Assembly: GCA_902801415.1 (NCBI GenBank)
Contig: CADCIK010000021.1
Coordinates: forward strand, 1 to 42,921
Reading direction: 5' to 3'
DNA from: an uncultured Lachnospiraceae bacterium
Lineage (GTDB): Bacteria; Bacillota; Clostridia; Lachnospirales; Lachnospiraceae
DNA: 42,921 nt
Shown here: positions 1-42,921 of the stretch, in pieces
Layout: each line of letters opens with the position of its first letter
Position numbering within the stretch: the stretch's first letter is position 1
Program-made: the position numbers and the translations under genes
The notes under the pieces: model-generated
What the model was told of the DNA's origin: nothing
The model's input: only the letters and a program-made list of their open reading frames with translations
Database searches by the model: none

Positions 1-1131
1 GCTTGCTACAGGGATGTCGCACTCTTCGCCGATCTGGCGGCTCATCTCATACATGAATCCGCTCCAGAGCTTGCAGCTGCGGTTGGTGTGGACCAGAAGT
101 CCCTCGACCTTGTTGTTCTTGCAGAGTGTGACGCGCTTGTCGCGGGCGTACTCGAGGTTGATGGCGTTAGGCACCTTGCAGTATGCGCGGCACATATCGT
201 CAAAGTCGTCATAAATGAATCCGAAAGCGTCGGCATAGATGGTGGTGACCATGTTGATGCCTCTGCTCTTGAGTCCTGTGGATGTCACGCGAAGCCAAGG
301 CCAGCATGCGATACCTTCGAACATGATCCTGTACTTTTCCTCTGTGCGGAATGTGCTGACGCCCTTCTCGTGGTTCTCCTCATACTCCTGGTACAGCTTC
401 TCCATAGCTTCCGCCGCTTCCAGTTTGCCGCGGGCGGTAACCATAACTGCCATGTGGTTGAGCAGATCGAAGCCGTTGAACGGTGAAGGCTCATAGTGAG
501 CGCAAGCTGTAGCCTTGAGCCATGCGCGGCTGGTCCTGCCGCTGATCTCTCTGACTTCGTTGTACTTCTCCTCGCTCCATTTCTTGCCGGTCAGCTCTTC
601 GAGCTGGGCGATCGCGGCGCGGAACTGATCGCGTACATACGCGACTTCAGCGTCTGATACTTCGTAATCAGGGTTGAAGGGGATATCGATCATGATCATA
701 GGAATATTGAGTTCCTTTGCGAGGTTCTCATACCACTTGATCATGCAGTTGCAGATGTTGTTGCAACAGAGAAGAAAATCGGGCTGGGGCATATCCTGCT
801 CGGGAGCGCTCTTGATCTTCGCATATGCAAGGCTGATCCTTGCGTAAGCGCATATATCGTTGGAGTAGCCGTCTGCCTCGGAGATGTTGCACATGCGCTC
901 GCCGGCGCCGCGTGCAGCGATACCTGCTGCCTGGTTCTCGGGATAGACAACTGCCAGTCCCAGGGTCTCGGGAATTTCTACGGGGAAGTTGCTGGAGCAC
1001 CAGCCAACCATCTCACCGCGCTCCTTAGCAGCCTGTGCTGAGGAATACGCTTCTGCGGCGATCTTGCCAAGTCTTGCCTTTGCTGAATTGGGATCCAGCG
1101 GCGGACGTTTTTTCTTAACTTCTTCTGCCAT
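1..1131 (-). CDS. hadB: 2-hydroxyacyl-CoA dehydratase subunit (HadB/FldB-like), 3' end cut by window
   Basis: An open frame of 377 codons runs from an ATG at 1131 (AGAAAGGA ribosome binding site just upstream) off the left edge without a stop. The translation carries the dehydratase signatures GWCSSNFPVEIPE near residue 45 and LLCCNNICNCMIKWYE near residue 118, whose cysteines belong to the family that ligates the substrate-reduced [4Fe-4S] cluster. The family (2-hydroxyglutaryl/2-hydroxyisocaproyl/phenyllactyl-CoA dehydratase) removes water from 2-hydroxyacyl-CoA by a ketyl radical mechanism, as one subunit of a heterodimer. It is preceded by the activator and a CaiB-type CoA transferase in the hadA-hadI-hadB order, so hadC is expected just outside the window. 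Substrate (leucine- or aromatic-derived hydroxy acid) cannot be told here. About 30 C-terminal residues appear to be missing. Confidence 0.9.
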   Translation of the reverse strand, partial: MAEEVKKKRPPLDPNSAKARLGKIAAEAYSSAQAAKERGEMVGWCSSNFPVEIPETLGLAVVYPENQAAGIAARGAGERMCNISEADGYSNDICAYARISLAYAKIKSAPEQDMPQPDFLLCCNNICNCMIKWYENLAKELNIPMIMIDIPFNPDYEVSDAEVAYVRDQFRAAIAQLEELTGKKWSEEKYNEVREISGRTSRAWLKATACAHYEPSPFNGFDLLNHMAVMVTARGKLEAAEAMEKLYQEYEENHEKGVSTFRTEEKYRIMFEGIACWPWLRVTSTGLKSRGINMVTTIYADAFGFIYDDFDDMCRAYCKVPNAINLEYARDKRVTLCKNNKVEGLLVHTNRSCKLWSGFMYEMSRQIGEECDIPVAS

Positions 1132-1158
1132 ATCGATCCATCCTTTCTGAAAAGATGT

Positions 1159-1938
1159 TTAATGTTTCATTTGTTTCTGATATGCGTAAAGCGCTGCGCC
1201 GATTGCCCCGAATAACTGGGCCTGTGGAGAGAACAGGATCGGCTGTCCGATACTCTGCGACAATGCATTTCTGACGCCTGCGTTCTGCGCAACGCCTCCG
1301 CTCATACAGACATCCGGAACTATGTTGATGCGCTTTGCGAGATTTCCAACGCGGACTGCCACAGAACTGCAGATGCCTGCAATGAGGTCTTCCATTTCCA
1401 CGCCATTCGCGAGCTGGCTGATCACTTCGCTCTCTGCAAACACTGTGCAGGTGCTGGAGATCTGCGCCGGGTTTTGGGACTTTTCGCAGTACGCTGCGAA
1501 CTCATCTACCGGCACTACCAGGATATTTGCCATGACATCGAGGAATCTCCCGGTTCCGGCCGCGCATTTGTCGTTCATGAGAAAGTTGTTCATGCGGCCC
1601 TTTTCATCCAGAGAGATCACCTTCGCGTCCTGTCCTCCGATGTCTATGATCGTGCGGACAGTAGGAAATGTATGGTGCGCGCCAAGTCCGTGGCAGGACA
1701 GCTCACTGACGTTGTAGTCAGCGCCCTCATAGCGGTTGCGGCCGTAGCCTGTTGCAGCCGTCGCTGTCAGATCGTCCCATGTCACGCCTGCTGCTTCCAG
1801 GGCCTGGCTGACAGCCAGTTCCGGACTCTTAGTTCCGATCCCCCCCACAAGGAGTGAGGAACCGAGTATATTTTGACCATCTTCCATGACCACGCATTTC
1901 GAAGTGGTCGATCCGATATCAATTCCGAATGTGATCAT
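1159..1938 (-). CDS. hadI: 2-hydroxyacyl-CoA dehydratase activator (HadI/HgdC-type ATPase)
   Basis: A 259-residue ASKHA-fold ATPase. The phosphate-1 motif GIDIGSTTSK is at residues 5-14, GYGRN near 64, DIGGQDAK at 99-106, NDKCAAGTGRF at 122-132 and a GGVAQN adenosine motif near 215. Cys125 and Cys164 correspond to the two cysteines that hold the [4Fe-4S] cluster shared by the homodimer. The family injects one electron into the dehydratase at the expense of ATP and is very oxygen sensitive. It starts 7 bp after the CoA transferase stop and ends 27 bp before hadB, so the three genes form one operon. The length is normal for the family. The ribosome binding site (AAGGA, about 12 bp away) is weak, suggesting translational coupling to the gene before it. 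Confidence 0.92.
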   Translation of the reverse strand: MITFGIDIGSTTSKCVVMEDGQNILGSSLLVGGIGTKSPELAVSQALEAAGVTWDDLTATAATGYGRNRYEGADYNVSELSCHGLGAHHTFPTVRTIIDIGGQDAKVISLDEKGRMNNFLMNDKCAAGTGRFLDVMANILVVPVDEFAAYCEKSQNPAQISSTCTVFAESEVISQLANGVEMEDLIAGICSSVAVRVGNLAKRINIVPDVCMSGGVAQNAGVRNALSQSIGQPILFSPQAQLFGAIGAALYAYQKQMKH

Positions 1939-1945
1939 TACTGAA

Positions 1946-3181
1946 TTATTCCTTGTCCTGCCAGATATAGAGAGAACCGTTTGTCAGCATCTCGTCGATC
2001 TTCTCATCGGAATAGCCGATCTCCGAAAGGATCTCACGGCCCTGCTCACCGATCATGGGAGCGGTTCTGCCATCGATCTCACCCTCGGACTCAAGACGAA
2101 CGGGAGTGTGTGTTGCCTTGCGGACTACGCCGTTGGGGCATGTTACATCGTAGAAAGCGCCGACTGCGTGTGCCTGCGGATCATTCATGATGTCTTCCCA
2201 GCTGTAAGCGATGCTGTGAGGGATATCGCCCTTTCTGAGGATCTCATCCATCTCCTTGACGTCATGCTCAAGGAAGGTCTTCTGGATCTCATCCATGAAT
2301 TCCTTGATCAGGCCGTTCGCGATCATCTCGGACTGAGGATAGTACTTGCCGCAGTCGATCAGGTCCTGTCTGCCGATAGCCTTGAGGAACTGCTCGAATC
2401 TCACGTTGTAGTCAGGGCATGCACACTGGATGATACGGTCGTCTGCTGTGCGGTATGCGCCGTTGAAGGGATTCATGTTGTCATAAATGGAGATCGGGTA
2501 CTTGCGGGCCTGTCCGTCGTACTGTACGCCGAGCAGCATCATGGACATGTTGAAAATAGCGGTCTCATAAAGGCTCGTTGTGACAAAATCACCCTTGCCG
2601 GTGGTCTCTCTGTTGTAAAGTGCGGTGATGATACCCATAGCGAGCATCAGGCCTACGTTGTTGTCGCCGAGGCCGGGGATCATAGTGATGGGATCATTGC
2701 CTCTGCGGCGAAGGTTCTGTGTATAGCCGCCTCTTCCGAAGAATGCGGTAAAATCATAGCCGGGCAGATCCTTGTCGGGACCGGTCTTGCCGTAGCCCAG
2801 GATCATCGCGTAAATGAGCTTGGGATATCTCTCCTTGAGGGTCTCATAGTCAAGACCTGCTCTCTGCAGAGCACCCAGTCTCCAGTTTGTGAGCAGTACG
2901 TCTGCACCGTCGAGAAGCTTAAAGAGTGCCTCTTTGCCTTCCTCGGTCTTGGTGTTGATAGAGATGCAGCGCTTGTTGCCGTTGAGGTACTCCCACGCGA
3001 CATTCTCTTTGATGTTCTGGGGACGTCCTTCCTGCTCCTGCGTGTACCGGATCGGGTCGCCCTTAGGGGACTCAACCAGGATAACGTCTGCGCCGTGGTC
3101 AGCGAGATAACGTCCCGTCGCTGCAGCTGCAATAAAGTTTGCCAGCTGAATTACTTTGATTCCTTCCAGTGCCTTCCTCAT
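1946..3181 (-). CDS. hadA: CaiB/BaiF-family CoA transferase (HadA/FldA-like)
   Basis: A 411-residue class III CoA transferase, starting at an ATG 7-8 bp after AGGAGGA. N-terminal VIQLANFIAAAATGRYLADHGADV is the CoA-binding start of the family. The conserved aspartate expected to form the acyl-anhydride intermediate lies in PGLGDNN (Asp173), and the family motif YNRETTGKGDFV follows at about 188-200. In hadAIBC and fldAIBC loci this enzyme passes CoA from the unsaturated or saturated acyl-CoA product to a new 2-hydroxy acid, feeding the dehydratase. It is first in the operon, with a 384-bp divergent gap to a LysR gene. Assignment to had/fld rests on gene order as well as family; the acid handled is not determined. 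Confidence 0.9.
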   Translation of the reverse strand: MRKALEGIKVIQLANFIAAAATGRYLADHGADVILVESPKGDPIRYTQEQEGRPQNIKENVAWEYLNGNKRCISINTKTEEGKEALFKLLDGADVLLTNWRLGALQRAGLDYETLKERYPKLIYAMILGYGKTGPDKDLPGYDFTAFFGRGGYTQNLRRRGNDPITMIPGLGDNNVGLMLAMGIITALYNRETTGKGDFVTTSLYETAIFNMSMMLLGVQYDGQARKYPISIYDNMNPFNGAYRTADDRIIQCACPDYNVRFEQFLKAIGRQDLIDCGKYYPQSEMIANGLIKEFMDEIQKTFLEHDVKEMDEILRKGDIPHSIAYSWEDIMNDPQAHAVGAFYDVTCPNGVVRKATHTPVRLESEGEIDGRTAPMIGEQGREILSEIGYSDEKIDEMLTNGSLYIWQDKE

Positions 3182-3565
3182 CTGTTTCCTCCTTTCGGAT
3201 GCTGCTCCGCGTTTGAATGCCCCAAGCCTTAAGAATAAGTTCTGCTTCGCGCCGCCTGCGGAGTGATTGACGCTCCGCGCTTTGCGGAGTGTGTTTTTTA
3301 TTTAACAAAATTGTAGAATGTCCCGTTTCTTCTATCCAATAAGGCTTCCCTATCAGTTCAGAAGCAAAACCTTATTAAAGGTTTGATCATTTTGCAATAA
3401 TTGCCAAAAAAGCGTGGATTTTCTCCCCATTTTCAAAACTATTTTTGTAATTGATAAGTTTTTACTTATGAAAAAGTGTTAAAATAGTATCAGCCGGCAG
3501 GCATTGAACGCGCCTTAGGAGCGGGCTTGTTCTACTTCCTGTTAACTTGCAAGGAAAGGATGACT
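3182..3565. promoter_or_regulatory. Divergent hadA/LysR regulatory region
   Basis: This 384-bp AT-richer gap separates the hadA operon (minus) from the LysR gene (plus). A possible minus promoter is TTGGAT (plus 3334-3339) with 18 bp to TACAAT (plus 3310-3315). A 16-bp dyad, ATAAGTTTTTACTTAT at about 3454-3469, fits the T-N11-A style of a LysR binding box. A hairpin CTCCGC-GCTTT-GCGGAG followed by TTTTTT (about 3272-3300) would act as a terminator on the plus strand or as a leader stem in the hadA mRNA. None of these is proven; the dyad is the most convincing. Confidence 0.4.
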
Positions 3566-4477
3566 ATGACCACAAATCAATTGAAGTATTTCATCACAGC
3601 AGCAGAAACCCTTAGCTTTACCGAGGCCGGCAAACTGCATTACATTTCGCAGACCGCCATTACCCAGCACATACAGTCTCTGGAGGATCAGCTTGGGGTC
3701 AAGCTTTTTACCCGCAATAAAAAGCGGGTGTACCTGACACCCGCCGGAGAAATCTTCTATATGGAAGCCAAAGCCCTGCTGGAAAGAAGCAAGCTTGCCG
3801 TAAACAAAGCCCGAAACGCCGCGGACGGCGTTTCAGGCTCGTTGAACATCGGATATGTGAAGGGACAGGCCTTCTCTCTGACCGGTCCCTTGATCAAAGA
3901 ATTCTATCTCCATAATCCCTCTGTCAAATTTCAGCTCTTCCGCCAGGCACATCTGGATCTTCTTATGAATCTGGAAAAGGGCAAACTGGATTTCATATTC
4001 AACATCGTTTACGGGAATACGGATCTGACCGATTTTTCCTACCGCCGCATATCCAGCGACAGGCTCTACGCCGTGCTGCCGTCCGGCCACCCCTATGCGC
4101 AGCTCTCTTCCATCCGCCGGTACGATCTGCGTGAAGAGCCTTTCCTTCTGACCAAATACTATGAAGACCCTTCTGCCAAGAAGTATGGGCATATCATTCC
4201 CGACAAATACGCGGAATCAGGTTTCATCCCCAAGATCAACGGCCGTTCCACTGACGCGGAGACTCTTATGATCCTCGTTTCAGCAGGTATCGGCATCACT
4301 ATTTTGCCCGAATCCATTGTACGGGCATTCAGCAATACTTCTGATCTCTCCTTCGTCCCGCTCGAGGGGGAACATGAACACGTCGATATCATGGCGATCT
4401 GGAAAGACGACTCCGTTAACCCTGTTACTAATGTTTTCAAGAATTATGTTCTCTCGCAATACAACATAGCAGAGTAA
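3566..4477 (+). CDS. LysR-family transcriptional regulator
   Basis: The start is set at ATG 3566 because AAGGAAAGG sits 6-7 bp upstream; an earlier in-frame start at 3527 has no such site. The product has 303 residues. Residues 1-65 form the LysR winged HTH (LKYFITAAETLSFTEAGKLH, then QTAITQHIQSLEDQLGVKLF and the wing TPAG). Residues about 90-300 form the periplasmic-binding-like effector domain (GSLNIGYVKGQ onward). It is transcribed away from the dehydratase operon, the usual layout for a regulator that controls its neighbour and itself, so it probably senses a substrate or intermediate of the hydroxyacyl-CoA pathway. That target is inferred from position only. Confidence 0.9.
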   Translation: MTTNQLKYFITAAETLSFTEAGKLHYISQTAITQHIQSLEDQLGVKLFTRNKKRVYLTPAGEIFYMEAKALLERSKLAVNKARNAADGVSGSLNIGYVKGQAFSLTGPLIKEFYLHNPSVKFQLFRQAHLDLLMNLEKGKLDFIFNIVYGNTDLTDFSYRRISSDRLYAVLPSGHPYAQLSSIRRYDLREEPFLLTKYYEDPSAKKYGHIIPDKYAESGFIPKINGRSTDAETLMILVSAGIGITILPESIVRAFSNTSDLSFVPLEGEHEHVDIMAIWKDDSVNPVTNVFKNYVLSQYNIAE

Positions 4478-4485
4478 AAAAAGAA

Positions 4486-4530
4486 GCCGCTGCATCCTGC
4501 TGATCGATCAACAGGAGAGGCGGCCTCTTT
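4486..4530 (+). terminator. Rho-independent terminator after the LysR gene
   Basis: Nine bases after the LysR stop a hairpin GCCGC-TGCA-TCCTG ... CAGGA-GAG-GCGGC with an AT-rich loop is followed by CTCTTTAT. It fits a plus-strand terminator with a modest U tract. Confidence 0.65.
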
Positions 4531-4575
4531 ATGTAATCTTCAACCACTACAGCCTTTCTGAATATATAAACCTAA

Positions 4576-4637
4576 GATATGGGTCCTTCAGGGCTCCGCG
4601 CACAAGTGCTGAAAGTCGCCCTTCAGGACCTATATCC
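4576..4637 (-). repeat. Family A intergenic hairpin, copy 1
   Basis: About 62 bp. Read on the minus strand it folds as a 13-bp outer stem (GGATATRGGTCCT with its complement), a tandem G-A/G-A mismatch, a 5-bp AGGGC/GCCCT stem and a small GCAC-TT-GTGC apex. It starts 26 bp after the stop of the EamA-like gene and has the same orientation as that gene. The same unit recurs at 6650, 9921, 16790, 17768, 18811 and 20324. Confidence 0.9.
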
Positions 4638-4662
4638 TTATGTATAAACAATAGCGGGCAGT

Positions 4663-5097
4663 TCACTTGAGGTTGATGAAGATCAGCCCCACCAGGCAGA
4701 TCGCCACGCCGACGACCTTGTTCCAGGTCAGAGCTTCACGAAAAATAAAGTATCCGACTAAGAGGAGCGACATAGCAAGAAACGCGCTCTGCACGATGAA
4801 TCCCGTACTGACCTGCCAGCCCGCTTTATATGCGTAGATCCAACCCGCTTCCAGCCCGACGATCACAATGCCGAGCACGAACGGAGCCCAGTTCAGTTTC
4901 CCGTATTCTTTAAGAAGGTTCCCGTCAGAACCGAGGACAAAATACAGAACCAGGCTTGCTGCCGCTCCGATCAGATACGTTACGATCAGCGAAGCAAACG
5001 GATTAATACCTTTGGGAACGGATTTGGCGCAGAGCTGATAGACGGTATTGGAAACTACCAGAAGCACCATTGGCCAGATATAAGACATCGATTTCAT
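4663..5097 (-). CDS. Small EamA/DMT-type membrane transporter
   Basis: Start chosen at ATG 5097 (MKSMSYIWP) because AAAGGA overlaps the end of the preceding gene directly upstream; an ATG at 5088 is also possible. The product has 144 residues with four predicted membrane segments (about 5-22, 32-52, 66-86 and 94-142 including a short break) and the EamA-type ending GVAICLVGLIFINLK. This is half the size of ten-helix EamA exporters and resembles the four-helix small drug/metabolite transporters that dimerise. Only 7 bp separate it from the arabinofuranosidase, so the two are co-transcribed; a role in moving a sugar or related metabolite is only an inference from that. Confidence 0.8.
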   Translation of the reverse strand: MKSMSYIWPMVLLVVSNTVYQLCAKSVPKGINPFASLIVTYLIGAAASLVLYFVLGSDGNLLKEYGKLNWAPFVLGIVIVGLEAGWIYAYKAGWQVSTGFIVQSAFLAMSLLLVGYFIFREALTWNKVVGVAICLVGLIFINLK

Positions 5098-5104
5098 TTT
5101 CCTT

Positions 5105-6801
<1,697 letters not shown>

Positions 6802-6816
6802 AGCACAGTCTTATGT

Positions 6817-7962
6817 TTATTCTGTCACTGACACGTCCACATCGGGCGCGATCACGATCTTGTAATCGGGGTAGGCCTTGCACATTTCTTCGTAGAGGAT
6901 CTTAAGGCCTTCTCTGGGATGGATGTCAAAGCTCATGACAACGTCAAATGTCATTTCTTTCGTCTCTGTATCCACGTAGAAGCCGTGGAGCTGGATTGCC
7001 CAGTCATGTGCAAGGACTCTCTCCTGCACGTCGTTCTGGATTTTGGCAGCTTCGGTGTCGCCGGTGTTGTAGGAGTAAAGTCCGACGCCGGTCATAATGA
7101 CGCCGGTCTCCCTGTAGACCCTTGCCTCCAGCTTTCTGGTCAGGCGGTCAACCTCTCTGACAGTCATATGATCGGGCAGCTCGATGTGCACGGAGCCCAG
7201 GTGCTTGTCAGGGCCGTAGTTGTGCAGCACCAGATCGTACGCACCGCGAACATCTTTCTCTTCTTTCATAATGGCTATGATCTTGTCGGTGATCTCCTTC
7301 TCCGCGCGCTCGCCGAGGATCTGATCCAGTGTCTCCATCATCATTTCAACGCCGGACTTGATGATGATCACCGAGATGACCGCGCCGACGTACGCTTCCA
7401 GCGAAATGCCGCTCACCTTGAAGATGATCGCGGACGCCAGAACGGACGAGGAAAGGATCGCGTCAAACATGGCGTCGGATCCGGACGCAACCAGCGAACC
7501 GGAGTTGACCTTCTCGCCCTGGGCCTTTACATAGCGGCCGAGCACGATTTTGACAAGGACCGCAACAGCGATGATCACCAGTGAGATCACGCTGTAATCG
7601 GGCTTCTCGGGGTGGATGATCTTCTTGACGGACTCGACGGCGGATGTGATACCGGCGTAGAGAACGATCCCGGACACCAGCATGGCGCTGAGATATTCGA
7701 CGCGTCCGTAGCCGAGCGGGTGCTTCTTGTCAGGAAGCTTGCCGGCCAGCTTTGTGCCGACAATAGTGATAATGGATGAAAGCGCGTCGGACAGGTTGTT
7801 GACAGCGTCCAGCACGACTGCGATCGAGTTGGATGCCAGTCCGATGACCGCTTTAAAAGCCGCGAGCAGCACATTCGCCGCAATACCGATGACACTGGTC
7901 CTGATAATGACCTTGTCCCTGCTCATTGCAGGTGTTTCAGAGGCTGCCTGATCATTTTTCAT
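6817..7962 (-). CDS. Cation diffusion facilitator (CDF) metal exporter
   Basis: A 381-residue CDF protein. Residues about 18-210 hold six membrane helices. The metal-site residues are Asp52 and Asn56 in helix 2 (LDAVNNLSD) and Asp163 and Asp167 in helix 5 (GSDAMFD); HPLGYGRVEY near 81 is the family signature after helix 2. Residues about 215-300 form the cytoplasmic dimerisation domain and a further extension of about 80 residues to the end looks like a second such domain. The family exchanges divalent metal ions for protons to lower cytoplasmic Zn, Fe or Mn. The Asn-Asp-Asp-Asp set points away from the His-containing Zn-only type, but the ion is not certain. It stands alone, bounded by repeats. 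Confidence 0.9.
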   Translation of the reverse strand: MKNDQAASETPAMSRDKVIIRTSVIGIAANVLLAAFKAVIGLASNSIAVVLDAVNNLSDALSSIITIVGTKLAGKLPDKKHPLGYGRVEYLSAMLVSGIVLYAGITSAVESVKKIIHPEKPDYSVISLVIIAVAVLVKIVLGRYVKAQGEKVNSGSLVASGSDAMFDAILSSSVLASAIIFKVSGISLEAYVGAVISVIIIKSGVEMMMETLDQILGERAEKEITDKIIAIMKEEKDVRGAYDLVLHNYGPDKHLGSVHIELPDHMTVREVDRLTRKLEARVYRETGVIMTGVGLYSYNTGDTEAAKIQNDVQERVLAHDWAIQLHGFYVDTETKEMTFDVVMSFDIHPREGLKILYEEMCKAYPDYKIVIAPDVDVSVTE

Positions 7963-7978
7963 AAAAATCTCCTATTGA

Positions 7979-9862
7979 TCAATTTTGGAAGCTCTCCACC
8001 AATTCCTGCAGCGTGAGGAAGCGCTCAATCTTCTCTTCCAGCTCCTCGTCGATCTTCTGCTTCTCCTGTGCAAGTTCCTGAAGCCGCACATAATCTGTGG
8101 ACGCCTGCGCCATGTCTGCAGCAAGCTGCTCTGACTTCTCCGTCAGCTCGTCGATGATGTCCTCAAGGGTGTCATACTCGCGCTGCTCCGAAAAGGTCAG
8201 CTTCTTGCGCTGGGTGGGAGCCCTGTATTTCTGCTTCTTCGCGGGCGGGTCCGCCGGTGCGGACTTACCGCCTTCTGCCCCGGTCTTTCCGCTGTCCGCC
8301 TTAGACTTCCCGCCATCTGCTCTCGCGCCAAAGCCTGCAGAAGGTTTGCCGCTGTCCATATCGTCTTCCGCATTCAGCGCCTCTTTGTGCACCAGGTACT
8401 CCTCGTACCCGCCCTCGCTCTGATGCAGGAGCCCGTCCGGCTCGAAGCTGAAGATCCGGTTCACGACTCTGTCCAAGAAATACCGGTCGTGGGATACCAC
8501 GATCACGATTCCCGAGAAGTGGTCCAGATAGTCCTCCAGGATCTGCAGCGTCTGGATATCCAGATCGTTGGTCGGCTCGTCCAGGATCAGCACATTCGGC
8601 GCTCCCATGAGGACGCGCAGCAGGTGCAGCCGGCGCTTCTCGCCGCCCGACAGCTTGGCCACCTGCGTGTACTGCTGCCCCTTTATGAACAGGAACCGCT
8701 CGCACATAGCCGATGCGGTGATCAGACCATCCGGCGTGCGTATGTACTCGCCTATGCTCTTGACCACGTCGATCACGGTATCTGTAGGAGGAAGCTCCTC
8801 GTATTCCTGGCCAAAATATCCCATCACGATCGTCTGTCCCAGTTCCACCGAGCCTTCATCCGGTTCGATCTGGCCGATCAATATTTTGAGCAGGGTCGAT
8901 TTGCCGCAGCCGTTGGGACCGATGATCCCGATCCGGTCGTTTTTCAGAAATGTGTATGTGAAATCGCGGAACAGGCGCTTGTTTCCGTAGCTCTTGCCAA
9001 GTCCGCGCACTTCGATCGTCTTGTTGCCCATCCTGGACGGGATCGACTCAATGAGGACGTTGCGCTCCTCGACGATTTTCTCTCTATCCCGCAGCGCTTC
9101 AAAGCGCCGGATGTGGGCCTTCTGCTTGGTCGAGCGCGCACGCGCGCCTCGCATGATCCAGGCCAGATCCTGCTTGTAGAGCTGCGCCATCTTGCGCTCC
9201 GCTGCCAGTGCGAAGTCCAGCCGCGCCTGCTTGGTCTGCAGATACTTCTCATAATTTCCCGGGTAGCTGTACACGCCTGCCCGGTCGATCTCCCAGATGG
9301 TTGTCGTCACTTCGTCCAGGAAATACCGGTCGTGGGTGACCATTACCAGCGCGCCGCGGTAGCTCTCCAACTGATTCTGCAGCCACTCGATCATCTCGTG
9401 GTCCAGATGGTTGGTAGGCTCGTCCAGGATCAAAAGATCGCTGGGCGTCAGCAGTGCCGCTGCCAACGCCGCCCTCTTGCGCTGTCCGCCTGAAAGCGTA
9501 TCCGGCATTACGGAAGGATCCTCGATGCCCAGTTTTTCCAGCATCGCTGCCGCTTCGCCCTGGACGTTCCAGAATTCCTGGTCCTGTTCTATGTTGCGGA
9601 CCACATTCTCCAGGACGCTCCGCTCGGGGTCAAAAACCGGATTCTGCGGAAGATACGAGATCTTGAGCCCGTTTCGCCGTATGATCTGCCCTTCATCCGC
9701 TTCCAGCGCGCCGGCCACGATTGCGAGCAGCGTGGATTTGCCGGTTCCGTTGATGCCGATCACGCCGATCCGGTCATATTCGTCAATTCCCTGTGTCACA
9801 TTCTGCAGGATCGCTGTGTCGCCGAAGGTTATTCCGATCCCCTCCAGTGTCATCAGAACCAT
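7979..9862 (-). CDS. ABC-F family ATPase, Uup-like
   Basis: A 627-residue protein with two ABC domains and no membrane part. Domain 1 has Walker A GINGTGKST (about 35-43), signature LSGGQ and Walker B LLILDEPTNHLD; the linker contains LAWIMRGARARSTKQKAHIRR, typical of Uup. Domain 2 has GPNGCGKST, LSGGEKRR and LILDEPTNDLD. Residues about 500-545 are a Gly/Lys/Asp-rich linker with repeated GGKS/DSGK units, followed by a C-terminal coiled coil of about 75 residues as in Uup. ABC-F proteins act at the ribosomal E site in translation or, in some members, in antibiotic protection. Start supported by GGAGG 6 bp upstream. No antibiotic resistance role can be read from sequence. Confidence 0.92.
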   Translation of the reverse strand: MVLMTLEGIGITFGDTAILQNVTQGIDEYDRIGVIGINGTGKSTLLAIVAGALEADEGQIIRRNGLKISYLPQNPVFDPERSVLENVVRNIEQDQEFWNVQGEAAAMLEKLGIEDPSVMPDTLSGGQRKRAALAAALLTPSDLLILDEPTNHLDHEMIEWLQNQLESYRGALVMVTHDRYFLDEVTTTIWEIDRAGVYSYPGNYEKYLQTKQARLDFALAAERKMAQLYKQDLAWIMRGARARSTKQKAHIRRFEALRDREKIVEERNVLIESIPSRMGNKTIEVRGLGKSYGNKRLFRDFTYTFLKNDRIGIIGPNGCGKSTLLKILIGQIEPDEGSVELGQTIVMGYFGQEYEELPPTDTVIDVVKSIGEYIRTPDGLITASAMCERFLFIKGQQYTQVAKLSGGEKRRLHLLRVLMGAPNVLILDEPTNDLDIQTLQILEDYLDHFSGIVIVVSHDRYFLDRVVNRIFSFEPDGLLHQSEGGYEEYLVHKEALNAEDDMDSGKPSAGFGARADGGKSKADSGKTGAEGGKSAPADPPAKKQKYRAPTQRKKLTFSEQREYDTLEDIIDELTEKSEQLAADMAQASTDYVRLQELAQEKQKIDEELEEKIERFLTLQELVESFQN

Positions 9863-9920
9863 TCGTTACCTCCATAATACGCTTCTGGATCGATTACAAA
9901 TATCCGGTTCCATAAACCGG

Positions 9921-9981
9921 AAACGGGTCCTACAGGGCTCCGCGCACAAGTGCTGAAAGTCGCCCTTCAGGACCCATATCC
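9921..9981 (-). repeat. Family A intergenic hairpin, copy 3
   Basis: The same unit as at 4576, with the outer left arm altered (AAACGGGTCC for ATATGGGTCC). It starts 31 bp after the stop of the CPBP gene (10012) and precedes the ABC-F gene. Confidence 0.85.
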
Positions 9982-10011
9982 TTACATATTATCTTACTAT
10001 TATCTTACTGC

Positions 10012-11013
10012 TTAGTTTTTGGCCGCCTTAGCTGCCATCTTGGCTTCTACTTTTTCGTTGAAAGCCTTCACATCGTCTGCCTGGACTTCGTTGAACCAAT
10101 TTGTCTTGCGGGCGATGATAAAGATCACGATCAGGTACACAGCGTCTTTCACGACACTGACGATCATATCAGCGACCGGGATCTCGGCGGTCAATTTCAC
10201 AATTCCAAAGCCCATCGTGTAGAAAACAGCCATATTATTGGCGATGTGCGCGGCACTGGATGCTTCCAGACCTCTTGTTGTCTTGGCCATAAAGCCCCAG
10301 ATCAGGCCGCTGACCAGTACTGAAATCACGCCGGCGAGTTTATAGGGATGGCCGGCGGTGAATACCAGCGCTGAGACAACGATGGCGACGATCGGTATTT
10401 TGACCCAGCTGCCGATCGTCTGCAGGAAGAATCCACGGAAAATGTACTCCTCCGCGATGCACTGGAGCGGTCCCATGATGGTGAGAGCCAAGAAGGACAG
10501 AACCGTAAAGCGGTTGATGCCGTCTCCGCCGCCTTCCACAAGGTTCGTGATAAGGGCGGGGATGCCGACGATCACGATGGCGATCAGGAAGCACTTGAAG
10601 AACAGCTTCCAGTTCCAGCCTCCTCTGGAAGAGGAATAGGAAGAAAACGGCCTGTCCTTGACAATCTTGCTCGCAATCCAGAGAAAGGGGATCAAAATCG
10701 CAAGACCGCCCAGGTTAACCATCACGCCTGCCACTGAGCTCACGTCCATATTCTCGTAGCCGCTAAGCAATACGCCGCTTGCTTCAACCGCTTCATGATT
10801 CAGCTTCACCAGCGCATAGATCGCTCCTGAGCCGATGGTAAGGTACAGAATTCCCAGGACCAGACCTACGAGGAGCGGTTTGTACCATTTGTAGGAGATG
10901 AATCTCCTGCCGTAGGTTACATATTCGTGCTGCTGATCGAAGGTTTCCTGTAATTCGGAGTTGTTCTGTATTTCTTTGTTATTAAAGTCATTATTATTCT
11001 GTTCGTTATACAT
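10012..11013 (-). CDS. CPBP family intramembrane metalloprotease
   Basis: A 333-residue membrane protein. Residues 1-40 are a polar, Asn/Gln-rich cytoplasmic tail; about eight hydrophobic segments follow. The CPBP (ABI, CAAX-protease-like) motifs are EEYIFRG (Glu188-Glu189), TAGHPYK (His near 221) and a late SAAHIANN (His near 256). Family members are intramembrane glutamate proteases, some linked to peptide maturation or self-immunity to bacteriocins; no peptide gene is seen beside it. AAAGGAG lies 8 bp before the ATG. The start codon is inside one arm of an 11-bp inverted repeat that flanks the promoter (see the promoter entry). Confidence 0.88.
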   Translation of the reverse strand: MYNEQNNNDFNNKEIQNNSELQETFDQQHEYVTYGRRFISYKWYKPLLVGLVLGILYLTIGSGAIYALVKLNHEAVEASGVLLSGYENMDVSSVAGVMVNLGGLAILIPFLWIASKIVKDRPFSSYSSSRGGWNWKLFFKCFLIAIVIVGIPALITNLVEGGGDGINRFTVLSFLALTIMGPLQCIAEEYIFRGFFLQTIGSWVKIPIVAIVVSALVFTAGHPYKLAGVISVLVSGLIWGFMAKTTRGLEASSAAHIANNMAVFYTMGFGIVKLTAEIPVADMIVSVVKDAVYLIVIFIIARKTNWFNEVQADDVKAFNEKVEAKMAAKAAKN

Positions 11014-11065
11014 AGCTGACTTCTCCTTTCCCTAATAAAATAATACCCTGTGTCAGCTATGTCAA
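11010..11065 (-). promoter_or_regulatory. Promoter flanked by an 11-bp inverted repeat, for the CPBP gene
   Basis: On the minus strand TTGACA (plus 11060-11065), 17 bp and TATTTT (plus 11037-11042) make a strong sigma-70-type promoter. A perfect inverted repeat ACATAGCTGAC/GTCAGCTATGT occupies plus 11010-11020 and 11052-11062. One arm overlaps the -35 box and the other carries the ATG start codon. Because the upstream arm precedes the likely transcription start, a DNA operator is more likely than an mRNA hairpin. Confidence 0.6.
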
Positions 11066-11074
11066 TTTCTGCAA

Positions 11075-11176
11075 AAATAGACCTCTGGGGTGGTTTATGG
11101 ACACATGTCCACTAAAATAGACCTCTGGGGTAGTTTGTAGACACATGTCCACTAACTACCCCAGAGGTCTATTTCC
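11075..11176. repeat. Family D palindromic repeat, copy 1
   Basis: Two direct units beginning AATAGACCTCTGGGGTRGTTT, about 40 bp apart (11077 and 11117), are followed by one inverted unit AACTACCCCAGAGGTCTATT. The second and third can pair as a long hairpin around GACACATGTCC. Related copies are at 40612, 41509 and 42721. Confidence 0.85.
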
Positions 11177-11181
11177 AAAGC

Positions 11182-11214
11182 AAAAAGGATACAGGCCCTT
11201 CAGGACCTGTATCC
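11182..11214 (-). terminator. Terminator after the DUF2828 gene, related to family A
   Basis: Seventeen bases after the stop at 11231, the minus strand reads GGATACAGG-TCCTGAAGGG-CCTGTATCC followed by TTTTTG. The 9-bp stem is perfect. It looks like a shortened family A element with a real T tract. Confidence 0.8.
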
Positions 11215-11230
11215 TTAATTATTTACTTAT

Positions 11231-12700
11231 TTATGCCACTTCGATAGCCGCGTATCTCTCGGAACCGATGATCTTCTCCATCGCCTCGACAGGGTTCAGG
11301 CCGATGCACTGCATCACCTGACGGAACACCGCCGCAGACTGGCCACTCGCCAGCTGCACGCCCGTGCGCCCCTTGTCGGCATGGAAGACATCGTGGCGGC
11401 TCGCCACATTCCAGAAGATGATGTTGGGGATCTGGTAGCCGAACTTTCTGAACTTCTGCGCCATCTTCTCGTAGAAAGTCCAGTTCTTGTTGCCGCAGAA
11501 GTCGATCTCCATATCAGAGATCACGATCAGGGACTTCGGCATCTCTTCTGCAGGCACACGATACCTCACGGCGATTTCCAGCACATGCTTGAAAGCCGCT
11601 TCCAGGTTCGTGTTGTTCGCCCAGTCCTTCATGTCGATGCTTCGCAGCTTCTGAGCCAAAGTATCGCCCTTCAGCACCTGAATCCTGGAAGTCCCGGAGA
11701 AGGACATGAACATGTTGTGGTAAGCGCCGGTGTTCCGCTCCGCGAAGTACACCGCCAGTCCGACAGATGTCGCCAACGGCCTGCCAAACATGGAGCCGGA
11801 CGTGTCCGCAATGACCAGCGCGTTGGTCCCCGCTTCCACATAATCCGGCAGCTGGCGCCACTGGGCCTCCAGCACATCATCTTCCCTGATCCTGCATCCG
11901 TTCCAGTGCATCTCCATCACCTTTTCGATGATGTCGTACGGATACAGCGTCGCGGAGTGCACTGTCTCCTCACCGCGCACCGCCCTCTGCACAAACTCGC
12001 CAAAGCGCTCCTCATCGTGCCTCATGAAGGCATTTCTGTAGATCATCATCGCCCTGGACGGAACTTCCGCATAGCGGATCTCATCCCAACGGCCGGCGGA
12101 CATCAGTGTTTCGACAACGCCGATCTGTCTGCGCATCGCGCGCACCAGTCTCTTGAACTCGTACACAGAGTAGCCCAGCTTCCTCGCTGTCAAAACACCA
12201 ATCTTCCTGGTGTTCTCAGAAGAAGCATCCGCGGTCTTGATCCACTTTGCGAGCAGAGAGATCGCGTTGCCGGCCTCCATGTTCATGCGGTCCTCTTCGA
12301 ACTGCTTCTTCATAGCAGCCCACATCTCATCTTCCAGAGGCGTTCCGATCAGGCAGTACATGTCGTCGTAACGACCGTATACACCGATCAGATCCAGGTT
12401 GGGACGCAGCCCCTCCGGATGGTATTGGGCCATGTACTGCAGGATCGTGCGGAACGTCTGTCTCTCACCAAGGCCGCCGCGCACGTCTCGCGCGTAGAAC
12501 GCGATCCTTGTCGCGAACAGCGGGTCCGCCTTCCAGGCCTCGGAGAAAAGACGGGTGATCCGCTCCTTGTCAGCCGTGCGGAGTGAACCGACGGTCCCAA
12601 AGAAATCCAGTCGGGCATCGCCCGTAGTGTTCAGCGCTACGGCTCCATTTTCAGTTCTTGTAAATGCGGCGTTCAGTCGCGCCGCTTCAGCGAAATGCAT
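11231..12700 (-). CDS. DUF2828 protein: TROVE-like helical domain plus vWA domain (Ro60-like)
   Basis: A 489-residue protein from an ATG 10 bp after AAGGAGG. Residues about 20-285 match the DUF2828 helical part, recognisable by TTGDARLDFFGTVG (25-38), AFYARDVRGGLGERQTF (67-83), YGRYDDMYCL (108-117), VVETLMSAGRWDEIRYAEVPSRAM (195-218) and TLYPYDIIEKVM (251-262). Residues about 290-480 are a vWA domain with an intact MIDAS: DTSGSM (Asp299, Ser301, Ser303), Thr364 in WANNTN and Asp396 in ISDMEID. DUF2828 shares its order of a HEAT/TROVE-like ring region plus vWA with Ro60, which binds misfolded RNA and Y RNAs; RNA binding is inferred, not shown. The 577 bp upstream hold tRNA-like RNAs and no protein gene, which supports an RNA partner. 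The eukaryotic and bacterial family has no settled function. Confidence 0.85.
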   Translation of the reverse strand: MHFAEAARLNAAFTRTENGAVALNTTGDARLDFFGTVGSLRTADKERITRLFSEAWKADPLFATRIAFYARDVRGGLGERQTFRTILQYMAQYHPEGLRPNLDLIGVYGRYDDMYCLIGTPLEDEMWAAMKKQFEEDRMNMEAGNAISLLAKWIKTADASSENTRKIGVLTARKLGYSVYEFKRLVRAMRRQIGVVETLMSAGRWDEIRYAEVPSRAMMIYRNAFMRHDEERFGEFVQRAVRGEETVHSATLYPYDIIEKVMEMHWNGCRIREDDVLEAQWRQLPDYVEAGTNALVIADTSGSMFGRPLATSVGLAVYFAERNTGAYHNMFMSFSGTSRIQVLKGDTLAQKLRSIDMKDWANNTNLEAAFKHVLEIAVRYRVPAEEMPKSLIVISDMEIDFCGNKNWTFYEKMAQKFRKFGYQIPNIIFWNVASRHDVFHADKGRTGVQLASGQSAAVFRQVMQCIGLNPVEAMEKIIGSERYAAIEVA

Positions 12701-12735
12701 AGTCGTCTTCCTCCTTTCCGCTGTAGTTTATTTCT

Positions 12736-12756
12736 TATCCCGCGGGCACTTCTTTG
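12736..12756 (-). other. Hairpin in the DUF2828 leader
   Basis: A 7-bp perfect stem GCACTTC/GAAGTGC encloses a 7-nt loop, 36-56 bp before the DUF2828 start codon. It sits between the ribosome binding site region and the larger C-bulged stem. Confidence 0.5.
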
Positions 12757-12782
12757 GCCGAAGTGCGTACGCTATTGGCTTC

Positions 12783-12839
12783 GCGTATTGTGCGCTTTAT
12801 CCGGAGCACGAATGCTCCAGGCTTTGCGCACAAGTACGC
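12783..12839 (-). ncRNA. Candidate structured RNA: long stem with one bulged C and a UUCG-capped hairpin
   Basis: On the minus strand GCGTACTTGTGCGC (plus 12839-12826) pairs with GCGCACAATACGC (plus 12795-12783): 13 base pairs with a single unpaired C. Inside lies GGAGCA-TTCG-TGCTCC, a UUCG-capped 6-bp hairpin. The Ro-binding stem of Y RNAs is known for a conserved bulged cytidine near a helix end, so this 57-nt element could be a Y-like stem or a leader of the DUF2828 mRNA. It lies 83 bp before that gene. The fold is plain from sequence; the role is inference. Confidence 0.45.
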
Positions 12840-12870
12840 CTTGGCCGAAGGCCGGCGGGCGTTAAAGTCA

Positions 12871-12947
12871 TGACCCTTTTAATAGCGGATTCGAACCACT
12901 TACCAGATTAACAGTCTGCCTTACCAATGGTATTGCTGTAAGGGTCA
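12871..12947 (-). ncRNA. tRNA-like RNA 2, with an Asn(GTT)-type anticodon arm
   Basis: Seventy-seven nt bounded by an 8-bp terminal stem TGACCCTT/AAGGGTCA. Inside are a canonical anticodon arm CAGA-CTGTTAA-TCTG (anticodon GTT in a standard 7-nt loop) and a canonical T arm AGTGG-TTCGAAT-CCGCT. The D region holds TTGGTA but no normal D stem, the variable loop is only about 2-3 nt, and five extra bases (ATTAA) separate the T stem from the terminal stem. It is therefore unlikely to be a normal tRNA; a degenerate tRNA-Asn or a tRNA mimic fits better. No CCA is encoded. Confidence 0.55.
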
Positions 12948-12981
12948 CATATTCAGGATGCTGTTTCGTAACGGGATGTGT

Positions 12982-13081
12982 TCGATCTATTATTGCTGTG
13001 AGCATCCCTTTGAGATATTGCAGTGAACACCCATCAGAGGTGTTGCATCCAACATCCATTTGAGGTGTTGCATCGAACATC
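12982..13081 (-). repeat. Four 25-bp tandem repeats between the two tRNA-like RNAs
   Basis: Minus-strand unit GATGTTCGATGCAACACCTC + AAATG at 13081-13057, with variants at 13056-13032 and 13031-13007 and a degenerate fourth at 13006-12982. The period is exactly 25 bp. The first three can form a small TGTT-N6-AACA (or AATA) hairpin each, and differences keep that pairing in the first two. No spacer exists between units, so it is not a CRISPR array. Confidence 0.85.
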
Positions 13082-13088
13082 TCACTAA

Positions 13089-13198
13089 GCCGGCGGGTTG
13101 GACTTGAACCAACAACATCTGTATCCCAACGTGGCTGCTGTTAAAATCCCGAACAGGATTTGTTTTTTCCAGCGCTCTACCATTTGAGCTACCACCGA
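13089..13198 (-). ncRNA. tRNA-like RNA 1 with an extended insert in place of the anticodon arm
   Basis: On the minus strand TCGGTGG, then TA at positions 8-9, D arm GCTC-AAATGGTA-GAGC with the GG pair, then about 60 nt instead of the usual 23, then T arm GTTGG-TTCAAGT-CCAAC and the 3' strand CCGCCGG, which pairs with the 5' strand (7 bp, two G-U). The insert can form GCTG/CAGC enclosing an AAATCC/GGATTT hairpin with a TGTTCG loop. No standard anticodon arm is visible and no CCA follows. D arm, T arm and acceptor are too complete for chance. Bacterial Y RNAs (YrlA) are known tRNA mimics that keep D and T arms while the anticodon position is replaced; here the ends lie at the acceptor instead. 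Confidence 0.65.
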
Positions 13199-13227
13199 CA
13201 TATTCTCAATATCATATTGTTTGATCC

Positions 13228-13264
13228 TGACGCCTGCAGATGCTCCTGCGCCTGCAGGCGTCGG
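13228..13264 (-). terminator. Strong hairpin after the small HTH gene
   Basis: An 11-bp perfect stem GACGCCTGCAG/CTGCAGGCGTC with a 12-nt loop lies 16 bp after the stop at 13278. No T tract follows, so it may be a weak terminator or processing site between the HTH mRNA and tRNA-like RNA 1. Confidence 0.45.
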
Positions 13265-13277
13265 ATAATTTGTGGTT

Positions 13278-13535
13278 TCATACGCACTTGCTCATCACGT
13301 TGTCTACCGCGACAATCTCATCCATGGTGACATCAAACATTGCTGCTAAGATCACCAGGTTGTCGATAGTCGGCATGGATGTGCCGTGGATCCACTTGTA
13401 GATCGCCTGCGGTGTCGCAAAACCAAATACTGCCTGCATATCCTTTACAGACATGCCTGCTTCGATTCGTAAGTGGTCAATGTTTTGACCTGTTGCGACT
13501 GTGTTGATGTAAGGAATGCCCCTCATGCCCATCAT
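13278..13535 (-). CDS. Small XRE-like helix-turn-helix protein
   Basis: An 85-residue protein from an ATG 6 bp after AGGAGG. Residues about 16-75 form one HTH (GQNIDHLRIEAGMSVKDMQ, recognition part TPQAIYKWIHGTSMPTIDNL). It lacks a second domain, so it is probably a DNA-binding regulator or an autorepressor. It sits directly upstream of the tRNA-like RNAs and DUF2828, in the same direction, so it may control that locus; this is inferred from position. Confidence 0.82.
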   Translation of the reverse strand: MMGMRGIPYINTVATGQNIDHLRIEAGMSVKDMQAVFGFATPQAIYKWIHGTSMPTIDNLVILAAMFDVTMDEIVAVDNVMSKCV

Positions 13536-13581
13536 ATCGCACCTCCTATGTTCCGGCAGCGCCGGCCCACAGGGGTGCCGG

Positions 13582-13707
13582 TTATGCTGCCATTGCCTTG
13601 TTATGTCTTATTTCATTAGCCTTTGCGCTTTCTGCGCGACCCGGCTGATCCTTCTCCCGCAGCGGGAGCGGATTCGCATAACTGTTTTTCAATGTTTGCT
13701 TTTTCAT
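13582..13707 (-). CDS. Hypothetical 41-residue basic mini-protein
   Basis: A short frame starts at ATG 13707 (MKKQTLKNSYANPLP) with a very good ribosome binding site (TTAAGGAGAACTCAAAG before ATG) and ends with TAA, 46 bp before the HTH gene. The product is rich in Lys, Arg and Asn with no hydrophobic segment. I do not recognise it. The ribosome binding site is the main evidence that it is translated. Confidence 0.5.
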   Translation of the reverse strand: MKKQTLKNSYANPLPLREKDQPGRAESAKANEIRHNKAMAA

Positions 13708-13769
13708 CTTTGAGTTCTCCTTAAAATTCATCATCGAGCAGGGGTCCCCTACTCGGTTGACCGTTTGCC

Positions 13770-13814
13770 GGTAAATGCATCTTCGTGCAAGCACGAGCTG
13801 CACTTACCAGATTA
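13770..13814 (-). other. Structured leader of the 41-residue ORF sharing 14 nt with tRNA-like RNA 2
   Basis: On the minus strand GGTAAGTGCA pairs with TGCATTTACC (10 bp with one G-U), enclosing CGTGC-TT-GCACG. Plus 13801-13814 (CACTTACCAGATTA) is identical to plus 12897-12910 inside tRNA-like RNA 2, so a tRNA-derived fragment appears to be reused here. Confidence 0.5.
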
Positions 13815-13819
13815 GCGCA

Positions 13820-13851
13820 CAAAAAAGCCGCCCGTCCATCGGACAAGCGGC
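13820..13851 (-). terminator. Rho-independent terminator after the 56-residue ORF
   Basis: Minus strand GCCGCTTGTCC-GAT-GGACGGGCGGC is fully paired as RNA (two U-G pairs) and is followed by TTTTTTG. It lies 33 bp after the stop at 13884. Confidence 0.85.
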
Positions 13852-13883
13852 AGTCTGAGCAATCTATATGCTGACAAATCTGA

Positions 13884-14054
13884 CTATTCGGGTATGCGCG
13901 TGAGGGCACCCCGCTTCAGATATCCACTTGATCCGGTCGCAATGAGGCATGCAGGAATAAACCAATCAGCTTTTTCAGCTGTAGGCATACTTGTTCCCTG
14001 AAGATCATACGGGCGATATGAAATTGTGAGGTTGAACGTATTTCTCTTCAACAT
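13884..14054 (-). CDS. Hypothetical 56-residue protein
   Basis: Start chosen at ATG 14054 (MLKRNTFNLTISYRPY), 6 bp after AAAGGA, rather than a longer in-frame start at 14093. It ends at TAG 13884 and a clear terminator follows, which supports a real transcription unit. The sequence is mixed polar/hydrophobic with no motif I recognise. It opens the cluster of mini-genes upstream of the tRNA-like RNAs. Confidence 0.5.
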   Translation of the reverse strand: MLKRNTFNLTISYRPYDLQGTSMPTAEKADWFIPACLIATGSSGYLKRGALTRIPE

Positions 14055-14199
14055 TGCCGTTCCTTTCCGGATCAGTGATCCTGTTTTATTCATCTTTCGA
14101 TACTATAACATGAATTGTTTGCTGTGTCATTATACTGGAGGTATAAAATTGTGGGGTTTCTTGGAGCCAATCTCTGTTTTTGGGTTGCTATCCCGGATT

Positions 14200-14700
14200 T
14201 TCTGGTTTCCTTCCCGGTTTCTGGTTCCACTAACTTCCCTTTTATCAGCATCCTATCGGGCATCTCGGAAAAGTGGTTCCACTAACTTTTCTTATGTTGA
14301 CATCTTATCGGGTATCTTGACAAAGTGGACCCACTAACTTTTTTAATGCTGTATTCTTATCGGGTACCTCCACAAGGGTCCATAATCCCCCTCTCCACTA
14401 TCTTTTCAGAAATTATCTTCTTGGTGTAGCCTGACAGCTAGCCGGAGCACCGATAAAAACTTGCGAAACTGCCTCCTTGGTGTAATTTTTTGAACAACTC
14501 TACTAAGATTAGAAAAAGGCCATTCCTGTTGGAGCAAAATTTTACCTCAAGATACCCGATAAAATCCGTCAAATTGATTTTTTAGTGAGCGCATTTTTCA
14601 AGATGCCCGATAAAATCCAAAATAATGATTTCTTAGTGATGGGATTTTCTGAGATACCCGATAGGAAGCCAACGAATGCGGTTCTTAGTGGTATCAAAAA
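14200..14700. repeat. Facing array E: three direct and three inverted 52-bp units
   Basis: This region between 14055 and 14764 has no convincing gene. CACTAAC occurs at 14228, 14280 and 14332 and TATCGGG at 14254, 14306 and 14358 (period 52). The inverted set has CCCGATA at 14555, 14606 and 14657 and TTAGTG at 14582, 14633 and 14685 (period 51-52). The two sets face each other across about 190 bp and could pair as a long cruciform or RNA hairpin. Within units, AAGTGGTTCCACT forms a small hairpin. The 52-bp period is about five helical turns. Confidence 0.85.
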
Positions 14701-14728
14701 ACGCGCCGCCCCAATGGGCAGCGCGCAG
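14696..14728 (-). terminator. Rho-independent terminator after the HTH/zinc-ribbon gene
   Basis: Minus strand CGCGCTGCCC-ATT-GGGGCGGCGCG followed by TTTTTTG, 37 bp after the stop at 14765. Confidence 0.85.
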
Positions 14729-14764
14729 CAAGCATCTAAACTCAGTTACATCAGTTCTTGAAGA

Positions 14765-15529
14765 TTACCTCTTCTTATAAAGGATCAGCTCCGGATTCTC
14801 CCCATCCTTCTCATAAGTGCAGACAAGGATGAACTCCATATTTGCAAGCACTCCAAAGCACAGCCCCTCCACGATCTCGGACTCCAGCTGGTTGCCCAGA
14901 TAGGTTGTCTGGTCATCGAGGAATTTCACTTTCATTCCGTTGGGAAGGCGATACTCAAGGTTGACATATTTGCCGACCAGCGCGTTCAGCTTGTCAAGTT
15001 GGGGCATGCCTTCGATGTGAAGGTCGTTGATCTCGGTGATGAGCTGTTTTTTGAACGATTCGAATTGACCATCGTCGCTGAGCTCGTCGTAGCGCTTCCA
15101 GTAGTCGAGCTTGGGCAGCATCTGCTGCATGTAGGTGCGCGCCTGCTCCTCAGTGAAGCCCTGCTGTACCATGTTGGGCACGCAGACGCGGATCAGGTCG
15201 TCCATGTCGCTGTATGTGTAAGTGCCGTCCGCGTAGCACCACTGGCAATAGTCCTCGTTGAGCGAGCCATCCTTGTTCCTGCCGATGATCGCGTCGTCGA
15301 GCGGCATGCCGCAGCACTGGCAGATCAGCTGCCTCGGGGAGCCGAGGAGCGTGTTGATCGAAACATTGAATTCTTTGGACAGGATCCGAAGAGTGTCTGT
15401 GTTGGGCTGCGTATCGCCGTTTTCCCATCGGCTCACCGCCTGCCTCGTGACCATCAGACGCTCTGCCATCTGGTCCTGGGTCAGTTTGTTCTTCTCGCGA
15501 AGTGATCTGAGTATATCTTTGGTCTCCAT
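14765..15529 (-). CDS. XRE-family regulator with zinc-ribbon domain
   Basis: Start set at ATG 15529 (METKDILRSLREK), about 10 bp after GGGAGG; the in-frame GTG nine bases earlier overlaps that site. The 254-residue product has an XRE HTH at residues about 5-60 (TQDQMAERLMVTRQAVSRWENG), then a zinc ribbon with CQCCGMPL (about 71-78) and YCQWCYADG (about 95-103), and a C-terminal domain of about 80 residues of unknown role. HTH plus putative zinc ribbon is a common Firmicute layout. The C-terminal part may bind a ligand. It is transcribed alone, with a good terminator. Confidence 0.85.
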   Translation of the reverse strand: METKDILRSLREKNKLTQDQMAERLMVTRQAVSRWENGDTQPNTDTLRILSKEFNVSINTLLGSPRQLICQCCGMPLDDAIIGRNKDGSLNEDYCQWCYADGTYTYSDMDDLIRVCVPNMVQQGFTEEQARTYMQQMLPKLDYWKRYDELSDDGQFESFKKQLITEINDLHIEGMPQLDKLNALVGKYVNLEYRLPNGMKVKFLDDQTTYLGNQLESEIVEGLCFGVLANMEFILVCTYEKDGENPELILYKKR

Positions 15530-15611
15530 AAAGCACACCTCCCGTATTAATTATAACTATATTATGCTTTACGGAGGCGCTGCTAACAAGCAACCTGCTG
15601 TTGCGCCAGAT

Positions 15612-15715
15612 TGCAGACGCTGTCCTGCAGCGTCTGACTGCAGATTCCGTCCTGCAGCACTAAACCGGCGCGCCGAACTGGAGCAATAATTGAAAGCTCC
15701 AAGCCGGCGCGCCAG
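15612..15715. repeat. Hairpin-rich gap after the asparaginase gene
   Basis: CAGACGCTG-TCCTG-CAGCGTCTG (about 15613-15636) is one hairpin. Two GGCGCGCC blocks (about 15667 and 15703) flank GGAGC...GCTCC and can make a second nested hairpin. It may terminate ansA, but no T tract is seen. Confidence 0.5.
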
Positions 15716-15733
15716 CACGAATCTGATTTCTGC

Positions 15734-16732
15734 TTACGTAATCGACACCTCCCCGCACAAACTCAGGTGGAAGTATTCCCGGATCTCCTGCGGATCCTCT
15801 GTCTGGCCAAGCACCCACATCAGCTTGGTGACAGCCGCTTCCGAAGTCATGTCGTAGGCCTGGATCGCGCCTGCTTCAAGCGCCCGGCGGCCGGTCTCGT
15901 AGACCTCCAGACTGCTGCCCTCGAACCGGCACTGCGTACCGACCAGGAAAGTCGCTCCATTCTCGATGAGACTGCGGATCTCGCTGATGAAATCGTGCTT
16001 GAGAAATGGCATACCGCCCAGGCCGAACGCCTCGATGTAGAAAGCCTTGTACCCTTTCTCCGCGTACATCCGCAGCACTTCCCTGTGCATGCCGGGGAAG
16101 AGCTTGATGACTGCCACGTCCGGGCAGTAGCGGTCCTGCAGCTTGAAAACGCCCTTCTTCACAGGCAGCATTCTCCGATTGATCTTCATGCCGATCGAAC
16201 TGATCTCCGCCACGTTCTCACAATTGATGCTGTCAAACGCGTCAAAACTCAGCGATCTCACCTTCGACGCCCTGCATCCCAGCATCACTTTCCTGTTGAA
16301 AGCGACGAACACGCCCGGGCACCCGCTCTGCGCCATGTAGATCGCGCACCGCAGGTTCTCCATCGCGTCCGCCACAGGATTGGAGATGGAAAGCTGGCTG
16401 CCGGTGATCACTACGGGGATGTTGATGTTTTGAAGCATGTACGACAACATGGACGAGGTGTACGCCAGCGTGTCGGTTCCATGGATCACCACAACTCCGT
16501 CAAAATATTCCCTCTGCAGACTGATAGCCTGCGCGAGGCGCGCCCAGTCCTCCGGAAAGATGTTGGCGCTGTCCAGCGACGAAAACTCCTGCATAGTAAG
16601 CTGCGCTTCGCCCGCCACGATGTGAAGCTCGCGCTCCATGGACTCCGTCGTCAGGCCCGGCGTCAGGCCGTGCTCCTTGGCAACGGATGCCAGCGTGCCG
16701 CCTGTATTCATAATAAGTACTCTTTTGCTCAT
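15734..16732 (-). CDS. ansA: L-asparaginase, type I (AnsA-like)
   Basis: A 332-residue enzyme that hydrolyses asparagine to aspartate and ammonia. The first catalytic motif is MNTGGTLAS (nucleophile Thr13), the second VVIHGTDTLAY (residues 82-91, Thr86/Asp87), and GSQLSISNPVADAMENL carries further active-site residues. There is no signal peptide, so it is a cytoplasmic type I enzyme. GAGGAAA lies 7 bp before the ATG. A GGGTTACCC palindrome and a family A hairpin lie directly upstream, and it is transcribed alone. Confidence 0.93.
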   Translation of the reverse strand: MSKRVLIMNTGGTLASVAKEHGLTPGLTTESMERELHIVAGEAQLTMQEFSSLDSANIFPEDWARLAQAISLQREYFDGVVVIHGTDTLAYTSSMLSYMLQNINIPVVITGSQLSISNPVADAMENLRCAIYMAQSGCPGVFVAFNRKVMLGCRASKVRSLSFDAFDSINCENVAEISSIGMKINRRMLPVKKGVFKLQDRYCPDVAVIKLFPGMHREVLRMYAEKGYKAFYIEAFGLGGMPFLKHDFISEIRSLIENGATFLVGTQCRFEGSSLEVYETGRRALEAGAIQAYDMTSEAAVTKLMWVLGQTEDPQEIREYFHLSLCGEVSIT

Positions 16733-16750
16733 TCCGCATTTCCTCAGTTC

Positions 16751-16773
16751 GACCGAAGGGTTACCCTTCGGTC
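16751..16773. repeat. Family C palindrome
   Basis: A 23-bp near-perfect palindrome with arms GACCGAAGGGT/ACCCTTCGGTC, 19 bp upstream of the asparaginase start. A looser copy (GATCATAGGG/CCCTTTGATC) lies at about 16859-16881. Confidence 0.8.
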
Positions 16774-16789
16774 TTCCAAATATACCTCG

Positions 16790-16851
16790 GATACGGGTCC
16801 TTCAGGGCTCCGCGCACAAGTGCTGAAAGTCGCCCTTCAGGACCCATATCC
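16790..16851 (-). repeat. Family A intergenic hairpin, copy 4
   Basis: Same unit as at 4576, starting 45 bp after the stop of the small HTH gene at 16896 and in that gene's direction. Confidence 0.88.
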
Positions 16852-16895
16852 TTGATAAGATCATAGGGTTACCCTTTGATCTTAGCGCAGTTATT

Positions 16896-17093
16896 TCATT
16901 CTTCGGTCCAGAACAGTTCGTCGAGGGTCTTGCCCAGGACTTTGCAGATCTTGATGCACAAGTTGATGGTCGGATTGTAGTCGCCCTTCTCGATCGCGCT
17001 GATCGTCTGGCGGGAGACGCCGACAGCCTCTGCAAGATCGGCCTGCGACATGTCCATGCCGGCCCTGGCCGCTTTCAATTTCAGGTTCTTCAT
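16896..17093 (-). CDS. Small XRE-family regulator
   Basis: Start at ATG 17093 (MKNLKLKAARAGM), which overlaps the stop of the preceding gene as ATGA; a longer frame reading upstream is just shadow of that gene. The 65-residue product is a single HTH (SQADLAEAVGVSRQTISAIEKGDYNPTI) of the YozG/YgzD type with the ending LGKTLDELFW. Translational coupling to a membrane protein suggests that the pair forms a small signalling or self-regulating unit, a common layout in Firmicutes. The target is unknown. Confidence 0.88.
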   Translation of the reverse strand: MKNLKLKAARAGMDMSQADLAEAVGVSRQTISAIEKGDYNPTINLCIKICKVLGKTLDELFWTEE

Positions 17094-17614
17094 GCGTCCT
17101 CCTCCCTGTCTGCCAGTTTTTTGGCAAGGCCGACTGCGCCGATCGCCGCAAACATCAGTCCGCAGAGAAGGTTGATCGTCTGCAGCTGGAATTTGCCGTC
17201 GACAAACAGCTCTCCGGCTTTCCAAGCCATGAACGCCGCGAGCAGGTTGAGAATGGACGCGGCCGTCACCAGGATGATGTACCTTTTCAGGTTCGTGTTC
17301 AGTCCGATGTATGCGTCCTTCCAGATGCAATAGCACGCCTGCACGGTAATTCCGACGAATATGCCAAAAAAGTGGATCACACTCTGCTCTGCCGGCAGCT
17401 CTATACCCATCGACAGCCAGCATACCAGCGCTTCATAGATCATCACCGCGTAAAACGCATATTTGTAAGCCTGGCCGCGCGCCAGCTTCTGCATCTCATC
17501 ATACTCGGTCCTGAGTTTCCTGTCACGGTTGACCGTCCTGACAATGATCAGCGCAAGCACTAATCCGACTGCTACACCTGTTGCAACACCAAACATTCTT
17601 GCTTCGTTATACAT
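17090..17614 (-). CDS. Membrane protein coupled to the small XRE regulator
   Basis: A 174-residue protein with about five hydrophobic segments (near residues 8-26, 50-70, 78-100, 111-131 and 142-164) and a positively charged loop after the first. It starts at an ATG 5 bp after GGAGG and its stop overlaps the HTH start by 4 bp (ATGA). I do not recognise a named family. Context suggests that it acts with the HTH protein, for instance by sequestering it at the membrane, but this is inference. Confidence 0.78.
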   Translation of the reverse strand: MYNEARMFGVATGVAVGLVLALIIVRTVNRDRKLRTEYDEMQKLARGQAYKYAFYAVMIYEALVCWLSMGIELPAEQSVIHFFGIFVGITVQACYCIWKDAYIGLNTNLKRYIILVTAASILNLLAAFMAWKAGELFVDGKFQLQTINLLCGLMFAAIGAVGLAKKLADREEDA

Positions 17615-17657
17615 ATCTGCCTCCTTTTACCGGGACACGGTTGTTTTCTTTAAGGAT

Positions 17658-17686
17658 ATGATATGCCTTCGATAGCATTATGTCAA
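17658..17686 (-). promoter_or_regulatory. Promoter of the membrane protein/HTH operon
   Basis: Minus strand TTGACA (plus 17681-17686), exactly 17 bp, TATCAT (plus 17658-17663). The start codon is at 17614, giving a leader of about 37 nt with GGAGG. It is one of the clearest promoters in the window. Confidence 0.75.
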
Positions 17687-17767
17687 GTATATCTTACATT
17701 TTATATGATATTAATTGCATTTTGTAAACCAATGCCACAGGCTATACAGTCTTGATCGCAAAGATCG

Positions 17768-17829
17768 GATATGGGTCCTTCAGGGCTCCGCGCACAAGTG
17801 CTGAAAGTCGCCCTTCCGGACCCATATCC
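17768..17829 (-). repeat. Family A intergenic hairpin, copy 5
   Basis: Same unit as at 4576 with CCTTCCGGACCC in the right arm. Here it follows a true terminator of the MerR gene. Confidence 0.88.
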
Positions 17830-17840
17830 TTACTTATTGA

Positions 17841-17959
17841 AAAAAACCGGAAGCCCTGTCCCAGACAGGGCTTCCACATCTGCGCTCCTCGTTGAGACCG
17901 AAGGGTAACCCTGCGGTCTCGAGCGCAGTTGTTAATGATCGAAGGGTAACCCTCCGGTC
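17841..17959 (-). terminator. Compound terminator/palindrome block after the MerR gene
   Basis: On the minus strand GGAAGCCCTGTC-TGG-GACAGGGCTTCC then GGTTTTTTT (plus 17841-17875) is a textbook terminator. Between it and the stop at 17964 are two family C palindromes (17897-17919 and 17937-17959, GGGTAACCC cores). The same GGAAGCCCTGTC hairpin recurs at 31132 and, in altered form, at 19676. Confidence 0.85.
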
Positions 17960-17963
17960 TTGG

Positions 17964-18689
17964 TCACTTGCAGTAGATCTCGATCGCCCGGTGTGCGAAC
18001 TCGGCTGTGCCTTCGCCGCCGTAGCTGTCGATGTTCTTCGTGAAGTCACCGCCGCCGGCGTACATTTTGCCGAGTCCGCTCAGGATCTCGTTCGTGCAGG
18101 TGTAAAAGTTCTGTGTGATATAGTCCTGCAGCTTCTTCACCAGCGCCTGCGCTCCTACAGAGCCCGGGTCCGCGTCCTTGATGGCCCCGAACTCGGAGAA
18201 GATATCCATCAGGCCAAGGGCAATGTTTTGATCCTGTTCGCGCGTCCGCCCCTTGGACTTCTCTTCAAATTCCCTGTAGGCCGGCGTCGTTCCCCAGGAG
18301 GCCTTCGCCTGCGCGGCGTACTCGTCGATTTTCTTTGTGTCAAATGCGTCGAATTTCAAATGTCTCACTCCTCTCAGTTTTAATCCTTTGGCAAGGTCGA
18401 TCAGGTTCTCGAGGTGCTCCTTCTTCAGTGTCAAAAGCTCGATCTGCTGCTCCAGCGCCTTACTCCGGTCAAAATCCGGACTCCCCACAATTTTCTTGAT
18501 GTCCTTCAGAGGGAATTCCAATTCTCTGAAGAGCAGGATCTGCTGCAGAGTCTCCAGCGCCGCGTCGTCATAGAGCCGGTACCCCGCTCCGGTGTACTCC
18601 GCCGGGTGCAGCAGCCCGATCTTGTCATAATACTGCAGGGTGCGTATACTCACGCCTGTCAGCTTGCTGACTTCGTTGACCGTCATCAT
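17964..18689 (-). CDS. MerR-family regulator with TipAS domain
   Basis: A 241-residue protein. Residues about 1-70 are a MerR HTH and wings (MTVNEVSKLTGVSIRTLQYYDKIGLLHP, GYRLYDDAALETL), about 72-115 a coiled coil for dimerisation, and about 125-241 a TipAS-type ligand domain (ASWGTTPAYREFEEKSKGRT and the closing TAEFAHRAIEIYC). TipAS proteins bind thiopeptide or other bulky compounds and activate promoters with long spacers. GGAGG lies about 9 bp before the first ATG. Its own promoter has a 19-bp spacer, which fits autoregulation. No obvious resistance gene lies next to it, though a MATE pump is 4 kb away. Confidence 0.9.
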   Translation of the reverse strand: MMTVNEVSKLTGVSIRTLQYYDKIGLLHPAEYTGAGYRLYDDAALETLQQILLFRELEFPLKDIKKIVGSPDFDRSKALEQQIELLTLKKEHLENLIDLAKGLKLRGVRHLKFDAFDTKKIDEYAAQAKASWGTTPAYREFEEKSKGRTREQDQNIALGLMDIFSEFGAIKDADPGSVGAQALVKKLQDYITQNFYTCTNEILSGLGKMYAGGGDFTKNIDSYGGEGTAEFAHRAIEIYCK

Positions 18690-18721
18690 AGTTTGTCACC
18701 TCCATTGCTTTCGGTATGATA

Positions 18722-18752
18722 ACAATAAACTATGACGTTACGTAGGAGTCAA
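18722..18752 (-). promoter_or_regulatory. MerR-type promoter with 19-bp spacer
   Basis: Minus strand TTGACT (plus 18747-18752), 19 bp, TATTGT (plus 18722-18727). The spacer CCTACGTAACGTCATAGTT contains an imperfect dyad around ACGTAACGT. A 19-bp spacer with a dyad is the hallmark of promoters controlled by MerR proteins, and it drives the MerR gene itself. Confidence 0.6.
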
Positions 18753-18767
18753 GGGGTTTCGTTAAAA

Positions 18768-18796
18768 AAAGACCGCAGGGTAACCCTGTGATCTCG
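18768..18796 (-). terminator. Family C hairpin with T tract
   Basis: Minus strand arms GATCACAGGG/CCCTGCGGTC followed by TTTTTTT. It lies between the lipoprotein terminator and the MerR promoter and would insulate the MerR promoter. Confidence 0.7.
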
Positions 18797-18810
18797 TTTT
18801 GCATAAATCG

Positions 18811-18872
18811 GATATGGGTCCTTCAGAGCTCCGCGCACAAGTGCTGAAAGTCGCTCTTCCGGACCCATATCC
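18811..18872 (-). repeat. Family A intergenic hairpin, copy 6
   Basis: Same unit as at 4576. One arm change (CAGAGCT for CAGGGCT) is matched by a change in the other arm (CGCTCTTCC for CGCCCTTCC), so pairing is kept. Confidence 0.88.
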
Positions 18873-18883
18873 TTACTTAATTG

Positions 18884-18912
18884 AAAAAGACCGCAGGGTT
18901 ACCCTGCGGTCG
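18884..18912 (-). terminator. Family C hairpin acting as terminator of the lipoprotein gene
   Basis: Minus strand perfect palindrome with arms GACCGCAGGGT/ACCCTGCGGTC followed by TTTTTC, 17 bp after the stop at 18929. Confidence 0.8.
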
Positions 18913-18928
18913 CGCACCAGCAATCAGA

Positions 18929-19576
18929 TCAGTCCATATTTGCCGCGTCGCCGATTCCATCGTAGGTAACGGATGTGATGGGCAGGTCTTTGAACGCCTC
19001 ATAGAAGTCAAAGTCGTCGCTGTTGACCATTGGCTCGCCGTCATACGCGAACTTGACGATGTACGCAAACGGCCCGTGGTTCAGGCCGGCCTCCATCTCA
19101 TCCAGGTTATAGTAGTAGTAATCCCAGCCGTCATCGAAGAGGTCCTGTCCTGTTTTGCCGACGAGCTTGTCCAGCTCCTCCTGACTGGGGATCTGCTCGG
19201 TGAGATTCTCCAGTCTTGCGACTTCGAGCGGGGAGACCAAGTCGCGGACCTTCTGATCCTTGTCCTCGTCGTCAAACTCGATGGCCCAGACAGCCTCCGA
19301 GACGTCCGCCGGCATGTCCGCCACCGCGCGGTAGCACACATCGCCCACGTAGAAGACGTAGATATACGTCGTGTCCGTATATAAATCCTGATAATTATCT
19401 TCGTCAGCCGCCGCGAAGACATCTCCCATGGTCTTCACCTCAGCCGGGTCAAAAGATACAGCGGCGCTGCTCTCTTCACCACCGCCGCTTCCGTTTCCAT
19501 TTCCGGAACTGCCGCAGCCGGCGAATACTGCCAGTACCATTGCAATTACTAAGATCAGTGCTAATTTCTTTCTCAT
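18929..19576 (-). CDS. Predicted secreted lipoprotein of unknown function
   Basis: A 215-residue protein with a lipoprotein signal peptide: MRKKLALILVIAMVLAVFAGC, Cys21 being the lipidated residue, then a Ser/Gly/Asn linker (22-40). The mature part is very acidic (many Asp/Glu/Tyr, e.g. YYYYNLDEMEAG) and has no domain I recognise. AAAGGAG lies 7 bp before the ATG. It is transcribed alone with its own terminator. A solute-binding or cell-surface role is possible but not shown. Confidence 0.8.
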   Translation of the reverse strand: MRKKLALILVIAMVLAVFAGCGSSGNGNGSGGGEESSAAVSFDPAEVKTMGDVFAAADEDNYQDLYTDTTYIYVFYVGDVCYRAVADMPADVSEAVWAIEFDDEDKDQKVRDLVSPLEVARLENLTEQIPSQEELDKLVGKTGQDLFDDGWDYYYYNLDEMEAGLNHGPFAYIVKFAYDGEPMVNSDDFDFYEAFKDLPITSVTYDGIGDAANMD

Positions 19577-19597
19577 TTTTAACTCCTTTCTTTGGTG

Positions 19598-19745
19598 ATC
19601 ACAGGGTTACCCTGCGGTTACGGTTTCAGGCTTTAGCGATCACAGGGTTACCCTGCGGTCGCGGTCTCGATACGCCGGAAGCCTTGCCTTGGGCAGGGCT
19701 TCCACAGCTGCGCTCACAACGAGAGCGCTGCTGTTCCCTGCGGTC
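19598..19745. repeat. Family C palindromes and a GGAAGCC hairpin upstream of the lipoprotein
   Basis: Two GATCACAGGGTTACCCTGCG units (about 19598 and 19637), then GGAAGCCTTGCC/GGGCAGGGCTTCC (about 19677-19703) and a partial CCCTGCGGTCAC fill the gap to the thpR stop. Confidence 0.75.
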
Positions 19746-19751
19746 ACAGTG

Positions 19752-20261
19752 TCAGGCCTTGCCGCCCAGATCGACCGAGAAGATCTCGGTATATACCTGC
19801 TTCCCATTCTTCTGTTCTGATTTCATGAGGGAAACCTTCTTGACAGTCATGTCTGCCTTGGGCGGAGAGACTTTTTTCCAGGGGCCGCCCATGTTGCGGA
19901 TGATCGTTACGTGCGGCACGAATTTCTTGCGGTCGTAAGGGATCTGCGCCTCGTCGAGTGCTGTTCCGACGTATTTAGCCAGTTTGTTCAAGCCCTGGTT
20001 GCCCTTGATGCCGACCCACAAGAGGTTGTCAAAAACGCCCATCTCCGCGAAGGCCATGCGGAAAGGTTTGCAGGACAGTGTCTGCATCGCTGTTTTGACA
20101 GAGGAAGCGTCTTTGGTCTCGCCGATAAAGGCCAGCGTGACATGCAGGTTCTGCGCGGGCACATAGCTGCCCCGCACGTCGGCTTTCTTGAGCTCGTGCA
20201 TGGTGCCGGTTACCGCCTTCTTCATATCATCGGAAAGCATGATCGCAATAAAAAGTCTCAT
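19752..20261 (-). CDS. thpR: RNA 2',3'-cyclic phosphodiesterase (LigT/2'-5' RNA ligase family)
   Basis: A 169-residue two-histidine phosphoesterase. The two HxT motifs are NLHVTLAFIG (His40, Thr42) and FVPHVTIIRN (His117, Thr119), and the N-terminus MRLFIAIMLSDDMKK is typical. The family opens 2',3'-cyclic phosphate ends of RNA and can also join tRNA halves through 2'-5' bonds in vitro. GGAGGG lies 8 bp before the ATG. It is a single-gene unit. Its role fits RNA end metabolism; a link to the DUF2828 RNA locus 7 kb away would be speculation. Confidence 0.92.
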   Translation of the reverse strand: MRLFIAIMLSDDMKKAVTGTMHELKKADVRGSYVPAQNLHVTLAFIGETKDASSVKTAMQTLSCKPFRMAFAEMGVFDNLLWVGIKGNQGLNKLAKYVGTALDEAQIPYDRKKFVPHVTIIRNMGGPWKKVSPPKADMTVKKVSLMKSEQKNGKQVYTEIFSVDLGGKA

Positions 20262-20323
20262 GTCGGGTCCCTCCTGTTATCGATCGCCGGTCCTGTCCCT
20301 GCGATCAGTTCATTAAGAGTTCG

Positions 20324-20385
20324 GATACGGGCCCTTCAGGGCTCCGCGCACAAGTGCTGAAAGTCGCCCTTCCGGGTCCATATCC
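20324..20385 (-). repeat. Family A intergenic hairpin, copy 7
   Basis: Same unit as at 4576, beginning only 13 bp after the stop of the CPBP gene at 20398. It is the last family A copy; beyond it family B takes over. Confidence 0.88.
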
Positions 20386-20397
20386 TTACATTTTGAA

Positions 20398-21285
20398 TCA
20401 ATCCTTGCTCCGCACCGCCAGCACTGCCGCGAACGCCAGGATCGGCAGACCTGCAATGAGTCCGTTGGGCGCCGGCCCCAGGAGTCTCGTGGTGCCGCTG
20501 TAAACCGAGCACATTACCAGGGGCACCGTCGCCGCCGCGTTGATCGCCCCGTGAAGGATTGCCGGCATCCAGATGTTTCCGCTCCGCTCGTACAGCCAGT
20601 CGCACAGAATTCCCAGCCCGACTGTGAAGACACAGAAAAGCAGCATTCCCACTACCGGGAAGCCAAAATATCCAAACCCATACTCATATCCGATCAGCCA
20701 GATGAGCGGCCAGTGCCACGCGCCCCAAATGATTCCGCCCAGGAGCCAGCCTTTCTTGTGTCCGTATTTTGACTTTAATTGCGGATAAAGGAAGCCGCGC
20801 CAGCCGACCTCTTCGCCAAATGCAAAGACCGAATTGATCAGCGGGGCATACGTGACGCAGGCCAGAATACTGCTGAGAATATATGTACGATATGAAATGC
20901 CCTGCGCAGCCAGCTGGTCGAGCGCTGCCTGCCCGCCGTTGTCTGCCAGGTAAGCGCCGGTCAGGTCAAAATGCCCCGGGAAGACCAGAAAATACAAGGC
21001 CGTACCGATCGCAGTCAGGATTGCGGGCAGAAACCACGCGAGCAGGATCGTCTTGTAATTCCTGCGGATATGCAGCTTCTTCCACTCCATGCCCTCGGCC
21101 TTCCCGCCGGAAAGCTTGACGCCGAGCAGAGGAACAAACATCATCGCGGCCATGATCATCTGCCCGATGGCGCTGCCCCCGTTCCGGTACAGCATCGCAA
21201 CCGCAATCTGAATGATATAGGCAATGCCGAACGTGTATGCCAGATACTTGATCACCTGCGGCTTGTTGAATTCTACAGTCTGCAT
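20398..21285 (-). CDS. CPBP family intramembrane metalloprotease (second)
   Basis: A 295-residue membrane protein with about eight hydrophobic segments. CPBP motifs are GEEVGWRGFLYP (Glu158-Glu159), IIWGAWHWPLIW (His near 186) and ILHGAINAAAT (His near 243). It belongs to a different branch from the protease at 10012 (the GWRG/WHxP type). Such proteins are glutamate intramembrane proteases; substrate unknown. AAAGGAGG lies 8 bp before the ATG, and a family B repeat lies immediately upstream of that site. Confidence 0.9.
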   Translation of the reverse strand: MQTVEFNKPQVIKYLAYTFGIAYIIQIAVAMLYRNGGSAIGQMIMAAMMFVPLLGVKLSGGKAEGMEWKKLHIRRNYKTILLAWFLPAILTAIGTALYFLVFPGHFDLTGAYLADNGGQAALDQLAAQGISYRTYILSSILACVTYAPLINSVFAFGEEVGWRGFLYPQLKSKYGHKKGWLLGGIIWGAWHWPLIWLIGYEYGFGYFGFPVVGMLLFCVFTVGLGILCDWLYERSGNIWMPAILHGAINAAATVPLVMCSVYSGTTRLLGPAPNGLIAGLPILAFAAVLAVRSKD

Positions 21286-21302
21286 TTTTGTTCCTCCTTT
21301 GG

Positions 21303-21383
21303 GTGGGGTCTGACCCCATTACAGAATTGCTACGTCACGTAATGTTGTCGTAATGGGGTCTGACCCCATTACGTATTTGTTAA
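21303..21383. repeat. Family B palindromic repeat, copy 1
   Basis: Two GGGGTCTGACCCCATTAC units about 53 bp apart, with AATTGTTAC-like AT-rich sequence between. Each unit holds the 13-bp palindrome GGGGTC-T-GACCCC. It sits directly 5' of the ribosome binding site of the CPBP gene. Confidence 0.9.
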
Positions 21384-21451
21384 CTGCGCTCCTCATTGTG
21401 AGCGCCGTTGCTGGCTGCCCCGCAGTCACGACTCCTGCCCGCTTCTCATAA

Positions 21452-22174
21452 TCAGTTTTCCAGCAGCCTTCGCAGGATCTGCTCCCTGTTATTGATGAAC
21501 ATTTCCGTCACCTGATAGCTGTCCGTCTCCTCGTATTCGATCGGGTGGACCGGTCCGCCATCGAAGCTCAGAATCTCAGCGCCCGGCAGCCCCAGAAGGA
21601 TCGGTGAATGTGTGACGATGAAGAACTGGGCCCCTCCGCAGGCGCAGCGGTCGATCTCCACCAACAAAGTCAGCTGCCGCTGCGGAGAAAGGGCTGCCTC
21701 CGGCTCATCCAGAAAATACAATCCGCCGGGGCGGAAGCTGTTCTGCGCCAGCGCCAAAAAACTCTCCCCGTGCGACTTCTCGTGGAAATGCTGAGGCCTT
21801 CCGCCGGGTCCCCTGCTGTACTCATCTTCTTTCGTCGCCACGTTGTAAAAGCTCTCCGCGCGCAGGAAATAGCCCCATCGGGCACTCCGCACGCCCCTCC
21901 GCAGTCGAATTGCGCCGCATAGTTCGGAGTGCGAGTCATACGTAGAAAAGTTGTAGTTCCGGGATCCGCCTTCCGGATTAAAGCCGCTGGCGATCGCCAT
22001 CGCCTCCAGCAGCGTAGATTTTCCGCTGCCGTTCTCGCCGACGAAAAACGTCACATTATGGGTGAAGCGGATCTCGTCGACGCCGCTGAGCGCGGGGATG
22101 GTGCGCAGATAGCTGTATTGCGCTATTTTGGCCCAGTCGATCATTACACCGCCGATCAGCTGCTTTTCTAACAT
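21452..22174 (-). CDS. Stand-alone AAA-type ATPase (predicted ATP-binding, ABC/SMC-like)
   Basis: A 240-residue protein with Walker A FFVGENGSGKSTLLEA (about 43-58), an ABC-like signature region HGESFLALAQNSF (about 136-148), Walker B GLYFLDEPEAALSP (about 152-165) and the switch histidine FFIVTHSPIL. It lacks the long insert of SMC and the endonuclease part of OLD proteins. The family is common as single genes and its role is unknown; some relatives act in toxin-antitoxin or phage defence pairs, but no partner gene is present here. GGAG lies 9 bp before the ATG. Confidence 0.85.
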   Translation of the reverse strand: MLEKQLIGGVMIDWAKIAQYSYLRTIPALSGVDEIRFTHNVTFFVGENGSGKSTLLEAMAIASGFNPEGGSRNYNFSTYDSHSELCGAIRLRRGVRSARWGYFLRAESFYNVATKEDEYSRGPGGRPQHFHEKSHGESFLALAQNSFRPGGLYFLDEPEAALSPQRQLTLLVEIDRCACGGAQFFIVTHSPILLGLPGAEILSFDGGPVHPIEYEETDSYQVTEMFINNREQILRRLLEN

Positions 22175-22193
22175 ACTGCAGGTCTCCTAAACG

Positions 22194-22263
22194 GGTGGGG
22201 TCTGACCCCATTACATAATTGTTACATCCCTGTAATGGGGTCAGACCCCATTACAAAATTGTT
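22194..22263. repeat. Family B palindromic repeat, copy 2
   Basis: GTGGGGTCTGACCCCATTAC and TGTAATGGGGTCAGACCCCA in head-to-head arrangement; fills the whole 14-bp to 20-bp margins between the MATE stop and the ATPase ribosome binding site. Confidence 0.9.
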
Positions 22264-22276
22264 GCGGGCAGCTGTT

Positions 22277-23668
22277 CTACACCGTGATATCCCGGATCCA
22301 GACGCCTCTATTGACGAGCGTTAGGCCGATGCCGACCTTGAGCAGCTCGCTGCCCGTCACCAGCGCGTACATGGGCACGATCGGGATCTGCGTGTAGTGC
22401 GCCAGGAAAAAGGCCGCCGGGATGGATACCACCCAGCAGAAGAAAGAGTCAAAGAGGAAGGTGATCCATGTTTTGCCGCCGGAGCGGATGATAAAGTAGG
22501 ACGCGTTGTTAAAAGCTTGAATAGGCATGATGCAGGCGGTTACGCATATGAGCCTGGTCGCCAGCGCGCGGATCTCACCGCTTGTGTTGTAGATCCGCGG
22601 GAACACTATGGAGAGCGAGACCATGATGAGCGACGAGATCATGCACAGGAATACCGAGAACAAAGTCAGTTTCCAGGCCTCTTCTATGAGATCGTCGGAG
22701 CGCGATTCACCCCATTCGCCTAGTTTTTGACCGATAATGATGGCAGTCGCTGATCCCATGGCGATGAACGCGACATTGAACACGTTGGCCAGCGTGTGCG
22801 AAATGTTGAGCGACGAGACCACTGACAGGCCGCGCACGCTGTAGCACTGCGTCAGCGTCGCGATTCCGCCGGACCAGAGCGCCTCGTTGAGGAGGAGCGG
22901 CAGGCCTTTCCGGATGCAGCTGACCGTCAGCTCAGCAGGCACGTACATGCTGCGCAGCGCACCGACCACGAACGGCACCCGGGCGGCATGCGTGTGCGCC
23001 CACACAACGATATAAGTGAGCTCCACGAACCGCGCGATCACGGTTGCCATCGCTGCACCGACGACTCCTAACGCCGGCGCGCCGAGCTTCCCGAAGATCA
23101 AAATATAGTTCCCCACAAGGTTCACTCCCACCGAGATGAAGGACGCGATCATAGGCGCGACCGTCTCGCCATAGGAACGGATCGTCGTGTCGTATGCCTG
23201 TGTGAGCGCGAAGGGCAGGAAGCCGATGCACATCACTGAGAGATATTGCATGGCGGCGCGCATAGTCGCTTCCACAGAACCACCGCCGCCGTCTTCGTGC
23301 AGATAAAGGTTGACCAACGGTCTGCCAAAATTCATGAAAACGCCGATTCCCGCTACTACGAGCAGAAAGGACAGTATGATCTGCAGGCGGAAAGTCCTGC
23401 GGACGCCTTCGTCGTCCTCTTTGCCGCAATACTGTGCCGTAAAGATTCCGATTCCCGACAAGCCGCCGAACACGCACAGATTCCACACAAACAGAAGGGA
23501 GTTCACGACTGAAACTCCCGTCATCGGATCCGTGCCGATCCGTCCTACCATGATGTTATCGAGCATGTTCACGAAATTGGTGATGCCGTTCTGAAGCATG
23601 ATCGGAAGGGCGATCAGCATCGTGTGCTCTATGAAGTTCTTTTCAAATGTCGATCTCAGCAGCTTCAT
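22277..23668 (-). CDS. MATE family multidrug/cation antiporter
   Basis: A 463-residue protein with twelve predicted membrane helices in two related halves (MATE repeats starting near residues 15 and 245). The conserved start TMLIALPIMLQNGITNFVNMLDNIMVGRIG is typical, as is SNILIFG-like NYILIFGKLGAPALGVVGAA near 195. MATE proteins export cationic drugs or metabolites using Na+ or H+. The gene has no visible Shine-Dalgarno sequence: a family B repeat ends only 9 bp before the ATG. It is transcribed alone. Confidence 0.93.
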   Translation of the reverse strand: MKLLRSTFEKNFIEHTMLIALPIMLQNGITNFVNMLDNIMVGRIGTDPMTGVSVVNSLLFVWNLCVFGGLSGIGIFTAQYCGKEDDEGVRRTFRLQIILSFLLVVAGIGVFMNFGRPLVNLYLHEDGGGGSVEATMRAAMQYLSVMCIGFLPFALTQAYDTTIRSYGETVAPMIASFISVGVNLVGNYILIFGKLGAPALGVVGAAMATVIARFVELTYIVVWAHTHAARVPFVVGALRSMYVPAELTVSCIRKGLPLLLNEALWSGGIATLTQCYSVRGLSVVSSLNISHTLANVFNVAFIAMGSATAIIIGQKLGEWGESRSDDLIEEAWKLTLFSVFLCMISSLIMVSLSIVFPRIYNTSGEIRALATRLICVTACIMPIQAFNNASYFIIRSGGKTWITFLFDSFFCWVVSIPAAFFLAHYTQIPIVPMYALVTGSELLKVGIGLTLVNRGVWIRDITV

Positions 23669-23676
23669 ATGTGTCG

Positions 23677-23760
23677 GGTGGGGTCTGACCCCATTACGGT
23701 CTCATTACGGAATTATTATATCACTGTAATGGGGTCAGACCCCATTACATAATTGTTACG
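23677..23760. repeat. Family B palindromic repeat, copy 3
   Basis: Two palindromes (23681 and about 23730) with an extra ATTACGG-like duplication in the spacer. Its edge is 9 bp from the MATE start codon. Confidence 0.88.
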
Positions 23761-23795
23761 CAGGTCTCGGATACGGATCCCGCATCGATCAAGTA

Positions 23796-24917
23796 TTATT
23801 CAAACATCCCCGCTGCCCGCTTCAGCTCTTTGATCACGGGAATGCCCTGCGGGCACACGCCCTCGCACTGACCGCATTCAATGCAGTCGGAAGCGCGTCT
23901 GCCTTCCGGAGCCGCCGCCGCATAGGCCGCCTTTGCCTCAGCCAGCCTGCCGCTGCCCAACTGCAGGTTCGCCGCCTTGAAGATATCGGGAATCGCGATC
24001 TGCTGCGGACATCCGCCCGTGCAGTAGCCGCAGGCCGTGCAGGGAATATCGTTGACTTCGCCCATGATCTTCATGGCCTTGCTGATGATCGCCCACTCCT
24101 CTTCATTGAAAGGCTCGAACTTCCCCATGTAGCTGAGGTTGTCCTTCATCTGCCCGATCGTGGACATGCCCGACAATACTGTCAGGATGCCGTCCAGCGA
24201 CGCAACAAACCGAATGGCCCAGGACGCGTAGGAGCGGTCAGGAGCGTAGGATTTGAACAGTTTTTTGACCTCTTCCGGAGGATCGGCGAGCTTGCCGCCT
24301 TTGACCGGCTCCATGACGATGATCGGCTTGCCGTACTTGCGCGCGACCTCGTAATTGCCCCTGGCGAGCACCATAATGTTCTCCCAGTCCGCGTAATTGA
24401 TCTGCAGCTGCACGAACTCCGCCTCCGGATGCTCCGTCAGAAGCTTGTCCAGAAGCTCGGGCCTGCCGTGGAAAGAGAATCCCATGTGCTTGATCAGCCC
24501 CTGCGCCTTCTTCTCCTTCGCGAAATCCCAGATCCCGAATTTCTCGTAGCGCTGGTAGTTCTTGCTGTCCAGCGCGTGCAGCAGATAGTAGTCAAAATAT
24601 CCCGCGCCGGTGCGCTCAAGGCTGGTCTCAAACTGTTTTTTGGCCATCTTCTCCGTGGCAGACACCGCAAGCATGCTCGCGTTGAGCTTGGTCGCCAGCG
24701 TGTAGGACTCCCTCGGATGGCGCTCGACCAGGGCCTTCTTCGCGGCCGCCTCCGACCCCTGATACACATACGCGGTGTCAAAGTACGTCCCGCCGCCCTC
24801 AATGAACATGTCCACCATCTTGCTGGTCTGCTCGATATCGATGGAGAGCCCCTTGTGCGGCAGCCTCATCAGGCCGAAACCCAGCTTGCCGGTTTCCTTC
24901 ATAATTCTTTCATCCAT
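23796..24917 (-). CDS. Aldo/keto reductase with C-terminal ferredoxin-like clusters
   Basis: A 373-residue protein. Residues about 8-285 are an aldo/keto reductase barrel: LGFGLMRLP, FDTAYVYQGSE (Asp47, Tyr52 of the catalytic set), Lys77 in LATKLN and His114 in YYLLHALD. Residues about 285-373 hold cysteine motifs CTACGYCTGGCP (near 292) and CIECGQCEGVCPQG (near 349), giving one or two [4Fe-4S] clusters. This layout is common in anaerobic Firmicutes; the barrel may reduce small carbonyls with electrons passed through the clusters. Substrate unknown. GGAGG lies 8 bp before the ATG. Confidence 0.92.
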   Translation of the reverse strand: MDERIMKETGKLGFGLMRLPHKGLSIDIEQTSKMVDMFIEGGGTYFDTAYVYQGSEAAAKKALVERHPRESYTLATKLNASMLAVSATEKMAKKQFETSLERTGAGYFDYYLLHALDSKNYQRYEKFGIWDFAKEKKAQGLIKHMGFSFHGRPELLDKLLTEHPEAEFVQLQINYADWENIMVLARGNYEVARKYGKPIIVMEPVKGGKLADPPEEVKKLFKSYAPDRSYASWAIRFVASLDGILTVLSGMSTIGQMKDNLSYMGKFEPFNEEEWAIISKAMKIMGEVNDIPCTACGYCTGGCPQQIAIPDIFKAANLQLGSGRLAEAKAAYAAAAPEGRRASDCIECGQCEGVCPQGIPVIKELKRAAGMFE

Positions 24918-24932
24918 TTGCTTATCCTCCGT

Positions 24933-24991
24933 TTGAGTCAGAGGTACAGGTCCGCTGACTCTGAGTCACGGGGACAGTCCGCTGACTCAAC
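24933..24991. repeat. Family H repeat overlapping the end of the VanZ-RDD gene
   Basis: GAGTCAGAGGTACAGGTCCGCTGACTC followed by GAGTCACGGGGACAGTCCGC-TGACTCA. The stop codon of the VanZ-RDD gene (24987) lies in this repeat. A relative occurs inside the coding sequence at 37096-37180. Confidence 0.8.
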
Positions 24992-26102
24992 TCAGGCTTC
25001 TGTACGTCGTTCCGCTGAGCCGGTCGTGCGGCATCGGAATCGCCTCTTTTCTGAACACCTCCAAAATGAAATACGCAACAAAGTACAATCTGGACAAAGC
25101 AAGCAGCCCAATAATGACGAAACTATTGACAAACTCGAACCGGCCAGTCGCAATCAGGTTCGCGATGATGAGCGGCAGCTCTGTGAACAGCCACAAGAAC
25201 AGATAGCGCCTCACAATCTGCCCCGCCGAGGCCCGCTTTCCCTTCTCCGACACAAGCGTCATCCGGCAGATGCCGTGCCCCATCGTCACGCCTCCTGTCA
25301 GCAACGCCAGCACCATAGAATAGAGACAGAAAAATGTCCAGTTATAGATCTCGCCATTGGTAAACACGGCATAGAAATCCGGTGTCAAAACAGCGATCGC
25401 CCCGCACAAGATTGTATATAAAGTCGAGCTGCATAAATAGTCAAAAGCGACCGCCCACATTCTTCGAGGTCCGGAAACCCTCTTGCCATCCGTTATCGCA
25501 ATCTCGTCGATCTCGTCGCGGCTCGGCAGGATCACCATAAACACATACGCGATCTGATAGCCGACCACGCCTCCAAGCGTGTTGCAGATCAGGTCCTCCA
25601 CGTCCGCCAGCCTGTAGGGTCCGGGATAAAGCCCGAACAAAGCCGACAGCTGGCTCCCCTCATAAAAGAGACTGAGCAGAAACGAAAACAGGATCGTGCG
25701 CAGCAGGCTCTGCTTGAAATAATAGCGAAGATAGACGCCAAAAGGCACCGTAAGAAGAATGTTGAAGAGCAGCTGCCACAGAGACATGCTCTGCGCATAT
25801 GCCGCAAGCGTTTCAAAGTTCAAGGGCCTGTTCCGCCAATACAGCCAGATTTGCCGGAACGGGATCAGGTTCAGGTGATCCTGCCACCTGTTGCCCACTG
25901 TCGATTCCCAGTCCGGCAAGGGCAGACACACCATGAAAAAGGCGATCAGCATGTAGAGGATAAAGCTGTAGATGATCAGGGTCCTGAGTTTTGACACTGA
26001 ACCGTACTTGTTGTACTGGTACAGCGCGTACGGCAGCGTGAAAACTGCCGCGATCAGAGGAAAAATCAAAAGTCCCCAGTAGATGTTGTCAAGATATACC
26101 AT
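24987..26102 (-). CDS. VanZ-RDD fusion membrane protein
   Basis: A 371-residue protein. Residues about 1-190 match VanZ (about five membrane helices; NLIPFRQIW, LFNILLTVPFGVYLRY, FYEGSQL and ADVEDLICNTLGGVVGYQIAY). Residues about 205-355 match an RDD domain (RRMWAVAFDYLCSSTL with the Arg-Asp pair, then GMTLV-like GHGICRMTLVSEKGKRAS and three helices). VanZ proteins are linked to glycopeptide or lipoglycopeptide tolerance; RDD is a membrane domain of unknown transport role. The fusion is seen in Firmicutes. GAGGAGAA lies just before the ATG. Confidence 0.9.
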   Translation of the reverse strand: MVYLDNIYWGLLIFPLIAAVFTLPYALYQYNKYGSVSKLRTLIIYSFILYMLIAFFMVCLPLPDWESTVGNRWQDHLNLIPFRQIWLYWRNRPLNFETLAAYAQSMSLWQLLFNILLTVPFGVYLRYYFKQSLLRTILFSFLLSLFYEGSQLSALFGLYPGPYRLADVEDLICNTLGGVVGYQIAYVFMVILPSRDEIDEIAITDGKRVSGPRRMWAVAFDYLCSSTLYTILCGAIAVLTPDFYAVFTNGEIYNWTFFCLYSMVLALLTGGVTMGHGICRMTLVSEKGKRASAGQIVRRYLFLWLFTELPLIIANLIATGRFEFVNSFVIIGLLALSRLYFVAYFILEVFRKEAIPMPHDRLSGTTYRSLS

Positions 26103-26114
26103 TTCTCCTCACAG

Positions 26115-26184
26115 ATGGGGTCTGACCCCATTACGTAATTGTTACACTCTGTAATGGGGTCAGACCCCATTACAGAATTGTTAA
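26115..26184. repeat. Family B palindromic repeat, copy 4
   Basis: ATGGGGTCTGACCCCATTAC and TGTAATGGGGTCAGACCCCA, 13 bp upstream of the VanZ-RDD start, leaving only the ribosome binding site between. Two family C palindromes (about 26187-26252) follow on the other side. Confidence 0.9.
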
Positions 26185-26296
26185 GATCACAAGGTTACCC
26201 TTCGGTTCACACCGCTACGGTGGTGACCACAGGGTTACCCTTTGGTCACGATTGTCTCGATACGCCAAAGTGAATCACTGCCCCTCTGACTCACCG

Positions 26297-28096
26297 TCAA
26301 GGCAGGTTGTGGATGAAGTCAACCAGCTTCTCGCGGTCATACATAGTGTCGTATTTGCTGATCGTGAAATCCGGATCAACGCCCTTATCGATATCGTACA
26401 TAGATCCATTTCTGATCATACTGATCTGCAGCGGGCTGGAAATTGCATACACAGCTCCGCTGGCACTTGTAAACGCCATCACCGTGCAAGTGCCGCCACC
26501 GCTGGTCTTTCCGAGCAGTGTGACATTGTTTGCCCCTTTGAGGAACGCAGGCACCAGATTACCGCAGGAGAAGGAACTGGGAGTGATCAGCAGGTATTTG
26601 GACACATAGTCCGGCAGGCCATCGTCAGGATCAAACTCTCCGTCCAGATTAACGTCAGCACTGTAAGAGCATATAGACTCCGCTCCGGTCATCTTATCGC
26701 GCACAGTGATCCTTGCTGCACCTGCCTGGAACCATGCGATCGCAAAAGCCGCCGCATCTGCTGCGCCGCCCACATTAACAGAAAGGTCGAGCACCACGTT
26801 CCGGATCGGGCTGTCTTCGCGCTTGATCTGCGAATCCGCATAGGCGATCAGCTCAATCGTATCCTGCGGGTTTGAGAGGTCCGCTTCTTTGTAATAATCC
26901 ACTTTGTTAGCCGCAAACGTATCAAAAGTGAGGATCGCGGTATCCCCCACTTCTTCATAAACCCAGGGGGTCTTTGTCGCGATGAGGTCAGGATTCATGT
27001 CCGGCCGGTCCGGATAATACTTGAACCGGGCATCACGGGCGGGCAGGGACGAAAACGCCAGATCGCTGGTCGACGTTCCTATATCATTCGCCAGGGCAAG
27101 CACTTCCTCCATACTATTCGGATCCGTTTTTCCTCCCATAAAAGAAAATTTAAGCAGTCCGCTGTGTCCGTCGTCCAGATATTTTGTTGTCAGTCGGCGG
27201 AGCGCCGCGTCAAATTTCCTGGGATCTGTGCCGGCCAGATCCGTGATCAGGTCGGTCTGTCCGAAAAAGTCGCCAAAATTCTGAATGTTATGCTGTTCCT
27301 TCAGCCCGTAATAGTGGTCAAGCACGAAACGAAGCTCGTTATAATTGAACCGCGCAAACTCCTCACTCATATTGCCTGTAGGCGCGTTATACATTTCATC
27401 GATCAGATTTCTGCTGGCGGAGCTTAACAGAACTTCCTCACCTGTGAACACACCCAGCTTGGAATTCCAGGAGATCAGAAGATCATTGATCGTCTGCATC
27501 GGCGCGTAGCACTCTCCGTCCACCTCGATGAAATCGATGAGATATTCGGACATATCATACGTGATCAGCGTTTCTCCCGAGCGATAGTATGAAGAAGTAT
27601 CATCCTCAAACAGGTTGGAAATGCCGCCCACGCCGGATTCACCCAGACTCAGGATCGCCGCGGGAGCGTTATTGGTAGGCGTCGCAACAAACGCGTCCAT
27701 TCCCAGGAAATCAATCGTGTCCTTATCCGCATCGATATCCATAGAGGAACCGTTATCGGTGCGGGTGATCATGGTATGCCCCTTGACCGGATGCGTGATC
27801 TCGTACTCCGCCGCCGGGCAGCTGATATCGTCATCCTTGTACGTCTCTCCCACCAAAGGCATATATTCCGTCAGCGCCACATACGGTATATCTCCCCCGT
27901 TGACAAAAAACAGTGTGATCTCTCTCTCCTTGACCCCTGTGCGATCCAATTCCGTCCGCATCGGGTACGTCCTGGCTTCCAGCGCATACTTGTCAGCTGA
28001 CTGCCCGCCGGCCGCGCCTGCTGCCCCTCCGCATCCCGTCATCAGAGACATCATCATTGAAAGTACGACAAATCCAGCTATAAATCTCTTTTTCAT
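26297..28096 (-). CDS. S41-family (C-terminal processing protease-like) lipoprotein
   Basis: A 599-residue protein with a lipoprotein signal peptide (MKKRFIAGFVVLSMMMSLMTGC, lipidated Cys22) and a Gly/Ala linker. Residues about 45-230 may include a propeptide or copper-amine-oxidase-like fold that I cannot name. Residues about 375-599 match the S41 core: DTAILTFDTF, NVVLDLSVNVGG, the catalytic Ser region ITPSSFSCGN (Ser510) and Lys region LLGKTSGGG (Lys530). It would therefore be a membrane-anchored serine protease facing outside. No PDZ domain is obvious. AGGAGG lies 7 bp before the ATG, with a family B repeat right behind it. Confidence 0.85.
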   Translation of the reverse strand: MKKRFIAGFVVLSMMMSLMTGCGGAAGAAGGQSADKYALEARTYPMRTELDRTGVKEREITLFFVNGGDIPYVALTEYMPLVGETYKDDDISCPAAEYEITHPVKGHTMITRTDNGSSMDIDADKDTIDFLGMDAFVATPTNNAPAAILSLGESGVGGISNLFEDDTSSYYRSGETLITYDMSEYLIDFIEVDGECYAPMQTINDLLISWNSKLGVFTGEEVLLSSASRNLIDEMYNAPTGNMSEEFARFNYNELRFVLDHYYGLKEQHNIQNFGDFFGQTDLITDLAGTDPRKFDAALRRLTTKYLDDGHSGLLKFSFMGGKTDPNSMEEVLALANDIGTSTSDLAFSSLPARDARFKYYPDRPDMNPDLIATKTPWVYEEVGDTAILTFDTFAANKVDYYKEADLSNPQDTIELIAYADSQIKREDSPIRNVVLDLSVNVGGAADAAAFAIAWFQAGAARITVRDKMTGAESICSYSADVNLDGEFDPDDGLPDYVSKYLLITPSSFSCGNLVPAFLKGANNVTLLGKTSGGGTCTVMAFTSASGAVYAISSPLQISMIRNGSMYDIDKGVDPDFTISKYDTMYDREKLVDFIHNLP

Positions 28097-28110
28097 TGCG
28101 GTCCTCCTAT

Positions 28111-28181
28111 TTGGGGTCTGACCCCATTACAAAATTGTTACGTTCTGTAATGGGGTCTGACCCCATTACAAAGTTATTACA
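28111..28181. repeat. Family B palindromic repeat, copy 5
   Basis: Two GGGGTCTGACCCCATTAC palindromes separated by AAAATTGTTACGTTCTGTA, directly upstream of the ribosome binding site of the S41 gene and 19 bp after the HD-family stop. Confidence 0.9.
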
Positions 28182-28199
28182 GCAGTCACACTGCTTCCC

Positions 28200-28712
28200 T
28201 TACTCCGCCTTACTGAGCCCCAGCTCCTCCGCGTGCTCCTGCATTCCACGAATGCAGATCTCCGCCACGTCGCGGATTTCCATCCCAAGCATTCCGCAAC
28301 CCTTCAGAATGATCTCGCGGTTGCAGCCGGCAGCAAATCTTTTGTCCTTCCACTTCTTCATAAAGCTCTTCAGGCTCATATCTTCGATTCCATTGGGCCG
28401 CATTCTCGCCGCTGCCTGAATAATGCCGCTGAGCTCATCCACAGTGAACAGACTCTTCTCCATATCGGAAACAGGTTCCACGTCCGTGCATATGGAATAA
28501 CCGTGGCTGAGGATCGCCCGAATGTCCTCCTCCGGAACGCCTTCCGCGCGCAGAGGTTCCTCTGTATGAGCCAGGTGCTCCTCCGGATACTTCTCATACT
28601 CCGCCATCGCTCCCATGCATGCAGCCACATTCGCCGCATGGAGCTTCAGATGATCTTCTGTCACCATTGTGTCATTCAGTCTCTTTGCCTCAGCAATTGT
28701 CAGTTTTTCCAT
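28200..28712 (-). CDS. HD-superfamily hydrolase-like protein lacking the HD motif
   Basis: Start set at ATG 28712 (MEKLTIAEAKRL), 6 bp after AAGGAG; the in-frame TTG upstream overlaps the spacer. The 170-residue product follows the clostridial HD hydrolase pattern: an early HLKLHAANVAACMGAMAE (first metal His), YEKYPEEHLAH, EDIRAILSHGYSICTDVEPVSDMEKSLFTVDELSGII and a C-terminal FAAGCNREIILKGC. In relatives about 20 residues ending in the metal-binding LLHDID motif lie between MAE and YEKYPEEH; here they are missing without a frameshift. The His-Asp pair is therefore lost and the enzyme is probably inactive or a pseudogene in progress. Confidence 0.75.
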   Translation of the reverse strand: MEKLTIAEAKRLNDTMVTEDHLKLHAANVAACMGAMAEYEKYPEEHLAHTEEPLRAEGVPEEDIRAILSHGYSICTDVEPVSDMEKSLFTVDELSGIIQAAARMRPNGIEDMSLKSFMKKWKDKRFAAGCNREIILKGCGMLGMEIRDVAEICIRGMQEHAEELGLSKAE

Positions 28713-28730
28713 ATCCAACTCCTTTAAACA

Positions 28731-28799
28731 GGTGGGGTCTGACCCCCATCACATGTTGTTTAAACAAATGGGGTCTGACCCCATTACAGAATTATTACA
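28731..28799. repeat. Family B palindromic repeat, copy 6
   Basis: The first palindrome is damaged (GGGGTCTGACCCCCATCAC) and the second intact. It lies 6 bp behind the ribosome binding site of the HD-like gene and is the last family B copy. Confidence 0.85.
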
Positions 28800-28951
28800 T
28801 AAGACGCACATCCGGCCTCGGCCGCAGTTAGTCAAAAAATCCTACTTCAATGCTATCAGAATCAGATTTGATATTCCACTGCAAACAAGTCAATTTCTGA
28901 TGTGTTATACTATACTAGGAGTTACACCAACCCGCCGGCGAGGACAAGAAA

Positions 28952-30469
28952 ATGGCAGGATATTTAGGATTCGACGCAACTGACGAAAAGCCGTTCATTT
29001 TTGTCAGCTATAACACAGAAGATCAGGTTCGCCTCAGCAAGATCGCCAAGGAACTGCGCGCGCATCAGATCAATATCTGGTATGACAACGGCATTCACCG
29101 CATCTCCGACGAAGAATGGCAGGAGCAGATCGCCATTCACATTCGCGAGGCAGAAATCGTTTTCTTCTTCCTCACGCAGGGCATCTTCGAGAAGAAGAAC
29201 TCCTTTGTCAAAAAAGAGTATGACCTGGCAACGCGCCACGCCAAGAAAATCTGCCTCGTCATGCTGGACGAGATCGATCCCACTATTATTCCGGCCAAAT
29301 ACGATTTTTGGTGGGGCGACATCAGCAACAGGCAAAGCATCGAAGCCGCCCGCATGTCCGAGGTCCAAATCGCGGAAGAGATCTGCAAAGAGTGCCGCCG
29401 GGTGGGTATTGCTGTACCAGCCGCGCAGCAAGTCGGAAGCTCCGGATCGGTCCCGCAGCACGGCGGAGGTTCCGGACCGCGAACTTCCGGATCGCAAGCT
29501 TCCGGATCAAACCAGCAGCAAGCTGCCCAAAAATCATCACCGGCAGTCATTATCGCAGCAGCCGTTATTATACTCGCTTTGCTGGGAGTGTTCGGCTATC
29601 GCGCCTTAAGCGGCAGCGGCAAAAACGACAATAAACCCGTCTCAGCAACAGCAGCGAATACCGGCGTTGGAAATCAAACAGATGCCTCAGAGAAGCCCCA
29701 GGATGCTTCAGCGGTTTCAACTGCAAATACACCGGTTGAAACAACAGATCTTTCTGCAGCAAATGATGCCTCAGGAGACCTGACAGATGCAGCAGATACT
29801 CCCTCCGTTTCGGATGATACGCCCGCTGCTTCGGAAGATACTCCCGCTGATGCAGTTGATACTCCTGCTGCTTCGGAAGATTCCCTCGCCGCTGCAGAAG
29901 ATTCACAATCCGCACCCGCCAAAGAATCCAAGGCCGACGCAGACCAGCAAGACAGCCCCTACAAAGACGTCGTCCTTCCCAAATCCGTTCCTGATGAATA
30001 CTATTTTTACAAAGATCACACATATGCATTTTATGATGCATCCCGATATGGGTTTACGACTTACGAGCAGGTTGCAGAATTCTGCCGCCAGCAGGGCGGG
30101 CATCTCGCAGTGATCAACAACGATGCTGAGAACACGTATCTGTTCGAGCTTCTTCGGGATATCTCTAAGATCACAGCGTTTTTTGGCTATTCAGACGAAG
30201 ATAGTGAGGGAGACTGGCAGTGATCGGATGGCGACAGCAGCTATTCGAACTGGACCACGTATGGTTCGTGGGACCTCCCCGATAACGGCGAAGCATACGG
30301 CGGCGACGAGGATTACGCCGAATTCAATTATGAGCGCGGCAAAAAAGGAATCCCCAACGACGGAACCTGGAATGACGCGCCGTTCATGGACAATACGACG
30401 ACCTTTATCTGCGAGTGGGATTTTGACGTAAACAAGGCGCGGGAGTACAAGAACTCTCAGGACAATTGA
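28952..30469 (+). pseudogene. TIR - transmembrane - C-type lectin protein, interrupted by an in-frame TGA
   Basis: Reading starts at ATG 28952 after GAGGA. Residues 13-150 form a TIR domain (KPFIFVSYNTEDQVRLSKIA; candidate catalytic Glu89 in NSFVKKEYDLA). A Gly/Ser/Gln linker (155-195), one membrane helix (about 198-217) and a long Ala/Ser/Asp/Thr-rich stalk (220-345) follow. From about 352 a C-type lectin fold begins (YYFYKDHTYAFYD, AEFCRQQGGHLAVINNDAEN). At 30221-30223 a TGA stops the frame right after EGDWQ, where the fold normally has Trp (TGG). The same frame then stays open for 81 codons to TGA 30467-30469 and encodes the rest of the lectin fold (SDGDSSYSNW, GTWNDAPF, TTFICEWDF). It is either a recent nonsense mutation, a sequencing error or readthrough. 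TIR inside, lectin outside is the expected topology. Confidence 0.85.
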
Positions 30470-30517
30470 GCGGTTTGCCTGCAGCGAACCTTGACCGGAT
30501 GCCACATCGCTGCAATG

Positions 30518-30575
30518 CATGATGAATCATTTGATGGCATACATGATGGCGTACATGATGACACACATGATTTCG
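30518..30575 (+). repeat. Short CATGATG tandem repeats after the TIR-lectin gene
   Basis: About four units of 12-14 bp based on CATGATGGCGTA follow each other between the lectin stop and its terminator. They read open in part but have no start signals. Confidence 0.6.
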
Positions 30576-30595
30576 AGCAAGATGGCACACATAAG

Positions 30596-30637
30596 TACCA
30601 GGTACTCTTAGATATAAGAGTGCCTGGTATTTTCTTT
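30596..30637 (+). terminator. Rho-independent terminator after the TIR-lectin gene
   Basis: ACCAGGTACTCTTA-GATA-TAAGAGTGCCTGGT (14-bp stem, one mismatch) followed by ATTTTCTTT. Its position after the second TGA (30469), not after 30223, supports the longer gene as the original unit. Confidence 0.88.
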
Positions 30638-30689
30638 CTGCAAGTCTTCGTGGATCTCGGCGGTTTTAATTGCTGCGATTGCTGCTGAC

Positions 30690-31090
30690 CGGTTTTAGGC
30701 ACAGACGGCAGGTTTTGTTAATTTGTTCCCCACGGTTTTGATGGCTTTAGACCGATTTTAGGTACAGACGGCCTGTTTTGTTAAATTGTTCTCCACGGAT
30801 TTTATCAGCTCTGGTCGTTTTTAGGTACAGACGGCTTGTTTGATTGAATTTTTCTCCAATCCTGCTGAAAGAATTCGAAAGAATCAGGAACTTTTCATGT
30901 AAAAATCGCCACTGTACCTAAAGCAGCTGAAAACCATGGGGAACAATTCTTAAAAATGCCTTGCCTGTACCTAAACACCCTGTAAACAGGGAAAATCGTT
31001 GGGGAACAATTCTTACAAAAGCCTTGCCTGTACCTAAGACTTCAACTCATGGATAACAATTCTTAATAATGCCTTGCCTGTACCTAAAGC
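30690..31090. repeat. Facing array F: three direct and four inverted units
   Basis: The gap 30640-31376 has no gene. TTTTAGGYACAGACGG begins at 30693, 30756 and 30819 (period 63), each with GTTAATTTGTTCYCCACGG-like sequence after it. The inverted set carries GTACCTAA at 30914, 30967, 31030 and 31080, with GGGGAACAATTCTTA before the last three. The two sets face each other across about 80 bp. Confidence 0.85.
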
Positions 31091-31129
31091 TACCGCTTTA
31101 ATCTATCATGACAGCTTGTGCGTCAACAA

Positions 31130-31215
31130 AACCGGAAGCCCTGTCCACGACAGGGCTTCCACAACTACGCTCCTCGCTGTGAGCGCAGTTGTTGGTTACC
31201 CTTCGGTCACGCTCG
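31130..31215. repeat. GGAAGCCCTGTC hairpin plus family C remnant
   Basis: GGAAGCCCTGTC-CAC-GACAGGGCTTCC (about 31134-31160) with TTTTG on its minus side, then a GTTACCCTTCGGTC half unit. It matches the block at 17841-17919, there in a minus-strand gene context; here the flanking genes are plus, so it is not a terminator for them. Confidence 0.75.
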
Positions 31216-31265
31216 GCCACGACAGTCATGACTATAGCAACGATTTCGTGTAGAGTATATTTGTA

Positions 31266-31345
31266 AGATTTCGCGCATCTACGAGAGATTTCGCGCATCT
31301 ACGAGAGATTTCGCGCAGTTGCATGACATTTCGAGCTAGAAAATG
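31266..31345 (+). repeat. Iteron-like 20-bp tandem repeats upstream of the TIR-locus lipoprotein
   Basis: AGATTTCGCGCATCTACGAG occurs at 31266-31285 and 31286-31305 exactly, a third copy (31306-31325) diverges after CGCGCA, and ACATTTCGAGCTAGAAAATG (31326-31345) is a faint fourth. The 20-bp period is about two helical turns. The array ends 31 bp before the start codon, so it may be a regulator binding array. Confidence 0.85.
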
Positions 31346-31376
31346 CGCAATTTAAGCAGCAGAAACCGGAGAGGCC

Positions 31377-33338
31377 ATGGAATTCAGAAGACTGAGAAGA
31401 AAACTGAAAATGATCAAAGCCGCTGCTCTTGTGAGCCTTGCAGCTGCACTATGTCTTGCGGGATGCAGTACCACACAACCCGCCGCCCCCAGCCACACCA
31501 CCACCGATACCGCTCTCCCCCTCGAAGAAATGGGAAAACTCTGCTACTACAGAGATGAAAGGGACGCGCAGTTCGATGCTGACATGGAAATTGTGGAGGG
31601 GCGGATCGCCGCCATGACGGACGGCAATTACCTGAAAGAAGAAACCGAGCTGGAAACAACGGAAGGGACAAAGTACGCCGTCAATTTTTACATTCCCATG
31701 GATGTCTACGGCGATTACAGCCTTCGCGACATCAGCCGCATTCTGATCAGCAGGCCCCTGAATCTGTGGCTTAGCAATAACACGAGCAGCGGGCCGCAGA
31801 ACTTCTTTGGCGACAAAATACCGCTCCCCAGGAGCGCGATCGAATCCGCGGAGAAGCTTTACGGGTGCCCGGAGTTTGTAAACCCGCTGGATTTTGGCAT
31901 GAAGGAGAAGGAATTCAATTATCTTACGCTCAAGCTGACGGAGGAATACTGCGCGGAGAATCCGCAGATCTGGGAATGGCCGCAGCCGTTCATCCTGCAG
32001 GACATTGAGGGCTATGAGGGCTACGCGAGTCTCAGGGTGATCCCCGATGTAGAGAGCCGCAGTCTGATCATCACGGAGGAAGGCAAGAGCAAAGGGCGCT
32101 GCAGCTCGCTCCTCTACTCCTACACGCATGAGCCGCTTTCCAACGCTTTCTTTGTGGAATCGCTTCCCGTCGTGGAGTGGGAAAGCGGGGAGGCCATAAA
32201 AGGCGCGGGGCAGATTGAGAACACCGAATTCACAGCCACGACCGTGGTCAACGGATATGCTCCCGAGGAGGCGTACGTGAGCGACCGAAACTGGGAGCAG
32301 ACGCTGCAGGCCATCCGCGAGCGGCTGGATTCCACAGGCATCCCCTACGCGCTGGGCCGCCGCCCGGGCAACGACCGCTCGATCATGATCCGCATGGAAC
32401 TCGGGCTCTTCGCCGACAATTTCATGGACTATGTCGTGAAGAACTCCGAAGTCAGCTTCAGCGCCCTGGGAGAGTCCCTCAAAGAATCTCCGTCCGACAT
32501 AATAATCAGCCCTCAGGACCAGTCTTCCAACAGCGGCGCCTCTCAGGACCAGTCCGCCAACAGCGGCACCCCTCAGAACCAATATGCCAAAAGATCGATC
32601 TCCCTGGACATGTCCGCCCTCCGGAAAGAGACGTTCAACAAGCTGTCAATGAACTGCGAGAAGGCGGGCGGCGGAAGGATCGTTCTGCGTGTGAACGATG
32701 TCCCGTTTGCCTATGGCTATTGTGACAAGACGATCAAGGATGGCCGCTTTGTTATGGATCACAACGGGTTCACCGCAGAGGACGGATTCACAGGCGAAAT
32801 GAGCTGGATGCCTGAATTTCTGGGAGCTTTGATCTGCGGTACACCGATTCACACGGTCAACTCCTCCCAGGCAGCCGTCACTTTTAAGAACACGGAGCAA
32901 GTCTATTTGTCTGAGGATGGGCAATTCTGCATTCCTCCAACGTACAGCATTTCGAGACATAACTTATATGATGAGATCGAAAGCAAGATCGGGGATATGA
33001 AGTATACACGGCTTGGTGTTTTGACAAGCGGGACGCCGTGCCTGCAGTTTGCAATGCCGGAGGGCGAATCACAAAATGAACAGATCGCCGCGACCATGAG
33101 CCGGGTCTTTAAGGCACTCAGAGACGAGATCTTCACCTACTGGATGCGGTTCGATTTTGTCGACGAATACGGAAATCCTGTGTTGATGTTCACAACATAC
33201 AAGTCCTACACCATCGAACCGACCAAATTCGGATACTCCCTGTATTATCAGAGCGGGATCACGGCTGAGGATGAAGCAGAGATCCTCAAACTGCTGTCGG
33301 AGGACGCGTCCCTCGCGGACCTGGCAGAGGGGGATTAA
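31377..33338 (+). CDS. Large lipoprotein of unknown family in the TIR locus
   Basis: A 653-residue protein. The first residues MEFRRLRRKLKM are basic, then a lipoprotein signal AAALVSLAAALCLAGC with lipidated Cys near 30. The mature part is a long extracellular region I cannot assign. A Ser/Asn/Gln/Pro linker with repeated NSGxPQDQ-like units sits near 375-402 and separates two segments. The part around WEQTLQAIRERLDSTGIPYALG near 308 recalls the SecD-type periplasmic fold, but this is weak. It ends with an acidic tail. AGAGG lies near the start. It lies between two TIR genes in the same direction and may be their surface partner. Confidence 0.8.
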   Translation: MEFRRLRRKLKMIKAAALVSLAAALCLAGCSTTQPAAPSHTTTDTALPLEEMGKLCYYRDERDAQFDADMEIVEGRIAAMTDGNYLKEETELETTEGTKYAVNFYIPMDVYGDYSLRDISRILISRPLNLWLSNNTSSGPQNFFGDKIPLPRSAIESAEKLYGCPEFVNPLDFGMKEKEFNYLTLKLTEEYCAENPQIWEWPQPFILQDIEGYEGYASLRVIPDVESRSLIITEEGKSKGRCSSLLYSYTHEPLSNAFFVESLPVVEWESGEAIKGAGQIENTEFTATTVVNGYAPEEAYVSDRNWEQTLQAIRERLDSTGIPYALGRRPGNDRSIMIRMELGLFADNFMDYVVKNSEVSFSALGESLKESPSDIIISPQDQSSNSGASQDQSANSGTPQNQYAKRSISLDMSALRKETFNKLSMNCEKAGGGRIVLRVNDVPFAYGYCDKTIKDGRFVMDHNGFTAEDGFTGEMSWMPEFLGALICGTPIHTVNSSQAAVTFKNTEQVYLSEDGQFCIPPTYSISRHNLYDEIESKIGDMKYTRLGVLTSGTPCLQFAMPEGESQNEQIAATMSRVFKALRDEIFTYWMRFDFVDEYGNPVLMFTTYKSYTIEPTKFGYSLYYQSGITAEDEAEILKLLSEDASLADLAEGD

Positions 33339-33481
33339 CGACCGCGCGAACCAACGCCAGTCATAGATCCGCCGACCGCATCAACGCCGGCTTGCGCACA
33401 AGGCAACGCAAGGCGTATCAGCCGCGAACCAGCCGGCGCAAGCCGCGTCACCAACCACAAACTAACAGCGAGGACACCCTG

Positions 33482-36400
33482 ATGGACTATCACTACAAAG
33501 CGTTTATCTCATATAGGCATGCGGAGCTGGACACCAAGGTGGCCGTGGAGATCCAGAACCGGATCGAGCGGTATGTCATCCCGGGGAGCATCCGCAAGGA
33601 GCTGGGGATCAAATCGATCGGACGGGTCTTTCGCGACAAGGACGAGCTGCCCTCTACCAGCGATCTCAATGACAATATCAAAAACGCGATTCTGAACAGC
33701 GAATACCTGATCTGTATCTGCTCGCCCCGCTACATTGAGTCGATCTGGTGCAGGAAAGAGATCGAGTTCTTTCTGGAGAGCCACGACAAGCACCACGTTC
33801 TGACGGTGCTCGCGGAAGGCGATCCATATGAAGTCGTGCCGGATATTCTGTGCAAAGAGACAGTGACTGTGCAGGATGAGAACGGCAATGACGTCACGAT
33901 CGAAACAAGGCTGGAGCCGCTCAGCTGCGACTACAGGGTCGACTGGCACAGGGCCAGAGCCGAGGAATTTCCACGGCTTGCGGCAGTCCTGATCGGCTGC
34001 CGGTACGCGGATCTGCGCCAGAAAATGCGGAAGCGCAGAATGCGCATTACTGCGGCAGCAGCTGCTTTCGCGGCTGCCCTCGCGGCTTATTTCGTGTGGA
34101 GCTACATCAATATTCAGATCAATTACCGCCAGTCGCTGATCAACCAGAGCGAATATCTGGCTTCTTCGGCGCGGGAGGCGCTGAGCGTCAATGACAATGT
34201 CAAAGCGGCACAGCTCTCTCTCGCTGCCCTTCCCGATCAGGGCCGTGACAGGCCGATCGTGCCCGAGGCGGTCTACACGCTGTCCCAGGCGATCGGCGCC
34301 TATCAGACCAAGCAGACCATGAATCTCAGAGGCGTCGCGACCTACACGACGCGGACCGGCATGCTTGACAACTATACCATCACTAAGGACGCCCATTACA
34401 TGGCGATGATCTCCACCAGCGGCGATGTGGAAGTCTGCGACCTGTGCCAAAACACCACTCCCTACACACTCTCTTCCTACAACCTGTTCGGCACCGCCGC
34501 GAACGCTGTGACCAGCTGCGGAAACGACCGGTTTGTGCTCTACGGCCTGAATCTGGACGATATGGCCGTGGTCCGCTTCAGCGACGGCGAAGTTCTCTGG
34601 TACCAGAAGTTCCAGGGTTCCGGCAAGAGAGTCCTTGCGCTCGGCAACGACAGTTCATTGCTGATGCTTTTCACAAGACAGGAAGTGATCATCCTCGACT
34701 CACAAAACGGGGACATCCTGAGCAGGTGTTCCATTCAGGAGGCGTCGGGCGGAGAGGCGACACAGTCCTACAAGCCCGCCTACGCCTACGAGAGCATCAA
34801 TCGCTGCGTCAGCGTCAATGAAGAGAACGCCAGCTGCACAGTCCTCTGCTCCATCGATGACGACTCTTTCTCCGAGCCGGCGACAGGCGTTCTGACCTAT
34901 TACTATGAGACCGGGAAGACCGTCTGGACCCCCTTCAGGCAGGACAACTATCAGTTCGAGAGCATAAGCCAGGACGCAGACGGCAATATCCTGTTCGCCT
35001 ACGCGGAGAAAGATACAGATTACTGTCTCAACGGATACTTCAAACTGGCCTATGACAGCGGCACTGCACTCTTTCAGAACGGCAAAGCATCGCTCCTCAT
35101 GGTCAAAGAGGGTTCAGGAGAGATTGTCTGGCAAAACACTGTCGAATACATAGGTCTCAGGGACAGCACTTACAGCTGCTTTGAGATCAGAACCGTTCCC
35201 GGAGACGGAGAATTTCCGGCTAGAAAAGTGGTCCTGGCCGCAGTCTCCAACAAGATCGTTCTCTTCGACGCAGCCGACGGCAGCAAGATCAAAGAAATCC
35301 CCTTATCGGACTGGGTGGTCTCGGTGGACAGACAGAGAGCATTCGAGCCCTATATCCGCGTAAATGGAGCGAGCGGAGCACAATACTATATGGACATACA
35401 TTCCGAGGATTATGACGGAATGTCCTTTATGGAAGGACCTGTGGATAACACCGGTTTCTACCATGCCCGCGACTCCTATGAAGGCGTGTCCCAGTTTGTC
35501 GTGGAGCAGGACAACATCATCCGCGTCTTCAAGGCCGAACAAGGGGACAACGATTTCACGCTGTTCGGATTTGCGGCGCCTGAGGGGACCATCTCGAATC
35601 AGTTCATACTGGGCAGCCGTCTGGTCCTCATCAACAGTGACGGCAAGCTCTATATCTACGATATGGAGAGCGAGAAGAAGCTGCATGAGATCCAGCTGGA
35701 TAGCGGGTACTCCTACTTCTGCCTCAGTGCATCCTCCGATCTTTCCACTCTATACCTGACCTCATCCGAAGACTACAGCGGCGAAAAAGTGCTGCGCGTA
35801 GACCTGGAGAACGGAACCTGTGAAGCTTTCACGATCACACAGGTTGATTTTTTGACCGGCGCCGGCAGATGGAAATTCGGCTGCGCGGGAAGTATCGCGA
35901 GCGGGGACTATATCTTCTACAGGGCATCCAACTTTAACTCCATGACCAGCTACTGGTTCCGCTATTCGGTGAAGGATGGCAGTACAGCAATGCTGGAGCT
36001 CCCCTATTATGAGGATTTACAGAAAAGTGATTCCGCATTGTCCAAATGCCTGTTTTCACAGGATGGGAGTAAGGGCGTGCTGTATTTTGACAACGCATTG
36101 TATCTGGCGGATTTCGAGAATAACACAGTCAATGCCATGGACGCCAAAATACCCGGCGTGACCTATGGCACACGCCGGGAATCGGATGGAATGTTCGCAT
36201 ATTACTATCAGGGCTCGCAGGAAAGCGACAACCGCAAGGAACTGCGCGTCTACGACGCAAGCGGGAACACGATCTGGGCGATCGACAATTTCGCAGAGAA
36301 GATCACCGCACTTCAGTTCTACAAGGACATCCTGGTTGTGGGGACGGAAAACAAGCGCGTCTTCGCCTACGACGCGCGGACCGGAGAGCAGAAAGGCGTG

Positions 36401-36715
36401 GTCGACCTTAATAAGCAGCTGTACCACGCAAGCCTGCACATTTACGACAGCGGCAGCGGCGATCTGATCATCGACACCGGCGCGAATTCTGTGTTCATGG
36501 TGGATTACGAGGCCTGGGCGCTGACCGGAGCCGTCTATGAGACCGTGGGCTACTGCCCTGCGCTCAAGCGGATCATCAGCTCCACCGGGACGACGGAGAA
36601 CAAATACGGCTATTGCCGCTACTACTCGGTTCAGGACCTTGTGGAAAAGGGCAAAGCCTTCGTAGGCGAGCAGACCATGTCCGCGGACGAACTGGCGACT
36701 TACGGGTTGAACTGA
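33482..36715 (+). CDS. TIR - transmembrane - beta-propeller protein
   Basis: Start set at ATG 33482 (MDYHYKAFISYRHAE), 8 bp after GAGG; the upstream in-frame stretch from 33392 is basic, Arg-rich and lacks a ribosome binding site. The product has 1077 residues. Residues 3-175 are a TIR domain of a type frequent in Lachnospiraceae (KAFISYRHAELD, VFRDKDELPSTSDL, YLICICSPRYIESIWCRKEIEFF with candidate catalytic Glu93). A basic stretch KMRKRRMR leads into one membrane helix (about 188-208). Residues about 270-1060 are repeated beta blades of PQQ/WD40 style (LFDAADGSKIKEI, LYIYDMESEKKLHEI, VFAYDARTGEQKGV), predicted to face outside. It is a receptor-like layout. It follows the lipoprotein by 143 bp. 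Confidence 0.88.
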   Translation: MDYHYKAFISYRHAELDTKVAVEIQNRIERYVIPGSIRKELGIKSIGRVFRDKDELPSTSDLNDNIKNAILNSEYLICICSPRYIESIWCRKEIEFFLESHDKHHVLTVLAEGDPYEVVPDILCKETVTVQDENGNDVTIETRLEPLSCDYRVDWHRARAEEFPRLAAVLIGCRYADLRQKMRKRRMRITAAAAAFAAALAAYFVWSYINIQINYRQSLINQSEYLASSAREALSVNDNVKAAQLSLAALPDQGRDRPIVPEAVYTLSQAIGAYQTKQTMNLRGVATYTTRTGMLDNYTITKDAHYMAMISTSGDVEVCDLCQNTTPYTLSSYNLFGTAANAVTSCGNDRFVLYGLNLDDMAVVRFSDGEVLWYQKFQGSGKRVLALGNDSSLLMLFTRQEVIILDSQNGDILSRCSIQEASGGEATQSYKPAYAYESINRCVSVNEENASCTVLCSIDDDSFSEPATGVLTYYYETGKTVWTPFRQDNYQFESISQDADGNILFAYAEKDTDYCLNGYFKLAYDSGTALFQNGKASLLMVKEGSGEIVWQNTVEYIGLRDSTYSCFEIRTVPGDGEFPARKVVLAAVSNKIVLFDAADGSKIKEIPLSDWVVSVDRQRAFEPYIRVNGASGAQYYMDIHSEDYDGMSFMEGPVDNTGFYHARDSYEGVSQFVVEQDNIIRVFKAEQGDNDFTLFGFAAPEGTISNQFILGSRLVLINSDGKLYIYDMESEKKLHEIQLDSGYSYFCLSASSDLSTLYLTSSEDYSGEKVLRVDLENGTCEAFTITQVDFLTGAGRWKFGCAGSIASGDYIFYRASNFNSMTSYWFRYSVKDGSTAMLELPYYEDLQKSDSALSKCLFSQDGSKGVLYFDNALYLADFENNTVNAMDAKIPGVTYGTRRESDGMFAYYYQGSQESDNRKELRVYDASGNTIWAIDNFAEKITALQFYKDILVVGTENKRVFAYDARTGEQKGVVDLNKQLYHASLHIYDSGSGDLIIDTGANSVFMVDYEAWALTGAVYETVGYCPALKRIISSTGTTENKYGYCRYYSVQDLVEKGKAFVGEQTMSADELATYGLN

Positions 36716-36803
36716 GTGCGTCCGGGGTACCGGATTCTCCTTAGATGGTGCCTCTCACTTTATCTTGTGCTTATTACTTCACTCAGGACATCTCGCAGTC
36801 AGA

Positions 36804-37643
36804 TTATTTACTCACAAGCTTCAGGAACTTCTTGTCATTCATCTGCTCGTTGGTAACATACTCTCCGTCAAAGAACAGCGCATAATTGGTCACCGGCGTC
36901 GGTGCATTCTGCGCGTCATCCCTGCTCTCAATGTGGATCGCATGGAACGGGATGCCGTTCTCTTCCGCTGTCTTCTCCAAAATCGGCACATACTTGGCAT
37001 TAAACGGACATTGGCTGGTGTAATACAAAACATATCCCTTTTCGTCAATATGCGGATGCTTCGCGCAGGCTTTAAACGCCGGCGCTTCGGCGTCAGCGGG
37101 ACAGGTCCCCTGGCTCACCCCGCTCGCTCCCTGCGCCTCTGAGTCACGAGGACAATCCTCCTGGCTCGCTCCCTGCGCCACATCACTCTCCTCAAAAGGC
37201 AAATACCAGAGCTGAATGCCGTTACCCGCTTCATCCGCTACCTTAAATCCCTTATACTTCAGGAATTTGGGATCCGCCAGGAACGGTTTCTTCTTCGCCG
37301 ACGCCAAAATACACAGCCCCTTCATGCCCTTCTCTTTACTATCTTTGATGCAGGCATCCAGAAGGTCTGTTGAATATCCATGCCCCTTGAAGGAGCCGGA
37401 CACCCACAGGCAGTCAATGTACATATATCCGTCGGCATCGATCGGAACCCAGGCGTTTTCTGCTGGAATGTACTCAATGAAGCACTTACCGCGCTCCACA
37501 CTTTTCAGAAAAACGAGCCCTTCGTCAAACCGGTCCGCAAGCCACGCCTTCTTGGACGAAACCTGTATATCCTTATTGTTCGAAATAGCACAGCAGATGT
37601 GCTCCTTCTCCAGATTTTCCTTTGTAACTCTGATGTATTCCAT
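36804..37643 (-). CDS. YoaP-like GNAT acetyltransferase with repeat-derived linker
   Basis: A 279-residue protein. Residues about 1-150 are a GNAT domain (MYIDCLWVSGSFKGHGYSTDLLDACIKDSKEKG holds the acetyl-CoA loop). Residues about 190-279 are the YoaP C-terminal domain (KHPHIDEKGYVLYYTSQCPFNAKYVPILE, thioredoxin-like cysteine, and NAPTPVTNYALFFDGEYVTNEQMNDKKFLKLV). Between them is an extra stretch of about 35 residues with two related units, GASQEDCPRDSE and GVSQGTCPADAE. Its DNA (37096-37180) matches intergenic repeat family H, so a repeat has become coding. Substrate is unknown. It converges on the TIR-propeller gene. Confidence 0.9.
   Translation of the reverse strand: MEYIRVTKENLEKEHICCAISNNKDIQVSSKKAWLADRFDEGLVFLKSVERGKCFIEYIPAENAWVPIDADGYMYIDCLWVSGSFKGHGYSTDLLDACIKDSKEKGMKGLCILASAKKKPFLADPKFLKYKGFKVADEAGNGIQLWYLPFEESDVAQGASQEDCPRDSEAQGASGVSQGTCPADAEAPAFKACAKHPHIDEKGYVLYYTSQCPFNAKYVPILEKTAEENGIPFHAIHIESRDDAQNAPTPVTNYALFFDGEYVTNEQMNDKKFLKLVSK
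37096..37180 (-). repeat. Family H repeat inside the YoaP-like coding sequence
   Basis: GCGGGACAGGTCCCCTGGCTC and GAGTCACGAGGACAATCCTC-CTGGCTC resemble the intergenic unit GAGTCACGGGGACAGTCCGC at 24962. GCTCGCTCCCTGCGCC occurs twice (about 37128 and 37165), a tandem duplication in frame. Its length keeps the reading frame open. Confidence 0.75.
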
Positions 37644-37721
37644 GTGGTCCTCCCCCTTTATTCTGCCAGATGATCAAGTGCCGGGGCATTAAGCTTCACT
37701 GCCTTTATCAGGCACCGATCC

Positions 37722-37946
37722 TCAGTCCTCCCTCCGCAGCGCAAGCCGGAACACCTTCGCCATCAGCGGGATATAGGTCACTGCAAACACCCCCGCTGCC
37801 GTCCCGACTGCAGCTTTCTTGTACTTCTCAGGCACCTGCGTGCCGGCCGCCAGTCCCATTGCAAACAGGCAGAACTTAACAAGTGCAAAGTCCTTCCAGC
37901 TGCTCTCCTTCGCATAACGGTTGCCAAAATCCAGCAATTTTCGCAT
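37722..37946 (-). CDS. Small membrane protein (clostridial family often labelled phosphate ABC permease)
   Basis: A 74-residue protein with an amphipathic start (MRKLLDFGNRYAKESSWKDFALVKF) and two hydrophobic segments (about 23-37 and 46-62), ending RLALRRED. It closely resembles a small clostridial family that databases often label permease of a phosphate ABC transporter, a label its size does not support. AAGGAGTACCAACTT precedes the ATG. Function unknown. Confidence 0.75.
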   Translation of the reverse strand: MRKLLDFGNRYAKESSWKDFALVKFCLFAMGLAAGTQVPEKYKKAAVGTAAGVFAVTYIPLMAKVFRLALRRED

Positions 37947-38019
37947 AAGTTGGTACTCCTTTCTACCTTTGAATCAACACTTCCTAATCTTGTCGCTCAT
38001 TGTTTGATTTCTGACGTTT

Positions 38020-38250
38020 CTATGCCCCTTGGGCATCCTTTAACGGCACGATACCGTCTGCCGACAGGCTCTCCGGCCACCCGTCGCCCTCATCAATTCC
38101 ATTGGCATACAGCCACTCATCTTCCACCCGGATCAGCCGCTCCTGCCCACTCTCATCGACCAGCGTCACAAGCACCTTAACCTTCGCATCCTCCAACCGC
38201 TCCTCGCAGCCATAGTCGTCCTCCTGAATGCGCTTTACTGTCCATCCCAT
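38020..38250 (-). CDS. Small acidic protein (76 residues), hypothetical
   Basis: Start set at ATG 38250 (MGWTVKRIQEDDYG), which is 7 bp after the stop of the preceding small gene and 10 bp after its AGGAG. The product is acidic and looks globular: VKVLVTLVDESGQERLIRVEDEWLYANGIDEGDGWPE. It has no membrane segment. I cannot name its family. It forms a two-gene operon with the 59-residue protein. Confidence 0.7.
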   Translation of the reverse strand: MGWTVKRIQEDDYGCEERLEDAKVKVLVTLVDESGQERLIRVEDEWLYANGIDEGDGWPESLSADGIVPLKDAQGA

Positions 38251-38257
38251 GATGTGC

Positions 38258-38437
38258 TCACTCCTCTGCCACATAATCTGCCAAAATATCGATCACATCA
38301 TCCAACGCTTCCAGCGCCTCCTCAAGGCTGGCAGGATCCCTGCCTTCTGTATCCATCTCCAAAGTGATTCCTGCAAGTCTGTTCTTCGTAAACCTGATCT
38401 GTGTCAGGACTTCCTGTACTTCTTTTTTGTAATTCAT
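38258..38437 (-). CDS. Small helical protein (59 residues), hypothetical
   Basis: A frame from ATG 38437 (MNYKKEVQEVLTQIR), 3-4 bp after GGGGAG, to TGA 38258. The product reads as two amphipathic helices (residues about 3-26 and 37-56, LEEALEALDDVIDILADYV) and is probably a helical hairpin. It is acidic. It precedes and is probably co-transcribed with the 76-residue protein. Function unknown. Confidence 0.65.
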   Translation of the reverse strand: MNYKKEVQEVLTQIRFTKNRLAGITLEMDTEGRDPASLEEALEALDDVIDILADYVAEE

Positions 38438-38485
38438 CTTCTCCCCTTTTCTCTTGACCGGTTACAATGCGTCATTGAATCTGTT

Positions 38486-38584
38486 TCTCTAGCCCAAAGT
38501 GCGTCAGCTAGCCTGAGAGTCCCTCTAGCTCAAAGTGCGTCAGTGAGCCTGGGAAATCCCTCTGGCTCAAATTGAGTCACCGAA
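38486..38584. repeat. H-like tandem repeats upstream of the small operon
   Basis: About two and a half units of 37-38 bp based on CTCAAAGTGCGTCAG-AGCCTGRGARTCCCTCTRG. Each holds an imperfect AGCCTGGGA/TCCCTCTGGCT hairpin resembling family H. It fills the gap between the small operon and the amylase stop. Confidence 0.75.
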
Positions 38585-38599
38585 TCTTTTCATCCGGCT

Positions 38600-40561
38600 T
38601 CACGGCTTCTGCAGGAACAGGATCCCGCCTGCAGGAACCGTGATTTCCCTGTCGTTAATCAGTGAATTTCTGTCGCCGGTGTAGAGCGCAGCGCGCAAAT
38701 TCGTGTATTCCGCCACTGAATCCGGCAGCCGGCGTGTTACTGCAGTATCGCCGGTGTTGACCAGGATCAGGACATCACCTGCATCACCGGTATTGCCTGT
38801 ACCAGCATCTCCGGCGTTACCGATATCCTCTGCACCATCTGCATCGCCTGCACCATCTGCATCGGCCATCTCTTGCTCAGCCGCACCAGTTCTCAGAAAA
38901 CCGACAAAGCGGTCTTCCTCCAGTTCCGGAATCAGCACTGTTTTGCCTCTGGCGATTGCAGGCAGGCTCTCCCGAATCCTCACGGCCTCGCGAACATAGC
39001 TGAATATTGAGTCCGGATCGCTCGCCTGCTTCTCCAATGAGCCATATTCCATTAGGATCGTTTCCATACCGGCCGGGCCTGCGCACATCCCTGCTGCCTG
39101 CGGGTCGTCGCTCCAGTGCATGGGAGCCCGACGGTTCTCGTCCCTGCCGGCGCCTTTCATCCCGAGTTCTTCACCGTAATATATAAACGCGTTTCCCGGC
39201 ATAAGCAGGTTCAGCGCTTCGGCGATCTTTATTTTGGCAGATTTGCCGTACACATTGGGCTCTGTGCCGCTGTCCATATCGGACTCGCCACTGCTGTCCA
39301 CGTTGTATTCGCCGCCACTGTCCGTGTAGTATTCGGCTCCCCTGTCCATGTCGTGATTTGAGTAGAACGGCGCATTGACATACGACGGGTTCAGGGAAGC
39401 GTATAATCCCTCTTCCTGCGCCATAGCTTCGGCAAAATATCGAAGATCCCCCGCTCCATTCACCGTACGCGCGATGATCCCGTCGCGGCCTGCAAACGCG
39501 AAATCAAACAGGGAGTCGATCCCGCTCCTGTAGAACTGCGCGTATGTGTTCTGGTCGGCCCATGCTTCGCCGACAATGTAGGCGGAGGGATTTTTCTGTT
39601 TTGACGTCTCTGTGAACCAGTGCGTGAATTCAATGCCCGCCTCAGGGTTGTCCGTATAGTAAGATGTCACCGCGTCCAGCCGGAAGCCATCGACTCCACG
39701 GTCAAGCCAGAAATCGATCACATTCTTCAGCTCCTGCCGCACCTCTCCGGTAGTCAGGTTCAGATCCGGCATCTCCGACCAGAATCTCGCCTCGTAATAC
39801 CACTCGGAATCCGGCAGAGGGACGTAGCCATCGTACTGCTCCCTGGCGAACTGATAGTACCACACATAGGGGCACTCCTCCTTCACCGCATCGCGGCCCG
39901 GCGGGAGCGACCTCAGATAACCGGCCGCCTCCTGAAACCAAGGGTGCGCCGTCGAAGTATGGTTCACCGCAAGATCCAGAATTACGGTCATCCCCCTCTC
40001 GTGGCATTCGGCGATAAGCGCGTCCATGTCCTCCAGCGTCCCGTAGGATGGATCGATCCCGACAAAATCCGTCGCATCATATTTATGATAGGTATTCGAG
40101 GGAAAGACCGGCATGAGCCAAAGTCCTGTCATTCCGAGATCTTCACCCCCTGCAGGGTCACCGTCATTGATATAATCCAGCTTTGAGATAAGTCCCGGCA
40201 GATCGCCGATCCCGTCGCCGTCACTGTCGCAGAAAGAGTAGACGAAGACCTCATAGGTCGTCCGGCAGAAGTCGTCTCTTGTTAGCGAGCTGATTTGCGC
40301 CTGTGTATTCTCAGTTGAGGTTTGATTCTCAGCTGCTTCCTGTTCATTCTCCGCTGTAGTTTGGGCCTCAAGAGCGACAGCAGATTCGCTTTCCACCGAA
40401 GTTTGCAAATCGGCGGTTTCATATTCGTTTACCGCCACAGTTTGAGCCTCATTCGCTGCTTCCGGCCCGCTGTCAGGCAGATAGCCTGTCACGCGCAGAT
40501 ATGCGACCAACAGAGCGATCACGGCTGCAACCAGCCATCGGAATATATTACTATTTTGCAT
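38600..40561 (-). CDS. Membrane-anchored alpha-amylase family glycosidase, GH13
   Basis: A 653-residue protein. Residues about 7-24 are one uncleaved-looking membrane anchor; 30-95 are an acidic Glu/Thr/Ala/Gln linker. The GH13 barrel runs from about 100 to 560: DLAVNHTS (195-202), GFRLDAVTSYY (nucleophile Asp296), IVGEAW (acid/base Glu332) and FYSNHDMDRG (Asp404). Two low-complexity insertions interrupt it: YYTDSGGEYNVDSSGESDMD near 412 and a Gly/Ala/Asp/Glu run near 573-610 made of GNAGDAG-like units. It would cleave alpha-glucans at the cell surface. No signal for cell-wall attachment is present. Transcribed alone. Confidence 0.92.
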   Translation of the reverse strand: MQNSNIFRWLVAAVIALLVAYLRVTGYLPDSGPEAANEAQTVAVNEYETADLQTSVESESAVALEAQTTAENEQEAAENQTSTENTQAQISSLTRDDFCRTTYEVFVYSFCDSDGDGIGDLPGLISKLDYINDGDPAGGEDLGMTGLWLMPVFPSNTYHKYDATDFVGIDPSYGTLEDMDALIAECHERGMTVILDLAVNHTSTAHPWFQEAAGYLRSLPPGRDAVKEECPYVWYYQFAREQYDGYVPLPDSEWYYEARFWSEMPDLNLTTGEVRQELKNVIDFWLDRGVDGFRLDAVTSYYTDNPEAGIEFTHWFTETSKQKNPSAYIVGEAWADQNTYAQFYRSGIDSLFDFAFAGRDGIIARTVNGAGDLRYFAEAMAQEEGLYASLNPSYVNAPFYSNHDMDRGAEYYTDSGGEYNVDSSGESDMDSGTEPNVYGKSAKIKIAEALNLLMPGNAFIYYGEELGMKGAGRDENRRAPMHWSDDPQAAGMCAGPAGMETILMEYGSLEKQASDPDSIFSYVREAVRIRESLPAIARGKTVLIPELEEDRFVGFLRTGAAEQEMADADGAGDADGAEDIGNAGDAGTGNTGDAGDVLILVNTGDTAVTRRLPDSVAEYTNLRAALYTGDRNSLINDREITVPAGGILFLQKP

Positions 40562-40611
40562 TATTTACGAATTCCTTCTAAAAAATCATTAACACACATT
40601 CATTCTATCAT

Positions 40612-40840
40612 GCGAAGCGACCTCTGGGGTAGTTTGTCGCTACCTCTTGCGAAGTGACCTCTGTTGCGAAGTGACCTCTGGGGTAGTTTGTCGACAGATG
40701 ATGGTGCGAAGTGACCTCTGGGGTAGTTTGTCGACAGATGATGATTATTCCACGCCCGGGAACAAACCACCCCAGAGGTCGTTTCTCCCAGAGGTCGTTT
40801 CTCCACACCTGGAACAAACTACCCCAGAGGTCGTTTTTCC
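40612..40840. repeat. Facing array D2: direct and inverted GACCTCTGGGG units
   Basis: The gap 40562-40937 has no gene. Direct units GCGAAGTGACCTCTGGGGTA occur at about 40612, 40670 and 40708, with a short one at 40653. Inverted units AACAAACYACCCCAGAGGTC end at about 40790 and 40832, with a truncated CCCAGAGGTCGTTTCTCC between. This is the same facing layout as arrays E and F and lies between divergent genes. Confidence 0.85.
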
Positions 40841-40937
40841 AATTGGTGGTACAAATATAATCAAATCATTGTATACTGACAGTAATCATGAATTTGAAAG
40901 AAATCTCTCATTAAGAGCGTTTTACAGGAGAAGAATA

Positions 40938-41501
40938 ATGGCAAATCTTAGCGAGATCAGAGAACAAAGCGCGAACGCAGCAGAGGCGGTCTGTGAAGCT
41001 GCGCATTTGAGGGCGGGTGATCTCTTTGTGGTCGGATGTTCCTCAAGCGAAGTGATCGGCGATAGTATTGGGACAAATTCAAGCCTTGAGGCCGCAGAGG
41101 CAGTCTTCGAAGGAATATATAGCACACTTCAAAAGAGAGGAATTTACCTGGCAGCACAGTGCTGCGAGCATCTCAACAGGGCACTCATCGTTGAAAGAGA
41201 AGCTTGTGAGTGTTTTGACCTGGAAGAAGTGAATGTGATCCCGCAGCCAAAGGCAGGCGGTTCCTTTGGAACAACAGCTTACAAACGGTTTGCAGATCCG
41301 GTAGCAGTTGAATCCCTGCTTCAAAAGGCATCTGCGGGCATGGATGTTGGATGCACCCTGATCGGAATGCATATTAAGCCGGTAGTTGTGCCGCTGCGGA
41401 TCCCCGTCAGAAGGATCGGTGAGGCAGTGCTTGTGTGCGCACGCAGGCGGCCCAAGTTTGTAGGCGGTGAGCGTGCGATTTATAGGGAAGATCTTTTGTG
41501 A
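40938..41501 (+). CDS. ywlG: YwlG/UPF0340 family protein
   Basis: Start set at ATG 40938 (MANLSEIREQSANAAEAV), 7 bp after AGGAG; the longer frame to 40647 only runs through repeat DNA. The 187-residue product fits the conserved bacterial UPF0340 family: LRAGDLFVVGCSSSEVIGDSIG (about 24-45), LAAQCCEHLNRALIVE (about 70-85) and a C-terminal GMDVGCTLIGMHIKPVVVPLR. It has no proven function in general. A TATACT -10 box lies at 40872-40877 with no good -35 box. Confidence 0.92.
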   Translation: MANLSEIREQSANAAEAVCEAAHLRAGDLFVVGCSSSEVIGDSIGTNSSLEAAEAVFEGIYSTLQKRGIYLAAQCCEHLNRALIVEREACECFDLEEVNVIPQPKAGGSFGTTAYKRFADPVAVESLLQKASAGMDVGCTLIGMHIKPVVVPLRIPVRRIGEAVLVCARRRPKFVGGERAIYREDLL

Positions 41502-41508
41502 CCTCTCG

Positions 41509-41645
41509 ACCTCTGAGGGGGCTCTGGACCTCTGGGGTAGTTTGTCGACACTTGTCCACAAACCACCCCAGAGGTCAATCAGCTCTCGACACTTGTCCAC
41601 AAACTACCCCAGAGGTCGATCAGCTCCCCCAGAGGTCAATCAGCT
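41509..41645. repeat. Family D palindromic repeats, copy 3
   Basis: GACCTCTGGGGTAGTTTGT pairs with ACAAACCACCCCAGAGGTC around GTCGACACTTGTCC, followed by another inverted unit and a partial one. It lies between convergent genes, so it could end both. The last AGCTGATTGACC part overlaps the stop codon of the serine hydrolase gene. Confidence 0.88.
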
Positions 41646-42632
41646 CAAAATCACAGGCAATATTCTCTGCTCTATGAATTCAACTCTGTCAAATATCCTT
41701 GGTTTGAACGTACCCGTGATTCCAACCGCTACATTATCCTCTTTTTTGACATAGATGATATTGCCGCTGTCGCCGATCGCCGCGTAGACTTCTCTGTCAT
41801 CAAAGGGTTTGTACCACAAGTATCCGTAATTCATGTTCCCGAACCTCTCACCGAGCTTAAGATGCGGCTTAGTCATATCTTTAAGGTATTCTTCGGAGAT
41901 GATCCTTCTGCCATTGAACACGCCCTCGTTGAGCACAAGCGTTCCGATCACCGCCATATCTCGCGCCGACATACACAACCCCCACCCGGCCGTAACTGTG
42001 CCCTGAGGATCTGTATACCACTCATATTTCCTCGGATTCTTGTTCATGAAGAAATCAAACTGATCTTCTTTGGAGCTGTCTCCATGCGGAACACGCTTGG
42101 GAAGTCCAAGCGGCTCGAACAGATTCTTGTTGGCAAAATCAATGCATTTCTCCCCTGTTGCCCTCTCAATAATGCCGATCAGAATCTGAATTCCAAGCGT
42201 TGCATATTTGAACTCACCGGTGATCCCCTTGCGTCCTCCAAGATAATCAAGCACCGCAAGCGTCCAGTCTTCGGAAGTGCACACCTTCTTCCAGGGTTCC
42301 GACTTCCCTTTATATGGAGCCGTCATCGTCAGCAGATGCCTGATCGTAACCTCGTAGATCGTTTTCTCTCCGCGCTTAACAGCGTAATCCGGAAAGAACT
42401 CCATCACTTTCTGGTCAACGCTCTTAATACATCCTTTGTCCAGCGCAATTCCTGCAAGCAAAGCTGCCACACCTTTGGTCACGGAATTAACATTCATCGC
42501 ATCCTCAGTTGTGAATCCATTCCAAAAGTCATCATAAACCGTTACGCCGTCTTTGATCGCATAGATCTGGCAGATGTTGCTTTCGTTTCCGGTGCTGTCA
42601 GAAATATATCTGTGCAGTTCTTCTTCATTCAC
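41640..42632 (-). CDS. Serine hydrolase, class C beta-lactamase/penicillin-binding family
   Basis: A 330-residue protein. The SxxK motif is SVTK (Ser50, Lys53) and the second motif is YAT (Tyr143) in place of the usual YxN. The third motif region reads AAIGDSGNIIYV, not the usual HxG or KTG. There is no signal peptide or lipobox, so it would be cytoplasmic or exported otherwise. Family members are esterases, peptidases or peptidoglycan enzymes; true beta-lactamase activity is not implied. AGGAGG lies 8-9 bp before the ATG. Its stop codon lies in a family D repeat. Confidence 0.88.
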   Translation of the reverse strand: MNEEELHRYISDSTGNESNICQIYAIKDGVTVYDDFWNGFTTEDAMNVNSVTKGVAALLAGIALDKGCIKSVDQKVMEFFPDYAVKRGEKTIYEVTIRHLLTMTAPYKGKSEPWKKVCTSEDWTLAVLDYLGGRKGITGEFKYATLGIQILIGIIERATGEKCIDFANKNLFEPLGLPKRVPHGDSSKEDQFDFFMNKNPRKYEWYTDPQGTVTAGWGLCMSARDMAVIGTLVLNEGVFNGRRIISEEYLKDMTKPHLKLGERFGNMNYGYLWYKPFDDREVYAAIGDSGNIIYVKKEDNVAVGITGTFKPRIFDRVEFIEQRILPVILS

Positions 42633-42720
42633 TTAAAAAGCCTCCTCTTAGGCAAGAATTGGACGTCCTAAGAAAAGGCTAAGGCAATTAAAAATTGATT
42701 TCAAGTATAATCTAGTGCTG

Positions 42721-42815
42721 AAGACCTCTGGGGGGTGCCAATGACCTCTGGGGTAGTTTGTCCCCACATGTCCACAAATCACCCCAGAGGTCGTTTGTTC
42801 AGAGGTCATTTGTTC
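42721..42815. repeat. Family D palindromic repeat, copy 4
   Basis: A partial GACCTCTGGGG, a full ATGACCTCTGGGGTAGTTTG unit, an inverted CAAATCACCCCAGAGGTCGT and a partial inverted unit. It lies about 90 bp upstream of the serine hydrolase start. Nothing else is seen up to the window edge. Confidence 0.85.
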
Positions 42816-42921
42816 AACTTGCCAAATCATGATTTATCGGAATCTTTTACAAATACGAATCTGTTGATCAGATTTCGACAAAAGACGTGATTTCCTGCTC
42901 TAAAAGACGGAATACGTTTGC

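What the first reader, a model, noticed from the sequence alone, without database searches (positions are those of the whole stretch)
11231..13535. A Ro60-like DUF2828 gene next to tRNA-like RNAs: a possible undescribed RNP system
Seen: a DUF2828 gene with helical TROVE-like part and an intact vWA MIDAS is preceded, on the same strand, by 577 bp without protein genes that hold two tRNA-like RNAs, a tandem repeat and a C-bulged stem, then a small HTH gene. Known: Ro60/Rsr proteins (TROVE plus vWA) bind Y RNAs that are encoded beside them, and bacterial YrlA RNAs mimic tRNA. Inference: DUF2828 could be the protein ring and the tRNA-like RNAs its Y-type partners, with the HTH protein as regulator. 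I know of no described DUF2828-RNA pair.
Basis: partly seen in the sequence, partly recalled or inferred. Interest (0 to 1): 0.87.

Follow-up and report, generated by a model that had tools for sequence, protein, structure and literature searches.

The report
Ro60-like protein with tRNA-mimic RNAs
Next to a bacterial gene for a ring-shaped, Ro60-like RNA-binding protein lie small RNAs, some of them disguised as tRNAs, that share one folded tag; the same protein-and-tag pair turns up across many bacteria and phages, which points to an undescribed RNA-protein machine.

The parts
11231..12700 (-). DUF2828/DUF7788 gene, 489 aa, Ro60-like (TROVE-like helical part plus vWA with intact MIDAS)
12866..12949 (-). 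RNA-B: module helix GTGACCC/GGGTCAT in the place of an acceptor stem, ACAGCAA, then anticodon-like arm (12904-12918) and T-arm (12885-12899)
   Evidence: covariance model R1 37.1 bits (a training member of R1); pieces located; recurs in relatives
12951..13009 (-). RNA-C: module helix GGGATGC/GCATCCT closing a short loop, ACAGCAA
   Evidence: R1 37.1 bits (a training member of R1)
13089..13198 (-). RNA-A: tRNA body (acceptor, D-arm, T-arm) with the module in permuted order in the anticodon region
   Evidence: Rfam tRNA 38.7 bits; ARAGORN with introns; consensus fold of 27 such RNAs, 16 of 19 pairs with compensatory change
13136..13161 (-). permuted module inside RNA-A (3' helix strand, short loop, 5' helix strand, two bases, ACAGCA)
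   Evidence: located; this form followed by a T-loop: 46 sense, 0 antisense in the loci
13278..13535 (-). small HTH_3 gene; possible local regulator, not a fixed part of the system
   Evidence: homologue in 17 loci, among them 14 of 39 genome loci with at least 1.2 kb upstream
13003..13081 (.). 25-bp tandem repeat between RNA-A and RNA-C; by eye its units look like decayed copies of the module's 5' half (inference)
   Evidence: resemblance by eye only
13210..13272 (-). strong bulged hairpin between the HTH gene and RNA-A; membership in the system not shown
   Evidence: z -7.1

Best explanation
The locus encodes a Ro60-type ribonucleoprotein. The DUF2828 protein has a TROVE-like helical part joined to a vWA domain (fold shown by model comparison; a closed ring is inferred). 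It binds small RNAs through a portable handle: a 7-bp helix whose strand runs through two bases into ACAGCA (the handle is shown, the binding is inferred). The handle is attached to tRNA-like bodies in two ways: as a substitute acceptor stem, or permuted and set into the anticodon region of a tRNA. The RNAs therefore work like bacterial Y RNAs. They would gate or orient the ring and, through their tRNA disguise, bring in tRNA-handling enzymes or act as decoys and sensors for damaged tRNA (inferred). In phages the pair often lies in tRNA arrays and sometimes near RNA ligases, which fits a role in tRNA repair or quality control during infection (inferred; I put this last step at about 0.35).
Against: No RNA binding and no transcript of these RNAs was seen. 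The abundant ncRNAs published for Listeria phage CKA15 (059-061) and Campylobacter phage NCTC 12673 (158 nt) are not module RNAs. 8 of 94 loci have neither form within 1 kb, and in 4 more (L004, L006, L008, L010) the strict match looks like an A/T-rich terminator hairpin. KVP40, Synechococcus B23 and Vibrio F86 gave no R1 match at E<=0.01 in the whole genome. R1 was built partly from the loci it was tested on, and at least five of the contigs found by the second viral pattern were already in my set. Four genomes without DUF2828 have weak R1 matches. No promoter-like site was found in the window stretch.
Confidence: 0.8

Rival explanations
1. The RNAs are cis-acting leader elements that control translation or transcription of the DUF2828 gene.
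For: Most copies lie within 1 kb upstream on the gene's strand, and the window copies are close to the gene.
Against: Copies lie downstream in mycobacteriophages, Staphylococcus phage CF1 and E. coli phage SUSP2 and far from the gene in other phages; 53 of 94 loci have several copies; tRNA bodies are not expected of a leader.
Confidence: 0.08
2. The inserts are introns of real tRNAs: the module is cut out, perhaps by a complex with DUF2828, and the halves are joined by RtcB.
For: Acceptor and T-arm are well kept; RtcB is encoded in the own genome, on another contig; up to 4 of 37 keep a 5-bp anticodon arm after the module, and L035 has a 4-bp one that the test does not count.
Against: 33 of 37 lack a canonical 5-bp, 7-nt anticodon arm after the module, whereas 80 of 100 plain phage tRNAs pass the same test; the terminal-stem RNAs cannot be introns of this kind; the permuted module keeps the helix and base pattern of the terminal form. 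A larger intron that starts inside the anticodon loop is not excluded.
Confidence: 0.06
3. These are known YrlA-type Y RNAs of a canonical Ro60/Rsr system, merely diverged.
For: Ro60-like fold, position beside the gene, tRNA mimicry; Y RNAs have been reported in phages (passages of PMC12282133 and PMC7765460, which cite Chen 2014 and Sim and Wolin 2018; those papers are not held).
Against: No Rfam family other than tRNA and tmRNA reached its gathering score in 16 loci; R1 matches 0 of 9 genomes with TROVE (PF05731) and 0 of 9 TROVE loci; the protein does not match PF05731 at E<=1.
Confidence: 0.12
4. The repeats are DNA elements: operators of the HTH protein or recombination sites.
For: Tandem copies with inverted-repeat arms near an HTH gene.
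Against: Gene-strand bias of 54 of 54, 48 of 48 and 56 of 56 R1 hits; arm sequences covary; spacers vary from 14 to 121 nt; no HTH homologue was found in 25 of 39 genome loci.
Confidence: 0.03

Closest known systems
Ro60/Rsr (TROVE plus vWA) with Y RNAs
   Different: No Pfam TROVE match at E<=1; an RNA family that was not found at 9 TROVE loci or in 9 TROVE genomes
YrlA, the tRNA-mimicking bacterial Y RNAs (knowledge recalled; Chen 2014 not held)
   Same: Small RNA near a Ro-like gene with a tRNA-like domain
   Different: Helix plus ACAGCA handle, used as substitute acceptor stem or permuted inside a tRNA body; no Rfam family but tRNA and tmRNA scored
Phage 'Ro-like RNA binding protein' (for example LeBron gp53) and Thermus phage phiLo Ro60 (9l5y)
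   Same: LeBron gp53 is a DUF2828 homologue at 37% identity, already named Ro-like by annotators; phiLo Ro60 shares the fold
   Different: No RNA partner of the DUF2828 type was seen in my searches of the held papers (listings; passages of six papers)
RNA-repair operon rsr-yrlBA-rtcBA of Salmonella (passages of PMC7790460)
   Same: Ro-like protein with tRNA-like RNAs; annotated RNA ligases lie within 5 kb of the gene in 4 of 22 phage loci fetched
   Different: RtcB is not adjacent in the window's genome; an RtcR-type regulator was not looked for

Membership tests
Ro60/TROVE protein | TROVE-type helical part joined to a vWA domain (fold) | tested here: met
Ro60/TROVE protein | match to the TROVE sequence profile PF05731 | tested here: not met
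   only DUF2828, DUF7788 and a weak VWA_2 up to E 1; a profile of A2 reaches solved TROVE chains only at E 0.84-0.86
Ro60/TROVE protein | MIDAS metal site in the vWA domain (motif recalled) | tested here: met
   D299, S301, S303, T364 and D396 invariant in all 35 aligned sequences
Ro60/TROVE protein | binds Y RNA on its surface and misfolded RNA in its cavity | not testable with these tools
   needs binding assays or a structure
bacterial Y RNA (YrlA) | small RNA encoded near the Ro gene | tested here: met
   by position; the Ro gene here is Ro-like; transcripts not seen
bacterial Y RNA (YrlA) | tRNA-like domain | tested here: met
   (in part of the RNAs)
bacterial Y RNA (YrlA) | match to a described Y RNA family model | tested here: inconclusive
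   no Rfam family but tRNA/tmRNA at gathering score; whether Rfam holds a YrlA model was not checked
bacterial Y RNA (YrlA) | tethers the Ro protein to a nuclease such as PNPase | not testable with these tools
   biochemistry needed
transfer RNA with intron | canonical anticodon arm left when the module is taken out | tested here: not met
   4 of 37 tRNA-fusion RNAs keep a 5-bp, 7-nt arm after the module; 80 of 100 plain tRNAs do; a larger intron is not excluded

The most novel reading that the evidence does not exclude
DUF2828 proteins form a second Ro60-type RNP world, parallel to TROVE/Y RNA and spread through bacteria and many tailed phages, with an RNA family of its own. That family is defined by a portable protein-binding handle (helix, two bases, ACAGCA) which evolution has grafted onto tRNAs both as a substitute acceptor stem and, circularly permuted, into the anticodon region, making tRNA decoys or guides for RNA repair or for defence and counter-defence.
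Probability: 0.55. Interest if true: 0.92.

Novelty: new variant of a known kind. Interest (0 to 1): 0.86.

Why it matters
A domain of unknown function found in bacteria, phages and, by name in a few plant papers (listing only), plants gets a fold, a probable RNA partner and a testable binding site. What Ro60 and Y RNAs do in bacteria is still little known; phages of laboratory strains that carry this pair (SUSP2 of E. coli MG1655, FADO of B. subtilis BEST7003) make it testable. A protein handle used in two permutations on tRNA bodies would be a clear case of RNA module evolution, and an RNA class that the annotations I saw do not mark.

Tried and rejected
Chance: rejected by shuffles, antisense strand, swaps and a mispaired pattern.

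Expression from published phage data: PMC12282133 (passages) reports CKA15_059 and 060 as by far the most transcribed loci of Listeria phage CKA15 and suggests Y RNAs for the abundant RNAs near the Ro-like gene 055. But 059-061 lie at record 26388-26698 while the three module RNAs lie at 25286-25553. PMC6024767 (passages) reports a 158-nt ncRNA as the most densely transcribed feature of Campylobacter phage NCTC 12673, next to a short DUF2828-like gene; it has no ACAGCA and no R1 match. Neither supports expression of these RNAs.

Lineage matching of the outer helix letters between permuted and terminal RNAs of one locus was not significant: 23 of 39 against a mean of 19.5 after shuffling loci, maximum 25.

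The permuted finder alone is loose: 58 sense against 22 antisense. Only with a T-loop demanded does it separate, 46 against 0. ARAGORN with introns called 136 distinct tRNAs with inserts in the loci; a looser module test passed in 60 of them and failed in 76, some of the failures by near misses.

R1 matches in four genomes without DUF2828 (G135, G145, G192, G246; E 7.7e-4 to 0.0075) are about what chance would give at that threshold; left open.

The rows of VIA-align below the Ro60 entries that I looked at are vWA/MIDAS domains (50 entries shown). No promoter-like site was found.
Full report
What is there. On the minus strand of the window lies a 489-aa gene (11231-12700) that matches Pfam DUF2828 (3.4e-43) and DUF7788 (3.1e-35). 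Upstream of it are 577 nt with only mechanical ORFs, and then a small HTH gene at 13278-13535. The tRNA body at 13089-13198 scores 38.7 bits with the Rfam tRNA model when permissive filters are used. The fast scan of the whole window and default ARAGORN did not report it. The tandem repeat (13003-13081) and the strong hairpin in 13210-13272 exist as well.

The RNAs. I collected 44 loci from genome contigs, 20 from viral contigs, loci from 30 of 299 genomes of the family and 7 of 398 of the phylum, the own genome counted in both, and 22 phage loci. In 94 upstream stretches of at least 300 nt (window, genome and viral loci; nine duplicate loci and those without a usable start were dropped) ACAGCAA is the commonest 7-mer: 85 stretches have it upstream, 17 downstream (where that is held) and 4 on the opposite strand. 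Each copy follows a helix strand by two bases, and the partner strand comes 14-121 nt later. A strict finder (7 contiguous pairs) gives 226 sense and 16 antisense hits in 910,357 bp. Density is 1.62 per kb within 1 kb upstream and 0.009-0.092 per kb in the other zones. 81 of 93 loci have at least one copy there, with 148 copies against 0.2 from shuffles. Four of these loci (L004, L006, L008, L010) have only an A/T-rich hairpin that looks like a terminator, so 77 of 93 is a fairer count; I did not check every other hit by eye. When proteins are clustered at 70% identity, 31 of 38 clusters have a terminal RNA in at least one member; at 50%, 10 of 12. The permuted form described below lies within 1 kb upstream in 33 of 94 loci, and either form in 86 of 94, the four doubtful loci included.

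Covariation. Among 202 non-redundant copies there are 91 different stem pairs. In a 64-row alignment 98.4% of cells pair, against 66.9% after shuffling; the covariation score is 0.926 against 0.257, and slid controls stay at 0.135 or below. Because the finder chose the 3' strand by its complementarity, these numbers lean towards the structure. Two checks do not depend on that choice. A 5' strand finds a partner in a foreign RNA in only 4.4% of swaps, and the base after the 3' strand is G in 182 of 202 copies. In the viral collection two matched patterns gave 85 and 22 stretches and a mispaired one 0.

Two topologies. In the window, 12866-12949 has the module helix where a tRNA has its acceptor stem, followed by ACAGCAA, an anticodon-like arm and a T-arm. 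Of 87 distinct terminal-stem RNAs with loops of 55 nt or more, 46 contain a T-loop and 39 also an anticodon-like arm; shuffled loops give a T-loop in 0.4%. In 13089-13198 the order is turned round: 3' strand, short loop, 5' strand, two bases, ACAGCA, all inside the anticodon region of a tRNA body. This permuted form followed by a T-loop occurs 46 times on the sense strand of the loci and never on the antisense. RNAalifold on 27 of the 37 such RNAs that I aligned recovers acceptor stem, module hairpin and T-arm, with compensatory changes in 16 of 19 pairs. Only 4 of 37 keep a canonical anticodon arm after the module, against 80 of 100 plain tRNAs, so they look like mimics and not like tRNAs with a removable module.

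Link between RNA and protein. The covariance model R1 hits 24 of 299 family genomes at E<=0.01. 20 of these 24 are among the 30 with DUF2828, and all 13 genomes with E<=1e-4 are. Ten of the 20 gave no locus to R1, though close relatives of some did. In 18 of the 20 a match lies near the DUF2828 gene; in G092 and G122 it lies on another contig. In the window's own genome the only two matches are the window RNAs. Starting from RNA patterns alone, 64 of 107 viral stretches hold the gene, with 71 of 72 RNAs on its strand and 52 of 72 within 1.5 kb. Of the 42 records behind the remaining 43 stretches, 27 have it elsewhere by a Pfam search, so 91 of 107 stretches come from records with DUF2828. Some stretches share a record, and at least five contigs of the second pattern were already among L090-L109. 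For comparison, 666 of 50,697 phage records have a homologue by a search with the window protein (another collection). Of ten phages with no, weak or distant R1 copies near the gene, or not yet tested, seven have R1 matches somewhere in the genome at E<=0.01; in four of them they lie only about 9 kb or more from the gene. Phages T4, SPO1, phiKZ and RaK2 have neither RNA nor gene, a small control. R1 found none in 9 of 9 genomes with canonical TROVE, against matches in 5 of 6 phylum genomes with DUF2828, three of which had contributed to R1, and nothing at nine TROVE loci.

Mechanism. Shown: fold, handle, mimicry and co-occurrence. Inferred: the handle is the protein's binding site, because it is the thing these RNAs share and it keeps its helix and motif in two permutations. 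Inferred further: the tRNA bodies work as in YrlA, bringing tRNA enzymes to the ring or serving as decoys. Some phage neighbours fit a part in tRNA upkeep: tRNA arrays; annotated RNA ligase genes within 5 kb in Salmonella 7t3, Serratia BF, Aeromonas LAh_6 and Listeria List-36, the last with a tRNA splicing ligase too, that is in 4 of the 22 phage loci, three of which bear no annotation at all. LeBron gp53 is listed among genes toxic on overexpression (PMC13148394, passages), and the Listeria homologue CKA15_055 was detected in purified phage particles (PMC12282133, passages).

Limits. No transcript or binding data exist for these RNAs in what I could see. The two published abundant ncRNAs near such genes are other RNAs. 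The HTH gene has a homologue in 17 loci only, in two of them downstream of the DUF2828 gene. Chen 2014 and the Sim and Wolin reviews on bacterial Y RNAs are not held. If their phage Y RNAs include these, the RNA class would be partly known. DUF2828 is named in 4 held papers, seen as a search listing only; the titles and the starts of the abstracts do not speak of RNA partners.

Noticed in passing
L270 1611-1768 (NC_015464 7110-7267) and gp012: Campylobacter phage NCTC 12673: the published most densely transcribed 158-nt ncRNA lies 13 nt from a short gene (gp012) that matches only residues 25-243 of a DUF2828 protein, the helical half; it lacks the module. Possibly another Ro-like protein and RNA pair.
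   Followed up: partly
L247 2889-3199 (OR088597 26388-26698): CKA15_059-061, among them the most transcribed loci of Listeria phage CKA15, lie about 1.2-1.5 kb upstream of the DUF2828 gene and gave no R1 match; their identity is open.
   Followed up: partly
window 12730-12866: Long imperfect palindrome (-65 kcal/mol, z -6.6) between RNA-B and the gene; relative L012 has a much shorter gap there (44 nt), so it may be an inserted repeat element.
   Followed up: no
window 11074-11155, 40642-40804, 41545-41646, 42785-42816: Repeats with a core like CCTCTGGGG (or its complement) recur in the window.
   Followed up: no
window 13003-13081: By eye the 25-bp repeat units resemble a decayed module 5' half (helix strand, two bases, ACAGCAA-like), as if the RNA had been partly duplicated.
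   Followed up: no
L125 8475-9009 (Pseudomonas phage Astolliot): Four module RNAs with ACAGCAC or similar in place of ACAGCAA, lying among tRNA genes downstream of the DUF2828 gene.
   Followed up: partly
L200: The only RNA of 72 on the strand opposite to its DUF2828 gene.
   Followed up: no
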